A stretch of 46,888 nucleotides of DNA from Candidatus Binatia bacterium (GTDB lineage: Bacteria; Desulfobacterota; Binatia; Bin18), in the NCBI GenBank assembly GCA_022824615.1, contig JAJDZM010000131.1, forward strand, positions 1 through 46,888. Direction: 5' to 3'. The translations under genes and the position numbers were made by a program. Position 1 is the stretch's first letter, and the number at the start of each line of letters is the position of its first letter. This document shows, piece by piece, positions 1 to 46,888 of this stretch. The notes beneath the pieces were generated by a model. The model was not told the origin of the DNA and made no database searches. It saw only the letters and a program-made list of their open reading frames with translations.

Positions 1-13
1 TGCCGGCAGAGCG

Positions 14-76
14 CCCCCCTCCCTGGCCCTCCCCCTCAGCGGGGGGAGGGAATTTTGGGCTCCCTCTCCCCTGGAA
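14..76. repeat. Intergenic C/G-rich palindromic repeat, family R1 (copy 1)
   Basis: A C-run/G-run inverted repeat followed by a TTTT stretch and a second CCCTCTCCCCTGG arm. The same arrangement (CCCTCTCCC-type arm, its complement, an A/T tract, then TCCCTCTCCCCTGG) recurs at 13411-13492, and a shorter version occurs at 40303-40342. All three lie outside genes. This is a REP-like extragenic element; no protein can be assigned to it. Confidence 0.6.
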
Positions 77-180
77 CGTGTGATGCAGATTGTGTTCTCA
101 GGCTCGCCCGCCAGAACTATCCCCCTCAGTTCCCCTTAATAACGGTGTGCGTCATGTTGCGCTCTCAACAGCCTGGGGGC

Positions 181-269
181 ACCCACCCCGGCCCTGCGGG
201 CCACCCCTCCGAGGTGGGGAGGTTTTATATCCCCTCTCGGGAGGGTTGCCGCGAAGCGGCGGGGTGGGT
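181..269. repeat. Nested palindromic intergenic element (family R3)
   Basis: Perfect 9-bp outer arms ACCCACCCC (181-189) and GGGGTGGGT (261-269) enclose smaller hairpins, including GCCGC-GAA-GCGGC at 248-260 and a CCTCC/GGAGG pair around a TTTTATA core. This composition is typical of REP/BIME-like elements that sit between convergent or tail-to-tail genes. Only one copy lies in this window, so the repeated nature is inferred from its structure. Confidence 0.5.
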
Positions 270-394
270 TATCCCCGGCCCGATGGCCCCCTCCGTCTGG
301 CGAGTGCTGGTTCCTGGGAATGCGCATCACACGTCTGGAGGGAGGGGGAAGAGGCAAACTGAACCAGGACCGCTTCGTCGTCCGGACGGGGCGC

Positions 395-3300
395 TCACGT
401 CCTTTCAGGCAATGCCTGCGCGGCAGTAGGAGGGGCGGCATCCAGCAACTCGCGGGCCTGACGCAGCGGGTCGGTGTCCAAGCCTTCTGTAAACCAGTCA
501 TGGACCTGTTGCAGGTCTCTCCGGGCAGCCTGCCGCTTTTGCCGCACCGTGGCCGGTTCTGCTTCGCACTCCTGCCAAAAACGGCTCAGACTGACTGCGG
601 CCCGCAACTCAAATAATTTGGCCCGCTGGCGACGAGCAGTGTTGAGAGCGTGCTGAAAGCAGTCCTCTATGCGTCCGAAAGAGTCGGGAGGGAGAGAGGC
701 GGCGCGATTCGTAGCCCTGGCCTGTTGGGATAGCAGCTCGCCTTTGAGCCGATACAGCTCAGCAGCGTAGATGCGCTCGCCCGTCCGCTCACTACAGGCG
801 AGGGCTTCATCCAGGCTGGCCAGACCCGCTTCTGTCAGCGGCGCGCCCAGTCCTTCTGCCTGACTTTTTTGGGCGTAGACATCGGCGAACAGTCCAAGAA
901 GATAAGGTAGGGCCAGGGCAGCGCCCGTCTTCCGGAATTCCTGGAGCCCGTGCTGAATCTGGGTGATCCCCTCAGCGGCTTCTCCTTGGACGGTGCGCGC
1001 CCAACCTTCCAGAACGGTACCCATGGACAACCAATAGAGAGAACCCTGCTCGTGCGCCAGTTGCATCACCGCCTGGGCATGCGTGCGCACGCCGGGCACC
1101 TCCTGACGGAACTGGGCGAACACGGCCTCGAAAAAATGCGCATAGACAAGGGTCAGAGGATGCCCACGCTCTTGAGCGGAGTCCACCAGAGAACGATTCC
1201 ACTGTTGCCGGGCCTGCTCGGGATAGCCCAGTACCAGCAAGCTCAATATCTCGTAGCTCAGACACCCGACCTCTGGATGCTGACCGAACATATAGGCGGC
1301 AGCGTCGTCCAGGTGTCTGGTGTGCGGGAGGCCCTGTCCGATATGGGCGCGGCTGGCCTCCAGCTCGCCGAGCCAGAAAAAGGTGCCGCCCAAGGCAAAG
1401 CGCGCCTCCGCATGCCCCATGGCGTCCGTCGTCCCGGCGGTCAGCACCACCAGTTGCTCTCCGATTTCCCGTGCGCGCCGGAGCGCACCGCGAACAAGAT
1501 GATGGGCCCACACTCCACGGAGGATGGTGAAAAGTTGGTCCCTGTCCCCGAGCTGTTCACACAGGTCCTGGGCTCGGCTGTACGCCCGCTCCACTTCTGA
1601 GGCGGCCGAGCCACGGGCAGCCATCAAGGACCGCCCCAGGGCGGTCTGGAAGGTTAATTCGTGTCGCTGACGCTGCGGGCTCAGCGGCAGGGTATCGAGC
1701 AGGGCCAGACCGGTTTGCAGATGACCAATGGCCTCCTCGTTTGCGGACTGCCGAACGGCCCGTTCTCCGGCCTGATACCAATAGCTGAGAGCCTCTTCCT
1801 TCAGCCCGGCCTGGGTGTAGTGATGGGCCAGTAATTCGGGATGGATATCGCCGCTGACCGAGACATACGCAGTCAGCGTCCGCGCAATCTGTTCATGGTA
1901 GTGCTGGCGTTTGCTCTTCAGCAGAGACTGGTAAGCGGCATCCTGGATCAAGGCGTGTTTGAAGGTGTATTCGGCGTGGGGCAGAATCCCGCGTTGATAG
2001 AGAATCTCCGCTTCGACCAGTACCGCCAGCGCCTGCTGGAGGTCCGCTTCCGGCACCGTACAGACGACCTGGATGAGTTCATAGGAGAATTCCCGTCCCA
2101 GGCTTGCGCCGAGTTGGGCGACTTCCCGCACATGAGCCAGTCGGTCCAGGCGGGCCATGAGCGAGTCTTGCAGCGTGGTTGGAATGGCCAGATTGGGAAG
2201 CGGTCCGACCAGGGTATAGCGCTCAGGCTCTTCTTGAAGAAAATCCGATTCCAGGACCATCTTGGTCAGTTCTTCGACAAAGAGCGGCACGCCGTCCGTC
2301 TTGCTGGCGATCTGTTCAACCACCTCGGTGGGCAGGGATTTCCCTCTGCTGACATTGGTAACCATGACCTCGATGTGTTTGCGGGGCAGGCGACTGAGCA
2401 TCATCTGGGTCATATGCGAGCGCAGGGTCCACGGAGGCCTGAACTCGGGACGATAGGTCAGCAGCAACAGGATGCGCGCCCTGGGAATATGCTCGATCAG
2501 CAGGCCGAGAAATTCGAGCGAAGACGGGTCGGCCCAGTGCAGGTCTTCAACCACACAATGCAGAGGCTGACGCTCGGCCTCTTGCAGCAGCCAGATCACG
2601 AGGGTTTCCTGTATCTTCTGCTTCTGCTGTTGCGGGGTGCCGGCCAGCGGCGGACAGTCCGGGGGATGGGGCAGTGACAGCATGGCGGCGAACAGAGGCA
2701 GAACCGCCTCGCGTACAAAGCCCTGCCGGTCCAGCGCCCGAGCCAGTTTGTCGAGCTTCTGGTGCGGGGGTTCATCCAGCTTGAAATTCAGGATGCGCTG
2801 GAGGAAATCGATCAAGGGATACAGGGCGCTGCTCTGATAATAGGGGGAGCAGCGGTACTCGATCAGCGTGGCCGCGGAGGTCTGCGCGGCCCGCTCGGTC
2901 AGAGCCTGAATCAGCCGCGACTTGCCGATACCGGCCTCGCCGCTCAACAGAATGACCTGGCCGTCTCGCTCCTGCACCTGCTCCCAGCGTTCGAGCAGCA
3001 AGCCGGCCTCCTGCTCGCGTCCGGTCAGCGGTGTGAGGTCAGTCCGGGTGGCGCTCTCCAGGGGATGGCGGGCTTCGCGTTCCTCCACAACGCGGTAGAC
3101 AGAGATGGGCTCGGACACACCCCTGAGCGTCTGTGGACCGAGGCTGACGGTCGTAAACAGTCCGGAGGCAAGCTGACAGGTGTCGGCACTCGCGACCAGG
3201 CTGCCCGGCTGGGCAAGGGCCTGGAGCCGGGCGGCAATATGCGGCGTTGTGCCAACGATGTCCAGGGCATCGTTTCCAACCTCGCCGGCGACAACCAGGC

Positions 3301-3880
3301 CGGTATGAACACCGATACGGACCTGAAGCGACTGGCCGAGCCGGGCGTCGAGTTGCTGCACCGCTTGGAGTATGCCCAAACCGGTATGGAGCGAGCGGGG
3401 CGCGTCGTCTTCGTGCGCGGTGGGATAGCCAAAGAACACGAGCAATCCGTCACCCAGATATTTGGCAATATGCCCGTCAAAGCGCTCAATGATCTGACGA
3501 CAGGCCGCCTGATACGCACCGAGCACCTCGCGCCACTCTTCGGGGTCGAGCCGCTCGGATAGCAGCGTTGAACCCACCAAGTCACAAAACATAACGGTGA
3601 CTTGCCGCCGGTCTGCCGCAACGGGCCGGCGTTCCGTCGAGGCGGGTGGTGAACCGTCCTCCCCCGGTATGGAGACATCTCGGTCCGGTGCGGCCTGGTC
3701 AGTGACCTGGGGAGAGGCTACGGCTTGTGGCGTGAGCGCCTGCCCGCATGCACCACAGAATTTTGCCGGGAGCGGGTTCTCAAAGTTGCAGCGGGCGCAC
3801 CGGTTGGCCAGCCGAGTGCCACATTCGGTGCAGAACTTCATCCCAGCCTGATTTGCAAAACCGCAATTTGCACACTGCAT
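395..3880 (-). CDS. Zinc-ribbon / class III adenylate-guanylate cyclase / AAA ATPase / TPR signalling protein
   Basis: The 1161-residue protein has four parts. Residues 1-50 form two CxxC...CxxC zinc ribbons (CANCG, CTECG, CARCN, CGACG). A class III nucleotide cyclase homology domain follows at about 92-265, with the metal-binding aspartate in FCDLVGST (D100) and the YLGDGLLVFFG signature at 141-150. A large AAA/STAND-type ATPase has Walker A GEAGIGKS at 314-321 and a Walker B-like VEDLHWADPSS. The C-terminal half is helical and TPR-like. Such proteins are thought to make cAMP or cGMP under control of the ATPase/TPR part; no ligand is known. The gene is divergent from an RND transporter with a cyclic-nucleotide-binding domain 128 bp away, which suggests a shared signalling role (inference). 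Substrate choice (ATP or GTP) cannot be fixed by reading alone. Confidence 0.88.
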   Translation of the reverse strand: MQCANCGFANQAGMKFCTECGTRLANRCARCNFENPLPAKFCGACGQALTPQAVASPQVTDQAAPDRDVSIPGEDGSPPASTERRPVAADRRQVTVMFCDLVGSTLLSERLDPEEWREVLGAYQAACRQIIERFDGHIAKYLGDGLLVFFGYPTAHEDDAPRSLHTGLGILQAVQQLDARLGQSLQVRIGVHTGLVVAGEVGNDALDIVGTTPHIAARLQALAQPGSLVASADTCQLASGLFTTVSLGPQTLRGVSEPISVYRVVEEREARHPLESATRTDLTPLTGREQEAGLLLERWEQVQERDGQVILLSGEAGIGKSRLIQALTERAAQTSAATLIEYRCSPYYQSSALYPLIDFLQRILNFKLDEPPHQKLDKLARALDRQGFVREAVLPLFAAMLSLPHPPDCPPLAGTPQQQKQKIQETLVIWLLQEAERQPLHCVVEDLHWADPSSLEFLGLLIEHIPRARILLLLTYRPEFRPPWTLRSHMTQMMLSRLPRKHIEVMVTNVSRGKSLPTEVVEQIASKTDGVPLFVEELTKMVLESDFLQEEPERYTLVGPLPNLAIPTTLQDSLMARLDRLAHVREVAQLGASLGREFSYELIQVVCTVPEADLQQALAVLVEAEILYQRGILPHAEYTFKHALIQDAAYQSLLKSKRQHYHEQIARTLTAYVSVSGDIHPELLAHHYTQAGLKEEALSYWYQAGERAVRQSANEEAIGHLQTGLALLDTLPLSPQRQRHELTFQTALGRSLMAARGSAASEVERAYSRAQDLCEQLGDRDQLFTILRGVWAHHLVRGALRRAREIGEQLVVLTAGTTDAMGHAEARFALGGTFFWLGELEASRAHIGQGLPHTRHLDDAAAYMFGQHPEVGCLSYEILSLLVLGYPEQARQQWNRSLVDSAQERGHPLTLVYAHFFEAVFAQFRQEVPGVRTHAQAVMQLAHEQGSLYWLSMGTVLEGWARTVQGEAAEGITQIQHGLQEFRKTGAALALPYLLGLFADVYAQKSQAEGLGAPLTEAGLASLDEALACSERTGERIYAAELYRLKGELLSQQARATNRAASLPPDSFGRIEDCFQHALNTARRQRAKLFELRAAVSLSRFWQECEAEPATVRQKRQAARRDLQQVHDWFTEGLDTDPLRQARELLDAAPPTAAQALPERT

Positions 3881-3945
3881 ACCGGTCCTACCTCCGTAGC
3901 TCTATAACCGGGGCGGCCAGAATTGCCAACCGCTATGGCAGTTGC

Positions 3946-3966
3946 TAGTTGTTAGTTGTTAGTTGT
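3946..3966 (+). repeat. Three tandem 7-bp repeats (TAGTTGT)
   Basis: Three perfect copies of TAGTTGT lie end to end in the 128-bp gap between the divergent cyclase and RND genes. They are followed by a partly complementary stretch (CTAACCACTAGCCACTAA) at about 3980-3997. They could be a slippage-prone tract or a repeated regulatory site; no function is shown. Confidence 0.5.
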
Positions 3967-4008
3967 TCGTCACTGAAAGCTAACCACTAGCCACTAATCA
4001 CGAACCAC

Positions 4009-6813
4009 ATGGAACGGCTCTACCTGCTCATCGTCAACCGGCCGAAGACGCTGCTCCTTCTTCTCCTCATTCTCACCTGCGTCTTGGGTTTCTACGCAAA
4101 AGACATTCGTCTGGACAGCTCGGTTGAAAGCCTCCTGAGCCAGGACAACCCGGACAGCCAGTATTACGCCGAAGTCCGCCAGCTCTTTGGCAGCGATGAA
4201 GTCGGGGTGGTCGGGCTGCTGGCCGATGACATCTATACCACTGACGTCTTACACAAGCTTCAGCGTCTGACTGAAGCGCTGGGGAATGTCGAGGGGGTCC
4301 AGGAAGTGCTCAGCCTGACCAATGCGCTGGACCCGATTGCCGATGTGGTCGAGCCGCCGCCTTTGGTCACGCAGATTCCCACCGAGCAGGCCGGCCTGGA
4401 TGATCTCCGCGAGACGCTGGCCGACCGGCCCATTTATCTCAAGAACCTGGTTTCTGAAGATGGAACCGCCGCGGCTATCAACATCTTCTTCGCCGATATG
4501 GACGACGAGGAGTTTATGCGGCGGGGTATTGATGAGCAAATCCAGGCCATCCTCGATATGGAAAGCGAAACCGGGCCGGAACAACTGTTTTATACCGGCC
4601 TGCCCCGCTTCAAGGTCTATTCCGCACGGGCCATGCAGAGCGACTTGAGCCGTTTCATTCCGCTGACCCTGCTCGCTATTGTGCTTGTGCTTTTTGTGAG
4701 CTTTCGCTCTCTGCGCGGAGTCCTGTTGCCCGCCCTGACGATTCTGGTCAGTCTGATTTGGACGCTGGGCATCATGGTGCTCGCCGGGAGCAGCCTCAGC
4801 CTGGGGAGTATTGCCCTGCCGCCCCTGATTCTGGTCCTGGGCACAGCCTATTCGCTCCACATGGTGGCCGAGTATTATGAGTTGGCCCGGCCAAACGGAA
4901 CGGTCCGGGAGGTTGTGCTGGAGGCCCTCAAAAAAACCAGCCCGCCGATTTGTATCACCGCGTTGACGACCGTGCTCGGTTTCCTCTCCTTAGGGGTGAA
5001 CCCGCTCGCCAGCATTCGAGCAATGGGAATTTTCTCGTCGGTCGGCATTCTGATTGCTTTTCTCCTCTCCATTCTCCTGGTCCCGGCCGTGCTCATGCAG
5101 TTGCGGCTACCGGCCAACCCGACGGCAGCCTTTGCCCCTGGGGTCACCACGGCTCTGCGGCGCATCGGTCGCTTTGCCATTCAGAACCGCCTGAGCGTTA
5201 TTGCTGCGGCCTTGCTTTTGGCCGTGGTGGCGATAGGGAACCTCTCCTCAATTCAGGTCGATTCGAACTTTCAGTCCTTCTTTCGTCCCAATGACCCGGT
5301 TCGCCAGGCCACCGACGCCATTAATGAACATCTGGTCGGCAGCATGGCTTTTTATGTGGTGATTGATGGCGAAGAAAAAGACGTCATGAAACAGTGGGAT
5401 ACCTTACGCCGGATCAAAGATCTGCAATCCTATATCGACGGCCTGCCCGGCGTGGATAAAACCGTCTCGTTTGTTGACTATTGTGAGCTGCTCGACCGCG
5501 GAGCGCAGTCCGGTAGCGGTGGGCTTCTGGTCGGTCCGGGTGGCGAGATTATTACAGCGCCGCCACCTGAAAAGCCCACGACCTTCTGGCAGGAGCCGTC
5601 TCAACTCCGCGCCGTCATGCAACTCGTCGCCGGCAGTCCGACCAGTTTTCGGTCTGTCGCCAGCCCGGACTTTGCGCGCTCGAATATCCTCGTCCGTACC
5701 ACCCTTTCCGGCTCACAGGAGATTTCCGCACTCGCGGAACGTATTAGCACCTACGCTCAGGAGCATTTCCCGCCCGACCTCAAGGTCCGTCCCACCGGCA
5801 ACCTGATTCTCCTGACCGAGACCACCGGTGATATTATCAGCGGCCAGATCCGCAGTCTGTCCCTGGCCGTCAGCGTCATCTTCGTTATCATGGCGGCCAT
5901 GTTTCTGTCTGCCCGGATCGGGCTGATCGCCATGATTCCGAACATCTTTCCGATTGTCATTTTTTTCGGCCTGATGGGCCTCTCCGGCGCGGTTCTCAAC
6001 CTGGGGACCAGTATTATCGCTGCCATCGCGCTGGGCATAGCCGTGGATAATACGGTGCACCTGATGACCAGGCTGAGCGCCGAGGTACACGCGACACCAG
6101 ACCAGGAGACCGCCCTGCTCCACACCCTTGGGACAGTGGGCAAGCCGAGCCTGTATGCCTCCGTCATCCTGTTTCTGGGCTTTCTGGTGTTGTATTTTTC
6201 GACTTTTGTCCCGATCCAGGAATTTGGTATGCTCTCGGCGGCAACCATGGTCGTCGCCTTTGGGGCGGATGTGATCTTGCTGCCGGCCTTGCTTGCCACC
6301 ACCAAAATTATCACCCTGTGGGAAGTCTTATACCTGAAACTCGGACGCGACCCGCAGAAGACAATTCCCCTCTTTGCCGGGCTGCGTCCCGTGCAAGCCA
6401 AGATTGTCACGCTGATGGGCGAATTTCGGACCTTTGACAAGGGGGACTTCATCGTCAGACAGGGAGAGATGGGTCGGGAGATGTTCGTGCTGATCAATGG
6501 CAGGGCAGATGCCCGGCTCAATATCGACGGCACGTCAAAGCTGCTGCGGACTATGGGACGCGGCGATGTGATTGGCGAGATGGCCCTCATTCGTCAGAAT
6601 CAACGGACCGCGGACGTCATTGCCGTGGACGACGCGGAGGCGATTGTGGTGGACGAGCGCTTCTTGCAGCGTATGCAAAAACGTTACCCGCGGATTGGTG
6701 CCCGGATATTCCTGAATATCGCCAAGATATTGAGTGATCGTTTGGACGACGCGTCTCGACGCGGGATGGCAGAAGTCGGCACTCCTGCTTTGGAAGAGCA
6801 GCCAGAAAACTGA
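4009..6813 (+). CDS. RND/MMPL-family transporter with C-terminal cyclic-nucleotide-binding domain
   Basis: The protein has 934 residues. An N-terminal membrane helix (LLLLLLILTCVLGFY) is followed by a periplasmic loop beginning DSSVESLLSQDNP, typical of HpnN/MMPL-type RND proteins. Two blocks of about five helices (around residues 215-370 and 620-760) complete the two-fold RND topology. From about residue 785 a cytoplasmic CAP/CNB-like beta-roll follows, with FDKGDFIVRQGEMG and a phosphate-binding-cassette-like GEMALIRQNQRTADV. RND proteins of this class export lipids or hydrophobic compounds using proton motive force. The fused CNB domain implies gating or regulation by cAMP/cGMP, and the divergent neighbour is a nucleotide cyclase. 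No clear Shine-Dalgarno precedes the ATG. The cargo is unknown. Confidence 0.85.
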   Translation: MERLYLLIVNRPKTLLLLLLILTCVLGFYAKDIRLDSSVESLLSQDNPDSQYYAEVRQLFGSDEVGVVGLLADDIYTTDVLHKLQRLTEALGNVEGVQEVLSLTNALDPIADVVEPPPLVTQIPTEQAGLDDLRETLADRPIYLKNLVSEDGTAAAINIFFADMDDEEFMRRGIDEQIQAILDMESETGPEQLFYTGLPRFKVYSARAMQSDLSRFIPLTLLAIVLVLFVSFRSLRGVLLPALTILVSLIWTLGIMVLAGSSLSLGSIALPPLILVLGTAYSLHMVAEYYELARPNGTVREVVLEALKKTSPPICITALTTVLGFLSLGVNPLASIRAMGIFSSVGILIAFLLSILLVPAVLMQLRLPANPTAAFAPGVTTALRRIGRFAIQNRLSVIAAALLLAVVAIGNLSSIQVDSNFQSFFRPNDPVRQATDAINEHLVGSMAFYVVIDGEEKDVMKQWDTLRRIKDLQSYIDGLPGVDKTVSFVDYCELLDRGAQSGSGGLLVGPGGEIITAPPPEKPTTFWQEPSQLRAVMQLVAGSPTSFRSVASPDFARSNILVRTTLSGSQEISALAERISTYAQEHFPPDLKVRPTGNLILLTETTGDIISGQIRSLSLAVSVIFVIMAAMFLSARIGLIAMIPNIFPIVIFFGLMGLSGAVLNLGTSIIAAIALGIAVDNTVHLMTRLSAEVHATPDQETALLHTLGTVGKPSLYASVILFLGFLVLYFSTFVPIQEFGMLSAATMVVAFGADVILLPALLATTKIITLWEVLYLKLGRDPQKTIPLFAGLRPVQAKIVTLMGEFRTFDKGDFIVRQGEMGREMFVLINGRADARLNIDGTSKLLRTMGRGDVIGEMALIRQNQRTADVIAVDDAEAIVVDERFLQRMQKRYPRIGARIFLNIAKILSDRLDDASRRGMAEVGTPALEEQPEN

Positions 6814-6840
6814 CGGCAGGCGCGACTGGGAAATAGCTCT

Positions 6841-8556
6841 ATGCTGCGTCATCTGCACGTGAAAAATCTCGCCCTGATCGACGACCTCGAACTGTCGTTC
6901 GAGCCCGGCCTGAATGTGATCACCGGAGAGACAGGTGCGGGCAAAAGCCTGCTCATGCAGGCTATCGGCCTGGCCCTGGGCGGTCGCGCGATCGCCGACC
7001 TGATTCGCCGCGATACCACAGAAGCTGTTGTCGAGGCAGTCTTCGGTCTCGACCAGGCGCACCTCGCTCCTCTCTTTGCGGAACATGATTTTCTTGAAGC
7101 CGAAGAACTCCTCGTCCGCCGCGTGATGACGGCAAATGGGCGGAGCCGGGTGTATCTGAATGGCAGGCTGACCACGGTGGCGCTGCTACGTCAGCTCAGT
7201 GCCGGGCTGCTGCGCGTCTACGGACAGCATGAGCAGCAGGTCTTACGCGAGGCTGATTCGGCGCTCTCCCTGCTCGACGATTTCGCTGATACGACGCAAC
7301 GCGTCCAGGAAATGGCAACCCGCTACCAGACCCTGCGGCGGGCCTGGGAACGCTTGCGCACGCTGACCGAGGACAAGGAGGCGGCTGAGGCCCGCCAGGA
7401 CTTCGTCCGTTTTCAGGTCGATGAGATTCGCCGCGCCGCCCTGCGGCCCGGAGAAGAAGAGGAGTTACGACAAGAACGGACCATTCTCATGAACGCGGAG
7501 AGGCTGTATCAGACGGCGTCCGGTGGCGAAGCAATACTCACTGATAGTGATGGCGCGGTCACGGATCGGCTCGGGCGACTGGTGGCGCAGTTACGTGATC
7601 TGGTCCGGGTGGATACCAGCCTGAACGAGGCAGTCTCACTCCTGAGTGACGGGTTGGCTCAGATCGAAGAGGCCGCCCTCTTCCTGCGCAAATATGGCGA
7701 GCGCCTCAGCCCGAATCCCGAGCGCCTGGAAGAGATCGATGTACGCCTCGCGCTGCTCTCGCGGCTCAAGAAAAAATACGGCGAGAGTATTGAGGCGATT
7801 CTGGCCCGGCAGGCGGCGCTGGAACAAGAGTTGGAACACCTCGAAAGCGGGGAAGAGACGATTACCGCATTGCAACAGGAAGTTGCCCAAGCCGCTCACA
7901 CGGCCTGGTCCTGGGCTGACGACCTGTCAGAGGAGCGCCGTGGAGCCGCCCGGAGTCTTGAACAGAGCATCCAGACCGAGTTGGGCCAGCTCGGCATGCA
8001 GGGCGCACACTTTGGCATCCGATTCCCGCAGCAGTCTGAAGGGGGCGGAGCGAGTACGTCGGATTCGCCGTTTACGCAAAATGGCCGACGGCTCGGAGAG
8101 CGCGGCTATGATCAGGTCGAATTTTATCTGTCCGCCAATCCTGGGGAGCCACCCTTACCACTCGTCCAGGTTGCCTCCGGCGGAGAGCTCTCCCGCCTCA
8201 TGCTCGCCCTCAAAGCCCTCAGCGCGGCTGCGGAAGCCACGCCGACCCTGATTTTTGACGAAGTGGACGCCGGAATCGGCGGCGGGGTGGCCGAGGTCGT
8301 CGGACGGCGGCTCAAGGCTCTGGCAAACCAGCATCAGGTGCTGTGTATTACGCATTTGCCGCAGATCGCGGCCTTTGCCGACCACGCTTACACCGTGACC
8401 AAAACGGTGACACAAGGCCGCACCATTTCTTCAGCCAAACGTCTGGCTCAGCGTGAACGCCTCCAGGAACTCGCCCGCATGCTGGGCGGTGTGGAGGTCA
8501 CGCCCGAAGCCCGCCGCCACGCGCGCGAAATGCTTGAGGGCGCACAGCGAGGCTAA
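6841..8556 (+). CDS. recN: DNA repair protein RecN
   Basis: An SMC-like ATPase of 571 residues, close to the usual RecN length. It opens with MLRHLHVKNLALIDDLEL and Walker A GETGAGKS at residues 29-36. The middle part (about 150-390) is coiled coil. The C-terminal head carries the ABC signature region (VASGGELSRLMLALK) and Walker B (LIFDEVDAGIGG), and ends in a conserved CITHLPQIAAFADHAY block. RecN helps hold and process broken DNA ends during double-strand-break repair. The gene starts 27 bp after the RND gene on the same strand and could be co-transcribed with it. It is convergent with hicB. Confidence 0.96.
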   Translation: MLRHLHVKNLALIDDLELSFEPGLNVITGETGAGKSLLMQAIGLALGGRAIADLIRRDTTEAVVEAVFGLDQAHLAPLFAEHDFLEAEELLVRRVMTANGRSRVYLNGRLTTVALLRQLSAGLLRVYGQHEQQVLREADSALSLLDDFADTTQRVQEMATRYQTLRRAWERLRTLTEDKEAAEARQDFVRFQVDEIRRAALRPGEEEELRQERTILMNAERLYQTASGGEAILTDSDGAVTDRLGRLVAQLRDLVRVDTSLNEAVSLLSDGLAQIEEAALFLRKYGERLSPNPERLEEIDVRLALLSRLKKKYGESIEAILARQAALEQELEHLESGEETITALQQEVAQAAHTAWSWADDLSEERRGAARSLEQSIQTELGQLGMQGAHFGIRFPQQSEGGGASTSDSPFTQNGRRLGERGYDQVEFYLSANPGEPPLPLVQVASGGELSRLMLALKALSAAAEATPTLIFDEVDAGIGGGVAEVVGRRLKALANQHQVLCITHLPQIAAFADHAYTVTKTVTQGRTISSAKRLAQRERLQELARMLGGVEVTPEARRHAREMLEGAQRG

Positions 8557-8601
8557 GGACTTTCCCCGTCATGAAGACGCGCCCGGGAACGCGAGCATGT
8601 C

Positions 8602-9039
8602 TCAAGCAGTTGCCTGGAATCCAACGATCAAACGCTGCCCTATTGCCGCCGGGGCAGCTTCGAGCCGGGGCAGTTTCGACGGATGGCGAGGGTCCAGTAA
8701 ACGGCGTACCTCTTTTTCGTCACAGCCCAGTCGCTTTGCCAAGCCAGCCTTTGTCATTCGGGCTTCCTGAAGGGCGAGAGAGAGGGCGGCCTTGGCCGCG
8801 CTGTGTGCAGCCAGTGGCACCGGGTAACATCCTTTCTTGACAGCAGACGGAAGGGGGATGGGTAGGCCCGTGACAATCCGGTTCACAATGGCTTCGTCGA
8901 GACAATCGGCTGCCTCGTGCAGGGCATGTTTGACGTCGTCTCCCTGAGTGATGGCTTCGGGCAAATCGGCGAATGTGACGACAAAACCGCCATCGACCGA
9001 ATCGGGTTTCAGCCGAGCGGGATAAATAAAGCTTTGCAT
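8602..9039 (-). CDS. hicB: HicB-family antitoxin with HTH domain
   Basis: Starting at the internal ATG gives MQSFIYPARLKPD, the conserved N-terminus of this HicB subgroup; the frame remains open to 9066. The 145-residue protein has the HicB partial RNase-H-like fold (GGFVVTFADLPEAITQGDD, then ALHEAADCLDEAI). A C-terminal helix-turn-helix follows (KAGLAKRLGCDEKEVRRLLDPRH), which would bind its own promoter. HicB neutralises the mRNA-cleaving HicA toxin. Here the antitoxin looks intact, but the upstream hicA is truncated exactly at the hicB start codon, so this is probably an orphan antitoxin, possibly kept as a DNA-binding regulator. Confidence 0.85.
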   Translation of the reverse strand: MQSFIYPARLKPDSVDGGFVVTFADLPEAITQGDDVKHALHEAADCLDEAIVNRIVTGLPIPLPSAVKKGCYPVPLAAHSAAKAALSLALQEARMTKAGLAKRLGCDEKEVRRLLDPRHPSKLPRLEAAPAAIGQRLIVGFQATA

Positions 9040-9133
9040 AACTGCCTTTCCCGCGACGGGCCACAAACTGAACGTTCACTCTATTTGCTCTGCCCAGTTT
9101 TCTTACCTTACGGATGAATTCATTCCCCGTCAC
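9038..9133 (-). pseudogene. Truncated HicA toxin remnant
   Basis: A GTG-initiated frame reads MTGNEFIRKVRKLGRANR and continues to a GKGS motif, which matches the first half of HicA toxins (helix alpha1 plus the RGKGSH region that holds the catalytic histidine). At GKGSY the reading runs into the ATG of hicB; from there the frame merely reads hicB out of frame, to 8720. The catalytic His is Tyr here, and the C-terminal 30-40 residues are absent. A deletion of the 3' half of hicA, bringing it into contact with hicB, is the simplest explanation. Confidence 0.7.
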
Positions 9134-9138
9134 ATCTC

Positions 9139-9168
9139 ATATAACGGACATTTTTGTCCGCCTGTCAA
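9139..9168 (-). promoter_or_regulatory. Predicted hicAB promoter with palindromic operator
   Basis: On the minus strand there is a perfect -35 TTGACA (9163-9168), an 18-bp spacer and a -10-like TTATAT (9139-9144). The spacer holds a perfect palindrome CGGACA-AAAA-TGTCCG (9145-9160). A palindrome between the -35 and -10 elements fits autorepression by the HTH domain of HicB. The hicA GTG is only 5 bp from the -10 element, so the original transcript may have been leaderless. Confidence 0.55.
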
Positions 9169-9309
9169 GCTGGGAGCACTTCGTGTCAATCGCCTGACGA
9201 GGAAAAATATTTTCGCTCGTGCTAATTGAGTCGCTATATTCTGGGGCCCACCTGAAGGATGGAAGGTATGAAGGACATTCTCGAAGTGGCGCGCCGGAGA
9301 TAAGAGAAC

Positions 9310-11526
9310 GTGACCGTGCTGGACTTGCTCAAGAAACATTTCGGTTATGACCAGTTCCGTCCGCTGCAAGCGGAGATCATCGCCAGCGTGCTGGAGCACC
9401 GCGACACCCTGGTTCTGATGCCGACCGGCGGCGGGAAATCCCTCTGCTATCAGTTGCCCGCGCTGCGCTTCGACGGGCTGACGCTGGTGGTTTCACCGCT
9501 GGTCGCGCTGATGAAAGACCAGGTCGATACGCTCAAGGCTAACGGCATCGCCGCCGAGTTCATCAACAGCAGCCTGACCTACCCGGAACTGAACAGCGTA
9601 CGGAGACGACTCCAACGGAATGCGGTCAAAATTCTGTACGTTGCCCCGGAACGACTGGCCGTGGCGGGCTACCTGGATTTCCTGGCCGAACTCACGGTCA
9701 GCCTGGTGGCCGTAGACGAGGCCCACTGTATCTCCATGTGGGGCCACGAGTTCCGGCCCGATTACCGCAACCTCGTCACCCTGCGGCACGCCTTGCCGGG
9801 TGTGCCGTGTATCGCCCTGACCGCTACAGCGACCGAACAGGTTCGCCGCGACATTGCTGAGCAGCTCGAAATGACTCAGCCACAGGAGTTCATGGCCAGC
9901 TTCAATCGGGCCAACCTGACCTATAGCGTGCGCCCGAAGCGCAACTCCGTTGAGGCGCTGGCCGATCTGCTGGGCGAGTATCGGGGCGAGTCCTGCATCG
10001 TGTACTGCTTTTCGCGCAAGAGCACGCAGGACCTGGCCACTGCGCTGTGCGAGCGGGGTCTGTCCGCCCTGCCCTACCACGCCGGCCTGGATACGACGGT
10101 ACGCAGCCAGACCCAGGAGAAATTCATCCGTGATGAGGTCCCGATCATCGTGGCGACCATCGCCTTCGGGATGGGCATCGACAAGCCCGACGTCCGGCTG
10201 GTCGTGCACTACGACCTGCCCAAGTCGCTCGAAGGCTATTATCAGGAGACGGGCCGCGCCGGGCGCGACGGCCTGCCCAGCGAGTGCGCCTTGTTCTACT
10301 CCTACGGCGACAAGGTCAAGCAGGATTTCTTCATCGACCAGATAGAAGACCCGGCCGAGCAACGAAACGCACGGGATAAGCTGGTGCGGGTGATCGCGTT
10401 CTGCGACCTGCAAACCTGTCGCAGAAAATATCTGCTGACCTACTTCGGCGAAGACTGGCAACAGGACAACTGCGGGGGGTGCGACGTCTGTCTCACCCCC
10501 CGGGAGGAGTTTGACGCCACTGTCATCGCCCAGAAAATCCTGTCAGCCATCGTCCGCACAGGAGAGCGGTTTGGCATCGCCCACGTGAGCCAGGTGCTGC
10601 GCGGCGCGAATACGAAACGTATTCGGGAATTGCGGCACGACAGGCTAAGCGTGTACGGCATCGTCGGTGACTTCTCGGACGGCGGGATCAAAGAGGTGGC
10701 CGGCTTGCTGCAAGCCAAGGGCCTGCTGCGCAAGAACAGCCGTGAATACGCTGGCCTGAGCCTGACATCCGCTGGTCGGGCATTCCTCAAAAACCGAGAG
10801 GATTTGACCCTCACCCGCGCCAAACGAGCCGAACCGGCTCCCCGCACCACCTCCGACTCCGACCCGGCGCAGGTATGGCGCAGACGGGATACGCCACCCC
10901 TGGCGGATGCGCAGAGTGACATCGCCGTTGACGCGGCCCTGTTCGAGAAGTTGCGGGAGCTGCGCCGCAAGCTCGCCGCAGAACGAAACGTACCGCCCTA
11001 CGTTATCTTCGGCGACGTGACGCTCAAACAGATGGCGGCCTATTTGCCCCAGAGCCGCGCGAGCCTGTCTCATATCTCGGGCGTAGGCGCAGCGAAGCTG
11101 GAGCGCTGGGGCGAGGCGTTTCTGGAGGTTATGCGCTCGTACGCCGATGAGCAGGGTCTTGCGGAGCGTCCTGTACCAATCTCGCAGCGCGGTAGAGAGC
11201 AGCAAGGTAGTAAGGAGAGCCGGAAAGGTTCAACGTATACCGTAACGAAACAGTTGCTTGAGCAGGGCCGATCAATTACTGAGGTCGCAGCGGAACGCGG
11301 CCTCTCTCTCCGCACGGTAGTCAGCCATATTGAAAAGCTGGTCGCTGACGGCGAGGCGGTTGACCTTGGCCCATTGCTCCCGGCGTCGGATCGCCTGGAG
11401 GCCATTCAACACGCGCTAGACCGTTCGGGCGCTACCGCCCTGGCTCCGGTTAAGGCGATGCTGGGCAAAGACTATACCTATGAGGAGATCCGATTGGTGC
11501 GGGCGTTCCTGCGCCAAACGCACTGA
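9310..11526 (+). CDS. recQ: RecQ-family ATP-dependent DNA helicase
   Basis: A 738-residue RecQ-like 3'-5' helicase. Walker A MPTGGGKS lies at residues 37-44 and DEAH at 136-139, within DEAHCISMWGHEFRPDYR. The second RecA domain contains ETGRAGRDGLPSECALFYSYGD. The RQC zinc cysteines (CDLQTC... CGGCDVC) are followed by a winged-helix region, an HRDC domain (about 535-610) and an extra C-terminal HTH domain (SITEVAAERGLSLRTVVSHIEKL). The start is GTG, preceded by GGAGATAAGA. The enzyme acts in recombination and stalled-fork processing. A tiny frame (9259-9303, reading MEGMKDILEVARRR) ends just upstream; I do not call it a gene. Confidence 0.95.
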   Translation: MTVLDLLKKHFGYDQFRPLQAEIIASVLEHRDTLVLMPTGGGKSLCYQLPALRFDGLTLVVSPLVALMKDQVDTLKANGIAAEFINSSLTYPELNSVRRRLQRNAVKILYVAPERLAVAGYLDFLAELTVSLVAVDEAHCISMWGHEFRPDYRNLVTLRHALPGVPCIALTATATEQVRRDIAEQLEMTQPQEFMASFNRANLTYSVRPKRNSVEALADLLGEYRGESCIVYCFSRKSTQDLATALCERGLSALPYHAGLDTTVRSQTQEKFIRDEVPIIVATIAFGMGIDKPDVRLVVHYDLPKSLEGYYQETGRAGRDGLPSECALFYSYGDKVKQDFFIDQIEDPAEQRNARDKLVRVIAFCDLQTCRRKYLLTYFGEDWQQDNCGGCDVCLTPREEFDATVIAQKILSAIVRTGERFGIAHVSQVLRGANTKRIRELRHDRLSVYGIVGDFSDGGIKEVAGLLQAKGLLRKNSREYAGLSLTSAGRAFLKNREDLTLTRAKRAEPAPRTTSDSDPAQVWRRRDTPPLADAQSDIAVDAALFEKLRELRRKLAAERNVPPYVIFGDVTLKQMAAYLPQSRASLSHISGVGAAKLERWGEAFLEVMRSYADEQGLAERPVPISQRGREQQGSKESRKGSTYTVTKQLLEQGRSITEVAAERGLSLRTVVSHIEKLVADGEAVDLGPLLPASDRLEAIQHALDRSGATALAPVKAMLGKDYTYEEIRLVRAFLRQTH

Positions 11527-11570
11527 CTCAGGCGCATCTCCGACGGCGCGCAGGGCCAGCTCATTCAATT

Positions 11571-11888
11571 TCAGCTCAGTTCACGCATCTCGCCCGGGCG
11601 CACCTCCTCCAACGCTACGTGAAGTGCTGGAATCAAAGGAAGAAGATCGGTCAACCTGTTGGTCTGAGCCCGCAGGATGATAACGCCGAAGGGACGAGTC
11701 CGGAGGTTTTGCTGTTTTGGCAGGCTCTTATCCACCGTAACGAGCATATCAAAGTGTCCTGTCATGGCATCAAGCAACGGTCCGTCGTCCAGATCCGCCC
11801 AACCCATCTCGGGTACAGTGTAAACCTAGTGTCCTGTCAACTCCTTACCTAACCGCTTTGGAACGCAGGCATCAAGGATGACTCGCAC
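11571..11888 (-). pseudogene. DUF5615-type PIN-like toxin interrupted by an in-frame TAG
   Basis: From a GTG at 11888 the frame reads MRVILDACVPKRLGKELTGH, meets TAG at 11826-11828, and continues in the same frame as VYTVPEMGWADLDDGPLLDA through to 11571. The continuous reading has the acidic LDACVP start, GWAxLxDGxLL and VTVDKSLPKQQNL motifs of DUF5615 proteins, predicted PIN-like RNases paired with DUF433 antitoxins. The stop falls where a Glu codon (GAG to TAG) would be expected. The fragment from ATG 11807 is open, but it lacks the N-terminal catalytic aspartate. The DUF433 partner lies just upstream with an 18-bp gap. Confidence 0.75.
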
Positions 11889-11906
11889 ACTGTTACCCTT
11901 CTCAGT

Positions 11907-12134
11907 CTAAGCCGCTACGGCCTGCGCAAGAAGGGCAGTCTTCGCGAGTTCGAGAACCGCGATAGCGTGTTCACGGGAAACACTCGGGAAATCTTCCAGA
12001 AAGTCCGTCAAGGCGTCCCCAGCCTCAAGATAGTCGATAAGAGTCTGGGCAGGGACCCGAGTCCCTGCAAATACGGGAGTTCCGCCCAATCGGTCGGGAG
12101 ACCTCGTAATTAACGGCTCAGGCACAGTGCTCAT
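11907..12134 (-). CDS. DUF433-family antitoxin
   Basis: A 75-residue protein reading MSTVPEPLITRSPDRLGGTP, then the DUF433 core GTRVPAQTLIDYLEAGDALTD and a helical tail with DFPSVSREHAIAVLELAK. DUF433 proteins have a winged-helix-like fold and are antitoxins for DUF5615/PIN partners. I chose the internal ATG at 12134 because AAGGACAGAG precedes it and the family begins here; the longer open frame upstream has no family similarity. The antitoxin appears intact although its toxin carries a stop codon. Confidence 0.82.
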   Translation of the reverse strand: MSTVPEPLITRSPDRLGGTPVFAGTRVPAQTLIDYLEAGDALTDFLEDFPSVSREHAIAVLELAKTALLAQAVAA

Positions 12135-12386
12135 ACTCTCTGTCCTTAGAGGCCAGCTATAGCACACCCCCTCTGCTTTTTCTCCCCACACGATAGAGGG
12201 CAGCCCGCTGGAGGTCCAGCGTAACAGCAGAGCGGTGTTGAACATATCTTCCCATAACCCAAAAGAATATACGCCCATTTTGAGCGCTCAGATATTTTGT
12301 CTGAACCCGCTTGCAACCAGCCCGCAGAGTGTCCTACCCTGGCAAGGATTGCTTAGAGACAGAAAATCGATCGCGAGGGACTCAGT

Positions 12387-13409
12387 ATGGATAAGACCCT
12401 TATGCTTTCGCTCTACCGCGACATGATTCGCATTCGGCGCTTTGAGGAAGAAGCGGCGCGTTCGTATTCGCGGGGCAAAATCGGTGGCTTTCTGCACCTG
12501 TATAATGGCCAGGAGGCGGTGGCGGTTGGGGCGATGTCGGCGGTTGAGCCTACGGATTATATCGTGGCGACCTATCGGGACCACGGCCATTACCTGGCCC
12601 GGGTCGGAGATATGAATGCGGCCATGGCGGAACTGTTCGGCAAGGCCGATGGCTGTGCCAAGGGCCGGGGCGGCTCCATGCACTATTTTGACGTGGCAAA
12701 ACGCTTCATGGGCGGCCACGCCATTGTCGGCGGTCATGTGCCCATCGCCGCGGGGATTGCCTTTGCCTCGAAATATCGGGGCGAGCCGGATGTGACCCTG
12801 TGCTTCTTTGGCGAAGGAACGGCCAATATGGGCGCCTTTCACGAGGGCCTGTCGCTGGCCGCGCTGTGGAAACTGCCCGTTATCTTCATTTGCGAGAACA
12901 ATCTCTATTCCATGGGCACACCGCTCTACCGGACCCTGTCGGTCGAGGATGTCGCCGTGCGGGCCAAGGGCTACCCGATGGCTCAGGAGATCGTGAACGG
13001 CGACGATGTGCTCGAAGTCCGGGAGGTCATTCGCCACGCGGCCAAACGTGCCCGTACCGAGAGTTTACCGATTCTCATTGAAGCCAAGACCTACCGTTTT
13101 CGGGGTCATTCCATGTCCGACCCAGCCAAGTACCGCACCAAAGAAGAGGTCAAAGAGTGGATGGAGCGCGACCCCATTCGGCTTTTGGCCGAGCGCATCT
13201 ACGCGTTGGGCATTGCCAATGAAGAGCAGCTCAAAGCCGTTGACGAAGCCGCGAAACAGGAGGTGGCGGGGGCGGTGCGGTTTGCCGATGAATCACCGTC
13301 GCCCGACACAGCCACACTGTTTGACGACATCTACTACGAACCAGAGCACCACGAGCAGGACGAAAAGGTTGTGCCGCTCGAAAAACGCCGTCAGCAGGCG
13401 AGCGTGTAA
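12387..13409 (+). CDS. Pyruvate/acetoin dehydrogenase E1 component, alpha subunit
   Basis: A 340-residue thiamine-diphosphate enzyme subunit. It has the E1-alpha hallmarks RDMIRIRRFEEEAARSYSRG near the N-terminus, GRGGSMHYFD, GGHVPIAAGIAFA, and the ThDP/Mg motif GEGTANMGAFHEGL...CENN at about residues 149-171. RGHSMSDPAKYRTKEEV matches the phosphorylation-loop region. With the E1-beta gene 101 bp downstream it would decarboxylate pyruvate (or a related 2-oxo acid or acetoin) and pass the acyl group to a lipoyl E2 protein. No E2 or E3 gene is in the window, so the substrate is unsettled. Confidence 0.9.
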   Translation: MDKTLMLSLYRDMIRIRRFEEEAARSYSRGKIGGFLHLYNGQEAVAVGAMSAVEPTDYIVATYRDHGHYLARVGDMNAAMAELFGKADGCAKGRGGSMHYFDVAKRFMGGHAIVGGHVPIAAGIAFASKYRGEPDVTLCFFGEGTANMGAFHEGLSLAALWKLPVIFICENNLYSMGTPLYRTLSVEDVAVRAKGYPMAQEIVNGDDVLEVREVIRHAAKRARTESLPILIEAKTYRFRGHSMSDPAKYRTKEEVKEWMERDPIRLLAERIYALGIANEEQLKAVDEAAKQEVAGAVRFADESPSPDTATLFDDIYYEPEHHEQDEKVVPLEKRRQQASV

Positions 13410-13410
13410 A

Positions 13411-13492
13411 CCCTCACCCCTGCCCCTCTCCCAGAGGGAGAGGGGAAAATTCAGTTCCCTCTCCCCTGGAGGGAGAGGGCTAGGGTGAGGGG
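13411..13492. repeat. Palindromic intergenic repeat, family R1 (copy 2)
   Basis: Nested inverted repeats fill the gap between the two E1 subunit genes. The outer arms are CCCTCACCCC and its near complement ending GGGTGAGGGG; an inner perfect hairpin is CCCCTCTCCC-AG-A-GGGAGAGGGG. It shares arm sequences with 14-76 and 40303-40342. Lying inside an operon, it would be transcribed and could affect mRNA stability or the E1-alpha to E1-beta ratio (inference). Confidence 0.75.
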
Positions 13493-13510
13493 AAAAAGAG
13501 GAACGAACAG

Positions 13511-14488
13511 ATGCGAGAGCTGACATACCGGGAGGCGTTGCGAGAGGCCATGGCGGAAGAGATGGAACGCGACGAGCGCGTGTTTCTCATGGGCGAAGAG
13601 GTCGGCCACTATAATGGCGCCTACAAAGTGTCGGAGGGCCTGCTTGACCGTTTTGGTGAGCGCCGCGTGGTGGATACGCCGATTGCGGAAACCGGCTTTG
13701 CCGGGGTGGGGATAGGCGCGGCCATGGTTGGGCTGCGGCCCATCATTGAGTTCATGACCTGGAATTTTTCGCTGTGCGCCTATGACCAACTCGTTAATAA
13801 CGCGGCCAAGCTGCGCTATATGTCGGGTGGACAGATTACCCTGCCGATCGTCTTTCGTGGCCCAGGCGGGGCCGCGCATCAACTGGCCGCTCAGCACTCC
13901 CAAGCGGTCGAGAGCCTGTACGCCTATGTACCGGGGTTGAAGGTGATTGCGCCCTCAACCCCGGCCGATGCCAAGGGCTTGCTGAAAACTGCCATCCGCG
14001 ATGAAAACCCGGTGATCTTTATTGAGGGCGAGGTCCTGTATGGACACAAGGGGCCGGTCCAGGACGAGGAGTATCAGATCCCGCTCGGACGGGGCGAGGT
14101 CAAACGGACAGGCCAGGACGTGACGATTGTCGCCTGGTCCAAGATGGTCCATGCAGCCCTAGACGCAGCCACCGAGTTGGCAAAAGAGGGCATCGAACTC
14201 GAAGTGATTGACCCGCGCACCCTTCGCCCGCTGGACGACCGGATGATTTTCGATTCAGTCAAAAAGACCAACCGCTGTATTATTGTCGAGGAGGGCTGGC
14301 CGTTTGCCGGCCTGGGGGCGGAAATCGCCTACCGCATTATGAAAGAGGGCTTTGATTATCTGGACGCACCGGTTGTGCGGGTCACGGGTGAAGACGTGCC
14401 CATGCCCTATGCCAAAAACCTGGAGCACGAAGTCTTCCCCGGTGTTGAAAAAGTCGTGCGGGCGGTCAGAGACGTGCTGTACAGTTAG
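13511..14488 (+). CDS. Pyruvate/acetoin dehydrogenase E1 component, beta subunit
   Basis: A 325-residue transketolase-like subunit beginning MRELTYREALREAMAEEMER. It has GEEVGHYNGAYKVSEGL, the conserved DTPIAETGFAGVGIGAAMVG, PIVFRGPGGAAHQLAAQHSQ (with the family histidine) and the C-terminal VEEGWPFAGLGAEIAYRI. It forms the alpha2beta2 E1 enzyme with the preceding gene. The stop codon overlaps the stop of the convergent TPR lipoprotein gene (shared bases at 14485-14488). Confidence 0.92.
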   Translation: MRELTYREALREAMAEEMERDERVFLMGEEVGHYNGAYKVSEGLLDRFGERRVVDTPIAETGFAGVGIGAAMVGLRPIIEFMTWNFSLCAYDQLVNNAAKLRYMSGGQITLPIVFRGPGGAAHQLAAQHSQAVESLYAYVPGLKVIAPSTPADAKGLLKTAIRDENPVIFIEGEVLYGHKGPVQDEEYQIPLGRGEVKRTGQDVTIVAWSKMVHAALDAATELAKEGIELEVIDPRTLRPLDDRMIFDSVKKTNRCIIVEEGWPFAGLGAEIAYRIMKEGFDYLDAPVVRVTGEDVPMPYAKNLEHEVFPGVEKVVRAVRDVLYS

Positions 14489-14937
14489 GGAGCCGGTAAG
14501 GCTCCCCCCAGCTCCTCCAGGCGACGTTGCGCACGGGAGAAATTGGGATTGATGCGCATGGCCTGCTCAAATGCCGTCTGGGCCGCATCGGTCTGACCCA
14601 GCCGCATATAGACCTCTCCGAGTTCATAGTGGGCCACATCATCGCTCGGACAGATTGCCAAGCCGGCCTGATAATAGGCGACGGCCGTTGCGTCATCGGT
14701 TGCCTTTCGGGCCGCGTCAAAGTCGTTAAACGCCCGGTTGCAGGCCTCGGTCTGCTGTTGTTGCTGGGCCTGCTGCTGTTGGAGGGCCTCGGTCTCTCGG
14801 CGTAACTGCTCGGCTTCCTGGCGTAACCGCTCGATTTCTGCGCGCTGCTGTTCGAGGACGGTCGTGTCGAACAGGCTGCACGAGGCCAGGAATACGCACA
14901 GCCCCAGAAAGAACGCGCAAGACGAAGAGGTGGACAT
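14485..14937 (-). CDS. TPR-containing lipoprotein with coiled coil
   Basis: From ATG 14937 the protein is 150 residues. It has a lipoprotein signal peptide with lipobox LASC (MSTSSSCAFFLGLCVFLASC), then a charged coiled coil rich in Glu/Gln (residues about 27-65, with a poly-Gln run), and about two TPR units (AVAYYQAGLAICPSDDVAHY and MRLGQTDAAQTAFEQAMRIN). The layout resembles small YbgF/PilF-like envelope scaffolds. Partners are unknown. The open frame extends upstream through a 9-bp tandem repeat, but the lipobox spacing supports the internal start. It lies downstream of gloB on the same strand. Confidence 0.75.
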   Translation of the reverse strand: MSTSSSCAFFLGLCVFLASCSLFDTTVLEQQRAEIERLRQEAEQLRRETEALQQQQAQQQQQTEACNRAFNDFDAARKATDDATAVAYYQAGLAICPSDDVAHYELGEVYMRLGQTDAAQTAFEQAMRINPNFSRAQRRLEELGGALPAP

Positions 14938-14956
14938 ACCTTGGGTCCTTTGGGTC

Positions 14957-15006
14957 AGACTCAATAGACTCAATAGACTCAATAGACTCAACAGACTCAA
15001 CAGACC
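14957..15006 (-). repeat. 9-bp tandem repeat in leader of lipoprotein gene
   Basis: Five copies of AGACTCAAT/AGACTCAAC (14957-15001) and a partial sixth fill almost all of the gap between the gloB stop and the lipoprotein ATG. Copies 1-3 end in T and copies 4-5 end in C. The 9-bp period keeps the upstream open frame intact. Copy number could vary by slippage and change the spacing upstream of the ribosome binding region. Confidence 0.8.
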
Positions 15007-15012
15007 CTGAGG

Positions 15013-15789
15013 TTAGAAGTTGTCTTTCAGATAACGGGTCTTTTCCAGTACCGACACGGGGTCGAGGGCGAGTCCTGGGAAGGACTGTTGCACATGCTCT
15101 TGCAGCTCAGAGCTGTCAACCCGCACAAAGGGGTTGATCTCTTTTTCCTCGCCTACCGTGCCCGGAATGGTCGGCTGGTTTTTGGCCCGCAGTTCCTCGG
15201 CCCAGCGCAGCTTTTCCTGAAGTTTCACATTGCCCGGCTCCAGGCTGAGGGCGAAGTTCAGGTTGGTGACGGTGTACTCATGCCCGAAGTAAATCTTCGT
15301 GTCGTCCGGCAACTGCATCAGCTTGACCATATTGTTGTGCATGTCCGAGGCTGTTCCCTCAAACAAACGTCCACAGCCGGCCATAAAGAGCGTATCGCCG
15401 GTAAAAATCGACTTTTCCGCTTCAAAATAGGCGGCAATATGGCCGCTGGTATGACACGGGATAAAGAGAAAGCGCGCTTCGAGGTTTCCAATACGAACCG
15501 CATCCCCCTCATCGACCATATGGGTAATGCACGGCGTGCGCGTCTCGTCCCGCTTATGGCCGTAGACCTTGAGCTGCGGAAATTCTTGCACAAGTTCTTT
15601 ATTCCCGCCCACATGATCCCAGTGGTGGTGGGTATTGATGATGGTCGTAAAGTTCACGCCCTCGCGCTTGATCGCGGCGGCAACCGGACCGGCCTCGGAC
15701 GGATCAACAACGCCGGCCTCGTTGGTCGCTTCATCAATCAGCACATAGGCGTAATTATCGGACAACACGGGGATGGGAAGGATTTTCAT
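15013..15789 (-). CDS. gloB: Hydroxyacylglutathione hydrolase (glyoxalase II)
   Basis: A 258-residue metallo-beta-lactamase-fold hydrolase. The di-metal motif THHHWDH lies at residues 53-59, followed by HTSGHIAAYF, FTGDTLFMAGCGRLFEG and FGHEYTVTNLNFAL, all typical of glyoxalase II. The C-terminal glyoxalase II domain (ALSLEPGN...RAKNQPTIPGTVGEE) is present, which separates it from generic MBL proteins. It hydrolyses S-lactoylglutathione to lactate and glutathione in methylglyoxal detoxification. It lies 24 bp downstream of the amidohydrolase gene on the same strand. Confidence 0.93.
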   Translation of the reverse strand: MKILPIPVLSDNYAYVLIDEATNEAGVVDPSEAGPVAAAIKREGVNFTTIINTHHHWDHVGGNKELVQEFPQLKVYGHKRDETRTPCITHMVDEGDAVRIGNLEARFLFIPCHTSGHIAAYFEAEKSIFTGDTLFMAGCGRLFEGTASDMHNNMVKLMQLPDDTKIYFGHEYTVTNLNFALSLEPGNVKLQEKLRWAEELRAKNQPTIPGTVGEEKEINPFVRVDSSELQEHVQQSFPGLALDPVSVLEKTRYLKDNF

Positions 15790-15812
15790 AGGTCTCTCCT
15801 GACTGCGTTGTT

Positions 15813-16961
15813 TTACTGCTCCATGGGAAAGCCGTACAGCTTGGCCGCGTTTTCGTAGACGAGCTTACGGCGAACGTCTTCGGACAGATGAGCGAGCTGC
15901 TTGTGCAGAAATTCCTGTGAATCCGGCCACACCCCGTCGGGATGCGGAAAGTCCGAGCCCCACATCACGTTGTTGACGCCGACCCGCTCGATCATATCCA
16001 GGCCGGTCTGATCCTGCTGAAAGGTGGCGTACATCTGCCGATACCAATACTCGCTCGGCTTCATACTGAGTTCGAGGTCCTGAAACTGATCTTCCCACTC
16101 ATAGTCCATGCGTTCCAGGACGTAAGGAATCCAGCCGATGCCGGCTTCACCAATCACCACTCGGCACTGTGGGTAGCGCTCCAAGGCGCCACCATAGATT
16201 ACCGCCCCGATAAAGCCGGCGGTGGCAATCTGAAATTCGGTCAGCACGGTGGCCAGCCACATCCGCTTGGAGCGGCGGTCTGTGGCCCAGGTCATGTCAA
16301 GCTTGGGCCCGATGGTGTGCAGATGAATCGGCAGGCCGGTATCGTGCGAGGCTTCCCAGACCGGGTCCCAGTCGAGATGCCACAGCGGCATCATCCCGTG
16401 ACGGACGGGCAACTCGGCTCCTTTAAGGCCCATTTTCGCGCAGCGACGTACTTCCTCTGCCGTTTTCTCGGGAGACGAGGCCGGCAGACTGGCAACCGCG
16501 GCAAAACGACCAGGCGCAGCGTGGCAGAAGTCCGCGGCAAAATCGTTGTAAATCCTGACAACCAAGTCAGTCACTTCGGGGTCATCAATCCGAAAGGCGG
16601 CGCCGAGGATGCCGTAGATGACCTCACCCACAACACCATCCCGCTCCTGGTCCTTGATCCGCAACTCAGGCACGGTCGTGCGCATAATCCCCTTGCTCTG
16701 ATCCTCGTACAGACCGGTTGAGGCCATGCGGTCGGCCCGATGAATCTGGCCTGGGATATACTGCCGCCCGGCCGAACCCATCCCGCCGACCAACCCCATA
16801 CTGGTTCCGTTGTGGGCGACCCAGGTTTTCCCCTCCGCTGCCTCGATCACCCGAGGCATTTTGTCTTTGAGGTGGGCCGGAGCATTCTCGGTGAAAAGAG
16901 AGGCCGGCAAACACGGGATGTCCATATGCCCGTCGGCCGAGATGACCGGGTGATTAAACAT
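15813..16961 (-). CDS. Amidohydrolase-family (amidohydrolase_2) protein
   Basis: A 382-residue TIM-barrel hydrolase/decarboxylase of the amidohydrolase-2 family (ACMSD/gamma-resorcylate decarboxylase-like). It starts ISADGHMDIP, where most relatives have an Asp-x-His metal motif. It also has GLPIHLHTIGP (metal His), VVIGEAGIGWIPYVLERMDYE and the C-terminal WGSDFPHPDGVWPDS with the catalytic aspartate. Enzymes of this group act on small cyclic or carboxylated substrates; the substrate here cannot be named. Many copies of such genes are common in uncultured environmental bacteria. Probably co-transcribed with gloB. Confidence 0.82.
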   Translation of the reverse strand: MFNHPVISADGHMDIPCLPASLFTENAPAHLKDKMPRVIEAAEGKTWVAHNGTSMGLVGGMGSAGRQYIPGQIHRADRMASTGLYEDQSKGIMRTTVPELRIKDQERDGVVGEVIYGILGAAFRIDDPEVTDLVVRIYNDFAADFCHAAPGRFAAVASLPASSPEKTAEEVRRCAKMGLKGAELPVRHGMMPLWHLDWDPVWEASHDTGLPIHLHTIGPKLDMTWATDRRSKRMWLATVLTEFQIATAGFIGAVIYGGALERYPQCRVVIGEAGIGWIPYVLERMDYEWEDQFQDLELSMKPSEYWYRQMYATFQQDQTGLDMIERVGVNNVMWGSDFPHPDGVWPDSQEFLHKQLAHLSEDVRRKLVYENAAKLYGFPMEQ

Positions 16962-16992
16962 AGCTAGTCCTCCATCCTATTGAACAATGTAG

Positions 16993-17014
16993 GGGCAGCC
17001 CCCTGTGGCTGCCC
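16993..17014. repeat. Short intergenic hairpin (GGGCAGCC/GGCTGCCC)
   Basis: Perfect 8-bp arms (16993-17000 and 17007-17014) around a CCCTGT loop lie in the gap between the divergent amidohydrolase and MFS genes. There is no T-run. It looks like a REP-type element; only one copy occurs here. Confidence 0.45.
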
Positions 17015-17084
17015 ACGCACCGCCCGCGCCGGGCGAGTCTTTTCTTAGCAGAAAGCGACAAGCAGGGGAAAGCGTGCTGTTACC

Positions 17085-18305
17085 TTGCCGGACGAGGGGC
17101 CATGTGAAACAAGAACGCTGTCCCCATGTCACTCCTGGACTCGTATTTTGAACTGGCGCGTTTTCTATAGCCTGAATCTCGCGATTTTCACCTCCATGCT
17201 CGGCATGGGCATCGTGATTCCGTTCATGCCGATTTACGCCAAGGAACTGGGTGCGACCGGCGTCAGTATCGGGTTCTTCTTTGCCAGCTTTCCCCTCGCG
17301 CAGATCCTGTGCATGCCGCTCATTGGCCGGCTGTCCGACCGGCACGGCCGCAAGGTGTTCATTGCCGCCGGCCTGCTCCTCAGCAGCCTGATGTCGCTGG
17401 TCTATGTATCTGCCCCCAACATCGTGTACCTGACCCTGGGTCGATTTTTCCAGGGGATTGCGGTTGCCCTCATTATTCCCATCTCAACCGCCTACGTCGG
17501 CGACCTTGCTCCTGCGGAAAAGCGGGGCGAATTGATGGGCATCTTCAATCTGGCCCTGACCAGTAGTATCGGAGTCGGCCCTCTGTTCGGGGGCTGGGTC
17601 AGCGATACGTATGGCATGGCGCTCAGTTTTTATTTGATGGGCGGCTTGAACGGACTGGCTTTTCTTTTTGCCCTGTTCTTTTTGGATGAAACCCGTTCTC
17701 CCCACGCCGAGGTTCAGCGATCGCCATCCTACCGTGAACTCTCACGTAGACCCAGTGTGCGCGGGATTACCCTGTATCGCATGGTGACGTCCATTCAGAT
17801 GGGACTCTGGTTCTCCTTCCTCCCGCTGCTGGCCGTCGAACTCTTACAGCTCAGCCAATCCCGCATTGGTGTCATCATGGCGACCTATATGCTGGTCAAT
17901 AGCCTCGTCCAGATACCGTTCGGACGCATGGCTGACCGTTATAGCAAGCGGCTGTTGATTATCATCAGCGGCTACCTGGCCTCTTTCGCGTTTGTGACTA
18001 TCCTCTTTTCCGCCGGTTTTTGGGATCTCCTGCTCATTAGTGCCTTCACCGGAATCATGGGAGCCCTGGCCGGCCCGGCCCTAACCGCCCTGGCCGCGGG
18101 AGAAGGTAAGCAGGGTGGAATGGGAGCGATTATGGGTGTGCTGAACATGGCGCTGAGCGTCGGCATGATGCTCGGCCCCGTCGTCGCCGGTCTGCTGTCG
18201 GACATTGTCGGCCTACGGCCGTTGTTTGGTTTTGGGGCAGTTGCCGGTGTGGTTGGAACGCTGATGTTTACCTGGTTGACAACGGAGAAGAGGCTAGCGA
18301 GGTAA
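17085..18305 (+). CDS. MFS transporter (drug:H+ antiporter-like)
   Basis: A roughly 12-helix major facilitator protein, up to 406 residues. Helix 1 begins FYSLNLAIFTSMLGMGIVIP. The signature loop 2-3 motif is PLIGRLSDRHGRKVFIAAGL, and a second copy in the C-terminal half is PFGRMADRYSKRLLII. Motif C-like GVGPLFGGWVSD in helix 5 suggests an exporter. The substrate is unknown. The start is unsure: the longest frame uses TTG at 17085, but its first 21 residues are not membrane-like. TTG at 17148 (LNWRVFYSL) is an alternative; neither has a strong Shine-Dalgarno. Confidence 0.86.
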   Translation: MPDEGPCETRTLSPCHSWTRILNWRVFYSLNLAIFTSMLGMGIVIPFMPIYAKELGATGVSIGFFFASFPLAQILCMPLIGRLSDRHGRKVFIAAGLLLSSLMSLVYVSAPNIVYLTLGRFFQGIAVALIIPISTAYVGDLAPAEKRGELMGIFNLALTSSIGVGPLFGGWVSDTYGMALSFYLMGGLNGLAFLFALFFLDETRSPHAEVQRSPSYRELSRRPSVRGITLYRMVTSIQMGLWFSFLPLLAVELLQLSQSRIGVIMATYMLVNSLVQIPFGRMADRYSKRLLIIISGYLASFAFVTILFSAGFWDLLLISAFTGIMGALAGPALTALAAGEGKQGGMGAIMGVLNMALSVGMMLGPVVAGLLSDIVGLRPLFGFGAVAGVVGTLMFTWLTTEKRLAR

Positions 18306-18466
18306 TTCCAGGAGGCGGCCGGCAGCCATCTCCTAGGTCGCCTCAAACCTAACCGGCAGCTTGTACGGCATAATCCACATCTGTTACAAACGCCTTCCTG
18401 TGAGCCTTCTGTCTTGCGCAATGGTTTGCAAGCCAGACCCGATAGCACCAAGAACCACGGAGAACG

Positions 18467-20068
18467 ATGCCATTTGATCTCAAGACTCTTCGCGGGGACA
18501 TCTTCGGAGGTATTGCCTCGGCCGTGGTGGCTCTACCGCTAGCCTTGGCCTTTGGTGTGGCCTCCGGTTTGGGTCCAGTCGCCGGATTATACGGCGCGAT
18601 AGTGGTCGGCTTCCTGGCCGTGGTACTGGGCGGAACGCCGACGCAGATATCCGGGCCGACCGGGCCGACCGCGATTGCCACCGCGGTCATCGTCACCCAC
18701 CACGCCGACAACCTGGCCGAGGTGGCGACCATCGTCATCTTGAGCGGGCTGCTCCAGATCGCTTTCGGCCTGCTCAGGTTCGGACGGTTCGTAACCTATA
18801 CGCCGTATTCCGTTGTCTCGGGGTTTATGTCCGGCATCGGCGTTATCATCATTCTCCTGCAGACCCTGACTTTCCTGGGGGCATCAGCGGTGGTCGGAGG
18901 ACCGCTTGACGCCGTCCGGGCATGGCCCACGGCCCTGGCCAACATCAACCTGGATGCCCTGCTCATCGCCGCCGTAGCACTCGGAGTTGGCATCTTCTGG
19001 CCCCGACGGTTACACAATATATTACCCTCACCGCTCGCAGCCCTGCTCCTCGGAACGGTCGTGGCAGAGCTGTGGTTCTCCACCGCGCCGGTGATTGGCG
19101 AAGTTCCCACCGGGTTTCCCGAACCGCAATGGCCAGTCCTGTCCGGAGGGTTTTTGTTCAAAGTATTAGAACCGGCGCTGATTCTCGCCCTGGTGAACTC
19201 CATCGACAGTTTGTTGACCTCGCTGGTGGCCGATTCCATGACCCGGACGCAACACAACTCGGACCGGGAACTGTTTGGTCAGGGTGTGGGCAACGTGGCG
19301 GCCGGTCTGCTCGGCGTCATGCCTGGGGCGGGCGCGACCATGCGAACAATACTCAACGTACGGGTCGGCGGGCGCACGGCGCTCTCCGGGGCCTTACACG
19401 CCGTACTCCTCCTGGCCTTCATATTTGGCCTTGGCCCACTCGTCGAGCGAGTACCGGAAGCCTGCCTGGCCGGCATCCTGATGAAGGTGGGCTGGGATAT
19501 CATCGACTGGCGCTTCCTGCTCCGGATTCGCCACGCCACGACAGAAAACGTGGTCATCATGCTGCTAACGCTGGTGCTGACCGTGTTCGTCGATCTCATT
19601 ATGGCGGTTGGTGTGGGGCTGATCGTGGCGGGCTTCGTGTCTGCACGTCGCTTGGAACCCGAAGAATTGAAGAAGGTGGTATCCGTACCGCTGCTGGATG
19701 CAATAGTCTCTCCGGAGGCAGAGAAATCCTACGACGCCCGCGTCGGGCTTGTCGCCCTCCCTGGGCACTTCTCTGTAGCGTCCGCGCGGGAACTGGCGCG
19801 GTCGGTTGGGGCGGATATCAAGGATCACGAGGTGGTCATCTTCGATTTTTCGGACGTGACGTATATCGACGACAGTGCGGCCCTGGTTATCGAGGACCTG
19901 GCCGAGGTCTCCCAAACGGAGGCCAAGGGTTGCGTTATCGCCGGGTTGTCCGGTTCGGCTGAGGAGGCGCTCCGGATGTTTGGCATCCATGACCGCATTC
20001 CTTCAGAGCATTTTGTGCCCGACCTTGAGACCGCGAAAAAATTGGCCTGGAAACTGGTCAACGGATGA
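18467..20068 (+). CDS. SulP-family anion transporter with STAS domain
   Basis: The protein has 533 residues. The membrane domain (about 1-390) has the SulP start DIFGGIASAVVALPLALAFG, ATAVIVTHHADNLAEV and NSIDSLLTSLVADSMTRTQHNSDRE (quoted in two conserved blocks of the family). A cytoplasmic STAS domain (about 415-530) has VIFDFSDVTYIDDSAALVIE. SulP proteins move sulfate, bicarbonate or other anions, coupled to Na+ or H+. No carbonic anhydrase or sulfur genes flank it, so the anion is undecided. ATG 18467 follows GGAGAACG. Confidence 0.9.
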   Translation: MPFDLKTLRGDIFGGIASAVVALPLALAFGVASGLGPVAGLYGAIVVGFLAVVLGGTPTQISGPTGPTAIATAVIVTHHADNLAEVATIVILSGLLQIAFGLLRFGRFVTYTPYSVVSGFMSGIGVIIILLQTLTFLGASAVVGGPLDAVRAWPTALANINLDALLIAAVALGVGIFWPRRLHNILPSPLAALLLGTVVAELWFSTAPVIGEVPTGFPEPQWPVLSGGFLFKVLEPALILALVNSIDSLLTSLVADSMTRTQHNSDRELFGQGVGNVAAGLLGVMPGAGATMRTILNVRVGGRTALSGALHAVLLLAFIFGLGPLVERVPEACLAGILMKVGWDIIDWRFLLRIRHATTENVVIMLLTLVLTVFVDLIMAVGVGLIVAGFVSARRLEPEELKKVVSVPLLDAIVSPEAEKSYDARVGLVALPGHFSVASARELARSVGADIKDHEVVIFDFSDVTYIDDSAALVIEDLAEVSQTEAKGCVIAGLSGSAEEALRMFGIHDRIPSEHFVPDLETAKKLAWKLVNG

Positions 20069-20183
20069 AGCACGAGGGAGGAAAACGGAACGGAGCGCTA
20101 CTCTCGGGTACGGGTGACCACGGGGTGTCCGGTGTGATAGAAGCACTGGAAGAGATCAGAGTACAGCAGAGACAAAGGAGAAT

Positions 20184-20480
20184 ATGACTATGTCCGCCTA
20201 TCTCGTTGGTGGAGTAGATGTGAGTGACCCCGCTTGGGTGGCAGAGTATGGACCGAAGGTTGAGGCCCTGGTGGAAAAGCACGGGGGACGCTACCTGGTA
20301 CGCGGGGGGGAGATGGATGTCGTGGAGGGCACAACGCCGGCCGCACGCGTGATGGTCGTCATTGAGTTCCCCTCCCTGGAGAACGCCCGGGCGTGGTATA
20401 ACGACCCGGAATACGTCCCGCTGATTAAGCTGCGTCAGACCGGTTCCGAGGCCGAGATTGTCCTGGTCGACGGTCTGTAA
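20184..20480 (+). CDS. DUF1330 domain-containing protein
   Basis: A 98-residue protein with the dimeric alpha-beta barrel pattern of DUF1330. The motifs are MSAYLVGGVDVSDPAWVAEY, HGGRYLVRGGEMDVVEG, and MVVIEFPSLENARAWYNDPE followed by YVPLIKLR. The function of the family is not established. AAAGGAGAAT lies just upstream; translation could also start at the second Met (20190). It is a monocistronic unit between sulP and the convergent aminotransferase. Confidence 0.88.
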   Translation: MTMSAYLVGGVDVSDPAWVAEYGPKVEALVEKHGGRYLVRGGEMDVVEGTTPAARVMVVIEFPSLENARAWYNDPEYVPLIKLRQTGSEAEIVLVDGL

Positions 20481-20554
20481 TCCAAGTAGCGGTTCACGGA
20501 AACGCGGCTTCGCTGTACGCGGGTCGCGTCACTTCATTATTTGGGAGCAGCTCC

Positions 20555-20578
20555 AGAGTAGAGACAGGTCTCTACTCT
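20555..20578. terminator. Perfect hairpin between convergent genes
   Basis: AGAGTAGAGAC and GTCTCTACTCT form perfect 11-bp arms around a 2-nt AG spacer, between the stops of the DUF1330 gene (+) and the aminotransferase gene (-). Downstream on the plus strand is AGGGTGTTTT, a weak T tract. It could act as a bidirectional terminator or be a small palindromic repeat; the poor T-run keeps confidence moderate. Confidence 0.45.
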
Positions 20579-20617
20579 AGGGTGTTTTACTGGGGGTTTT
20601 CGGTAGTGATAGGGCTC

Positions 20618-21817
20618 CTACGCTCCGCTCAGGCGTTGGAGTGCCGCCTCTATCTGATTGAGGCCCTGCTCCAGGTTCTGCATGGAAGTGGCATACGAAA
20701 TACGGACGTGCTCCGCGGAGCCAAATCCCTCACCGGCTACCAGCGCAACCTTGGCTTCTTCCAGGAGATACAGCGAGAAGTCCATGGCCGACGCAATGGG
20801 TTTGCCCTGCCACTTGGGCCCGAAGCAGCCCGCGACCCGTGGAAAGACATAAAACGCGCCTTCCGGCAGCGTACAACTGATACCGGGGATGGCCCGGAGT
20901 CGGTCAACCACATAATTGCGACGTTTGGCAAACTCTTTGGCCATGACGCCGACCGGTTCCTGGTCGCCGGTCAGGGCTTCAATCGCCGCGGCTTGGGCAA
21001 TTGAGTTCGGATTTGAAGTGCTCTGGCTCTGGATGGTTTCCATCGCCTTGATGACTTCCTGCGGTCCGGCGGCATAGCCCAGACGCCACCCCGTCATGGC
21101 GTAGGTTTTTGAAACCGAATTGGCCACCAGCACCCGGTCGCGTAGGCCCGGCTTGAGGGCGAGCAAATGAGCGCAGCGCGGGGCGTCGTATAAAAACTTC
21201 TCGTACACGTCGTCAGAGATGGTGAACAGCTCGCTGGACTCGATTACGTCAGCAATCCGGCTGAGTTCGTCTTCGGTATAGGCGGCACCGGTCGGGTTGG
21301 ATGGGCTGTTGAGTAACAGCACCTTGCTGTGTGGGCCGAGTGCGGCTTGGAGTTGAGCGGCTGTAATTTTGAAGCCCGTGTCTTCCGTTGTGGGTAGGAG
21401 TTTCGGTGTCCCGCCGGCCAAGACTACAATGTCGGAATAGCTGACCCAATAGGGCGCCGGGATGAGGACTTCATCTCCAGGGCCAACCAAGGCATGAAAG
21501 GCGTTGAAGAGGATGTGTTTCCCACCACATCCGGTCGTGACTTCCGGGAGTGCATATTCGAGGCCATTGTCTCGCTGGAGTTTCGCAATAATGGCCTCTT
21601 TGACGTCCGCGGTGCCGCCAACCGGTGTATACTTGGTCTTGCCCTGTTTGAGCGCCGCAATAGCCGCGTCTTTAATATGCTCCGGGGTATCAAAGTCGGG
21701 CTCGCCAGCTCCAAAATCGATGACCTCAATCCCCTCGCGGCGGAGCGCCGCGACTTTCACCGTGACCATAAGGGTCGGCGATGGTTTGACCTGATCCAAA
21801 CGTGGTGCCAGACGCAT
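20618..21817 (-). CDS. aspC: Pyridoxal-phosphate aminotransferase, class I (aspartate aminotransferase-like)
   Basis: The 399-residue fold-type I aminotransferase begins RLDQVKPSPTLMVTVKVAAL. It has IDFGAGEPDFDTPEHIKDAA, PYWVSYSDIVVLAGG, LLLNSPSNPTGAAYTEDEL, and the PLP lysine in SVSKTYAMTGWRLGYAAGP near residue 235. The C-terminal arginine region (EGFGSAEHVRISYATS) binds the substrate carboxylate. It is the AAT-I-gamma type (aspartate, sometimes also prephenate, as substrate); the exact acceptor is not decidable by reading. It follows coaD on the minus strand after 91 bp. Confidence 0.9.
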   Translation of the reverse strand: MRLAPRLDQVKPSPTLMVTVKVAALRREGIEVIDFGAGEPDFDTPEHIKDAAIAALKQGKTKYTPVGGTADVKEAIIAKLQRDNGLEYALPEVTTGCGGKHILFNAFHALVGPGDEVLIPAPYWVSYSDIVVLAGGTPKLLPTTEDTGFKITAAQLQAALGPHSKVLLLNSPSNPTGAAYTEDELSRIADVIESSELFTISDDVYEKFLYDAPRCAHLLALKPGLRDRVLVANSVSKTYAMTGWRLGYAAGPQEVIKAMETIQSQSTSNPNSIAQAAAIEALTGDQEPVGVMAKEFAKRRNYVVDRLRAIPGISCTLPEGAFYVFPRVAGCFGPKWQGKPIASAMDFSLYLLEEAKVALVAGEGFGSAEHVRISYATSMQNLEQGLNQIEAALQRLSGA

Positions 21818-21908
21818 TTTTTCCTATACTCCTCTTATCGGATACGCGGTCTGCATGCCGCTTAGACAACGACCTGAAACGGTCATGCGAACCTGTGAGA
21901 GTCCGCGT

Positions 21909-22403
21909 TCAGGCCCGTTGCGCGAATTTCTCGCGGAGTCGTTTTTCAACATGGGGCGGGACGAGGCCCTTCACGGAACCGTCCAGACTGGCAATTTCCT
22001 TGACCAAGCGAGCCGCGGTGTAAAAATGGGCCGCCCCGGTCGTCAGAAAAACCGTATCCATCTCGGGCTTCATATGGCGGTTCATGAGCGCCATCTGAAA
22101 CTCGTATTCAAAATCTGAGGCCGCGCGCAACCCTCGAATGATAATCTTGGACTGCATGCGCTCGACGTAATCGACCAGCAAGCCATGAAAACTATCGTAT
22201 ATCACCCGGTCGCCCGCCTCCTTCAGTTCCTCGCGAAACATGTCGAGACGTTCCTGGGGAGCGAACAGATAGTTCTCTTTTTGGGGGTTATACACGACGG
22301 CAACAACCACCTCATCGACGAGCTCAAGGCTCCGTCGGACGATGTCGATATGTCCATACGTCGGTGGGTCAAAAGAGCCAGGGTATATGGCGCGGCGTTT
22401 CAC
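21909..22403 (-). CDS. coaD: Phosphopantetheine adenylyltransferase
   Basis: A 164-residue nucleotidyltransferase with the T-x-G-H motif TYGH at residues 15-18 (YPGSFDPPTYGHIDIVRR) and RGLRAASDFEYEFQMALMN in the substrate-binding region. It makes dephospho-CoA from ATP and 4'-phosphopantetheine. The usual ATP-loop ISSS/SST-x-V-R segment near the C-terminus is altered: here it reads HFYTAARLVKEIA (residues 127-139), so the serines are Thr/Ala. The rest (LVPPHVEKRLREKF) is normal. It is translated from the same strand as rsmD, with palindromic element R2 between them. Confidence 0.9.
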   Translation of the reverse strand: MKRRAIYPGSFDPPTYGHIDIVRRSLELVDEVVVAVVYNPQKENYLFAPQERLDMFREELKEAGDRVIYDSFHGLLVDYVERMQSKIIIRGLRAASDFEYEFQMALMNRHMKPEMDTVFLTTGAAHFYTAARLVKEIASLDGSVKGLVPPHVEKRLREKFAQRA

Positions 22404-22424
22404 TCGGATTCCTCACCCTCATGT

Positions 22425-22479
22425 AAAGAGTAAACGCGCCCTCCAACAGCCATATAGATGCTGGGCACGTTTACTCTTT
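22425..22479. repeat. 55-bp palindromic element R2, copy A (rsmD 3' end)
   Basis: Perfect 12-bp arms AAAGAGTAAACG (22425-22436) and CGTTTACTCTTT (22468-22479). The central part CTCCA...GATGCTGG is shared with copy B at 31340-31395. On the minus strand the arm supplies the last sense codons and the TAA of rsmD (AAA GAG TAA). Copies B and C are in and beside tyrA. Confidence 0.88.
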
Positions 22480-23028
22480 CTGGTAAAAAGACACCTCGGT
22501 TGTGCCGTAACGGCGACGGTCCGTCAATACCAAGGCGGTGTAGGCGGGAGCTCCAGACTCCTGCTGCGCGTGCTCAACAACAACCCAGGCGCCTGGGAGG
22601 AGCACCGGGCTGCGCGCCAAACGCCGCAGGGTCTTATCTACCCAGCCTTCCCCATACGGCGGGTCGAGAAACACCCCGCCAAAACGCAGCCCCTGGTCTT
22701 CCACGATACGAATCCCGGTCGGGACGGAGGCCCGCAGCAGTCGGCCACGGTGGAGCAGCTTTGTGGTTTTGAGGTTGGTGCGAATGACTTTCTGCGCGTC
22801 CGGACTGGCATCGACGAAGACGGTTGAGCGACCGCCTCGGCTCAAGGCTTCTATGCCAAGCCCGCCGGTCCCGGCGAACAGGTCCAGAACGTCTATATCG
22901 ACGAGGGAAAATCGACTGGCAAGGATATTGAAAACAGACTCTCTGACCCGGTCGGCAGTGGGCCGGACCTTGTGTCCCTTGGGCGCCACCAGGGTGAGCC
23001 CACCTGCCGAGCCGGAGATCACTCGCAT
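22471..23028 (-). CDS. rsmD: 16S rRNA (guanine966-N2)-methyltransferase RsmD
   Basis: The 185-residue SAM-dependent methyltransferase begins MRVISGSAGGLTLVAPKGHK and continues RPTADRVRESVFNIL, the RsmD signature. SAM motif I is DLFAGTGGLGIE (49-60) and the catalytic motif is DPPY at 122-125. It methylates G966 of 16S rRNA in the assembled 30S subunit. The ATG directly abuts the TAA of the thiolase gene (0 bp gap), so the two are coupled. The stop codon lies inside palindromic element R2 copy A, so the C-terminal KE may be contributed by the element. Confidence 0.94.
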   Translation of the reverse strand: MRVISGSAGGLTLVAPKGHKVRPTADRVRESVFNILASRFSLVDIDVLDLFAGTGGLGIEALSRGGRSTVFVDASPDAQKVIRTNLKTTKLLHRGRLLRASVPTGIRIVEDQGLRFGGVFLDPPYGEGWVDKTLRRLARSPVLLPGAWVVVEHAQQESGAPAYTALVLTDRRRYGTTEVSFYQKE

Positions 23029-24246
23029 TTAGACGCTGAGAATGTGAACGGCCAGAGCGGCCGCCTCGCCGCGGACCATGCCGCCGCCATTCTCGGTCAG
23101 TCCGACTTTGGCGCCTTCGACCTGGCGTTTCCCGGCTTCGCCGCGAAGTTGCCAGAAAATCTCAGCGATCTGTGCCGTACCGGTGGCACCAACCGGATGG
23201 CCCTTGGCCAGCAAACCACCGCTCGGATTCACCGGAGTTTTCCCGCCGAGCGCCGTCACCCCTTCGCCAATCAGGCGACCGCCCTCGCCCTGCTGGCAAA
23301 GACCGAGCTCTTCATAAATAATGAGTTCGGCCGGGGCGGAGGCGTCGTGGACTTCGGCCACGTCCAGGTCTTCAGGGCCAATGCCGGCCACTTCGTAGGC
23401 CTTTTTCGCCATGCGTTCCGTTACACCGGGGTCCCCAGGCTGGTGGTCCTGGCCCGAGCCCAGCACCGAGGCTTTGACATAGACCGGCTTGGTGGTGAAT
23501 TCTTTTGCTCTCTCTGCGCTGGTGAGCACCAGGGCAGCGGCACCGTCACCAATAGGGGAACACATCATCCGCGTCAGCGGGTCGGCGATCATGGGCGAGG
23601 CGAGCACGTCTTCCATGCTGCGCGGAGTCTGGAACTGGGCGTGGGGGTTCAGGCTGCCGTTGGTGTGGTTCTTGGCAGCAATCTGCGCATAATGCTCTTT
23701 GGTCGTACCGTATTTTCGCATATGGCTGCGGGCAAACTCGGCGTAAAAATCCATGAACATGCTGCGCGACTTGCCGGCCCCAGCCCCCTCGCCTTTCTCC
23801 TGGGTTGCCTTTTTCATGTCGGCCAGCGTTTTTTGCATCAGCTCGACATCAATGGCGCTGCCAATGGCGGCAAACGACTTCTTCTTGTCCTCGTGGTAGA
23901 GCTTTTCCATACCCAGGGCAAGCACGACATCGTACATGCCGGACGCGACGTAGAGCCAGGCCAGATGGAAGGCGGTAGCCGCGCTGGCGCAGGCGTTTTC
24001 GGTGTTAATAACCGGAATGCCGCCAATCCCCATTTCGCGCAGGACCACCTGCCCGCGGATACATTCCTGACCGGTAATCAGGCCGGCCATGGCGTTCCCG
24101 ACCGCGACCGCCTCCAGTGCATGAGATTCAATCCCGGCAGATTTGAGGGCGCCCTCAATAGCTTCGCGGGACAACTCCTTCATGCCTTTATCCAGATGCT
24201 TGGCAAAACGGGTCATACCCGCGCCAACCAGGGCAACCTCTCTCAT
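23029..24246 (-). CDS. Thiolase-family acyltransferase (SCP-x/acetyl-CoA acetyltransferase-like)
   Basis: The 405-residue protein starts MREVALVGAGMTRFAKHLDK. It has the thiolase nucleophile Cys86 in NTENACASAATAF, HDASAPAELIIYEELGLC, and NPSGGLLAKGHPVGATGTAQ with the catalytic His. The second, C-terminal catalytic cysteine motif (CxG) of degradative thiolases is replaced by ENGGGMVRGEAAAL, as in SCP-x-like non-specific lipid-transfer thiolases. It probably acts in acyl-CoA or steroid/lipid breakdown; the substrate is unknown. It is the first gene of a minus-strand run with rsmD and coaD. Confidence 0.88.
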   Translation of the reverse strand: MREVALVGAGMTRFAKHLDKGMKELSREAIEGALKSAGIESHALEAVAVGNAMAGLITGQECIRGQVVLREMGIGGIPVINTENACASAATAFHLAWLYVASGMYDVVLALGMEKLYHEDKKKSFAAIGSAIDVELMQKTLADMKKATQEKGEGAGAGKSRSMFMDFYAEFARSHMRKYGTTKEHYAQIAAKNHTNGSLNPHAQFQTPRSMEDVLASPMIADPLTRMMCSPIGDGAAALVLTSAERAKEFTTKPVYVKASVLGSGQDHQPGDPGVTERMAKKAYEVAGIGPEDLDVAEVHDASAPAELIIYEELGLCQQGEGGRLIGEGVTALGGKTPVNPSGGLLAKGHPVGATGTAQIAEIFWQLRGEAGKRQVEGAKVGLTENGGGMVRGEAAALAVHILSV

Positions 24247-24339
24247 GTGGCTCCTCCTTTTTCTTTACTGTGATGAGCGGCCCAACTATATCCGCATTCC
24301 CTCTTGTTCTGCAAGGCGAATTTCTTCAGGATAGCGCGT

Positions 24340-25005
24340 GTGAATTTTGTTCTGGTTCCTATCAAAGCCCTCTCCCAGGGCAAGAGCCGCCTGTCCGCGC
24401 TCTTGTCCGATACCCAACGGCACAGCCTGTCTCAGGCCATGTTGCGCGACGTCCTGACGCAGCTGCGCCGGGCGGCAACGGTGGACCGCTTTGGGGTGGT
24501 GACCTCGGACCGGACCCTGCTGGACCTTGCGCGCGGTTTGGGCGCGGACGCCATTGACGAGGGCCATCCACGGGGACTGAACGGGGCCGTTGCGGTTGGG
24601 GAAGAGTTTTGTCTGCAACAGGGTGGCACAACGCTGCTGGTTCTGTTGTCAGACCTGCCGCTAGTCACCTCCGAAGACGTTGACCTGCTCTTGTGTGAGG
24701 CAACGGACGAGCCCGAAGTGCTGCTAGTAACCTGCAAAGAGGGCGAGGGCACCAATGCGCTCCTACGCACCCCACCGCTCGTTATTCCCACCTGCTTTGG
24801 CGGTCCAAGCCTCGGTGCCCACCAGGCTCGGGCTCGGCAGGAGCATATCGCCTGCCGGGTGATTGAGGCTCCGCGTATTGCGTTTGATATTGACTCGGTT
24901 GAAGACCTCACGCTTTTTGCCTCAGAACCAACGGCAACACACACCTACCAGGCATTACAGGCTCTAGATGTTCTGCCCGCCCTTGGGATTGATCCGGCAG
25001 AGTGA
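24340..25005 (+). CDS. cofC: 2-phospho-L-lactate/phosphoenolpyruvate guanylyltransferase CofC (F420 pathway)
   Basis: A 221-residue GT-A-type nucleotidyltransferase. From GTG 24340 it reads VNFVLVPIKALSQGKSRLSA, the CofC/FbiD start with the nucleotide-binding KxxxxGKSRL. Then come FGVVTSDRTLLDLARGLGAD, LLVLLSDLPLVTSEDVDLLL (metal aspartates) and FGGPSLGAHQARARQEHI. CofC activates 2-phospholactate or PEP with GTP for coenzyme F420 synthesis. GTG 24340 is preferred because the family begins here and a CAGGATAG sequence precedes it; the frame is open to TTG 24304. No other F420 gene lies nearby. Confidence 0.85.
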   Translation: MNFVLVPIKALSQGKSRLSALLSDTQRHSLSQAMLRDVLTQLRRAATVDRFGVVTSDRTLLDLARGLGADAIDEGHPRGLNGAVAVGEEFCLQQGGTTLLVLLSDLPLVTSEDVDLLLCEATDEPEVLLVTCKEGEGTNALLRTPPLVIPTCFGGPSLGAHQARARQEHIACRVIEAPRIAFDIDSVEDLTLFASEPTATHTYQALQALDVLPALGIDPAE

Positions 25006-25055
25006 TGCGCCGACAAGAAGAATGACCGGGGCATCTCACGCGCCTACCGTGATCT

Positions 25056-26000
25056 ATGGGAAAGCCACAGGTCGTTGTGATTACCGGCCCGACCGCCACG
25101 GGCAAAACCGCGCTCGCGCTCACCCTGGCCCAACGCTATAACGCGGAGATCATCAGCGCGGATTCCCGTCAGGTATATCGTCACCTGGACATTGGGACGG
25201 CAAAGCCGACACCAGCAGAGCAGGCCCTGGTGCCGCATCATGTGATTGATGTGGTCAATCCGGATGAGCATTTCGATGTGGCCCGCTTTCGGACACTGGC
25301 GCACGAGGCGCTTGCCGCGCTGACCCGGCGTGGCAAGCGCGTTTTTGTAGTGGGTGGAACCGGGCTCTATATTCGGGCCTTGACCCGGGGGCTCTTTGTC
25401 GGACCGCAGGCCGACCCCGCGCTGCGCGAACGTCTGATCGCCAAAGAGCAAGAGCACGGCCCTGGTTTCCTCCACGATTGGCTGCGCCGGGTTGACGCGG
25501 ACACGGCCCGTCGGCTCCATCTGAACGACCGAGTCCGGCTGGTTCGGGCCTTGGAAGTCTGGTTGTTGAGCGGGAAGCCGATGAGTGCCTGGCAGCGTGA
25601 GCATGGCTTCCGTGAGCGACCGTTTTCAACGCTGCTGGTATCCCTGGTCCTGGAACGGGAGGTCTTGGCCCGGCGTATTCAACAGCGCTGCCAGCAGATG
25701 ATTCGTGAGGGCCTTGTTGACGAGGTCCGCCGGGTCTGGGATATGGGGTTTGGTGAGCAGCTTCCCGCATTCCGCACCATCGGCTATGCTCAGATTGTGG
25801 ACCTCTTGCATGGACGATCCAGCCTGGAGGAAGCAGTCGCCGATATGACCACGGCAACCCGGCGGCTGGCCAAACGGCAACTGACCTGGCTGCGCGCAGA
25901 ACCTGAGGTGCAATGGTATACGCCAGCACAGGAGCAAGATATCGACCGGGCGGTGCGGGAATTCTTTAACAGCAAAAGCAGACTATCCAACGGATCATGA
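25056..26000 (+). CDS. miaA: tRNA dimethylallyltransferase MiaA
   Basis: A 314-residue P-loop prenyltransferase with Walker A GPTATGKT at residues 11-18, ISADSRQVYRHLDIGTAKPT, HHVIDVVNPDEHFDVARF and GGTGLYIRALTRGLF. The C-terminal part has RTIGYAQIVDLLHG and ATRRLAKRQLTWLRAE, all canonical. It adds a dimethylallyl group to A37 of tRNAs reading UNN codons. It starts 50 bp after cofC on the same strand. The distance to the next core gene, accA, is broken by a two-gene accessory islet. Confidence 0.96.
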   Translation: MGKPQVVVITGPTATGKTALALTLAQRYNAEIISADSRQVYRHLDIGTAKPTPAEQALVPHHVIDVVNPDEHFDVARFRTLAHEALAALTRRGKRVFVVGGTGLYIRALTRGLFVGPQADPALRERLIAKEQEHGPGFLHDWLRRVDADTARRLHLNDRVRLVRALEVWLLSGKPMSAWQREHGFRERPFSTLLVSLVLEREVLARRIQQRCQQMIREGLVDEVRRVWDMGFGEQLPAFRTIGYAQIVDLLHGRSSLEEAVADMTTATRRLAKRQLTWLRAEPEVQWYTPAQEQDIDRAVREFFNSKSRLSNGS

Positions 26001-26128
26001 CTCTCGCGTTCGTATCCCTTGTCATATCTTGCGGGTCAACATTTTTTTTGGTTTGCTATGGGTAGAGGACCGACCACGTTATACAATTCGTCGAGATTGA
26101 CCGACTGCTTAGTCTACAAGGTGTTGCT

Positions 26129-26494
26129 ATGGAGCGTGAAAACAGAGGCGCTTTCCCCGATGCTATATATACCGCCTACTTTACAGGGAAAGCTGGTAGC
26201 ACGTTCGCACTGCTTGTCTTCCGGGACGGCATTATTGCAGGCGCTGATGCGGGCGCCGTTCACTATGACGGAACGTATGAGTTGACTTCCGACTTGCGTA
26301 ATATCATCGGGAATATTGAGGTTAACTCACCCGCCGGCACGGCATCAATTACGGGCGTCTCGAATCCAAACCAGCCCCTCACATACGATGTTCCTTTCAG
26401 GCTGCCGGTCAAGCTAGACCCGGATACAGTCTATCGTATTGAAACTCCTATTGGTCCAGTCAACGCAAAATTCAAAAAAGAGAGAGCGCTCTAG
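26129..26494 (+). CDS. GrlR-family-like regulatory/hypothetical protein
   Basis: A 121-residue protein with an all-beta pattern. AIYTAYFTGKAGSTFALLVF is followed by RDGIIAGADAGAVHYDGTYE, then SPAGTASITGV and DPDTVYRIETPIGPVNAKF. The succession of a self-limiting beta-strand, a DGxIxGxDxxxxxxGTY turn and a C-terminal strand resembles GrlR-family proteins (small lipocalin-like repressors first known from enteropathogenic E. coli). The assignment is from pattern alone. AAGGTG lies 5 bp upstream of the ATG. Codon use is AT-richer than in flanking miaA and accA, suggesting acquisition. It ends 3 bp before the next gene. Confidence 0.55.
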   Translation: MERENRGAFPDAIYTAYFTGKAGSTFALLVFRDGIIAGADAGAVHYDGTYELTSDLRNIIGNIEVNSPAGTASITGVSNPNQPLTYDVPFRLPVKLDPDTVYRIETPIGPVNAKFKKERAL

Positions 26495-26497
26495 GCG

Positions 26498-27028
26498 ATG
26501 CGCTGGATGGACATTTTGACAATCGTTGCGATTATCGTTGGACCAATTGCAGCAGTCCTCATCACGCGTTTTCTCGATAGGAGGAACGAAAGAAAACGGC
26601 GTCAGAATGAAATTCTCACATCTCTGATGCGGACACGGGCAGCGCGGCTATCTGCTGAGCATGTCGGCGCCCTCAACATCATCCAACTTGAGTTCCATGA
26701 AAAGGGGCCAATCATAACCGCTTACCAAAAGTATATAGAACATCTGGGGGCACCCCTCCCGCCCGTAGACGAACAGGCCCATTTCTTTGAGCAAAGGGAA
26801 GGGCTTTTTCTTACATTGATAACTGAAATTGCCAAGCATCTTCATTATACCTTCGACAAAAGAGACCTTGACACTCATTCGTATTCTCCAAAGGGCTGGC
26901 ACGACCAAGAAACGGTCCAGATTCAAAACTCTTTTATGCTTGCAGAATTGTTGTCAGGCAAACGGACTTTGCCTATCACCCTGAATCGGCAGACCGGAGA
27001 TTCTCCGTTTCCTCCGCCACCCGAATGA
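26498..27028 (+). CDS. DUF6680-like membrane-anchored protein
   Basis: A 176-residue protein. An N-terminal membrane helix (ILTIVAIIVGPIAAVLITRF, residues 5-24) is followed by a basic stop-transfer RRNERKRRQNEIL. The cytoplasmic region starts with LMRTRAARLSAEHVGALNII, a block I associate with DUF6680 proteins. No catalytic motif is visible. The tail is Pro-rich (SPFPPPPE). It forms a tight pair with the GrlR-like gene (3 bp gap), and both are AT-richer than their neighbours. The function is unknown. Confidence 0.6.
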   Translation: MRWMDILTIVAIIVGPIAAVLITRFLDRRNERKRRQNEILTSLMRTRAARLSAEHVGALNIIQLEFHEKGPIITAYQKYIEHLGAPLPPVDEQAHFFEQREGLFLTLITEIAKHLHYTFDKRDLDTHSYSPKGWHDQETVQIQNSFMLAELLSGKRTLPITLNRQTGDSPFPPPPE

Positions 27029-27060
27029 CTCCACCCATGAGTTGTTGTTAAGGAATAATC

Positions 27061-28056
27061 GTGCAGACAACCTATCTCGATTTTGAGCACCCGCTGGAGG
27101 AGTTGGACAAGCGGGTGTCCGCCCTCAGCCAGTTGGAAATCCGGTCGGCCCAGCAACAGACGGAACTCGCCGCCCTGGAAGAACAGCTCCGACAGTGCGA
27201 GGCCGAGGTGTTCACCGCTCTTTCACCGTGGCAACGGGTGCAGCTCTCGCGACACCCGGACCGGCCCTATACGCTCGATTATATTGAGGCCTTATGCTCC
27301 GAATTCGTAGAGTTGCACGGCGACCGGGTCTTTGGTGATGATCCGGCGATTATCGGCGGTCTGGCGCGTTTTCGTGGGACACCAGTGGTTGTGGTCGGCC
27401 ATCAGCGCGGCAAGACGGTGACCGAAAAAGTGCGCCGGAATTTTGGCATGCCCCGGCCCGAGGGCTACCGGAAGGCGCTCCGCCTCTTTCATCTCGCCGA
27501 ACGGTTCCAGCGGCCCGTGCTGAGCTTTGTTGATACCCAAGGAGCCTATCCCGGAGTGGGTGCCGAGGAGCGCGGCCAGGCCGAAGCCATTGCCCGGAAT
27601 ATCCAGGAAATGGCCGGTCTCAAGACGCCCATCATTGTCACGGTGATTGGAGAAGGGGGGAGTGGTGGCGCCCTGGCCCTCGGAGTGGGCGACCGGCTGC
27701 TGATGCAGGAAAACGCCTGCTACTCGGTCATTACCCCCGAAGGCTGCGCGGCGATTCTGTTTGGGGAACGCACACCAGAGCGTTCGGCCTGGGCAGCCGA
27801 GGCGTTGAAGGTCACAGCTCCGCATTTGCTCGCTCTCGACGTGATTGATGAGATGATTGTCGAGCCGTCAGGGGGAGCCCACCGGCATACCCAGGCGGCG
27901 ATCAGCGATGTTGGAGCCGCAATCGACCGACATCTGCAAGTGGTGAATGACTTGTCCGTAGCCGAGCTCATGGACCAACGCTACACGAAATTCCGGCGGA
28001 TGGGGGAAGTTGGTATTGTCGATACGACAGAGGACGTGGAGACCGCAGTCAATTAG
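27061..28056 (+). CDS. accA: Acetyl-CoA carboxylase carboxyltransferase subunit alpha
   Basis: The 331-residue subunit starts at GTG. The helical N-terminus reads YLDFEHPLEELDKRVSALSQ. The core motifs are PYTLDYIEALCSEFVELHGD, RNFGMPRPEGYRKALRLFHL, SFVDTQGAYPGVGAEERGQA, and IGEGGSGGALALGVGDR with CYSVITPEGCAAILF. It transfers carboxyl from carboxybiotin to acetyl-CoA with AccD to make malonyl-CoA for fatty acid synthesis. The partner accD is not in the window. It lies 32 bp downstream of the DUF6680-like gene. GGAATAATC precedes the start. Confidence 0.96.
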   Translation: MQTTYLDFEHPLEELDKRVSALSQLEIRSAQQQTELAALEEQLRQCEAEVFTALSPWQRVQLSRHPDRPYTLDYIEALCSEFVELHGDRVFGDDPAIIGGLARFRGTPVVVVGHQRGKTVTEKVRRNFGMPRPEGYRKALRLFHLAERFQRPVLSFVDTQGAYPGVGAEERGQAEAIARNIQEMAGLKTPIIVTVIGEGGSGGALALGVGDRLLMQENACYSVITPEGCAAILFGERTPERSAWAAEALKVTAPHLLALDVIDEMIVEPSGGAHRHTQAAISDVGAAIDRHLQVVNDLSVAELMDQRYTKFRRMGEVGIVDTTEDVETAVN

Positions 28057-28149
28057 AGGGGGCGCACCGCGCTGAACCACGGCTAGCCCGCTTGGAGAGA
28101 GGTCCGAGCCGCATAGACTGGCATAGCAAATCGTAGTACAAAACGCCAT

Positions 28150-29277
28150 GTGGCGCACAAACGTTCCTCTTCTTCGCAGCCGGCATTAGATACGTTCAGA
28201 GCGAAAATCGATCGGATCGATACCCAAATCCTCACGCTGTTAAATCGCCGCGCCCGCCTGGCTGAACAGATTGGAAACACGAAAGGGGAGGCCAGTGCGG
28301 TCTATGTACCGGGTCGGGAGCGGGCCATTCTCGCCCGTCTGGCTGAGTTGAACACCGGGCCACTCCCGATAGAGTCCGTTCAGGCTATTTATCGCGAAAT
28401 TATTTCTGCCTCACGTGCGCTCGAAATGTCCTTGCGGGTTGCCTATCTCGGACCGGAGGCGAGCTATGCCCATATGGCCAGTAAAGAACAGTTTGGCTCA
28501 AAGGCTGAATTTGTCTCGGTGGAGACGATTCCCCAGATTTTCTCAGCAGTGGAAAACGGGCAGACCGAATACGGGGTCGTGCCCGTTGAGAATTCGAGTC
28601 AAGGCTCGGTTGCTCTGACGCTCGATCTCTTTATTGAAACGAATCTACATATTATTGCCGAGCGGTCTTTAGCCATTCGGCACTGTTTGCTCAGCCGCGC
28701 CACAAAGCGGGAGCGTATTCAGCGCGTCCTGGCCCATCCACAGTCTCTGGCCCAATGCCAGCACTGGTTGGCCACGCATCTGCCGGGGGTGCCCACGGAG
28801 GCGGCGGCGAGCAATTCGCGGGCGGCTGAACTGGTGCGACGGGACCCTCACGCCGCGGCGATTGCCGGACGATTGGCCGCGGAGCGCTATCGGCTCAACA
28901 TCATCGACGCGGATATCCAGGATCAGGCCGCGAACTACACCCGTTTCGCTATTCTGAGTCGGACCTGGCAACCGGGTACGCCAAGCGGGGATGACAAAAC
29001 GTCCCTGGTGCTGTCGGTCCGGGATGAGCCGGGGATCCTGTATCAGGTGCTGCGGCCGTTTGCCGCGCACAGCATGAGCCTGCTGCGGATTGAGTCCCGG
29101 CCGCTCAAAGGGCGGCCCTGGGAATATGTCTTTTTTATCGATGTTGAAGGGCATGTGGGCGACCAGGCTCTCGCTGACGCTCTGCGTGAGATCGAACCCT
29201 GCTGCATGTCAGTCAAGGTGCTGGGTTCGTATACCTCCTTTGGGTCGGCGGCCGGGTCGGCGCGGCAAAAACGGTGA
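28150..29277 (+). CDS. pheA: Bifunctional chorismate mutase/prephenate dehydratase (P-protein)
   Basis: A 375-residue protein with three domains. The AroQ chorismate mutase helices lie at about 15-95 (IDRIDTQILTLLNRRARLAE). Prephenate dehydratase lies at about 98-280, with VAYLGPEASYAHMASKEQFG, VVPVENSSQGSVALTLDLF and the catalytic TRF in ANYTRFAILSRT. A C-terminal ACT domain (about 285-370) has the ESRP phenylalanine-binding motif in LLRIESRPLKGRPWEY, so feedback inhibition by phenylalanine is expected. The start is GTG; an overlapping ATG 2 bp upstream is out of frame. It opens the aromatic amino-acid operon and ends 6 bp before hisC. Confidence 0.95.
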   Translation: MAHKRSSSSQPALDTFRAKIDRIDTQILTLLNRRARLAEQIGNTKGEASAVYVPGRERAILARLAELNTGPLPIESVQAIYREIISASRALEMSLRVAYLGPEASYAHMASKEQFGSKAEFVSVETIPQIFSAVENGQTEYGVVPVENSSQGSVALTLDLFIETNLHIIAERSLAIRHCLLSRATKRERIQRVLAHPQSLAQCQHWLATHLPGVPTEAAASNSRAAELVRRDPHAAAIAGRLAAERYRLNIIDADIQDQAANYTRFAILSRTWQPGTPSGDDKTSLVLSVRDEPGILYQVLRPFAAHSMSLLRIESRPLKGRPWEYVFFIDVEGHVGDQALADALREIEPCCMSVKVLGSYTSFGSAAGSARQKR

Positions 29278-29283
29278 ACGCGT

Positions 29284-30375
29284 ATGGATATTCGAAAGTA
29301 TGTGCCGGATTGGGTCTTGAGCCTCACCCCGTATCAGCCGGGCAAGCCGATTGAAGAGGTGGAGCGGGAATACGGGATCAGCGACTCGGTCAAAATCGCT
29401 TCAAACGAGAATCCCCTTGGCCCGTCTCCAAAGGCGCTTGAGGCGATTCGGGCGGCCCTGCCCCAGCTCAATCTGTATCCTGACGGCGATGCTTTTTATC
29501 TCAAGCAACGCCTGGCTGAGAAATTCGGGCTGGACCGGTTGCGGATCATTATCGGTAACGGCTCGAACGAACTGATCGAGATGATCGTGCGGACCTTCTT
29601 GCGTGTGGGCGAATCGATTGTTGCCGCGGAGCACGCCTTTGCCATTTATCATCTGTGTGTGCACGCGGCCGGTGGCCGTACGATTACCGTTCCACACTCC
29701 GGCTTTGCCTTTGATCTGGACGCCATGGCGCGAGCCGTTGAAGCCGATACGCGCATCATTTTTTTGGATAACCCCAATAATCCCACCGGCACGATCTATA
29801 CCAGGACGGACTGGGAGGCGTTTCTGGAGAGGGTGCCGCCGAGTGTGGTGATTGTGGTTGACGAAGCGTATTTTGAGTTTGTCGATGATCCGGACTACCC
29901 CGACTCACTCGACTACCATTCGGGGGAGCGGGTGCTCATCACCCTGCGCACGTTCTCCAAAATATGCGGCCTGGCCGGCGTTCGCGTTGGCTATGGCATA
30001 TCCTCACCGGAAGTGATTGATGCCCTCAACCGCATCCGCCAGCCCTTTAATGTGAATACGCTCGCCCAAGTGGGAGCGTTGGCCGCGCTTGACGATACCG
30101 AGCATATTCGCCGTACCCAGGAGAATAATCGTCAGGGGCTGGCTTATCTGCGTCGGGAGTTGGACCGGCTGGGTATCGAATACGCGCCGAGTTGGGGGAA
30201 TTTTCTCCTGGTCAAGGTTGGTGCTGGCGTTTCGCAACAACTTTTGCCCCAGGGGATTATCATTCGGCCGATGGAGGGCTATGGCTATCCCGGCTATGCC
30301 CGCGTGAGTGTGGGTTTGGCCGAGGAAAACGAACGCTTTATTGCGGCCATGGAAACGCTGCAAGCGCAGGCATAG
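29284..30375 (+). CDS. hisC: Histidinol-phosphate/aromatic aminotransferase HisC
   Basis: The 363-residue PLP enzyme has KIASNENPLGPSPKALEAI at the start, IGNGSNELIEMIVRTF, FLDNPNNPTGTIYTRTD, VIVVDEAYFEFVDDPDYPDS, and the PLP lysine in TLRTFSKICGLAGVRVGYG. The C-terminus has IIRPMEGYGYPGYARVSVGL. Wedged between pheA and tyrA, it may serve mainly as the transaminase that finishes phenylalanine and tyrosine synthesis, with or without a role in histidine synthesis (inference from context). Confidence 0.93.
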   Translation: MDIRKYVPDWVLSLTPYQPGKPIEEVEREYGISDSVKIASNENPLGPSPKALEAIRAALPQLNLYPDGDAFYLKQRLAEKFGLDRLRIIIGNGSNELIEMIVRTFLRVGESIVAAEHAFAIYHLCVHAAGGRTITVPHSGFAFDLDAMARAVEADTRIIFLDNPNNPTGTIYTRTDWEAFLERVPPSVVIVVDEAYFEFVDDPDYPDSLDYHSGERVLITLRTFSKICGLAGVRVGYGISSPEVIDALNRIRQPFNVNTLAQVGALAALDDTEHIRRTQENNRQGLAYLRRELDRLGIEYAPSWGNFLLVKVGAGVSQQLLPQGIIIRPMEGYGYPGYARVSVGLAEENERFIAAMETLQAQA

Positions 30376-30392
30376 CCTGCACCTCATACAGT

Positions 30393-31349
30393 ATGTCACC
30401 ACTATTTCATCGTCTGCTTATCGTCGGGGTGGGTCTGATCGGTGGCTCGCTCGGCCTGGCGGCCAAAGCGCGGGGGCTGGTTGAACAGGTGGTTGGCTTT
30501 GGTCGGACCGAAGCCAATCTGAAAATTGCGCTCGAGCGCGGCCTGATTGACGCCTATACCTTCGATCCGGCCGAAGCGGCCCAGGGAACCGACTGCGTTC
30601 TGCTTGCCGTCCCAGTCCAAGCGACCGGCCCGGCCATGCAGCAGTTTCTGCCTTATCTCTCGCCAGGCTGTATTGTGACGGATGCGGGCAGTGTCAAAGC
30701 GCCGGTCGTTGCCACCCTCGAATCCCTTGTCCCCGACTCGCTGCCGTGTGTAGCCGCGCATCCCATTGCCGGGACTGAAAATGCCGGAGCTGGGGCGGCC
30801 TTTGCCACCCTCTTTGAGAGACGTTTATGTGTCTTGACGCCGACTGCCAGGACAAATACAGACGCCCTGGCACGGGTCCGTGCCTTGTGGGAGGGCGTTG
30901 GTATGCGTGTCGAAGAAATGGACCCTGCGATCCACGACCGCATCCTTGCCCAGGTCAGCCATCTGCCCCATCTTATTGCGTTCAGTGTGATGAACGGCCT
31001 CCTTCAGGCGTTTCCTCCCTCAAGAGGAAACGAGTCCTCCATTAGATCCGAGAGGCCGGACACGTTTCCTCTTGCAACCCGACCGCAATCGGACCAAGTC
31101 GATCCGCTCGTATATGCCGGTAGCGCGTTTGCCGACCTGACTCGGGTGGCCGCCAGTCCCGTCGAAATGTGGCGTGACATCTGTCTTGAGAATCGCGCCG
31201 CCTTGCTCGCCGCGATCTCCGGTTTTGAAGCCGCATTGACGCAGATGAAAGCCGCCGTGGCTGAGGGAGACGGACAAGCGCTCTCGGTGGATATTACGCG
31301 GGCCCGCGAGGAACGCCAGCGCCTGACTCGTTTGCGTGAAAAAGAGTAA
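30393..31349 (+). CDS. tyrA: Prephenate dehydrogenase (with in-frame repeat insertion)
   Basis: From ATG 30393 the product is 318 residues, with the NAD(P) motif VGVGLIGGSLGLAA (12-18 is GVGLIGG), DAGSVKAPVV, CVAAHPIAGTENAGAGAA with the catalytic His, QVSHLPHLIAFSVMNGL and AGSAFADLTRVAASPVEMWR. It converts prephenate to 4-hydroxyphenylpyruvate. Between NGLLQ and VYAGSAF there are about 25 residues more than I expect in relatives; residues about 206-228 are encoded by palindromic element R2 copy C and read in frame. The last codons and stop (AAA GAG TAA) lie in R2 copy B. The frame extends further upstream into hisC, but this ATG matches the family start. Confidence 0.92.
   Translation: MSPLFHRLLIVGVGLIGGSLGLAAKARGLVEQVVGFGRTEANLKIALERGLIDAYTFDPAEAAQGTDCVLLAVPVQATGPAMQQFLPYLSPGCIVTDAGSVKAPVVATLESLVPDSLPCVAAHPIAGTENAGAGAAFATLFERRLCVLTPTARTNTDALARVRALWEGVGMRVEEMDPAIHDRILAQVSHLPHLIAFSVMNGLLQAFPPSRGNESSIRSERPDTFPLATRPQSDQVDPLVYAGSAFADLTRVAASPVEMWRDICLENRAALLAAISGFEAALTQMKAAVAEGDGQALSVDITRAREERQRLTRLREKE
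31009..31074. repeat. Palindromic element R2, copy C, inside tyrA coding sequence
   Basis: Perfect 12-bp arms CAAGAGGAAACG (31021-31032) and CGTTTCCTCTTG (31063-31074) span 54 bp, a multiple of three. The centre (GTCCTCCATTAGATC...CCGGACA) aligns with copies A and B. An additional half-arm CGTTTCCTC at 31009-31017 suggests a compound or partly duplicated insertion. The element is translated as PPSRGNESSIRSERPDTF-type residues without a stop. Confidence 0.82.
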
Positions 31350-31395
31350 ACGTGTTCTCCACTAGACACGGGATGCTGGACACGTTTACTCTTTT
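31340..31395. repeat. Palindromic element R2, copy B, between tyrA and aroA
   Basis: Near-perfect 56-bp palindrome. AAAGAGTAAACGTGT (31341-31355) pairs with ACACGTTTACTCTTT (31380-31394), 15 bp perfect and extendable by one A/T pair. It provides the KE-stop of tyrA and ends 6 bp before the aroA ATG. The resulting mRNA hairpin sits across the aroA ribosome-binding region and is followed by TTTTGGGG, so it could influence aroA translation or cause partial termination. Confidence 0.88.
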
Positions 31396-31401
31396 GGGGA
31401 C

Positions 31402-32727
31402 ATGACACCAGCGGTGACAATCCCTCCGGCTTCCCACGGTATACAAGGCGAAATCCACCTGCCGGGCGATAAATCCATCAGCCACCGGGCCGTCCTGTTT
31501 GCGGCCCTGGCCACAGGAGAGAGCTGTATCCGGGGCTGTTCGCTGGGTGCGGACAATCTGCGGACGATCCAGGCGGTCCGGTTGTTGGGGGTCGATATCA
31601 CCCAACACGATACAACGGTAATCGTAAGAAGCCGAGGCTGGGGTGCTTTCCAGCCCCCGAGCGATGCGGACGTCACCATCGACTGTGGAAATTCAGGCAC
31701 CACGATGCGCCTGCTGTCCGGGATCCTGGCCGGATGTTCTTTTACCTCCCGCTTGGATGGTGATGCCTCGCTCCGGCGCCGCCCCATGAGGCGGGTGATC
31801 GAGCCGCTCCGGCTGATGGGCGCTACGATTGAGAGCGAAGGCGGACAGCACTGCGCGCCGTTACGGATTACAGGACAGAACGGGCTCCTCACCGGGATTA
31901 CGTATGCGAGTCCTGTGGCGAGCGCGCAGGTCAAATCCGCCATCCTTTTGGCCGGTCTGCACGCCAACGGGCGGACGACGGTCAGAGAGCCCGAACGTTC
32001 CCGTGATCATACGGAGCGCCTGTTACCCGCATTTGGCGGACGACTTGCGGTGCAGGGGCGAACGGTCTCCGTTGACGGCGGAACACCGCTGCACGCCCAG
32101 GATGTGGATATTCCCGGTGACCTCTCTTCCGCGGCCTTTTTTATCGCGGCAGCCCTGCTGTTGCCTCGCTCGGAGTTGCGTATTCGTCAGATTGGACTCA
32201 ACCCCACCCGGACGGGGATAGTGGATATCTTTCGCGCAATGGGAGCCCGGATCGAGGTACATAATGCGCGGGACGTCTGCGGAGAGCCGGTTGGAGACCT
32301 GGTAGTCCGCTCAAGTGCCTTGCGCGGGATAGAAGTCGACGGTGAGTTGATTGTCCGCGCCATTGATGAACTGCCCATACTTGCCGTGGCGATGGCGTTT
32401 GCCCACGGCACGTCTGTCATTCGTGGGGCCGCAGAGCTACGCGTCAAAGAGAGTGACCGCATTCGCGCCCTGGCCGTCGCCCTGACTGCTCTCGGCGTGG
32501 CGGTGGAAGAACGGCAGGATGGGCTGGTGATCACCGGGCAGGGCCATGTGCGAGGCGGAACGGTTCACAGCCAGGGCGATCACCGGATTGCGATGGCGCT
32601 GAGCGTAGCCGGACTCGGTTCGGACGAGGGCGTTGTTGTCCGGGAGCCGGAGTGCATTGCCATTTCCTTTCCCGGATATTTCCGCCTGGTTCAAGAGGTG
32701 ACCGAAGTGCGGCTGGGGACGGGCTGA
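31402..32727 (+). CDS. aroA: 3-phosphoshikimate 1-carboxyvinyltransferase (EPSP synthase)
   Basis: The 441-residue enzyme has LPGDKSISHRAVLFAALATG (PEP/shikimate-binding Lys and Ser at about 22-29), CGNSGTTMRLLSGILAG, SRLDGDASLRRRPMRRVIEP, SAQVKSAILLAGL, VKESDRIRALAVALTALG and the C-terminal GDHRIAMALSVAGL. It joins PEP to shikimate-3-phosphate in the chorismate pathway. GGGGACATG places a Shine-Dalgarno-like GGGGA very close to the start. Its TGA shares one base with the cmk start (TGATG), indicating translational coupling. The glyphosate-sensitive or -resistant class is not assigned. Confidence 0.96.
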   Translation: MTPAVTIPPASHGIQGEIHLPGDKSISHRAVLFAALATGESCIRGCSLGADNLRTIQAVRLLGVDITQHDTTVIVRSRGWGAFQPPSDADVTIDCGNSGTTMRLLSGILAGCSFTSRLDGDASLRRRPMRRVIEPLRLMGATIESEGGQHCAPLRITGQNGLLTGITYASPVASAQVKSAILLAGLHANGRTTVREPERSRDHTERLLPAFGGRLAVQGRTVSVDGGTPLHAQDVDIPGDLSSAAFFIAAALLLPRSELRIRQIGLNPTRTGIVDIFRAMGARIEVHNARDVCGEPVGDLVVRSSALRGIEVDGELIVRAIDELPILAVAMAFAHGTSVIRGAAELRVKESDRIRALAVALTALGVAVEERQDGLVITGQGHVRGGTVHSQGDHRIAMALSVAGLGSDEGVVVREPECIAISFPGYFRLVQEVTEVRLGTG

Positions 32728-33431
32728 TGGCGGAGACGAAAAAGGGCCTGATCATCGCCATCGACGGCCCGGCTGGGGCGGGCAAGAGTACGGTCAGCCG
32801 TCTTTTGGCCGAACGGCTCGGCTATCGCTATATCGATACCGGGGCTCTCTACCGGACTATTGGTTTACTCGCGTGGGAACAGGGTGTGAGTCCGGACGAC
32901 GGCGAGCGCCTCGCGGCCTTGTGCGACGCGGCGGATATTACGCTCTCGGACACGCGCGTGCTTTTGGGCGGTCGGGATATTAGCGCGGATATTCGTCGTC
33001 CGGAAATGAGCCAGATGGCCTCAGCAGTCTCGGCTCAGCCGCAGGTCCGCCGCGCCCTCCTCGGGCTGCAACGTCGGCTCGGAGAGGTCGGCGCGACCAT
33101 TCTTGAGGGACGTGATATTGGAACGGTTGTTTTTCCGGACGCGGACCTCAAGATCTTTCTCGACGCCTCAATCGAAGAACGGGGACGCCGGCGTTACGCC
33201 GAGTTGCAACAGCGGGGAGGGGCCAAGATTTCGCTTGCGCAGACCCTTCAAGACATGGCGGAACGGGACCGTCGTGACAGCCAACGCGCTCATGCTCCAC
33301 TCCGACCCGCGGCCGATGCCGTACGCATCGATACCACCACATTGACCCAAGCGGACGTAGTTGACAGCATGGCCGAATTAGTCCATGCCCATGCAAGTAT
33401 TGAAAGCAAAAAGGAAAAGCCGGGTTCGTAG
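32727..33431 (+). CDS. cmk: (d)CMP kinase
   Basis: The 234-residue P-loop kinase starts at the ATG that overlaps the aroA stop, giving MAETKKGLIIAIDGPAGAGKS. Walker A GPAGAGKS lies at 14-21, followed by GYRYIDTGALYRTIGL, ILEGRDIGTVVFPDADLKIF and RDRRDSQRAHAPLRPAADAV. It phosphorylates CMP and dCMP. The same aroA-cmk-rpsA-ihfB order is well known from enterobacteria and supports each assignment. An upstream in-frame ATG inside aroA is less likely. Confidence 0.96.
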   Translation: MAETKKGLIIAIDGPAGAGKSTVSRLLAERLGYRYIDTGALYRTIGLLAWEQGVSPDDGERLAALCDAADITLSDTRVLLGGRDISADIRRPEMSQMASAVSAQPQVRRALLGLQRRLGEVGATILEGRDIGTVVFPDADLKIFLDASIEERGRRRYAELQQRGGAKISLAQTLQDMAERDRRDSQRAHAPLRPAADAVRIDTTTLTQADVVDSMAELVHAHASIESKKEKPGS

Positions 33432-33503
33432 CTCTTGCAACCTCGCCACGAGGAGAGTATGCAAAGGCGATGTACGGGAGCTTCGTAGGGGGTAAATCAT
33501 AAC

Positions 33504-35384
33504 ATGGAACATAACGAACAGCACAACGCTGAAGAAACAACGCCGACGCACAGCGAGGCCACCACACAAGACCAGACCCAAGCAGCGAACGCTGACACTG
33601 ACAGCCAGGCAGCAAACGAGAGTCAGTCCGCGGAGCCAACGGGCACCGGCAGTGAGACCGCACCCGCAGCGCCAGCCCAGCCGGGCAAAGGTGTTGGGGA
33701 AGACTTCGGTCAAATGTTTGAAGAGAGCATGCGCTCAGTGCAACCGGGCGAGATCGTCCGTGGCCGGGTGGTGAACATCGGACCAGAATTCGTCACGATT
33801 GATATCGGCTATAAATCGGAAGGCCATATTCCGCTGGCTGAATTTCGCCAGCGCGACGGGCAGCTCACGGTCAGTGAGGGAGATGAAATAGAGGTCTACT
33901 TTGACTCGGCCGACTCTGAACAAGAGGGGATTGTTTTATCCCGAGCGAAGGCAGAGCAATTCCGTATTTGGCGAGACATTGAGGAAGCATTTAACAACCA
34001 CACACCCGTCAACGGTTCCATTGTGGGCAAGGTGAAAGGCGGGCTGCGCGTCGATATTGGTGTGGCCGCGTTTTTACCGGGCTCTCATGTGGACATTCGG
34101 CCCATCCGCGACCTGGATCAATTCCTGGGGAAAACCGGCAAATTTGCGATTCTCAAATACAATCGAGCCCGCTCCAATGTGGTCGTCTCACGCCGGGCCG
34201 TGCTGGAACAGGAACGCGCCGCGCTGCGGGAAGAGACGCTGAAGGTGCTCGATGAAGGGGTCATCCTTGAGGGCACCGTCAAAAATATTACGGATTACGG
34301 GGCCTTTGTTGATCTGGGGGGGCTGGATGGACTCCTGCACATCACCGATATGTCCTGGGGACGGATCGGTCATCCCTCTGAGATGATCAAAACCGGGGAG
34401 ACGATTAAGGTCGTTGTGCTCAAGTTTGACGCGGAAAAGGAGCGGGTGTCACTGGGCCTGAAACAACTCGTCCCCGATCCGTGGGGGTCGGTCGCCGAAC
34501 GCTATCTGCCCGGCAGTCGGGTACAGGGCAAGGTCGTGAGTTTGGCCGATTACGGAGCTTTTGTGGAACTGGAGCAGGGAGTGGAAGGCCTGTTGCACGT
34601 CTCCGAAATGTCGTGGACGAAGCGGATTTCTCATCCTTCTAAACTGCTCTCCGTTGGCGATCAGGTCGAAATCGTGGTCCTCGACCTGGACCCCGCCCAC
34701 CGTCGCATATCCTTAGGGCTCAAGCAGGTCTCGCCGAACCCGTGGGAGACGGTGCGGGCAACCCACCCGGCGGGCAGCCGCATCCACGGTAGAGTCAAAA
34801 GTATTACCGATTTCGGCGTCTTTATTGAGGTTGAGGAAGGGATCGACGGCTTGGCGCATATCTCGGACCTGCATTGGACCCGAAAGATTAAGCATCCCTC
34901 GGAGCTGTTTAAGAAGGGCGATGAGGTGGACGCCGTTATTCTCGGTATTGATGTGGAAAACGAGCGCATTTCGCTCGGGATCAAACAGTCGGTCGCCGAC
35001 CCCTGGGTCACCCTGCAACAAGATCATCCGGTGGGGAGTCGGATCAACGGCAAAGTCACGAGTGTGACCGACTTCGGTGTCTTTGTCGAAGTGGCCGATG
35101 GCATTGAGGGGTTGATTCATATCTCTCAGCTCTCAACGGAGCGAGTCGAGAAGCCCTCGTCACTCTTTGAGGTCGGCAACGAGGTTGAGGCCGAGGTGAT
35201 CCATATTGATCCCCGTGAACACAAAATGGGACTGAGTGTGAAGGCCTTACGACGCAGTGAAGAGCGAGAGGAAATGGAGGCTTACCTCAAGCGCGAACGA
35301 GAAGGCGCACGCTTCTCCTTTGAGGATATCTTGGGAGAAGAGTTGCGGCTCGACCGGGATGACGGAGATCCACAGAAATCATAA
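33504..35384 (+). CDS. rpsA: 30S ribosomal protein S1 with long N-terminal extension
   Basis: At 626 residues it is longer than the usual 550-570. Residues 1-68 are a low-complexity, acidic Gln/Thr/Ala/Glu-rich extension. Six S1 (OB-fold) domains follow, beginning at about GEIVRGRVVNIGPEFVTIDI. The later repeats have recurrent GxVxxxTDFGVFVE-type strands and a W-S/T-x-R-x-x-HPSE pattern (for example MSWGRIGHPSEM, LHWTRKIKHPSEL). S1 binds mRNA leaders at the 30S subunit. GGGGGTAAATCATAAC precedes the ATG, 72 bp after cmk. Confidence 0.95.
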   Translation: MEHNEQHNAEETTPTHSEATTQDQTQAANADTDSQAANESQSAEPTGTGSETAPAAPAQPGKGVGEDFGQMFEESMRSVQPGEIVRGRVVNIGPEFVTIDIGYKSEGHIPLAEFRQRDGQLTVSEGDEIEVYFDSADSEQEGIVLSRAKAEQFRIWRDIEEAFNNHTPVNGSIVGKVKGGLRVDIGVAAFLPGSHVDIRPIRDLDQFLGKTGKFAILKYNRARSNVVVSRRAVLEQERAALREETLKVLDEGVILEGTVKNITDYGAFVDLGGLDGLLHITDMSWGRIGHPSEMIKTGETIKVVVLKFDAEKERVSLGLKQLVPDPWGSVAERYLPGSRVQGKVVSLADYGAFVELEQGVEGLLHVSEMSWTKRISHPSKLLSVGDQVEIVVLDLDPAHRRISLGLKQVSPNPWETVRATHPAGSRIHGRVKSITDFGVFIEVEEGIDGLAHISDLHWTRKIKHPSELFKKGDEVDAVILGIDVENERISLGIKQSVADPWVTLQQDHPVGSRINGKVTSVTDFGVFVEVADGIEGLIHISQLSTERVEKPSSLFEVGNEVEAEVIHIDPREHKMGLSVKALRRSEEREEMEAYLKREREGARFSFEDILGEELRLDRDDGDPQKS

Positions 35385-35408
35385 GGCCTGCTGATGGGGG
35401 ATGGGAGC

Positions 35409-35750
35409 GTGACCAAACGAGACCTGATCGAGGAAGTCGCCCAGCGCTATCCTCGTTTTTCACGACGGGATGCCGAGGTCATGGTCAATACGGTATTCGA
35501 CAGTATGACCGAGGCCCTGGCACGGACGGAACGGATTGAAATCCGCGGATTCGGCAGTTTTATTGTCAAACAGCGTCTGGCGCGAGAAGGCCGGAACCCG
35601 AGAACTGGAGAGGTGGTGGCGGTGGCGGCCAAAAAAATTCCGCTCTTTAAGGTCGGGAAAGAATTACGTCTTCGCGTTGACGGGAAGCCTCTTACGGCAG
35701 CCGAACCCGATACGGAGACCAAGACTGACACAGATAACGCGGGCGATTGA
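35409..35750 (+). CDS. ihfB: IHF/HU-family DNA-bending protein (IHF-beta-like)
   Basis: From GTG 35409 the protein reads MTKRDLIEEVAQRYPRFSRR, aligning with IHF-beta N-termini. An ATG at 35394 in the same frame would add MGDGS and cannot be excluded. The DNA-binding arm region is RIEIRGFGSFIVKQRLAREG with RNPRTGEVV; FKVGKELRLRVDG follows. The 113-residue length includes a poorly conserved acidic tail (EPDTETKTDTDNAGD). IHF/HU proteins bend DNA in transcription and recombination. It lies 24 bp after rpsA, the classic neighbour. Confidence 0.92.
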   Translation: MTKRDLIEEVAQRYPRFSRRDAEVMVNTVFDSMTEALARTERIEIRGFGSFIVKQRLAREGRNPRTGEVVAVAAKKIPLFKVGKELRLRVDGKPLTAAEPDTETKTDTDNAGD

Positions 35751-35865
35751 GACACGTGACGCATCCGACCGGGGTCGTTCCTTCCTATCCGACCAAGCCC
35801 CATTCCAGAGAGAGCCTCTTAATACACAACAGATGGGAATATTCTGAATAAAGGCAGGCAGGATT

Positions 35866-37293
35866 GTGCAACAGACGACTCCAATTGAAACGCTCCGTCG
35901 TGAAGTCCAGACGGTTGGTGACCTCAAGAAAATAGACTATCAGGTTCTCCCCGTGCGAGAAGAGATGCGGGCGAATCTGATCCGTATGCTCGCCTCAGGG
36001 GAACAATTGCTCCCCGGCATTATCGGCTATGACGAGACCGTGATTCCGGAGATCGAAAACGCGGTGCTGGCCGGGCATCATATCGTTTTTCTGGGCGAAC
36101 GCGGACAGGCGAAATCACGGGTGATCCGCGGCCTGACTGGCCTGCTGGACGACTATGTGCCGACCATCCGTGATAGTGAGATCCCGGAGAATCCGCTGGC
36201 ACCCATCTCTCCGCAAGCCCGCCGCTTGGCTGCGGAACGCGGAGAGGCGCTTGAAATCCGCTGGCTGTCGCGCGACGAGCGCTACGCCGAGAAGCTGGCC
36301 ACACCGGATGTGTCCGTTGCCGACCTCATCGGCGAGGTGGACCCGATTAAAGTTGCCGAAGGGCGCTATCTGGCCGACGAGGAGACCATCCACTACGGCC
36401 TGATCCCCCGGACGAACCGCGGCATTTTCGCGGTCAACGAACTGCCCGACCTGACCGAGAAAGTGCAGGTTGGCCTGTTCAATCTGATGGAAGAACAGGA
36501 CTTTCAGGTCAAAGGCTTCAAGGTCCGGCTGCCGCTCGACGTGATTATTGTGGCGAGTGCAAACCCCGAGGACTATACCAGTCGGGGGCGCATTATCACG
36601 CCGCTGAAAGATCGTTTTGATGTGCAGATTCGCACCCACTATCCACGCTCGATTGAGGAAGAAATCTCCATTATGGAGCAGGAAGCGGTCCAGTTCGACC
36701 ACGATGGTCTGGTGTTTCATACCCCACCGTTCATGAAGGAGATCTGCGCCCAGCTCACCATGGAAGCCCGGGATTCGAATGAAATCAATCAATCGTCCGG
36801 GGTGAGCGTCCGCATGACGATTAACAATTTTGAAAGTGTGATCAGCAATGCGGAGAAGCGGGCCGTGCGTCTGGGCGAGAGCGAAGTCGTACCGCGCATC
36901 AGCGACCTGTACGCGCTCTATCCCTCGACTGCGGGCAAGATCGAGTTGGAATATATGGGCGAAGAGCAGAAAGACGGAGACCTGATTGAGCGGCTGGTCA
37001 ATCGCGCCGTTCAGAAAGTCTTCGACAAATACATGCGAGTCGAAAATTTACAGCCGGTCATCGATCATTTCGCGAACGGCGGGGGCGTTGAAATTTCGGA
37101 TATGATGCCGTCTCAACACTACGTGGAGGGCATCCAGAACATTCAGGGTCTCCAGGAGAGTCTGGCAGCCTTAGGGGTTGATGGCCAGCCGAGCTTCATC
37201 TCCACCGCCACCGAATTCATTCTGGAAGGGCTGCATCTGCATCAGAAGCTCAACAAAGAGCGCCAGGGCGGCCGCCAGACCTATCGCGCCTAG
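35866..37293 (+). CDS. MoxR/Mg-chelatase-like AAA+ ATPase
   Basis: A 475-residue AAA+ protein of the MoxR/ChlI type. Walker A-like GERGQAKS lies at residues about 77-84 (HHIVFLGERGQAKSRVIRGL), Walker B-like FAVNELPDL follows, then NLMEEQDFQVKGFKVRLPLD with ASANPEDYTSRGRIITPLKD (sensor 1) and RFDVQIRTHYPRSIEEE. Relatives act as chaperone-like ATPases together with a VWA-domain protein, usually the next gene. Here the next gene is hsdR, so the partner may have been displaced. The start is GTG after a GGCAGGCAGGA sequence. Confidence 0.85.
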   Translation: MQQTTPIETLRREVQTVGDLKKIDYQVLPVREEMRANLIRMLASGEQLLPGIIGYDETVIPEIENAVLAGHHIVFLGERGQAKSRVIRGLTGLLDDYVPTIRDSEIPENPLAPISPQARRLAAERGEALEIRWLSRDERYAEKLATPDVSVADLIGEVDPIKVAEGRYLADEETIHYGLIPRTNRGIFAVNELPDLTEKVQVGLFNLMEEQDFQVKGFKVRLPLDVIIVASANPEDYTSRGRIITPLKDRFDVQIRTHYPRSIEEEISIMEQEAVQFDHDGLVFHTPPFMKEICAQLTMEARDSNEINQSSGVSVRMTINNFESVISNAEKRAVRLGESEVVPRISDLYALYPSTAGKIELEYMGEEQKDGDLIERLVNRAVQKVFDKYMRVENLQPVIDHFANGGGVEISDMMPSQHYVEGIQNIQGLQESLAALGVDGQPSFISTATEFILEGLHLHQKLNKERQGGRQTYRA

Positions 37294-37336
37294 GCGCTGT
37301 CTCCGGCGATACGCCGACCCGTGAGAAGGTGCACCC

Positions 37337-39727
37337 GTGGTGCTGACCGAAGCCGACACCTGCCGCACCTTCGTTGTGCCCAAACTCCAGGCCGCCGGCT
37401 GGGACACGCCACCGCACGCCATTCACGAGCAGCGCACCTTTACCGACGGACGCATTTACTTTGCCGGACGCACGGCCCGCCGTGGTCGGCAGAAACGCGC
37501 CGACTACCTGTTGCGCTACCGGCCCGACTTTCCCATTGCGGTGGTCGAAGCCAAGGCGCGCTACAAATACGCTGCTGGGGGTTTGCAACAGGCCAAGGAC
37601 TACGCCGAGATTCTGGGCCTCAAATTCGCCTACGCCACTAACGGCGCCGAGATCACCGAGTTCGACTATACCACCGGCATAGAATGCCGGCGCTCCACCT
37701 TTCCCGAACCGGACGAGCTCTGGCAACGCCTGTGTGAGGCCGAGCATCTCGGTGACACGACTATCACCCGACAATTGCTCCAACCCTGTCACCCGGACCG
37801 AACCAAGCCGTTGCGCTACTATCAGGAAATCGCGCTGAACCGGGCCGTACAGGCCATCTTGCAGGGCCGACAACGCAGCCTGCTGACCCTCTGCACCGGG
37901 TCCGGCAAGACGGCGATTGCCTTCCAGGTCTGCTGGAAGCTGTGGTCCGCAGGCTGGAACACCAAGCAGACCGCCCGCAAGCCGAAAATCCTGTTCCTGG
38001 CCGACCGCAACGTTCTGGTGGACGATCCCATGGCAAAGGACTTCAGGCCGTTCGGCGACGCACGGCATAAAATTGCCGAGGGCCAAGCCGTCAAGAGCCG
38101 GGACATCTACTTCGCGCTCTACCAGACCATGGCCGGTGACGAGAACCGGCCCGGCCTGTACCGTGAGTATCCGCACGACTTCTTCGACCTGGTGATTGTG
38201 GACGAATGTCATCGGGGCAGCGCACGCGACGACGGCAACTGGCGCAACATCCTGGAATGGTTCGCGCCGGCCATCCAGCTTGGCATGACCGCGACCCCAC
38301 TGCGTGAGGACAACCGCGACACCTATGAGTATTTCGGGGCTCCAATCTACGAATACAGCCTGGCCCAAGGCATTGCCGACGGCTTTCTCGCGCCCTACCG
38401 GGTACACCGGGTCATTACCGACTACGACGCGGTCGGCTGGCGACCGAGTGCGGGCGAGTTGGACCGCTATGGCCGGACGATTCCCGACCGGGAATATACG
38501 ACACAGGACTTTGAGCGCGTCGTTACCCTGCGCCAGCGCACCCAGGCCATCGCCCGTCATCTGACCGACTTTCTCAAACACACCGACCGCTTCGCCAAGA
38601 CCATTGTTTTTTGTGTCGATCAGGAACACGCCCTGGAAATGCGCGGTGCACTGGCCAACCTGAACGCTGACCTGATGCAGCGGCATCCCGACTATGTCTG
38701 CCGGGTGACAGCGGACGAGGGCGATATCGGCGCGGCTCACCGGGCGAAGTTCCAGGACGTGGAGACCCGCACGCCAACAATCCTGACCACCTCCCACCTG
38801 CTCACCACCGGTGTGGACGCGCCGACCTGTAAGAACATCGTCCTGGTCCGGGTTGTCGGCTCAATGCCCGAGTTCAAGCAGATCATTGGCCGGGGCACCC
38901 GGCTGCGGCCCGACTACGGCAAGCTGGCCTTCAACATCATTGACTACACGGGCACGGCCACCCAGAAGTTCGCCGACCCCGCCTTTGACGGTGAGCCGGT
39001 CCAGATACAGCAGGAAACAATCGACTCCACGGGCGAGGTACTGGAGGTGGAAGCCCACGAGGAAGTGATGGGAATAGGCGATGTGGACGGAACGGACACC
39101 ATGCCGGATGACCCCCACCAACCTCTCACCCTTGACGATCCGCCCGACAGCCCGCCGCGCAAGTTTCATGTGGACGGTGGCCACGTCGAAATCATCCACC
39201 ACCTGGTGTACGAACTGGACGCCGAGGGCAAGCAGATCTCCTGCCGCCAGTTGACCGACTATACCGGCGACAAGCTGCGCAGCCTGTATCCCAACGCCAC
39301 GGAGTTGCGCCGGGACTGGCTCGACCCCGACCGCCGGGCCGAGATTATCGAGCGTTTGGCCGACCGGGGCATTGACCTCGACAGCCTGGCCGAGACGGTC
39401 GGCAAGCCCGATGCCGATCTGTTCGACCTGTTGTGCCACTACGCCTACAACCTGCCGTTCCGAACCCGGCGCGAGCGGGCCGAGCGTCTCAGGCGCGAGG
39501 AAACGGATTTCCTGCAACAATTCGGCCCGGACGCCAGCCAGGTGCTTGACGCCCTGATTGAAAAATACGCCGAACACGGCAGCGCCCAATTCAAGCTGCC
39601 GGAAGTACTGGAAGTGCCGCCCTTTAACGAGTGGGGCAACGTGGTTGAGCTGGCTTCGCGCTTTGGCGGCGGTCGTCAGTTGCGTGCCGCGGTCAACGAC
39701 CTGCAACGCCGGCTGTACGCGGCCTGA
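37337..39727 (+). CDS. hsdR: Type I restriction enzyme R subunit (EcoEI-like)
   Basis: The 796-residue motor/nuclease subunit has an N-terminal PD-(D/E)xK nuclease: RADYLLRYRPDFPIAVVEAK, then QQAKDYAEILGLKFAYATNG. The SF2 helicase has Walker A TGSGKT near residue 185, DECH (VIVDECHRGSARDDGNWR) near 287, and TTGVDAPTCKNIVLVR with QIIGRGTRLRPDYGK (motif VI). A C-terminal EcoEI_R_C-like helical domain (from about 690) contacts the methylase. It translocates and cuts unmodified DNA. It starts with GTG-GTG, 43 bp after the MoxR gene. GC-rich like the core genome, so the island is probably not recent. Confidence 0.94.
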   Translation: MVLTEADTCRTFVVPKLQAAGWDTPPHAIHEQRTFTDGRIYFAGRTARRGRQKRADYLLRYRPDFPIAVVEAKARYKYAAGGLQQAKDYAEILGLKFAYATNGAEITEFDYTTGIECRRSTFPEPDELWQRLCEAEHLGDTTITRQLLQPCHPDRTKPLRYYQEIALNRAVQAILQGRQRSLLTLCTGSGKTAIAFQVCWKLWSAGWNTKQTARKPKILFLADRNVLVDDPMAKDFRPFGDARHKIAEGQAVKSRDIYFALYQTMAGDENRPGLYREYPHDFFDLVIVDECHRGSARDDGNWRNILEWFAPAIQLGMTATPLREDNRDTYEYFGAPIYEYSLAQGIADGFLAPYRVHRVITDYDAVGWRPSAGELDRYGRTIPDREYTTQDFERVVTLRQRTQAIARHLTDFLKHTDRFAKTIVFCVDQEHALEMRGALANLNADLMQRHPDYVCRVTADEGDIGAAHRAKFQDVETRTPTILTTSHLLTTGVDAPTCKNIVLVRVVGSMPEFKQIIGRGTRLRPDYGKLAFNIIDYTGTATQKFADPAFDGEPVQIQQETIDSTGEVLEVEAHEEVMGIGDVDGTDTMPDDPHQPLTLDDPPDSPPRKFHVDGGHVEIIHHLVYELDAEGKQISCRQLTDYTGDKLRSLYPNATELRRDWLDPDRRAEIIERLADRGIDLDSLAETVGKPDADLFDLLCHYAYNLPFRTRRERAERLRREETDFLQQFGPDASQVLDALIEKYAEHGSAQFKLPEVLEVPPFNEWGNVVELASRFGGGRQLRAAVNDLQRRLYAA

Positions 39728-39773
39728 GTACAGTTTATTTGACTTTCCGGTCCGGTCGGTATTGTATACTTCC

Positions 39774-40301
39774 ATGCTGCGCAGGGTCTTCATCGGCTGG
39801 GTTTTGGCGGGACTGTTTCTGCCCAGCCCGGTGTGGGCGGTGGAGGCGGCCCCGGCCCTGACCGACCGTGAGATAGCGGAACGTTTGGCTCGACTGGAGG
39901 AAGGGTTGAACGGGGTACGGACCGAGATTGGCCTACTCCGAGCCGACCTGGGGCAATTACGGACTGAAATGCGTCAATTGCGGGAGGACATGGGACAATT
40001 GCGGGAGGACATGAATCGGCAGAATCAACACCTGCGGGACGACATCAATGCGCAGTTCGACCGGCAGTTTCGGCTCACCCTGGCCCTGCTGGGCGCTTTT
40101 ACCGTGCTGGTGGCGGCTACTATCAGTTTTGCCCTGTGGGACCGCCGGACGATGATACGCCCCCTTGAGGGGCGGGTGAAGAGCCTGGAGGACGACCTCG
40201 CGGTCAGTCAGCCCCGCGCGCAAGCATTGCTGGAAGCTTTACGCAATCTCAGCCAGCGCGATCCCGAACTCGCCTCGGTGCTCAAAAACTTTAATCTCTG
40301 A
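39774..40301 (+). CDS. Membrane-anchored coiled-coil protein between hsdR and hsdM (function unknown)
   Basis: From ATG 39774 the product is 175 residues. A signal peptide (MLRRVFIGWVLAGLFLPSPV, cleavage after VWA near residue 22) is followed by a continuous heptad coiled coil (about 28-95) with LRxDLGQLRTEMRQLREDM-type repeats. A strong membrane helix lies at 101-121 (LTLALLGAFTVLVAATISFA), then WDRR and a charged C-terminal helix. The gene includes two 21-bp DNA repeats (39975-40013) encoding the QLREDMG heptads. It is read in the same direction as the flanking hsd genes, 46 bp after hsdR. A secreted or membrane protein inside a type I RM operon is unusual; its role is unknown. Confidence 0.7.
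   Translation: MLRRVFIGWVLAGLFLPSPVWAVEAAPALTDREIAERLARLEEGLNGVRTEIGLLRADLGQLRTEMRQLREDMGQLREDMNRQNQHLRDDINAQFDRQFRLTLALLGAFTVLVAATISFALWDRRTMIRPLEGRVKSLEDDLAVSQPRAQALLEALRNLSQRDPELASVLKNFNL
39975..40013 (+). repeat. Two 21-bp tandem repeat units within the coiled-coil gene
   Basis: The 18-bp string CAATTGCGGGAGGACATG occurs at 39975-39992 and again at 39996-40013, a 21-bp period matching one heptad of the coiled coil. This is a sign of recent heptad duplication. Confidence 0.85.
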
Positions 40302-40302
40302 A

Positions 40303-40342
40303 CCCCCTCTCCCTAGCCCTATCCCTCAAGGGGAGAGGGAAC
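40303..40342. repeat. Palindromic intergenic repeat, family R1 (copy 3)
   Basis: CCCCCTCTCCCTAGCCCTATCC and the complementary GGGGAGAGGGA form the short version of the R1 element found at 13411-13492. It sits between the coiled-coil gene and hsdM, inside the RM operon, 20 bp before the hsdM start. It was not imported with the island if R1 is specific to this genome. Confidence 0.7.
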
Positions 40343-40361
40343 CGGACGGAAAGAGAGCGCC

Positions 40362-41927
40362 GTGACTAAACCGACCCGTAAGAAAACTGCGTCAAAACCA
40401 CTCACCACGGCCCAGCGTCTGGACGGCATCATCAAGTCGGCGCGCAAGATCATGCGCAAGGACAAGGGCCTGAACGGCGACCTGGACCGTTTGCCCATGC
40501 TGACCTGGATCATGTTCCTCAAGTTTCTGGACGACCTGGAACGGATCGAGGAAGAGCGCGCCGAACTGGCCGGGCGCACGTATCGCGGCACGATTGCCGC
40601 ACCCTACCGCTGGCGCGACTGGGCCGCCCCGGTCGCCGGCCTGACCGGTCCCGACCTGCTGGCGTTTCTGACCGACGAGCAGACCGCCTTGCCCACCGGC
40701 ACCCAGGGTCCCGGCCTGTTCACTTACCTGCGCGCTCTGCGGAGCGATACCACCGGACGGGAGCGGCGAGACGTGATCGCCACCGTGTTTCAGGGGCTGG
40801 CCAACCGCATGGAGAGCGGCTATCTGCTACGCGATGTCATCAACCTGATTGACGCCATTCATTTTGACTCATCGGACGAAATCCACACCCTGGGCCGGCT
40901 GTACGAAACTCTGCTGCGCGAAATGCGCGACGCTGCCGGCGATTCGGGCGAGTTCTACACCCCGCGTCCGGTGGTGCAATTCATGGTCACCGTGACCGAT
41001 CCGCGCTTGGGCGAAACCGTGCTGGACCCGGCCTGCGGTACGGGCGGCTTTCTGGTCGAAACCTACCGCCATCTGGAGCGACAGGCCGACACAGTAGAGA
41101 AACGGAAGTGTTTACAGGAGGACAGTATTTATGCCGGTGAAGCCAAGTCGCTGCCGTTTCTGCTGGCCCAGATGAATCTGCTACTGCACGGCCTGGACGC
41201 GCCGCGCATTGACCCCAGCAACTCGTTGCGCGTTCGCCTGGCCGAGATAGGCGAGGCCGAGCGGGTGAACGTTATCCTCACCAACCCGCCCTTTGGCGGT
41301 GAGGAGGAAGCCGGCATTCGCAGTAATTTTCCCGAAGACCGGCGCACCGCGGAAACCGCGCTGTTGTTTCTGCAACTCATCATGCGACGGCTCAAGCGGG
41401 CCGGTCAGGGCCGGGCCGGCGTGGTGGTGCCCAACGGCACGCTGTTCGGGGACGGCGTATCGGCCCGCATCAAGGCCGACCTGCTGGAGCAGTTCAATCT
41501 GCACACCGTGGTTCGTCTGCCCGAGGGCGTGTTTGCGCCCTACACCGACATTCCGACCAACCTGATTTTCTTTGACACCAGCGGCCCGACCGAGAGCATC
41601 TGGTACTACGAGCAGCCCCGCCCCGAGGGCCGCAAGAAATACTCCAAGACCGCGCCCCTGCTATACGAGGAATTCGCCGCCTGCCTGGCCTGGTGGAACG
41701 ACCGCCAGGAAAACGAACACGCCTGGCAGGTGGACACCACAGGCTTGGTGCACCGTGACGAGCAGGGCCGCGTCACAGCCTGCAACCTGGACCTCAAGAA
41801 CCCGCATTCGGGCGAGACCGTGGACTACCGCTCACCAGCCGAGATTGTGGACAGCATCATCGACAAGGAGCGGCGCATTCTGTCCATCATGGACGAGATT
41901 AAGGCCACGCTGGCGGAGGGGGTGTGA
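40362..41927 (+). CDS. hsdM: Type I restriction-modification N6-adenine methyltransferase (M subunit)
   Basis: The 521-residue subunit begins with a basic region, then the HsdM helical domain (LDGIIKSARKIMRKDKGLNG, MLTWIMFLKFLDDLE). GEFYTPRPVVQFMV lies near residue 196, SAM motif I DPACGTGGFLVE near 222, and the catalytic N6-adenine motif NPPFGG near 308. C-terminal helices would bind HsdS. It methylates adenines in the site chosen by HsdS and works with HsdR. It starts at GTG, and its TGA overlaps the hsdS ATG (TGATG). Confidence 0.95.
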   Translation: MTKPTRKKTASKPLTTAQRLDGIIKSARKIMRKDKGLNGDLDRLPMLTWIMFLKFLDDLERIEEERAELAGRTYRGTIAAPYRWRDWAAPVAGLTGPDLLAFLTDEQTALPTGTQGPGLFTYLRALRSDTTGRERRDVIATVFQGLANRMESGYLLRDVINLIDAIHFDSSDEIHTLGRLYETLLREMRDAAGDSGEFYTPRPVVQFMVTVTDPRLGETVLDPACGTGGFLVETYRHLERQADTVEKRKCLQEDSIYAGEAKSLPFLLAQMNLLLHGLDAPRIDPSNSLRVRLAEIGEAERVNVILTNPPFGGEEEAGIRSNFPEDRRTAETALLFLQLIMRRLKRAGQGRAGVVVPNGTLFGDGVSARIKADLLEQFNLHTVVRLPEGVFAPYTDIPTNLIFFDTSGPTESIWYYEQPRPEGRKKYSKTAPLLYEEFAACLAWWNDRQENEHAWQVDTTGLVHRDEQGRVTACNLDLKNPHSGETVDYRSPAEIVDSIIDKERRILSIMDEIKATLAEGV

Positions 41928-43096
41928 TGGCCGTTCGCACGGTCTGCGTTGGTGATCTTCTGAACAAGTCACAGAACTGGCTCGAACCAAAGCCCGATGA
42001 GACCTACAAACAAATCACCGTGCGGCTTTGGGGCAAGGGTCTGGTTCTCCGGGCCGAAGTTGCCGGTTCACAGATTGCAGCGGCGCGTCAACTCCAGGTT
42101 AAAGCCGGACAATTCCTCTTATCGAGAATAGATGCACGTCATGGAGCCTGCGGCCTTGTCCCCGCAAGCCTGGACGGCGCGTTGGTGAGCAACGACTTTC
42201 CGTGTTTTGATATCGACTCGAAAATCGTCCTGCCTGCGTACTTCGCCTGGTATGCCCGGACGGAGAATTTCATTGCTCTCTGCCGGCAGGCAAGCGAGGG
42301 CTCAACGAACAGAGTCCGTCTGAAAGAAAACGAATTTCTCAGAATGCCCGTTCATCTCCCGCCGCTCGACGAGCAGCAACGGATTGTCGCCAAACTGGAC
42401 AAGGTGGCGGGGCTGGTGGAGGAAGCCAAGTCGCTCCAAAACAGTGTCAAGGATGAGCAGAAAACGCTCCTCATTAACATGGCGCATAGACCAGACCTTT
42501 CAGCGTCGGAGAAGAAAGAACTCGGCTGGAGAGAAGTCAAGCTCAAGGAAATCCTGACGGAAGCAGCCGAGCCCTATGAGATCGATCCCGAAACCAGTTA
42601 TCCCAATCTCGGAATCTACAGCTTTGCGCGGGGTACTTTTTCTAAGCCGCCCATAGATGGAGCTTCGACCAGTGCAAAAATGTTGTATCGCGTGCGTCAA
42701 GGTCAATTCATCTACAGTCGCCTGTTCGCCTTTGAAGGCGCTTACACGATTGTTCCCACCGAGTTGGACGGTAGGTTCGTGTCAAACGAATTTCCTTCCT
42801 TCGATATAGATGCTCAGGCAGCAACCCCGGAATTTCTCGCCGCCTTCTTTATGAACCCGTACGTCTGGACTGACCTTCAGGTTGGCAGCCTGGGGCTTGG
42901 CAGCCGTCGGCAGCGCGTGAATCAGAAGCATCTTGTGGAGTACGCAATCTGGTTGCCACCTCTAGCGTGGCAACGCCGTATTGGGGATGTATTTAGGAAG
43001 TTCAAGAGTGATATCGAAGCCGAAGGAATGGGCATTGATACACTTATGCCCGCTGTGTTGCATGGGGTGTTTGGTAGCGAGGTAGGCGCTTCCTGA
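41927..43096 (+). CDS. hsdS: Type I restriction-modification specificity subunit
   Basis: The protein has 389 residues and two target-recognition domains, each followed by a helical spacer. TRD1 is about 1-150, with the conserved helix LPPLDEQQRIVAKLDKVAGL at about 145-165. TRD2 is about 200-340, followed by LPPLAWQRRIGDVFRKFKSD. The two TRDs resemble each other (GQFLLSRIDA...VSNDFPCFDID against GQFIYSRLFA...VSNEFPSFDID), as expected from the internal duplication of HsdS. It determines the bipartite DNA sequence recognised. ATG 41927 is favoured over GTG 41924; both overlap the hsdM stop. The recognition sequence cannot be predicted here. Confidence 0.92.
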   Translation: MAVRTVCVGDLLNKSQNWLEPKPDETYKQITVRLWGKGLVLRAEVAGSQIAAARQLQVKAGQFLLSRIDARHGACGLVPASLDGALVSNDFPCFDIDSKIVLPAYFAWYARTENFIALCRQASEGSTNRVRLKENEFLRMPVHLPPLDEQQRIVAKLDKVAGLVEEAKSLQNSVKDEQKTLLINMAHRPDLSASEKKELGWREVKLKEILTEAAEPYEIDPETSYPNLGIYSFARGTFSKPPIDGASTSAKMLYRVRQGQFIYSRLFAFEGAYTIVPTELDGRFVSNEFPSFDIDAQAATPEFLAAFFMNPYVWTDLQVGSLGLGSRRQRVNQKHLVEYAIWLPPLAWQRRIGDVFRKFKSDIEAEGMGIDTLMPAVLHGVFGSEVGAS

Positions 43097-43188
43097 CACA
43101 CGGATCTCACCAGCGAGAAGAGCTAGATGCCCAACGCTGAGCGCGTAACGCAATAATATGGCTGTATTATTCTGTTATCTATATCAGG

Positions 43189-44364
43189 TCAGTTTGAAAA
43201 TGGCGGTACGTTCTTTATTATGTATCCTGCTGTCCCGAGACCTGCATATGTCAGGAATAATATCATACACAGGAGGATTCCTACCTTTTCCATTCGCCGC
43301 GCCTCCATGGGCCACAATCTTTGCTGGTGGAATCGTTCCCACACTCGTTTATCATTGCCATCTTCCTCTAAACGACGCTGACATTCATATACCCATCCGC
43401 GGCGTCCCAGAACGGTAATTAGAAATGGAGCTGCTAGCAATAATCCTAGAGTCCACATTCCCATTAGCTGCCCTATGTCCTTGATGTCACTAGGTTGAGA
43501 CAACATTGATATATTAGCTATGCCCAAACCAGGTGCTATAGACCAGTACATTACGTCTAATGCTTTATTCCAGTCACCCAGTCCAAAATCGTTCGATGGT
43601 CGCAAGGGGTCCAGGTGAATTGAATATGTAACTCCGTTCAATCGGAACTTATCAAGCGCAACGAATAAGATCGCTTGTAGGACAATTTGAATAAGGACTA
43701 GAAGTCCTAATCCGATGAGAAAAAATTGCTCAAGCTCTAGCATCAACGTGAAAATGATCTGTTCCGTTGGGGCGGCTAAAGCAGGAGCACTCTCTGCCTT
43801 CGGTGGTTCTCGTTCAAAAAGCCACTTGACTGTAAAGTCTGGGTCTTTGAGCGCGTACTGCAACTGATCTGCATAGGTTTCAACTCCAAAGTATATTCGT
43901 CGAGTTTCACTACTATCTACGGTGGCCCATATCAGGGCAAGCGCTAGTCCGACGACGAGCGACCGACTCCGTAGTTTTTCCAACTTTGCGATTAGATTCT
44001 CGATCCGCTGTTTATCTATGACTGTACCATCGGAACTCTTGACTACTGAATTAGGACTACTTCCTGACCTTCGCCACGCCTCCTGGAATGGCTCCCAAGA
44101 AAATTTTATAATGATCCCAATGAGCAAAAAGAAAAGGGGATATAAAAACCAATTTGGCTTCATAAAATATGTGCGATACTCAGGCACCGTCCCGTTGAGA
44201 TCAGCTAACGCTAAGTGTGCCTCCGTTGGTGGATGTGCAGGATCGCAAGCAAATCCCAGAACAATTGTGCAAATGAGCACAAGGATAGAATAGACTACTA
44301 GACTCAATAGCAGCGACCGTATCGGTCCCGGTGCTGGCCATATTGATTTCAATAATTGTTTCAC
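43189..44364 (-). CDS. Six-pass membrane protein of unknown function (AT-rich, accessory)
   Basis: A 391-residue protein that I do not recognise. It has about six membrane helices: SLLLSLVVYSILVLICTIVL near 17, FLYPLFFLLIGIIIKF near 73, SLVVGLALALIWATV near 134, FFLIGLGLLVLIQIVLQAIL near 213, MWTLGLLLAAPFLITVLG near 305, and GILLCMILFLTYAGLGTAGY near 360. A soluble loop of about 60 residues lies after helix 3. The gene is much AT-richer than hsdS or the core genes, pointing to transfer. It is convergent with hsdS and divergent from the three-gene cassette, and might be a membrane effector or immunity component of the island (inference only). Confidence 0.7.
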   Translation of the reverse strand: MKQLLKSIWPAPGPIRSLLLSLVVYSILVLICTIVLGFACDPAHPPTEAHLALADLNGTVPEYRTYFMKPNWFLYPLFFLLIGIIIKFSWEPFQEAWRRSGSSPNSVVKSSDGTVIDKQRIENLIAKLEKLRSRSLVVGLALALIWATVDSSETRRIYFGVETYADQLQYALKDPDFTVKWLFEREPPKAESAPALAAPTEQIIFTLMLELEQFFLIGLGLLVLIQIVLQAILFVALDKFRLNGVTYSIHLDPLRPSNDFGLGDWNKALDVMYWSIAPGLGIANISMLSQPSDIKDIGQLMGMWTLGLLLAAPFLITVLGRRGWVYECQRRLEEDGNDKRVWERFHQQRLWPMEARRMEKVGILLCMILFLTYAGLGTAGYIIKNVPPFSN

Positions 44365-44402
44365 AGATGGCCTCTTGCTAACGGCTAAAAATTCCGAGTG
44401 TT

Positions 44403-44422
44403 AGGTTAGCGAAGCGTAACCT
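44403..44422. repeat. Short palindrome AGGTTA-GCGAAGCG-TAACCT
   Basis: A perfect 6-bp-arm hairpin (the loop GCGAAGCG is itself nearly palindromic) in the 212-bp gap between the divergent membrane-protein gene and the cassette. It looks like the core of a small REP-like element; only one copy is seen here. Confidence 0.5.
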
Positions 44423-44503
44423 GAGCAAGGGGAGCGTGTGCCCCCGCTTTACAGAATGTCGGTCGTATCCGGGGGAGGGGTTCGCGATTCGGCCCTAGCT
44501 CCC

Positions 44504-44546
44504 TTGACAGGTGAAGCATCTATTCTATGTATGGTGTGAATATAAT
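44504..44546 (+). promoter_or_regulatory. Predicted promoter of the three-gene cassette
   Basis: A perfect -35 TTGACA lies at 44504-44509, with a -10-like TATGTA at 44526-44531 (16-bp spacer). A perfect TATAAT also lies at 44541-44546, too far from that -35 but usable on its own. AT-rich DNA follows. The ribosome binding site AGGGAGG (44564-44570) lies 6 bp before the GTG start at 44577. This supports an independent transcription unit. Confidence 0.55.
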
Positions 44547-44576
44547 ATAGTAAACGACGGATAAGGGAGGAATTCG

Positions 44577-45221
44577 GTGTCAAATCCGGCTGCGCCCGAG
44601 ATGCTCAATAGCATTGTGTTTGTGGGGAATCAATTCACCACATCAATGCTCGACGAGCGTACTCTTTTTGAGGATATTGGTCAGATTGATAGAGACCAGT
44701 TGAAAAACGGGCCTCTCGGCCACTTCACTTATGAGAATGGCCGTTATCAATTGCAGGTCACACCACCGCGTATTGACATCAAGTCCCACGGGCCGGAGAT
44801 ACTACCAGAGGAATTGGCGAAAGTGGCACACCGGATTGCGGAAGTGCTGAAACCGTTGCTTAAAGTCATACCGGTTACGGCGGTTGGTATTAACTGCGAC
44901 GCGGTTTTTGAACTGGACATGATTGGACAATCAGGGGCAGAATTTTGCGGCCAACTCGCTATCAATCCCTTATCACGCAAGCTGATCCAGCACGAACCGT
45001 TTTTCGCGGCTACCCGATTTTCTTTTGAGGATCAACAAATCCATTACACTATTAAGATCGAACCGCACCAAAATGCAAAGGGGAAAAATTTATTTGTAGC
45101 AGTCAACGGACATCAGGTCTTTACGGAGCAGGATGATTTATACAACAAACTCGATGCCGTACAGCATGTCAGGACATACATTGCGCATCTGCATCAACGT
45201 ATAGGAGATTGGGAAAAATGA
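44577..45221 (+). CDS. Hypothetical protein, first gene of an unrecognised three-gene cassette
   Basis: A 214-residue soluble protein (GTG start with a strong AGGGAGG ribosome binding site). I do not recognise the family. Visible features: a beta-rich N-terminal part (NSIVFVGNQFTTSMLDERTL), then PPRIDIKSHGPEILPEELAK followed by helix VAHRIAEVLKPLLKVIPVTA and VGINCDAVFEL. This resembles in outline the alpha-beta layout of TIGR04255-like proteins, but that is weak. The C-terminal half is beta-rich (HYTIKIEPHQNAKGKNLFVA). There is no signal peptide or membrane helix. The stop overlaps the next start by four bases (ATGA). Confidence 0.75.
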   Translation: MSNPAAPEMLNSIVFVGNQFTTSMLDERTLFEDIGQIDRDQLKNGPLGHFTYENGRYQLQVTPPRIDIKSHGPEILPEELAKVAHRIAEVLKPLLKVIPVTAVGINCDAVFELDMIGQSGAEFCGQLAINPLSRKLIQHEPFFAATRFSFEDQQIHYTIKIEPHQNAKGKNLFVAVNGHQVFTEQDDLYNKLDAVQHVRTYIAHLHQRIGDWEK

Positions 45222-45670
45222 ATACAAATCCAGCAGAGCAGCAAGACCTCAAGAAAATAAAATTAGGACATAGTCATGTCCTCCTACAGCCAGATGACTT
45301 ATTCCACGGCACCCATCCATTGTCTCCTATGCAATCATTGTCTTCCAGGCAAGGTGCTTCAGCGCGTGAGTACTTCTTTCAGGTGCCAGAGCGATGGAAT
45401 ACTGGTGGTTATCCGCAAGTATTCACATCGGCAGAGGAAGTCGGGAGTGGAATCATTTATTCCGACATTTTAGAAGTATTCACAATGAGCGCAAACCGCT
45501 ACTCATGCATGAAGCTCGTACAGGAGCTTCCCGACGCTGCCTTACCGGAAACGATAGAAACGCTTACCGACCTGCGCGACCACTATCGTTCTCTTGAGAA
45601 TCCGTCCGTACGACGCCCAACTCCTTCGCTGGAGTACAATGTAAAGCCACACGTATCATCTACCGAATAA
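45218..45670 (+). CDS. Hypothetical protein, second gene of the cassette
   Basis: A 150-residue protein starting at the ATG that overlaps the previous stop (ATGA), preceded by GGGAAAA. No family is recognised. The N-terminus is polar (MNTNPAEQQDLKKIKLGHSH); the middle has REYFFQVPERWNTGGYPQVF, and the C-terminus has a helical ALPETIETLTDLRDHYRSLE. No membrane segment. The close overlap indicates a fixed-ratio partner of the first protein. A CTG-initiated third gene follows 15 bp after its TAA in the same frame. Confidence 0.72.
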   Translation: MNTNPAEQQDLKKIKLGHSHVLLQPDDLFHGTHPLSPMQSLSSRQGASAREYFFQVPERWNTGGYPQVFTSAEEVGSGIIYSDILEVFTMSANRYSCMKLVQELPDAALPETIETLTDLRDHYRSLENPSVRRPTPSLEYNVKPHVSSTE

Positions 45671-45685
45671 GTCAAGGAGAAACCC

Positions 45686-46273
45686 CTGGTTTATTCGGTT
45701 CCTGTACCAGGTAGCGTAAGACAAAGTGATATCGTAGGACCTCTCCGGGCGTTCGAGTTAGAGAGGTTTGACTCGGATGGAAACCCGGCAGGAAACCTAC
45801 GCACGTACAATTACGCCGTCATTCTCTCTCAAGACTGCGATTTGGAGCAGGATTACAATGCACGTCAACAAGATGACCAAGTGGGCATGGACAAACAACT
45901 GTTCGGCGTATTGCTATGCGGAGTATATGAAGAAGATGAGGTAAAGACGGGCCGCTATCGCAATGGTGCAACGAGGCTTGGCAGCAGAGAATGGAAATAC
46001 GTTCAACAGAATATGTACCCAAGATATCAATACCTTGGATATGTGGAGCAGATTGACCGGAATCTCGTAGTGGACTTCAAAGATTATTTCTTCGTTCCTG
46101 TGACGTACCTATACGAACAAATCAATCAGGAAAAAACTATCCGTATGGCAAGCATGGATTCACCTTGGAGAGATCATCTGCTTCAGCGGTTCGGTTTTTA
46201 TATGATTCGTGTGGGGCTGCCAACAGACTTCAACACCATCGCGGCCCCTGCTGTGGAGCAACTCCAACCTTGA
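45686..46273 (+). CDS. Hypothetical protein with SQDCDLEQD motif, third gene of the cassette (CTG start)
   Basis: The frame is open from the TAA of the second gene (45668-45670) to 46273. It has no ATG/GTG/TTG before 45842, yet residues upstream of that point look coding: SVRQSDIVGPLRAFELERFD and TYNYAVILSQDCDLEQDYNA. CTG 45686 lies 6 bp after a perfect AAGGAG (45674-45679), giving 195 residues. The xQDIV...YAVxLSQDCDLEQD pattern recurs, as far as I recall, in unannotated bacterial proteins. Asp-Cys-Asp could be a metal or catalytic site. Later parts contain GVLLCGVYEEDEV and FKDYFFVPVTYLYEQI. Confidence 0.68.
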   Translation: MVYSVPVPGSVRQSDIVGPLRAFELERFDSDGNPAGNLRTYNYAVILSQDCDLEQDYNARQQDDQVGMDKQLFGVLLCGVYEEDEVKTGRYRNGATRLGSREWKYVQQNMYPRYQYLGYVEQIDRNLVVDFKDYFFVPVTYLYEQINQEKTIRMASMDSPWRDHLLQRFGFYMIRVGLPTDFNTIAAPAVEQLQP

Positions 46274-46304
46274 CGGGCATCCTATATGTACCTCTAGTAT
46301 ATCT

Positions 46305-46367
46305 TCAGCGACTCGCTCCTGCCTGCTTGACGTTTTTTACCAGATGTTCAAAGTCCTTTTGCTTCAC
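46305..46367 (-). pseudogene. Remnant of an HTH-type antitoxin N-terminus
   Basis: The GTG-started frame reads MKQKDFEHLVKNVKQAGASR and then TGA. This matches the first 20 residues of NadS/HigA-like antitoxins (pattern xxxFxxLVxSVxQAGxIxRGE). The downstream HTH domain is missing. It lies on the minus strand just beyond the hicA remnant and is preceded by GAGGAGGAATTC, a good ribosome binding site. Confidence 0.45.
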
Positions 46368-46427
46368 GCGAATTCCTCCTCGACCAAGCGCGGCAGGATT
46401 GCCTTCTTGGGGATGTGGGAACTACGC

Positions 46428-46472
46428 CTACACGCTCTCGAACTTCTCGACCGTGACCCGAGGCAGCTTCAT
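46428..46472 (-). pseudogene. HicA toxin remnant
   Basis: The ATG overlaps the terminal TGA of the hicB remnant (TCATGA). It reads MKLPRVTVEKFESV and then TAG, matching the start of the HicA subgroup found downstream of HicB (xLPRVTxxEV...). The region after it has further stops in this frame, and HicA catalytic motifs are not recoverable, so only the first exon-like 14 codons are recognisable. Confidence 0.5.
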
Positions 46473-46671
46473 GAAGCCACTGCTTCAACGTGGGGGATCG
46501 TCACGTCTGCTGGGAGTGGTAAGCTGTCAGCCTGTACACTTTCCAGCTATACGGCTATAGCCTCCTGGATGTGTTCTAAGGCTTCTTCCTGCGTTTCTCC
46601 CCGCGAGTGACAGCCCTTGAGGGCTGGACACCAGACGTGAAAGCCGGGGGAGTGACTATGTGTAGATTGAT
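46469..46671 (-). pseudogene. Degraded HicB antitoxin
   Basis: The frame reads GFHVWCPALKGCHSRGETQE, then EALEHIQEAIAV, TAG (46547-46549), LESVQADSLPLPADVTI, ending in TGA at 46469. This is the HicB core GFxVxxPxLxGCxSxGxTxEEAxxxIxEAIxxYLE. The tyrosine codon before LES is TAG. The N-terminal part (NLHIVTPP) is in another frame across a C-run at about 46645-46650, and the codon after the GGGAGGG ribosome site is ATC rather than ATG. Three lesions make it a pseudogene. Confidence 0.65.
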
Positions 46672-46752
46672 TTACCCTCCCCACACAACACTTTCCAAAG
46701 ACTGCGCCATATCAATCATCTTCGCAGGAGGACCATGAAAGGCAATGCCTAG

Positions 46753-46888
46753 GCTCAGGACCTATAAATGATGATTGCTGGAGTGTAGTGTGGTGAGTGT
46801 TGGATACCCAGTCTCTATTGGAACAGGAGTTCTGTCATGTCAGGCCCTCCTCTGTGGCTCACCGATGCACAATTCGCCCGCTTGCAGC
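46753..46888 (+). mobile_element. Left end of an IS5-type insertion sequence (partial)
   Basis: The stretch from GGCTCAGGACCTATAAATGA onward precedes a transposase start. CTAG at 46749-46752 fits the short target duplication typical of IS5-family elements, and the IS would then begin at about 46753. The right end is outside the window, so the boundary and terminal inverted repeats cannot be verified. Confidence 0.45.
46837..46888 (+). CDS. IS5-family transposase, N-terminal fragment (cut by window end)
   Basis: ATG 46837, preceded by AACAGGAG, reads MSGPPLWLTDAQFARLQ up to the window edge. WLTDxQxARLxPLLP is the usual opening of IS5-group (IS427/IS1031-like) transposases. The frame is open at the end. 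Whether the element is intact cannot be told. Confidence 0.65.
   Translation, partial: MSGPPLWLTDAQFARLQ

Follow-up and report, generated by a model that had tools for sequence, protein, structure and literature searches.

Palindromes located in frame within protein-coding genes are known from Rickettsia and Wolbachia (PMC2229807, PMC10969869). The sections of PMC2229807 on the Rickettsia palindromic elements (RPEs) report inserts in 19 protein genes and sizes of 105-146 bp, and they name no mobiliser; the table there lists the RPE target duplication as '?', and the title of a paper cited on Rickettsia palindromes calls an insert ancient. The corresponding part of PMC10969869 holds a similar process in other prokaryotes to be conceivable. 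Two other kinds of short repeat are relevant. Intragenic REPs with GTAG and CGTC tags are described from several bacteria, uvrA genes among them, in the portion of PMC3733652 that treats them, which places REPs mainly between unidirectional and convergent genes. MITEs are presented in the pertinent sections of PMC10969869 and PMC2229807 as non-autonomous, with inverted ends and able to fuse in frame with ORFs, and most of the MITEs listed in PMC2229807 duplicate their target. Our term searches of open-access PMC papers gave no report of such repeats in Binatia.

Here we analyzed a stretch of 46,888 nucleotides from a Candidatus Binatia bacterium (contig JAJDZM010000131.1, hereafter the window), in which a palindrome interrupts the gene tyrA. 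The relevant features are the following.

30393..31349, plus strand: tyrA, encoding a prephenate/arogenate dehydrogenase of 318 aa (Pfam, NCBIfam and AlphaFold2 fold matches).
31009..31017, plus strand: CGTTTCCTC in the left flank of the tyrA element, a direct repeat of 31063-31071.
31021..31074, plus strand: 54-bp palindromic element within tyrA (perfect arms, covariance model, empty alleles in congeners).
31021-31032 and 31063-31074, plus strand: outer arms of the tyrA element, CAAGAGGAAACG and CGTTTCCTCTTG, 12 bp each and perfect.
31340..31395, plus strand: second copy, overlapping the tyrA stop codon and extending into the tyrA-aroA gap; the TAA of the stop codon is within its left arm.
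22425..22479, plus strand: third copy, between coaD-like and rsmD-like minus-strand genes (names given by eye).

The Pfam domain PDH_N covers residues 21-174 of TyrA, and PDH_C is split into two stretches (Pfam scan, E up to 1e-3); the NCBIfam matches are prephenate dehydrogenase models, every one of them under its curated cut-off. The insert corresponds to about residues 210-228. The initial annotation had described a 54-bp palindrome with perfect 12-bp arms, a multiple of three without an in-frame stop, and all of this is exact. Its interval, 31009-31074, ends at the right position and starts too early, as the palindrome begins at 31021 and CGTTTCCTC at 31009-31017 is flanking tyrA sequence. 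The 20-25 added residues that it had estimated are exactly 18 codons.

Alignment of the tyrA DNA delimits the insertion: all six congeners (G001-G006) are without exactly 54 bp at the insert. The match measures 954 bp in the genome that carries the window (the own genome), 900 bp in four of the congeners, and 897 and 894 bp in the remaining two, whose matches start or stop a residue or two early. Because all six lack exactly these 54 bp, the tyrA element is an insertion of 18 codons, as had been proposed; the same congeners carry the repeat family elsewhere in their genomes. The occupied allele is known from a single metagenome-assembled genome. At the protein level, 38 TyrA sequences were supplied and one was excluded for a stop; in the alignment of the other 37 the insert residues are present only in the window TyrA (0/36 others). 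A TyrA that is 71% identical to that of the window is found in CAMBFS010000110.1 (L069), which is titled a Klebsiella pneumoniae MAG, a title that looks wrong.

The AlphaFold2 model of TyrA has a mean pLDDT of 91.5 and its fold matches the solved prephenate dehydrogenases 4wji and 3ggp. It shows a coil at 207-231 between two helices, situated within the Pfam dimerisation domain, with confidence below 50 at 218-220 and 222-227; the insert stands out by its low confidence in a model that is confident otherwise. The sequence alignments of TyrA to 4wji and 2g5c are broken at the insert. Judging from this model, the 18 inserted residues probably form a disordered loop.

The tyrA palindrome belongs to a dispersed family with an element of approximately 54 bp, composed of AAAGAGKAAACGTGTCC, about 20 variable nucleotides and GGACACGTTTMCTCTTT. 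The copies of the own genome have core lengths of 47-56 nt plus 3, element length being defined here, by an end convention set in this analysis, as core plus 3 nt. A pattern consisting of the two arms matched the own genome (4.98 Mb) 50 times in forward and 52 times in reverse orientation; the reversed control had 0 matches in either orientation. A covariance model gave at least 148 matches in this genome, among the best 150 of 1877 candidates scored; subtracting 16 opposite-strand repeats leaves 132 places, which contain all 51 places of the two-arm pattern, and subtracting three duplicates leaves at least 129 distinct copies.

The two-arm pattern is present in 9 of 58 relatives, namely the own genome, all six congeners and the two genomes searched of another genus of the family, g2, and among 395 genomes drawn evenly from the phylum it was found in the own genome alone; the pattern demands near-perfect cores, and diverged forms elsewhere could escape it. 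Viral contigs gave 0 exact matches to it.

The arms form a conserved stem: 1735 of 1935 pairs are Watson-Crick, compared with a mean of 1617 (sd 7.7, maximum 1643) in 1000 shuffles in which the right arms were redealt among copies. Compensated cells number 88, of which 47 fall at the K/M position; the copies were found by a model containing the stem, which biases them towards pairing. Five copies of the own genome, G000 (C143, C169, two in C184, and C217), resemble one another well into their flanks, GCGGCRC[copy]TCCCTCC, which looks as though a larger repeat containing the palindrome had been copied.

Within the window, the covariance model, which was trained on 35 copies including the three of the window, detected exactly three sites at E up to 1, each matched on both strands and with better-strand E values of 1.2e-20 to 1.4e-18. 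The tyrA copy scores 64.4 bits with this model (R1). The same three sites are the only ones with perfect 12-bp arms up to 72 nt apart. The two related copies that had been recognised in the initial annotation are those at 22425-22479 and 31340-31395, and the three align as one family. At the tyrA stop codon, G001, G002 and G006 have only the left half of the copy; from its sequence, this form looks like the product of a deletion between short repeats resembling GACATGA. The window also contains several occurrences of a second type of repeat, CCCTCTCCC..GGGAGAGGG (28-75, 13418-13492 and 40304-40342).

The whole-genome search assigned 34 of the 129 listed copies to the inside of called genes, 30 to positions across a gene end and 65 to intergenic regions, with genes called by a home-made codon-score script. 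Coding sequence makes up about 87% of the sampled DNA; copies are thus strongly underrepresented in genes, where about a quarter of them are nevertheless located. The 34 in-gene copies affect 30 genes; a Pfam family was assigned to 27 of the encoded proteins (E up to 1e-5, the 1e-3 cut-off being used for TyrA) and none to the other three. Affected families include GIDA (MnmG), MraW (RsmH), UvrA, cobalamin adenosyltransferase and MltA, and two copies each are present in methionine synthase, in a UPF0004/Radical_SAM/TRAM_2 protein (RimO-like) and in YfiO. Some N-terminal copies (e.g., L160, L166, L180, L183 and L211:7813-8871) may lie outside the true gene.

The in-gene copies use the three reading frames 14, 18 and 2 times. 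The rare frame is the one that contains a TAA in the T variant of the element, and the two copies in this frame belong to the G variant. Cores that are a multiple of three make up 27 of the 34 copies in genes and 58 of the 95 elsewhere, a modest excess (Fisher one-sided p 0.04). Seven of the 34 in-gene cores are not a multiple of three; the uvrA copy is among them and nonetheless adds 54 bp net.

Occupied and empty alleles were compared with the congeners at eight sites, chosen out of the 129 listed copies as lying in four searchable regions. Relative to empty congener alleles, the net gain is 54 bp in tyrA and in uvrA, 51 and 54 bp at sites 904 and 1270 of a metH-like gene, 54 bp at each of sites 9878 and 10079 of a RimO-like gene, and 54 and 55 bp at two intergenic sites. 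The gain is a multiple of three at all six in-gene sites. It equals the element length at six of the eight sites and exceeds it by 1 nt at the other two, and no target duplication beyond 0-1 nt was found at any of the eight. Three in-gene copies are shortened, all of them by frame-preserving lengths: at RimO-like site 9878 the copy lacks 6 nt in G005 and 48 nt in G001, and at site 10079 the copy of G006 lacks 12 nt.

Among seven genomes the uvrA copy is present only in the own genome and G002, and the presence of copies is at odds with the species grouping, which suggests that alleles have been exchanged within the genus through recombination, or that copies have been lost repeatedly. G001, a single-contig genome with 8% contamination, has two metH-like loci, C1:102479-105102 and 5161782-5164459, one occupied and the other empty at site 1270. 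Near this site the metH-like gene of G003 (L266) contains a different palindrome, GTAGGGGCAATTCATGAATTGCCCCTAC, of the GTAGGGGC type, which adds 18 bp net relative to empty alleles. Two repeat families are found near one permissive place, and not every difference between alleles is due to the family described here.

For tyrA itself, G005 has the cleanest empty site, and two histories can be considered. According to one, the element entered in the own lineage only, at a site whose sequence already matched the right arm, CGTTTCCTCTTG, as in G003 and nearly in G004. This would take a single event and no deletions, and the locus tree is weakly resolved (support 56-61, too low to date the insertion). 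We nevertheless consider this history rather unlikely: a G005-like site, CCCT^CAACC, accounts for the insert as a clean palindrome of 54 bp without additional bases, and G003 has exactly the tyrA sequence expected after deletion between the two CGTTTCCTC repeats, that of G004 differing by one base. The other history, an earlier entry at a G005-like site followed by deletion in G003 and G004, may be the likelier one, although the locus tree does not discriminate between the two.

The flanks of the 129 listed copies have a symmetric consensus, BGCYNN^NNRGCV. On the two sides, Y is found at position 3 in 71% and 67% of the copies, C at 4 in 41% and 43%, and G at 5 in 59% and 51%, and A is avoided at position 6 (2% and 4%). 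When a weight matrix was built from 64 copies, it distinguished the remaining 65 from random positions (p 1.5e-24), and in-gene copies show the target preference at least as well as intergenic ones. A one-sided target could appear symmetric if elements were inserted in random orientation. However, the scores of the left and right half targets are not significantly anti-correlated (correlation -0.09, p 0.31), and G at -5 is present on both sides in 35 copies, on the left only in 41, on the right only in 31 and on neither in 22 (Fisher p 0.21); a symmetric target is thus preferred over a one-sided one, though a mixture may contribute. For a longer or copied palindrome the stem would be expected to extend into the flank. 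The opposite is seen: in 120 copies (9 of the 129 were excluded for related flanks), positions +-1 to +-4 form 77 complementary pairs compared with approximately 132 in shuffles, and the bases at +-1 are identical in 46 cases versus 29.6 in shuffles.

Taken with the empty alleles, these results make it very probable that the tyrA insert is a copy of a small non-autonomous mobile palindrome that was inserted in trans, is tolerated in genes and can later be deleted. A symmetric target is what is expected of a two-fold symmetric protein complex, and this is the main reason for proposing an enzyme: a putative trans-acting recombinase or transposase would insert the element near the centre of the degenerate sequence 5'-BGCYNN^NNRGCV-3', without duplicating the target. 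The element is mostly 54 bp long, and two of the three frames are open through its arms, the third being closed by the TAA of the T variant. In-gene insertions can therefore keep the frame, provided that the variable loop also lacks stops. Out-of-frame insertions would be purged by selection, and the survivors would be translated as extra loops, linkers or tails, of which the insert that TyrA appears to tolerate would be one. Copies would later be lost through deletion, some of them between short repeats.

A more specific model can be put forward tentatively, in which an integrase joins a hairpin-forming palindrome, without duplication, into a 12-bp target that is two-fold symmetric and anti-palindromic at its centre, the point of joining being the middle of the target; the family would have spread within a single Binatia lineage, with the coding sequences of its host as a regular niche. 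We found no description of such integration for REPs, RPEs or MITEs in the relevant sections of PMC2229807, PMC3733652 and PMC10969869. No transposase or longer parent element was identified in the RAYT loci or among exact-arm pairs in G001 and G006. These two single-contig genomes have 72 and 37 exact-arm matches, among which no consistent pair around a gene was seen by eye; diverged ends escape such a search.

An alternative mobiliser is a RAYT (Y1 HUH) transposase, which would move the palindromes as REPs via single-stranded hairpins. A hairpin element with a high copy number and no target duplication would fit, RAYT-family proteins are encoded in the own genome, and GTAGGGGC-type palindromes are found in and beside one RAYT-like gene as well as near site 1270 of the G003 metH-like gene. 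However, 16 of 32 RAYT loci were scanned (two of the 16 being the same gene), and none of them contains a copy. Co-occurrence is also against it: three carriers of the repeat, G004, G005 and G007 (90-96% complete), have no RAYT match at E up to 0.001, whereas G008, which is without the repeat, has 22 RAYT matches, fragments included. The tags at the hairpin foot are GTAG in 3/129 copies (chance 0.026), CGTC in 3/129 (0.072) and GGAG in 12/129 (0.063), and the target appears symmetric rather than one-sided. RAYT as the mobiliser is thus unsupported by loci, co-occurrence or tags, and we regard it as quite unlikely. The RAYT-like gene mentioned above, L034:1093-1794, matches its family in two stretches with inverted GTAGGGGC-type repeats between them, as if palindromes were located in frame inside the transposase itself.

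Alternatively, the hairpins might be functional RNA or regulatory elements (terminators, operators or mRNA stabilisers) maintained by selection, with the coding copies as by-products. The strong stem with its compensated cells and the 30 copies overlapping a gene end would be consistent with this. So would the excess of intergenic copies between divergent genes: among the 62 of 65 intergenic copies with two called neighbours, 23 are between ++, 20 between --, 18 between divergent genes and 1 between convergent genes, for expected numbers of 40.1, 10.3, 9.4 and 2.2, respectively; these expectations are rough and weak evidence, being derived from eight partly redundant stretches, four of them the congener tyrA region. 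Convergent genes are, however, where terminators would be expected, so that the placement does not fit a terminator role even with rough expectations. Moreover, the window has 0 Rfam matches at gathering thresholds, and presence among close congeners is patchy. A functional element as the primary explanation is therefore very improbable.

Ribosomes bypass hairpin inserts in some mitochondria, and the tyrA insert could in principle be skipped in expression, through translational bypass or RNA excision. The sizes of insertions and deletions at the compared in-gene sites keep the frame, which would be needless under bypass, and this explanation is barely credible. Finally, TyrA loops vary in length, and that of the congeners is a few residues longer than in L069 and L070, but an ancestral TyrA loop lost in relatives is effectively refuted by the empty congener alleles, the TyrA alignment and the fact that the residues are encoded by a dispersed repeat.

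The mobile palindrome thus remains the preferred reading, and the initial annotation, which had taken the insert for a mobile-like element, was largely right and is supported. Neither of the findings that it had named as refuting was made, as the congeners lack the inserted residues and the three palindromes of the window proved to be related on alignment. It had also likened the element to those of Rickettsia; the likeness holds for the behaviour and does not extend to membership, as length and host differ. As far as they are described in the sections cited above, RPEs (RPE-1 and others) and the protein-coding palindromic repeats of Wolbachia share with the Binatia family that they are dispersed and that a good share is in frame in conserved genes. 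In contrast to RPEs, the Binatia element is 54 bp long and belongs to another phylum, and its empty sites, the absence of target duplication and the symmetric target have been resolved.

With the GTAG- and CGTC-tagged REPs, as covered in the portion of PMC3733652 concerned, the family shares short palindromes located wholly inside ORFs. It differs from them in being a single longer palindrome with tags not beyond chance, in its near absence between convergent genes, and in having no RAYT link in the loci and genomes searched, where the carriers G004, G005 and G007 are incomplete assemblies.

MITEs usually have a parent insertion sequence, and none was found for the Binatia element in the exact-arm search of G001 and G006. 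Bacterial MITEs such as Correia/NEMIS, ERIC, RUP and QMITE1 of Coxiella, as they are portrayed in the sections consulted of PMC10969869 and PMC2229807, are likewise non-autonomous, with inverted ends and in-frame ORF fusion, and unlike most of those listed the Binatia element does not duplicate its target. As RPEs and intragenic REPs behave alike, the Binatia repeat is a new family of a known phenomenon, one for which the data on insertion are unusually clear, and it is a separate case of what is best known from Rickettsia.

Work on how palindromes come to be in coding sequences has concentrated on Rickettsia. In the Binatia family, both occupied and empty alleles are available within one genus, so that the insertion point, target preference, filtering by frame and loss can be read directly, and the resolved empty sites give leverage on the question of how such palindromes integrate. 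At the six in-gene sites compared, the insert amounts to 17 or 18 residues for TyrA and the MetH-, RimO- and UvrA-like proteins; MnmG- and RsmH-type proteins, recognised through Pfam, carry inserts too. Conserved enzymes thus appear able to accommodate inserts of one kind at many positions, and the family constitutes a natural insertional scan of proteins.
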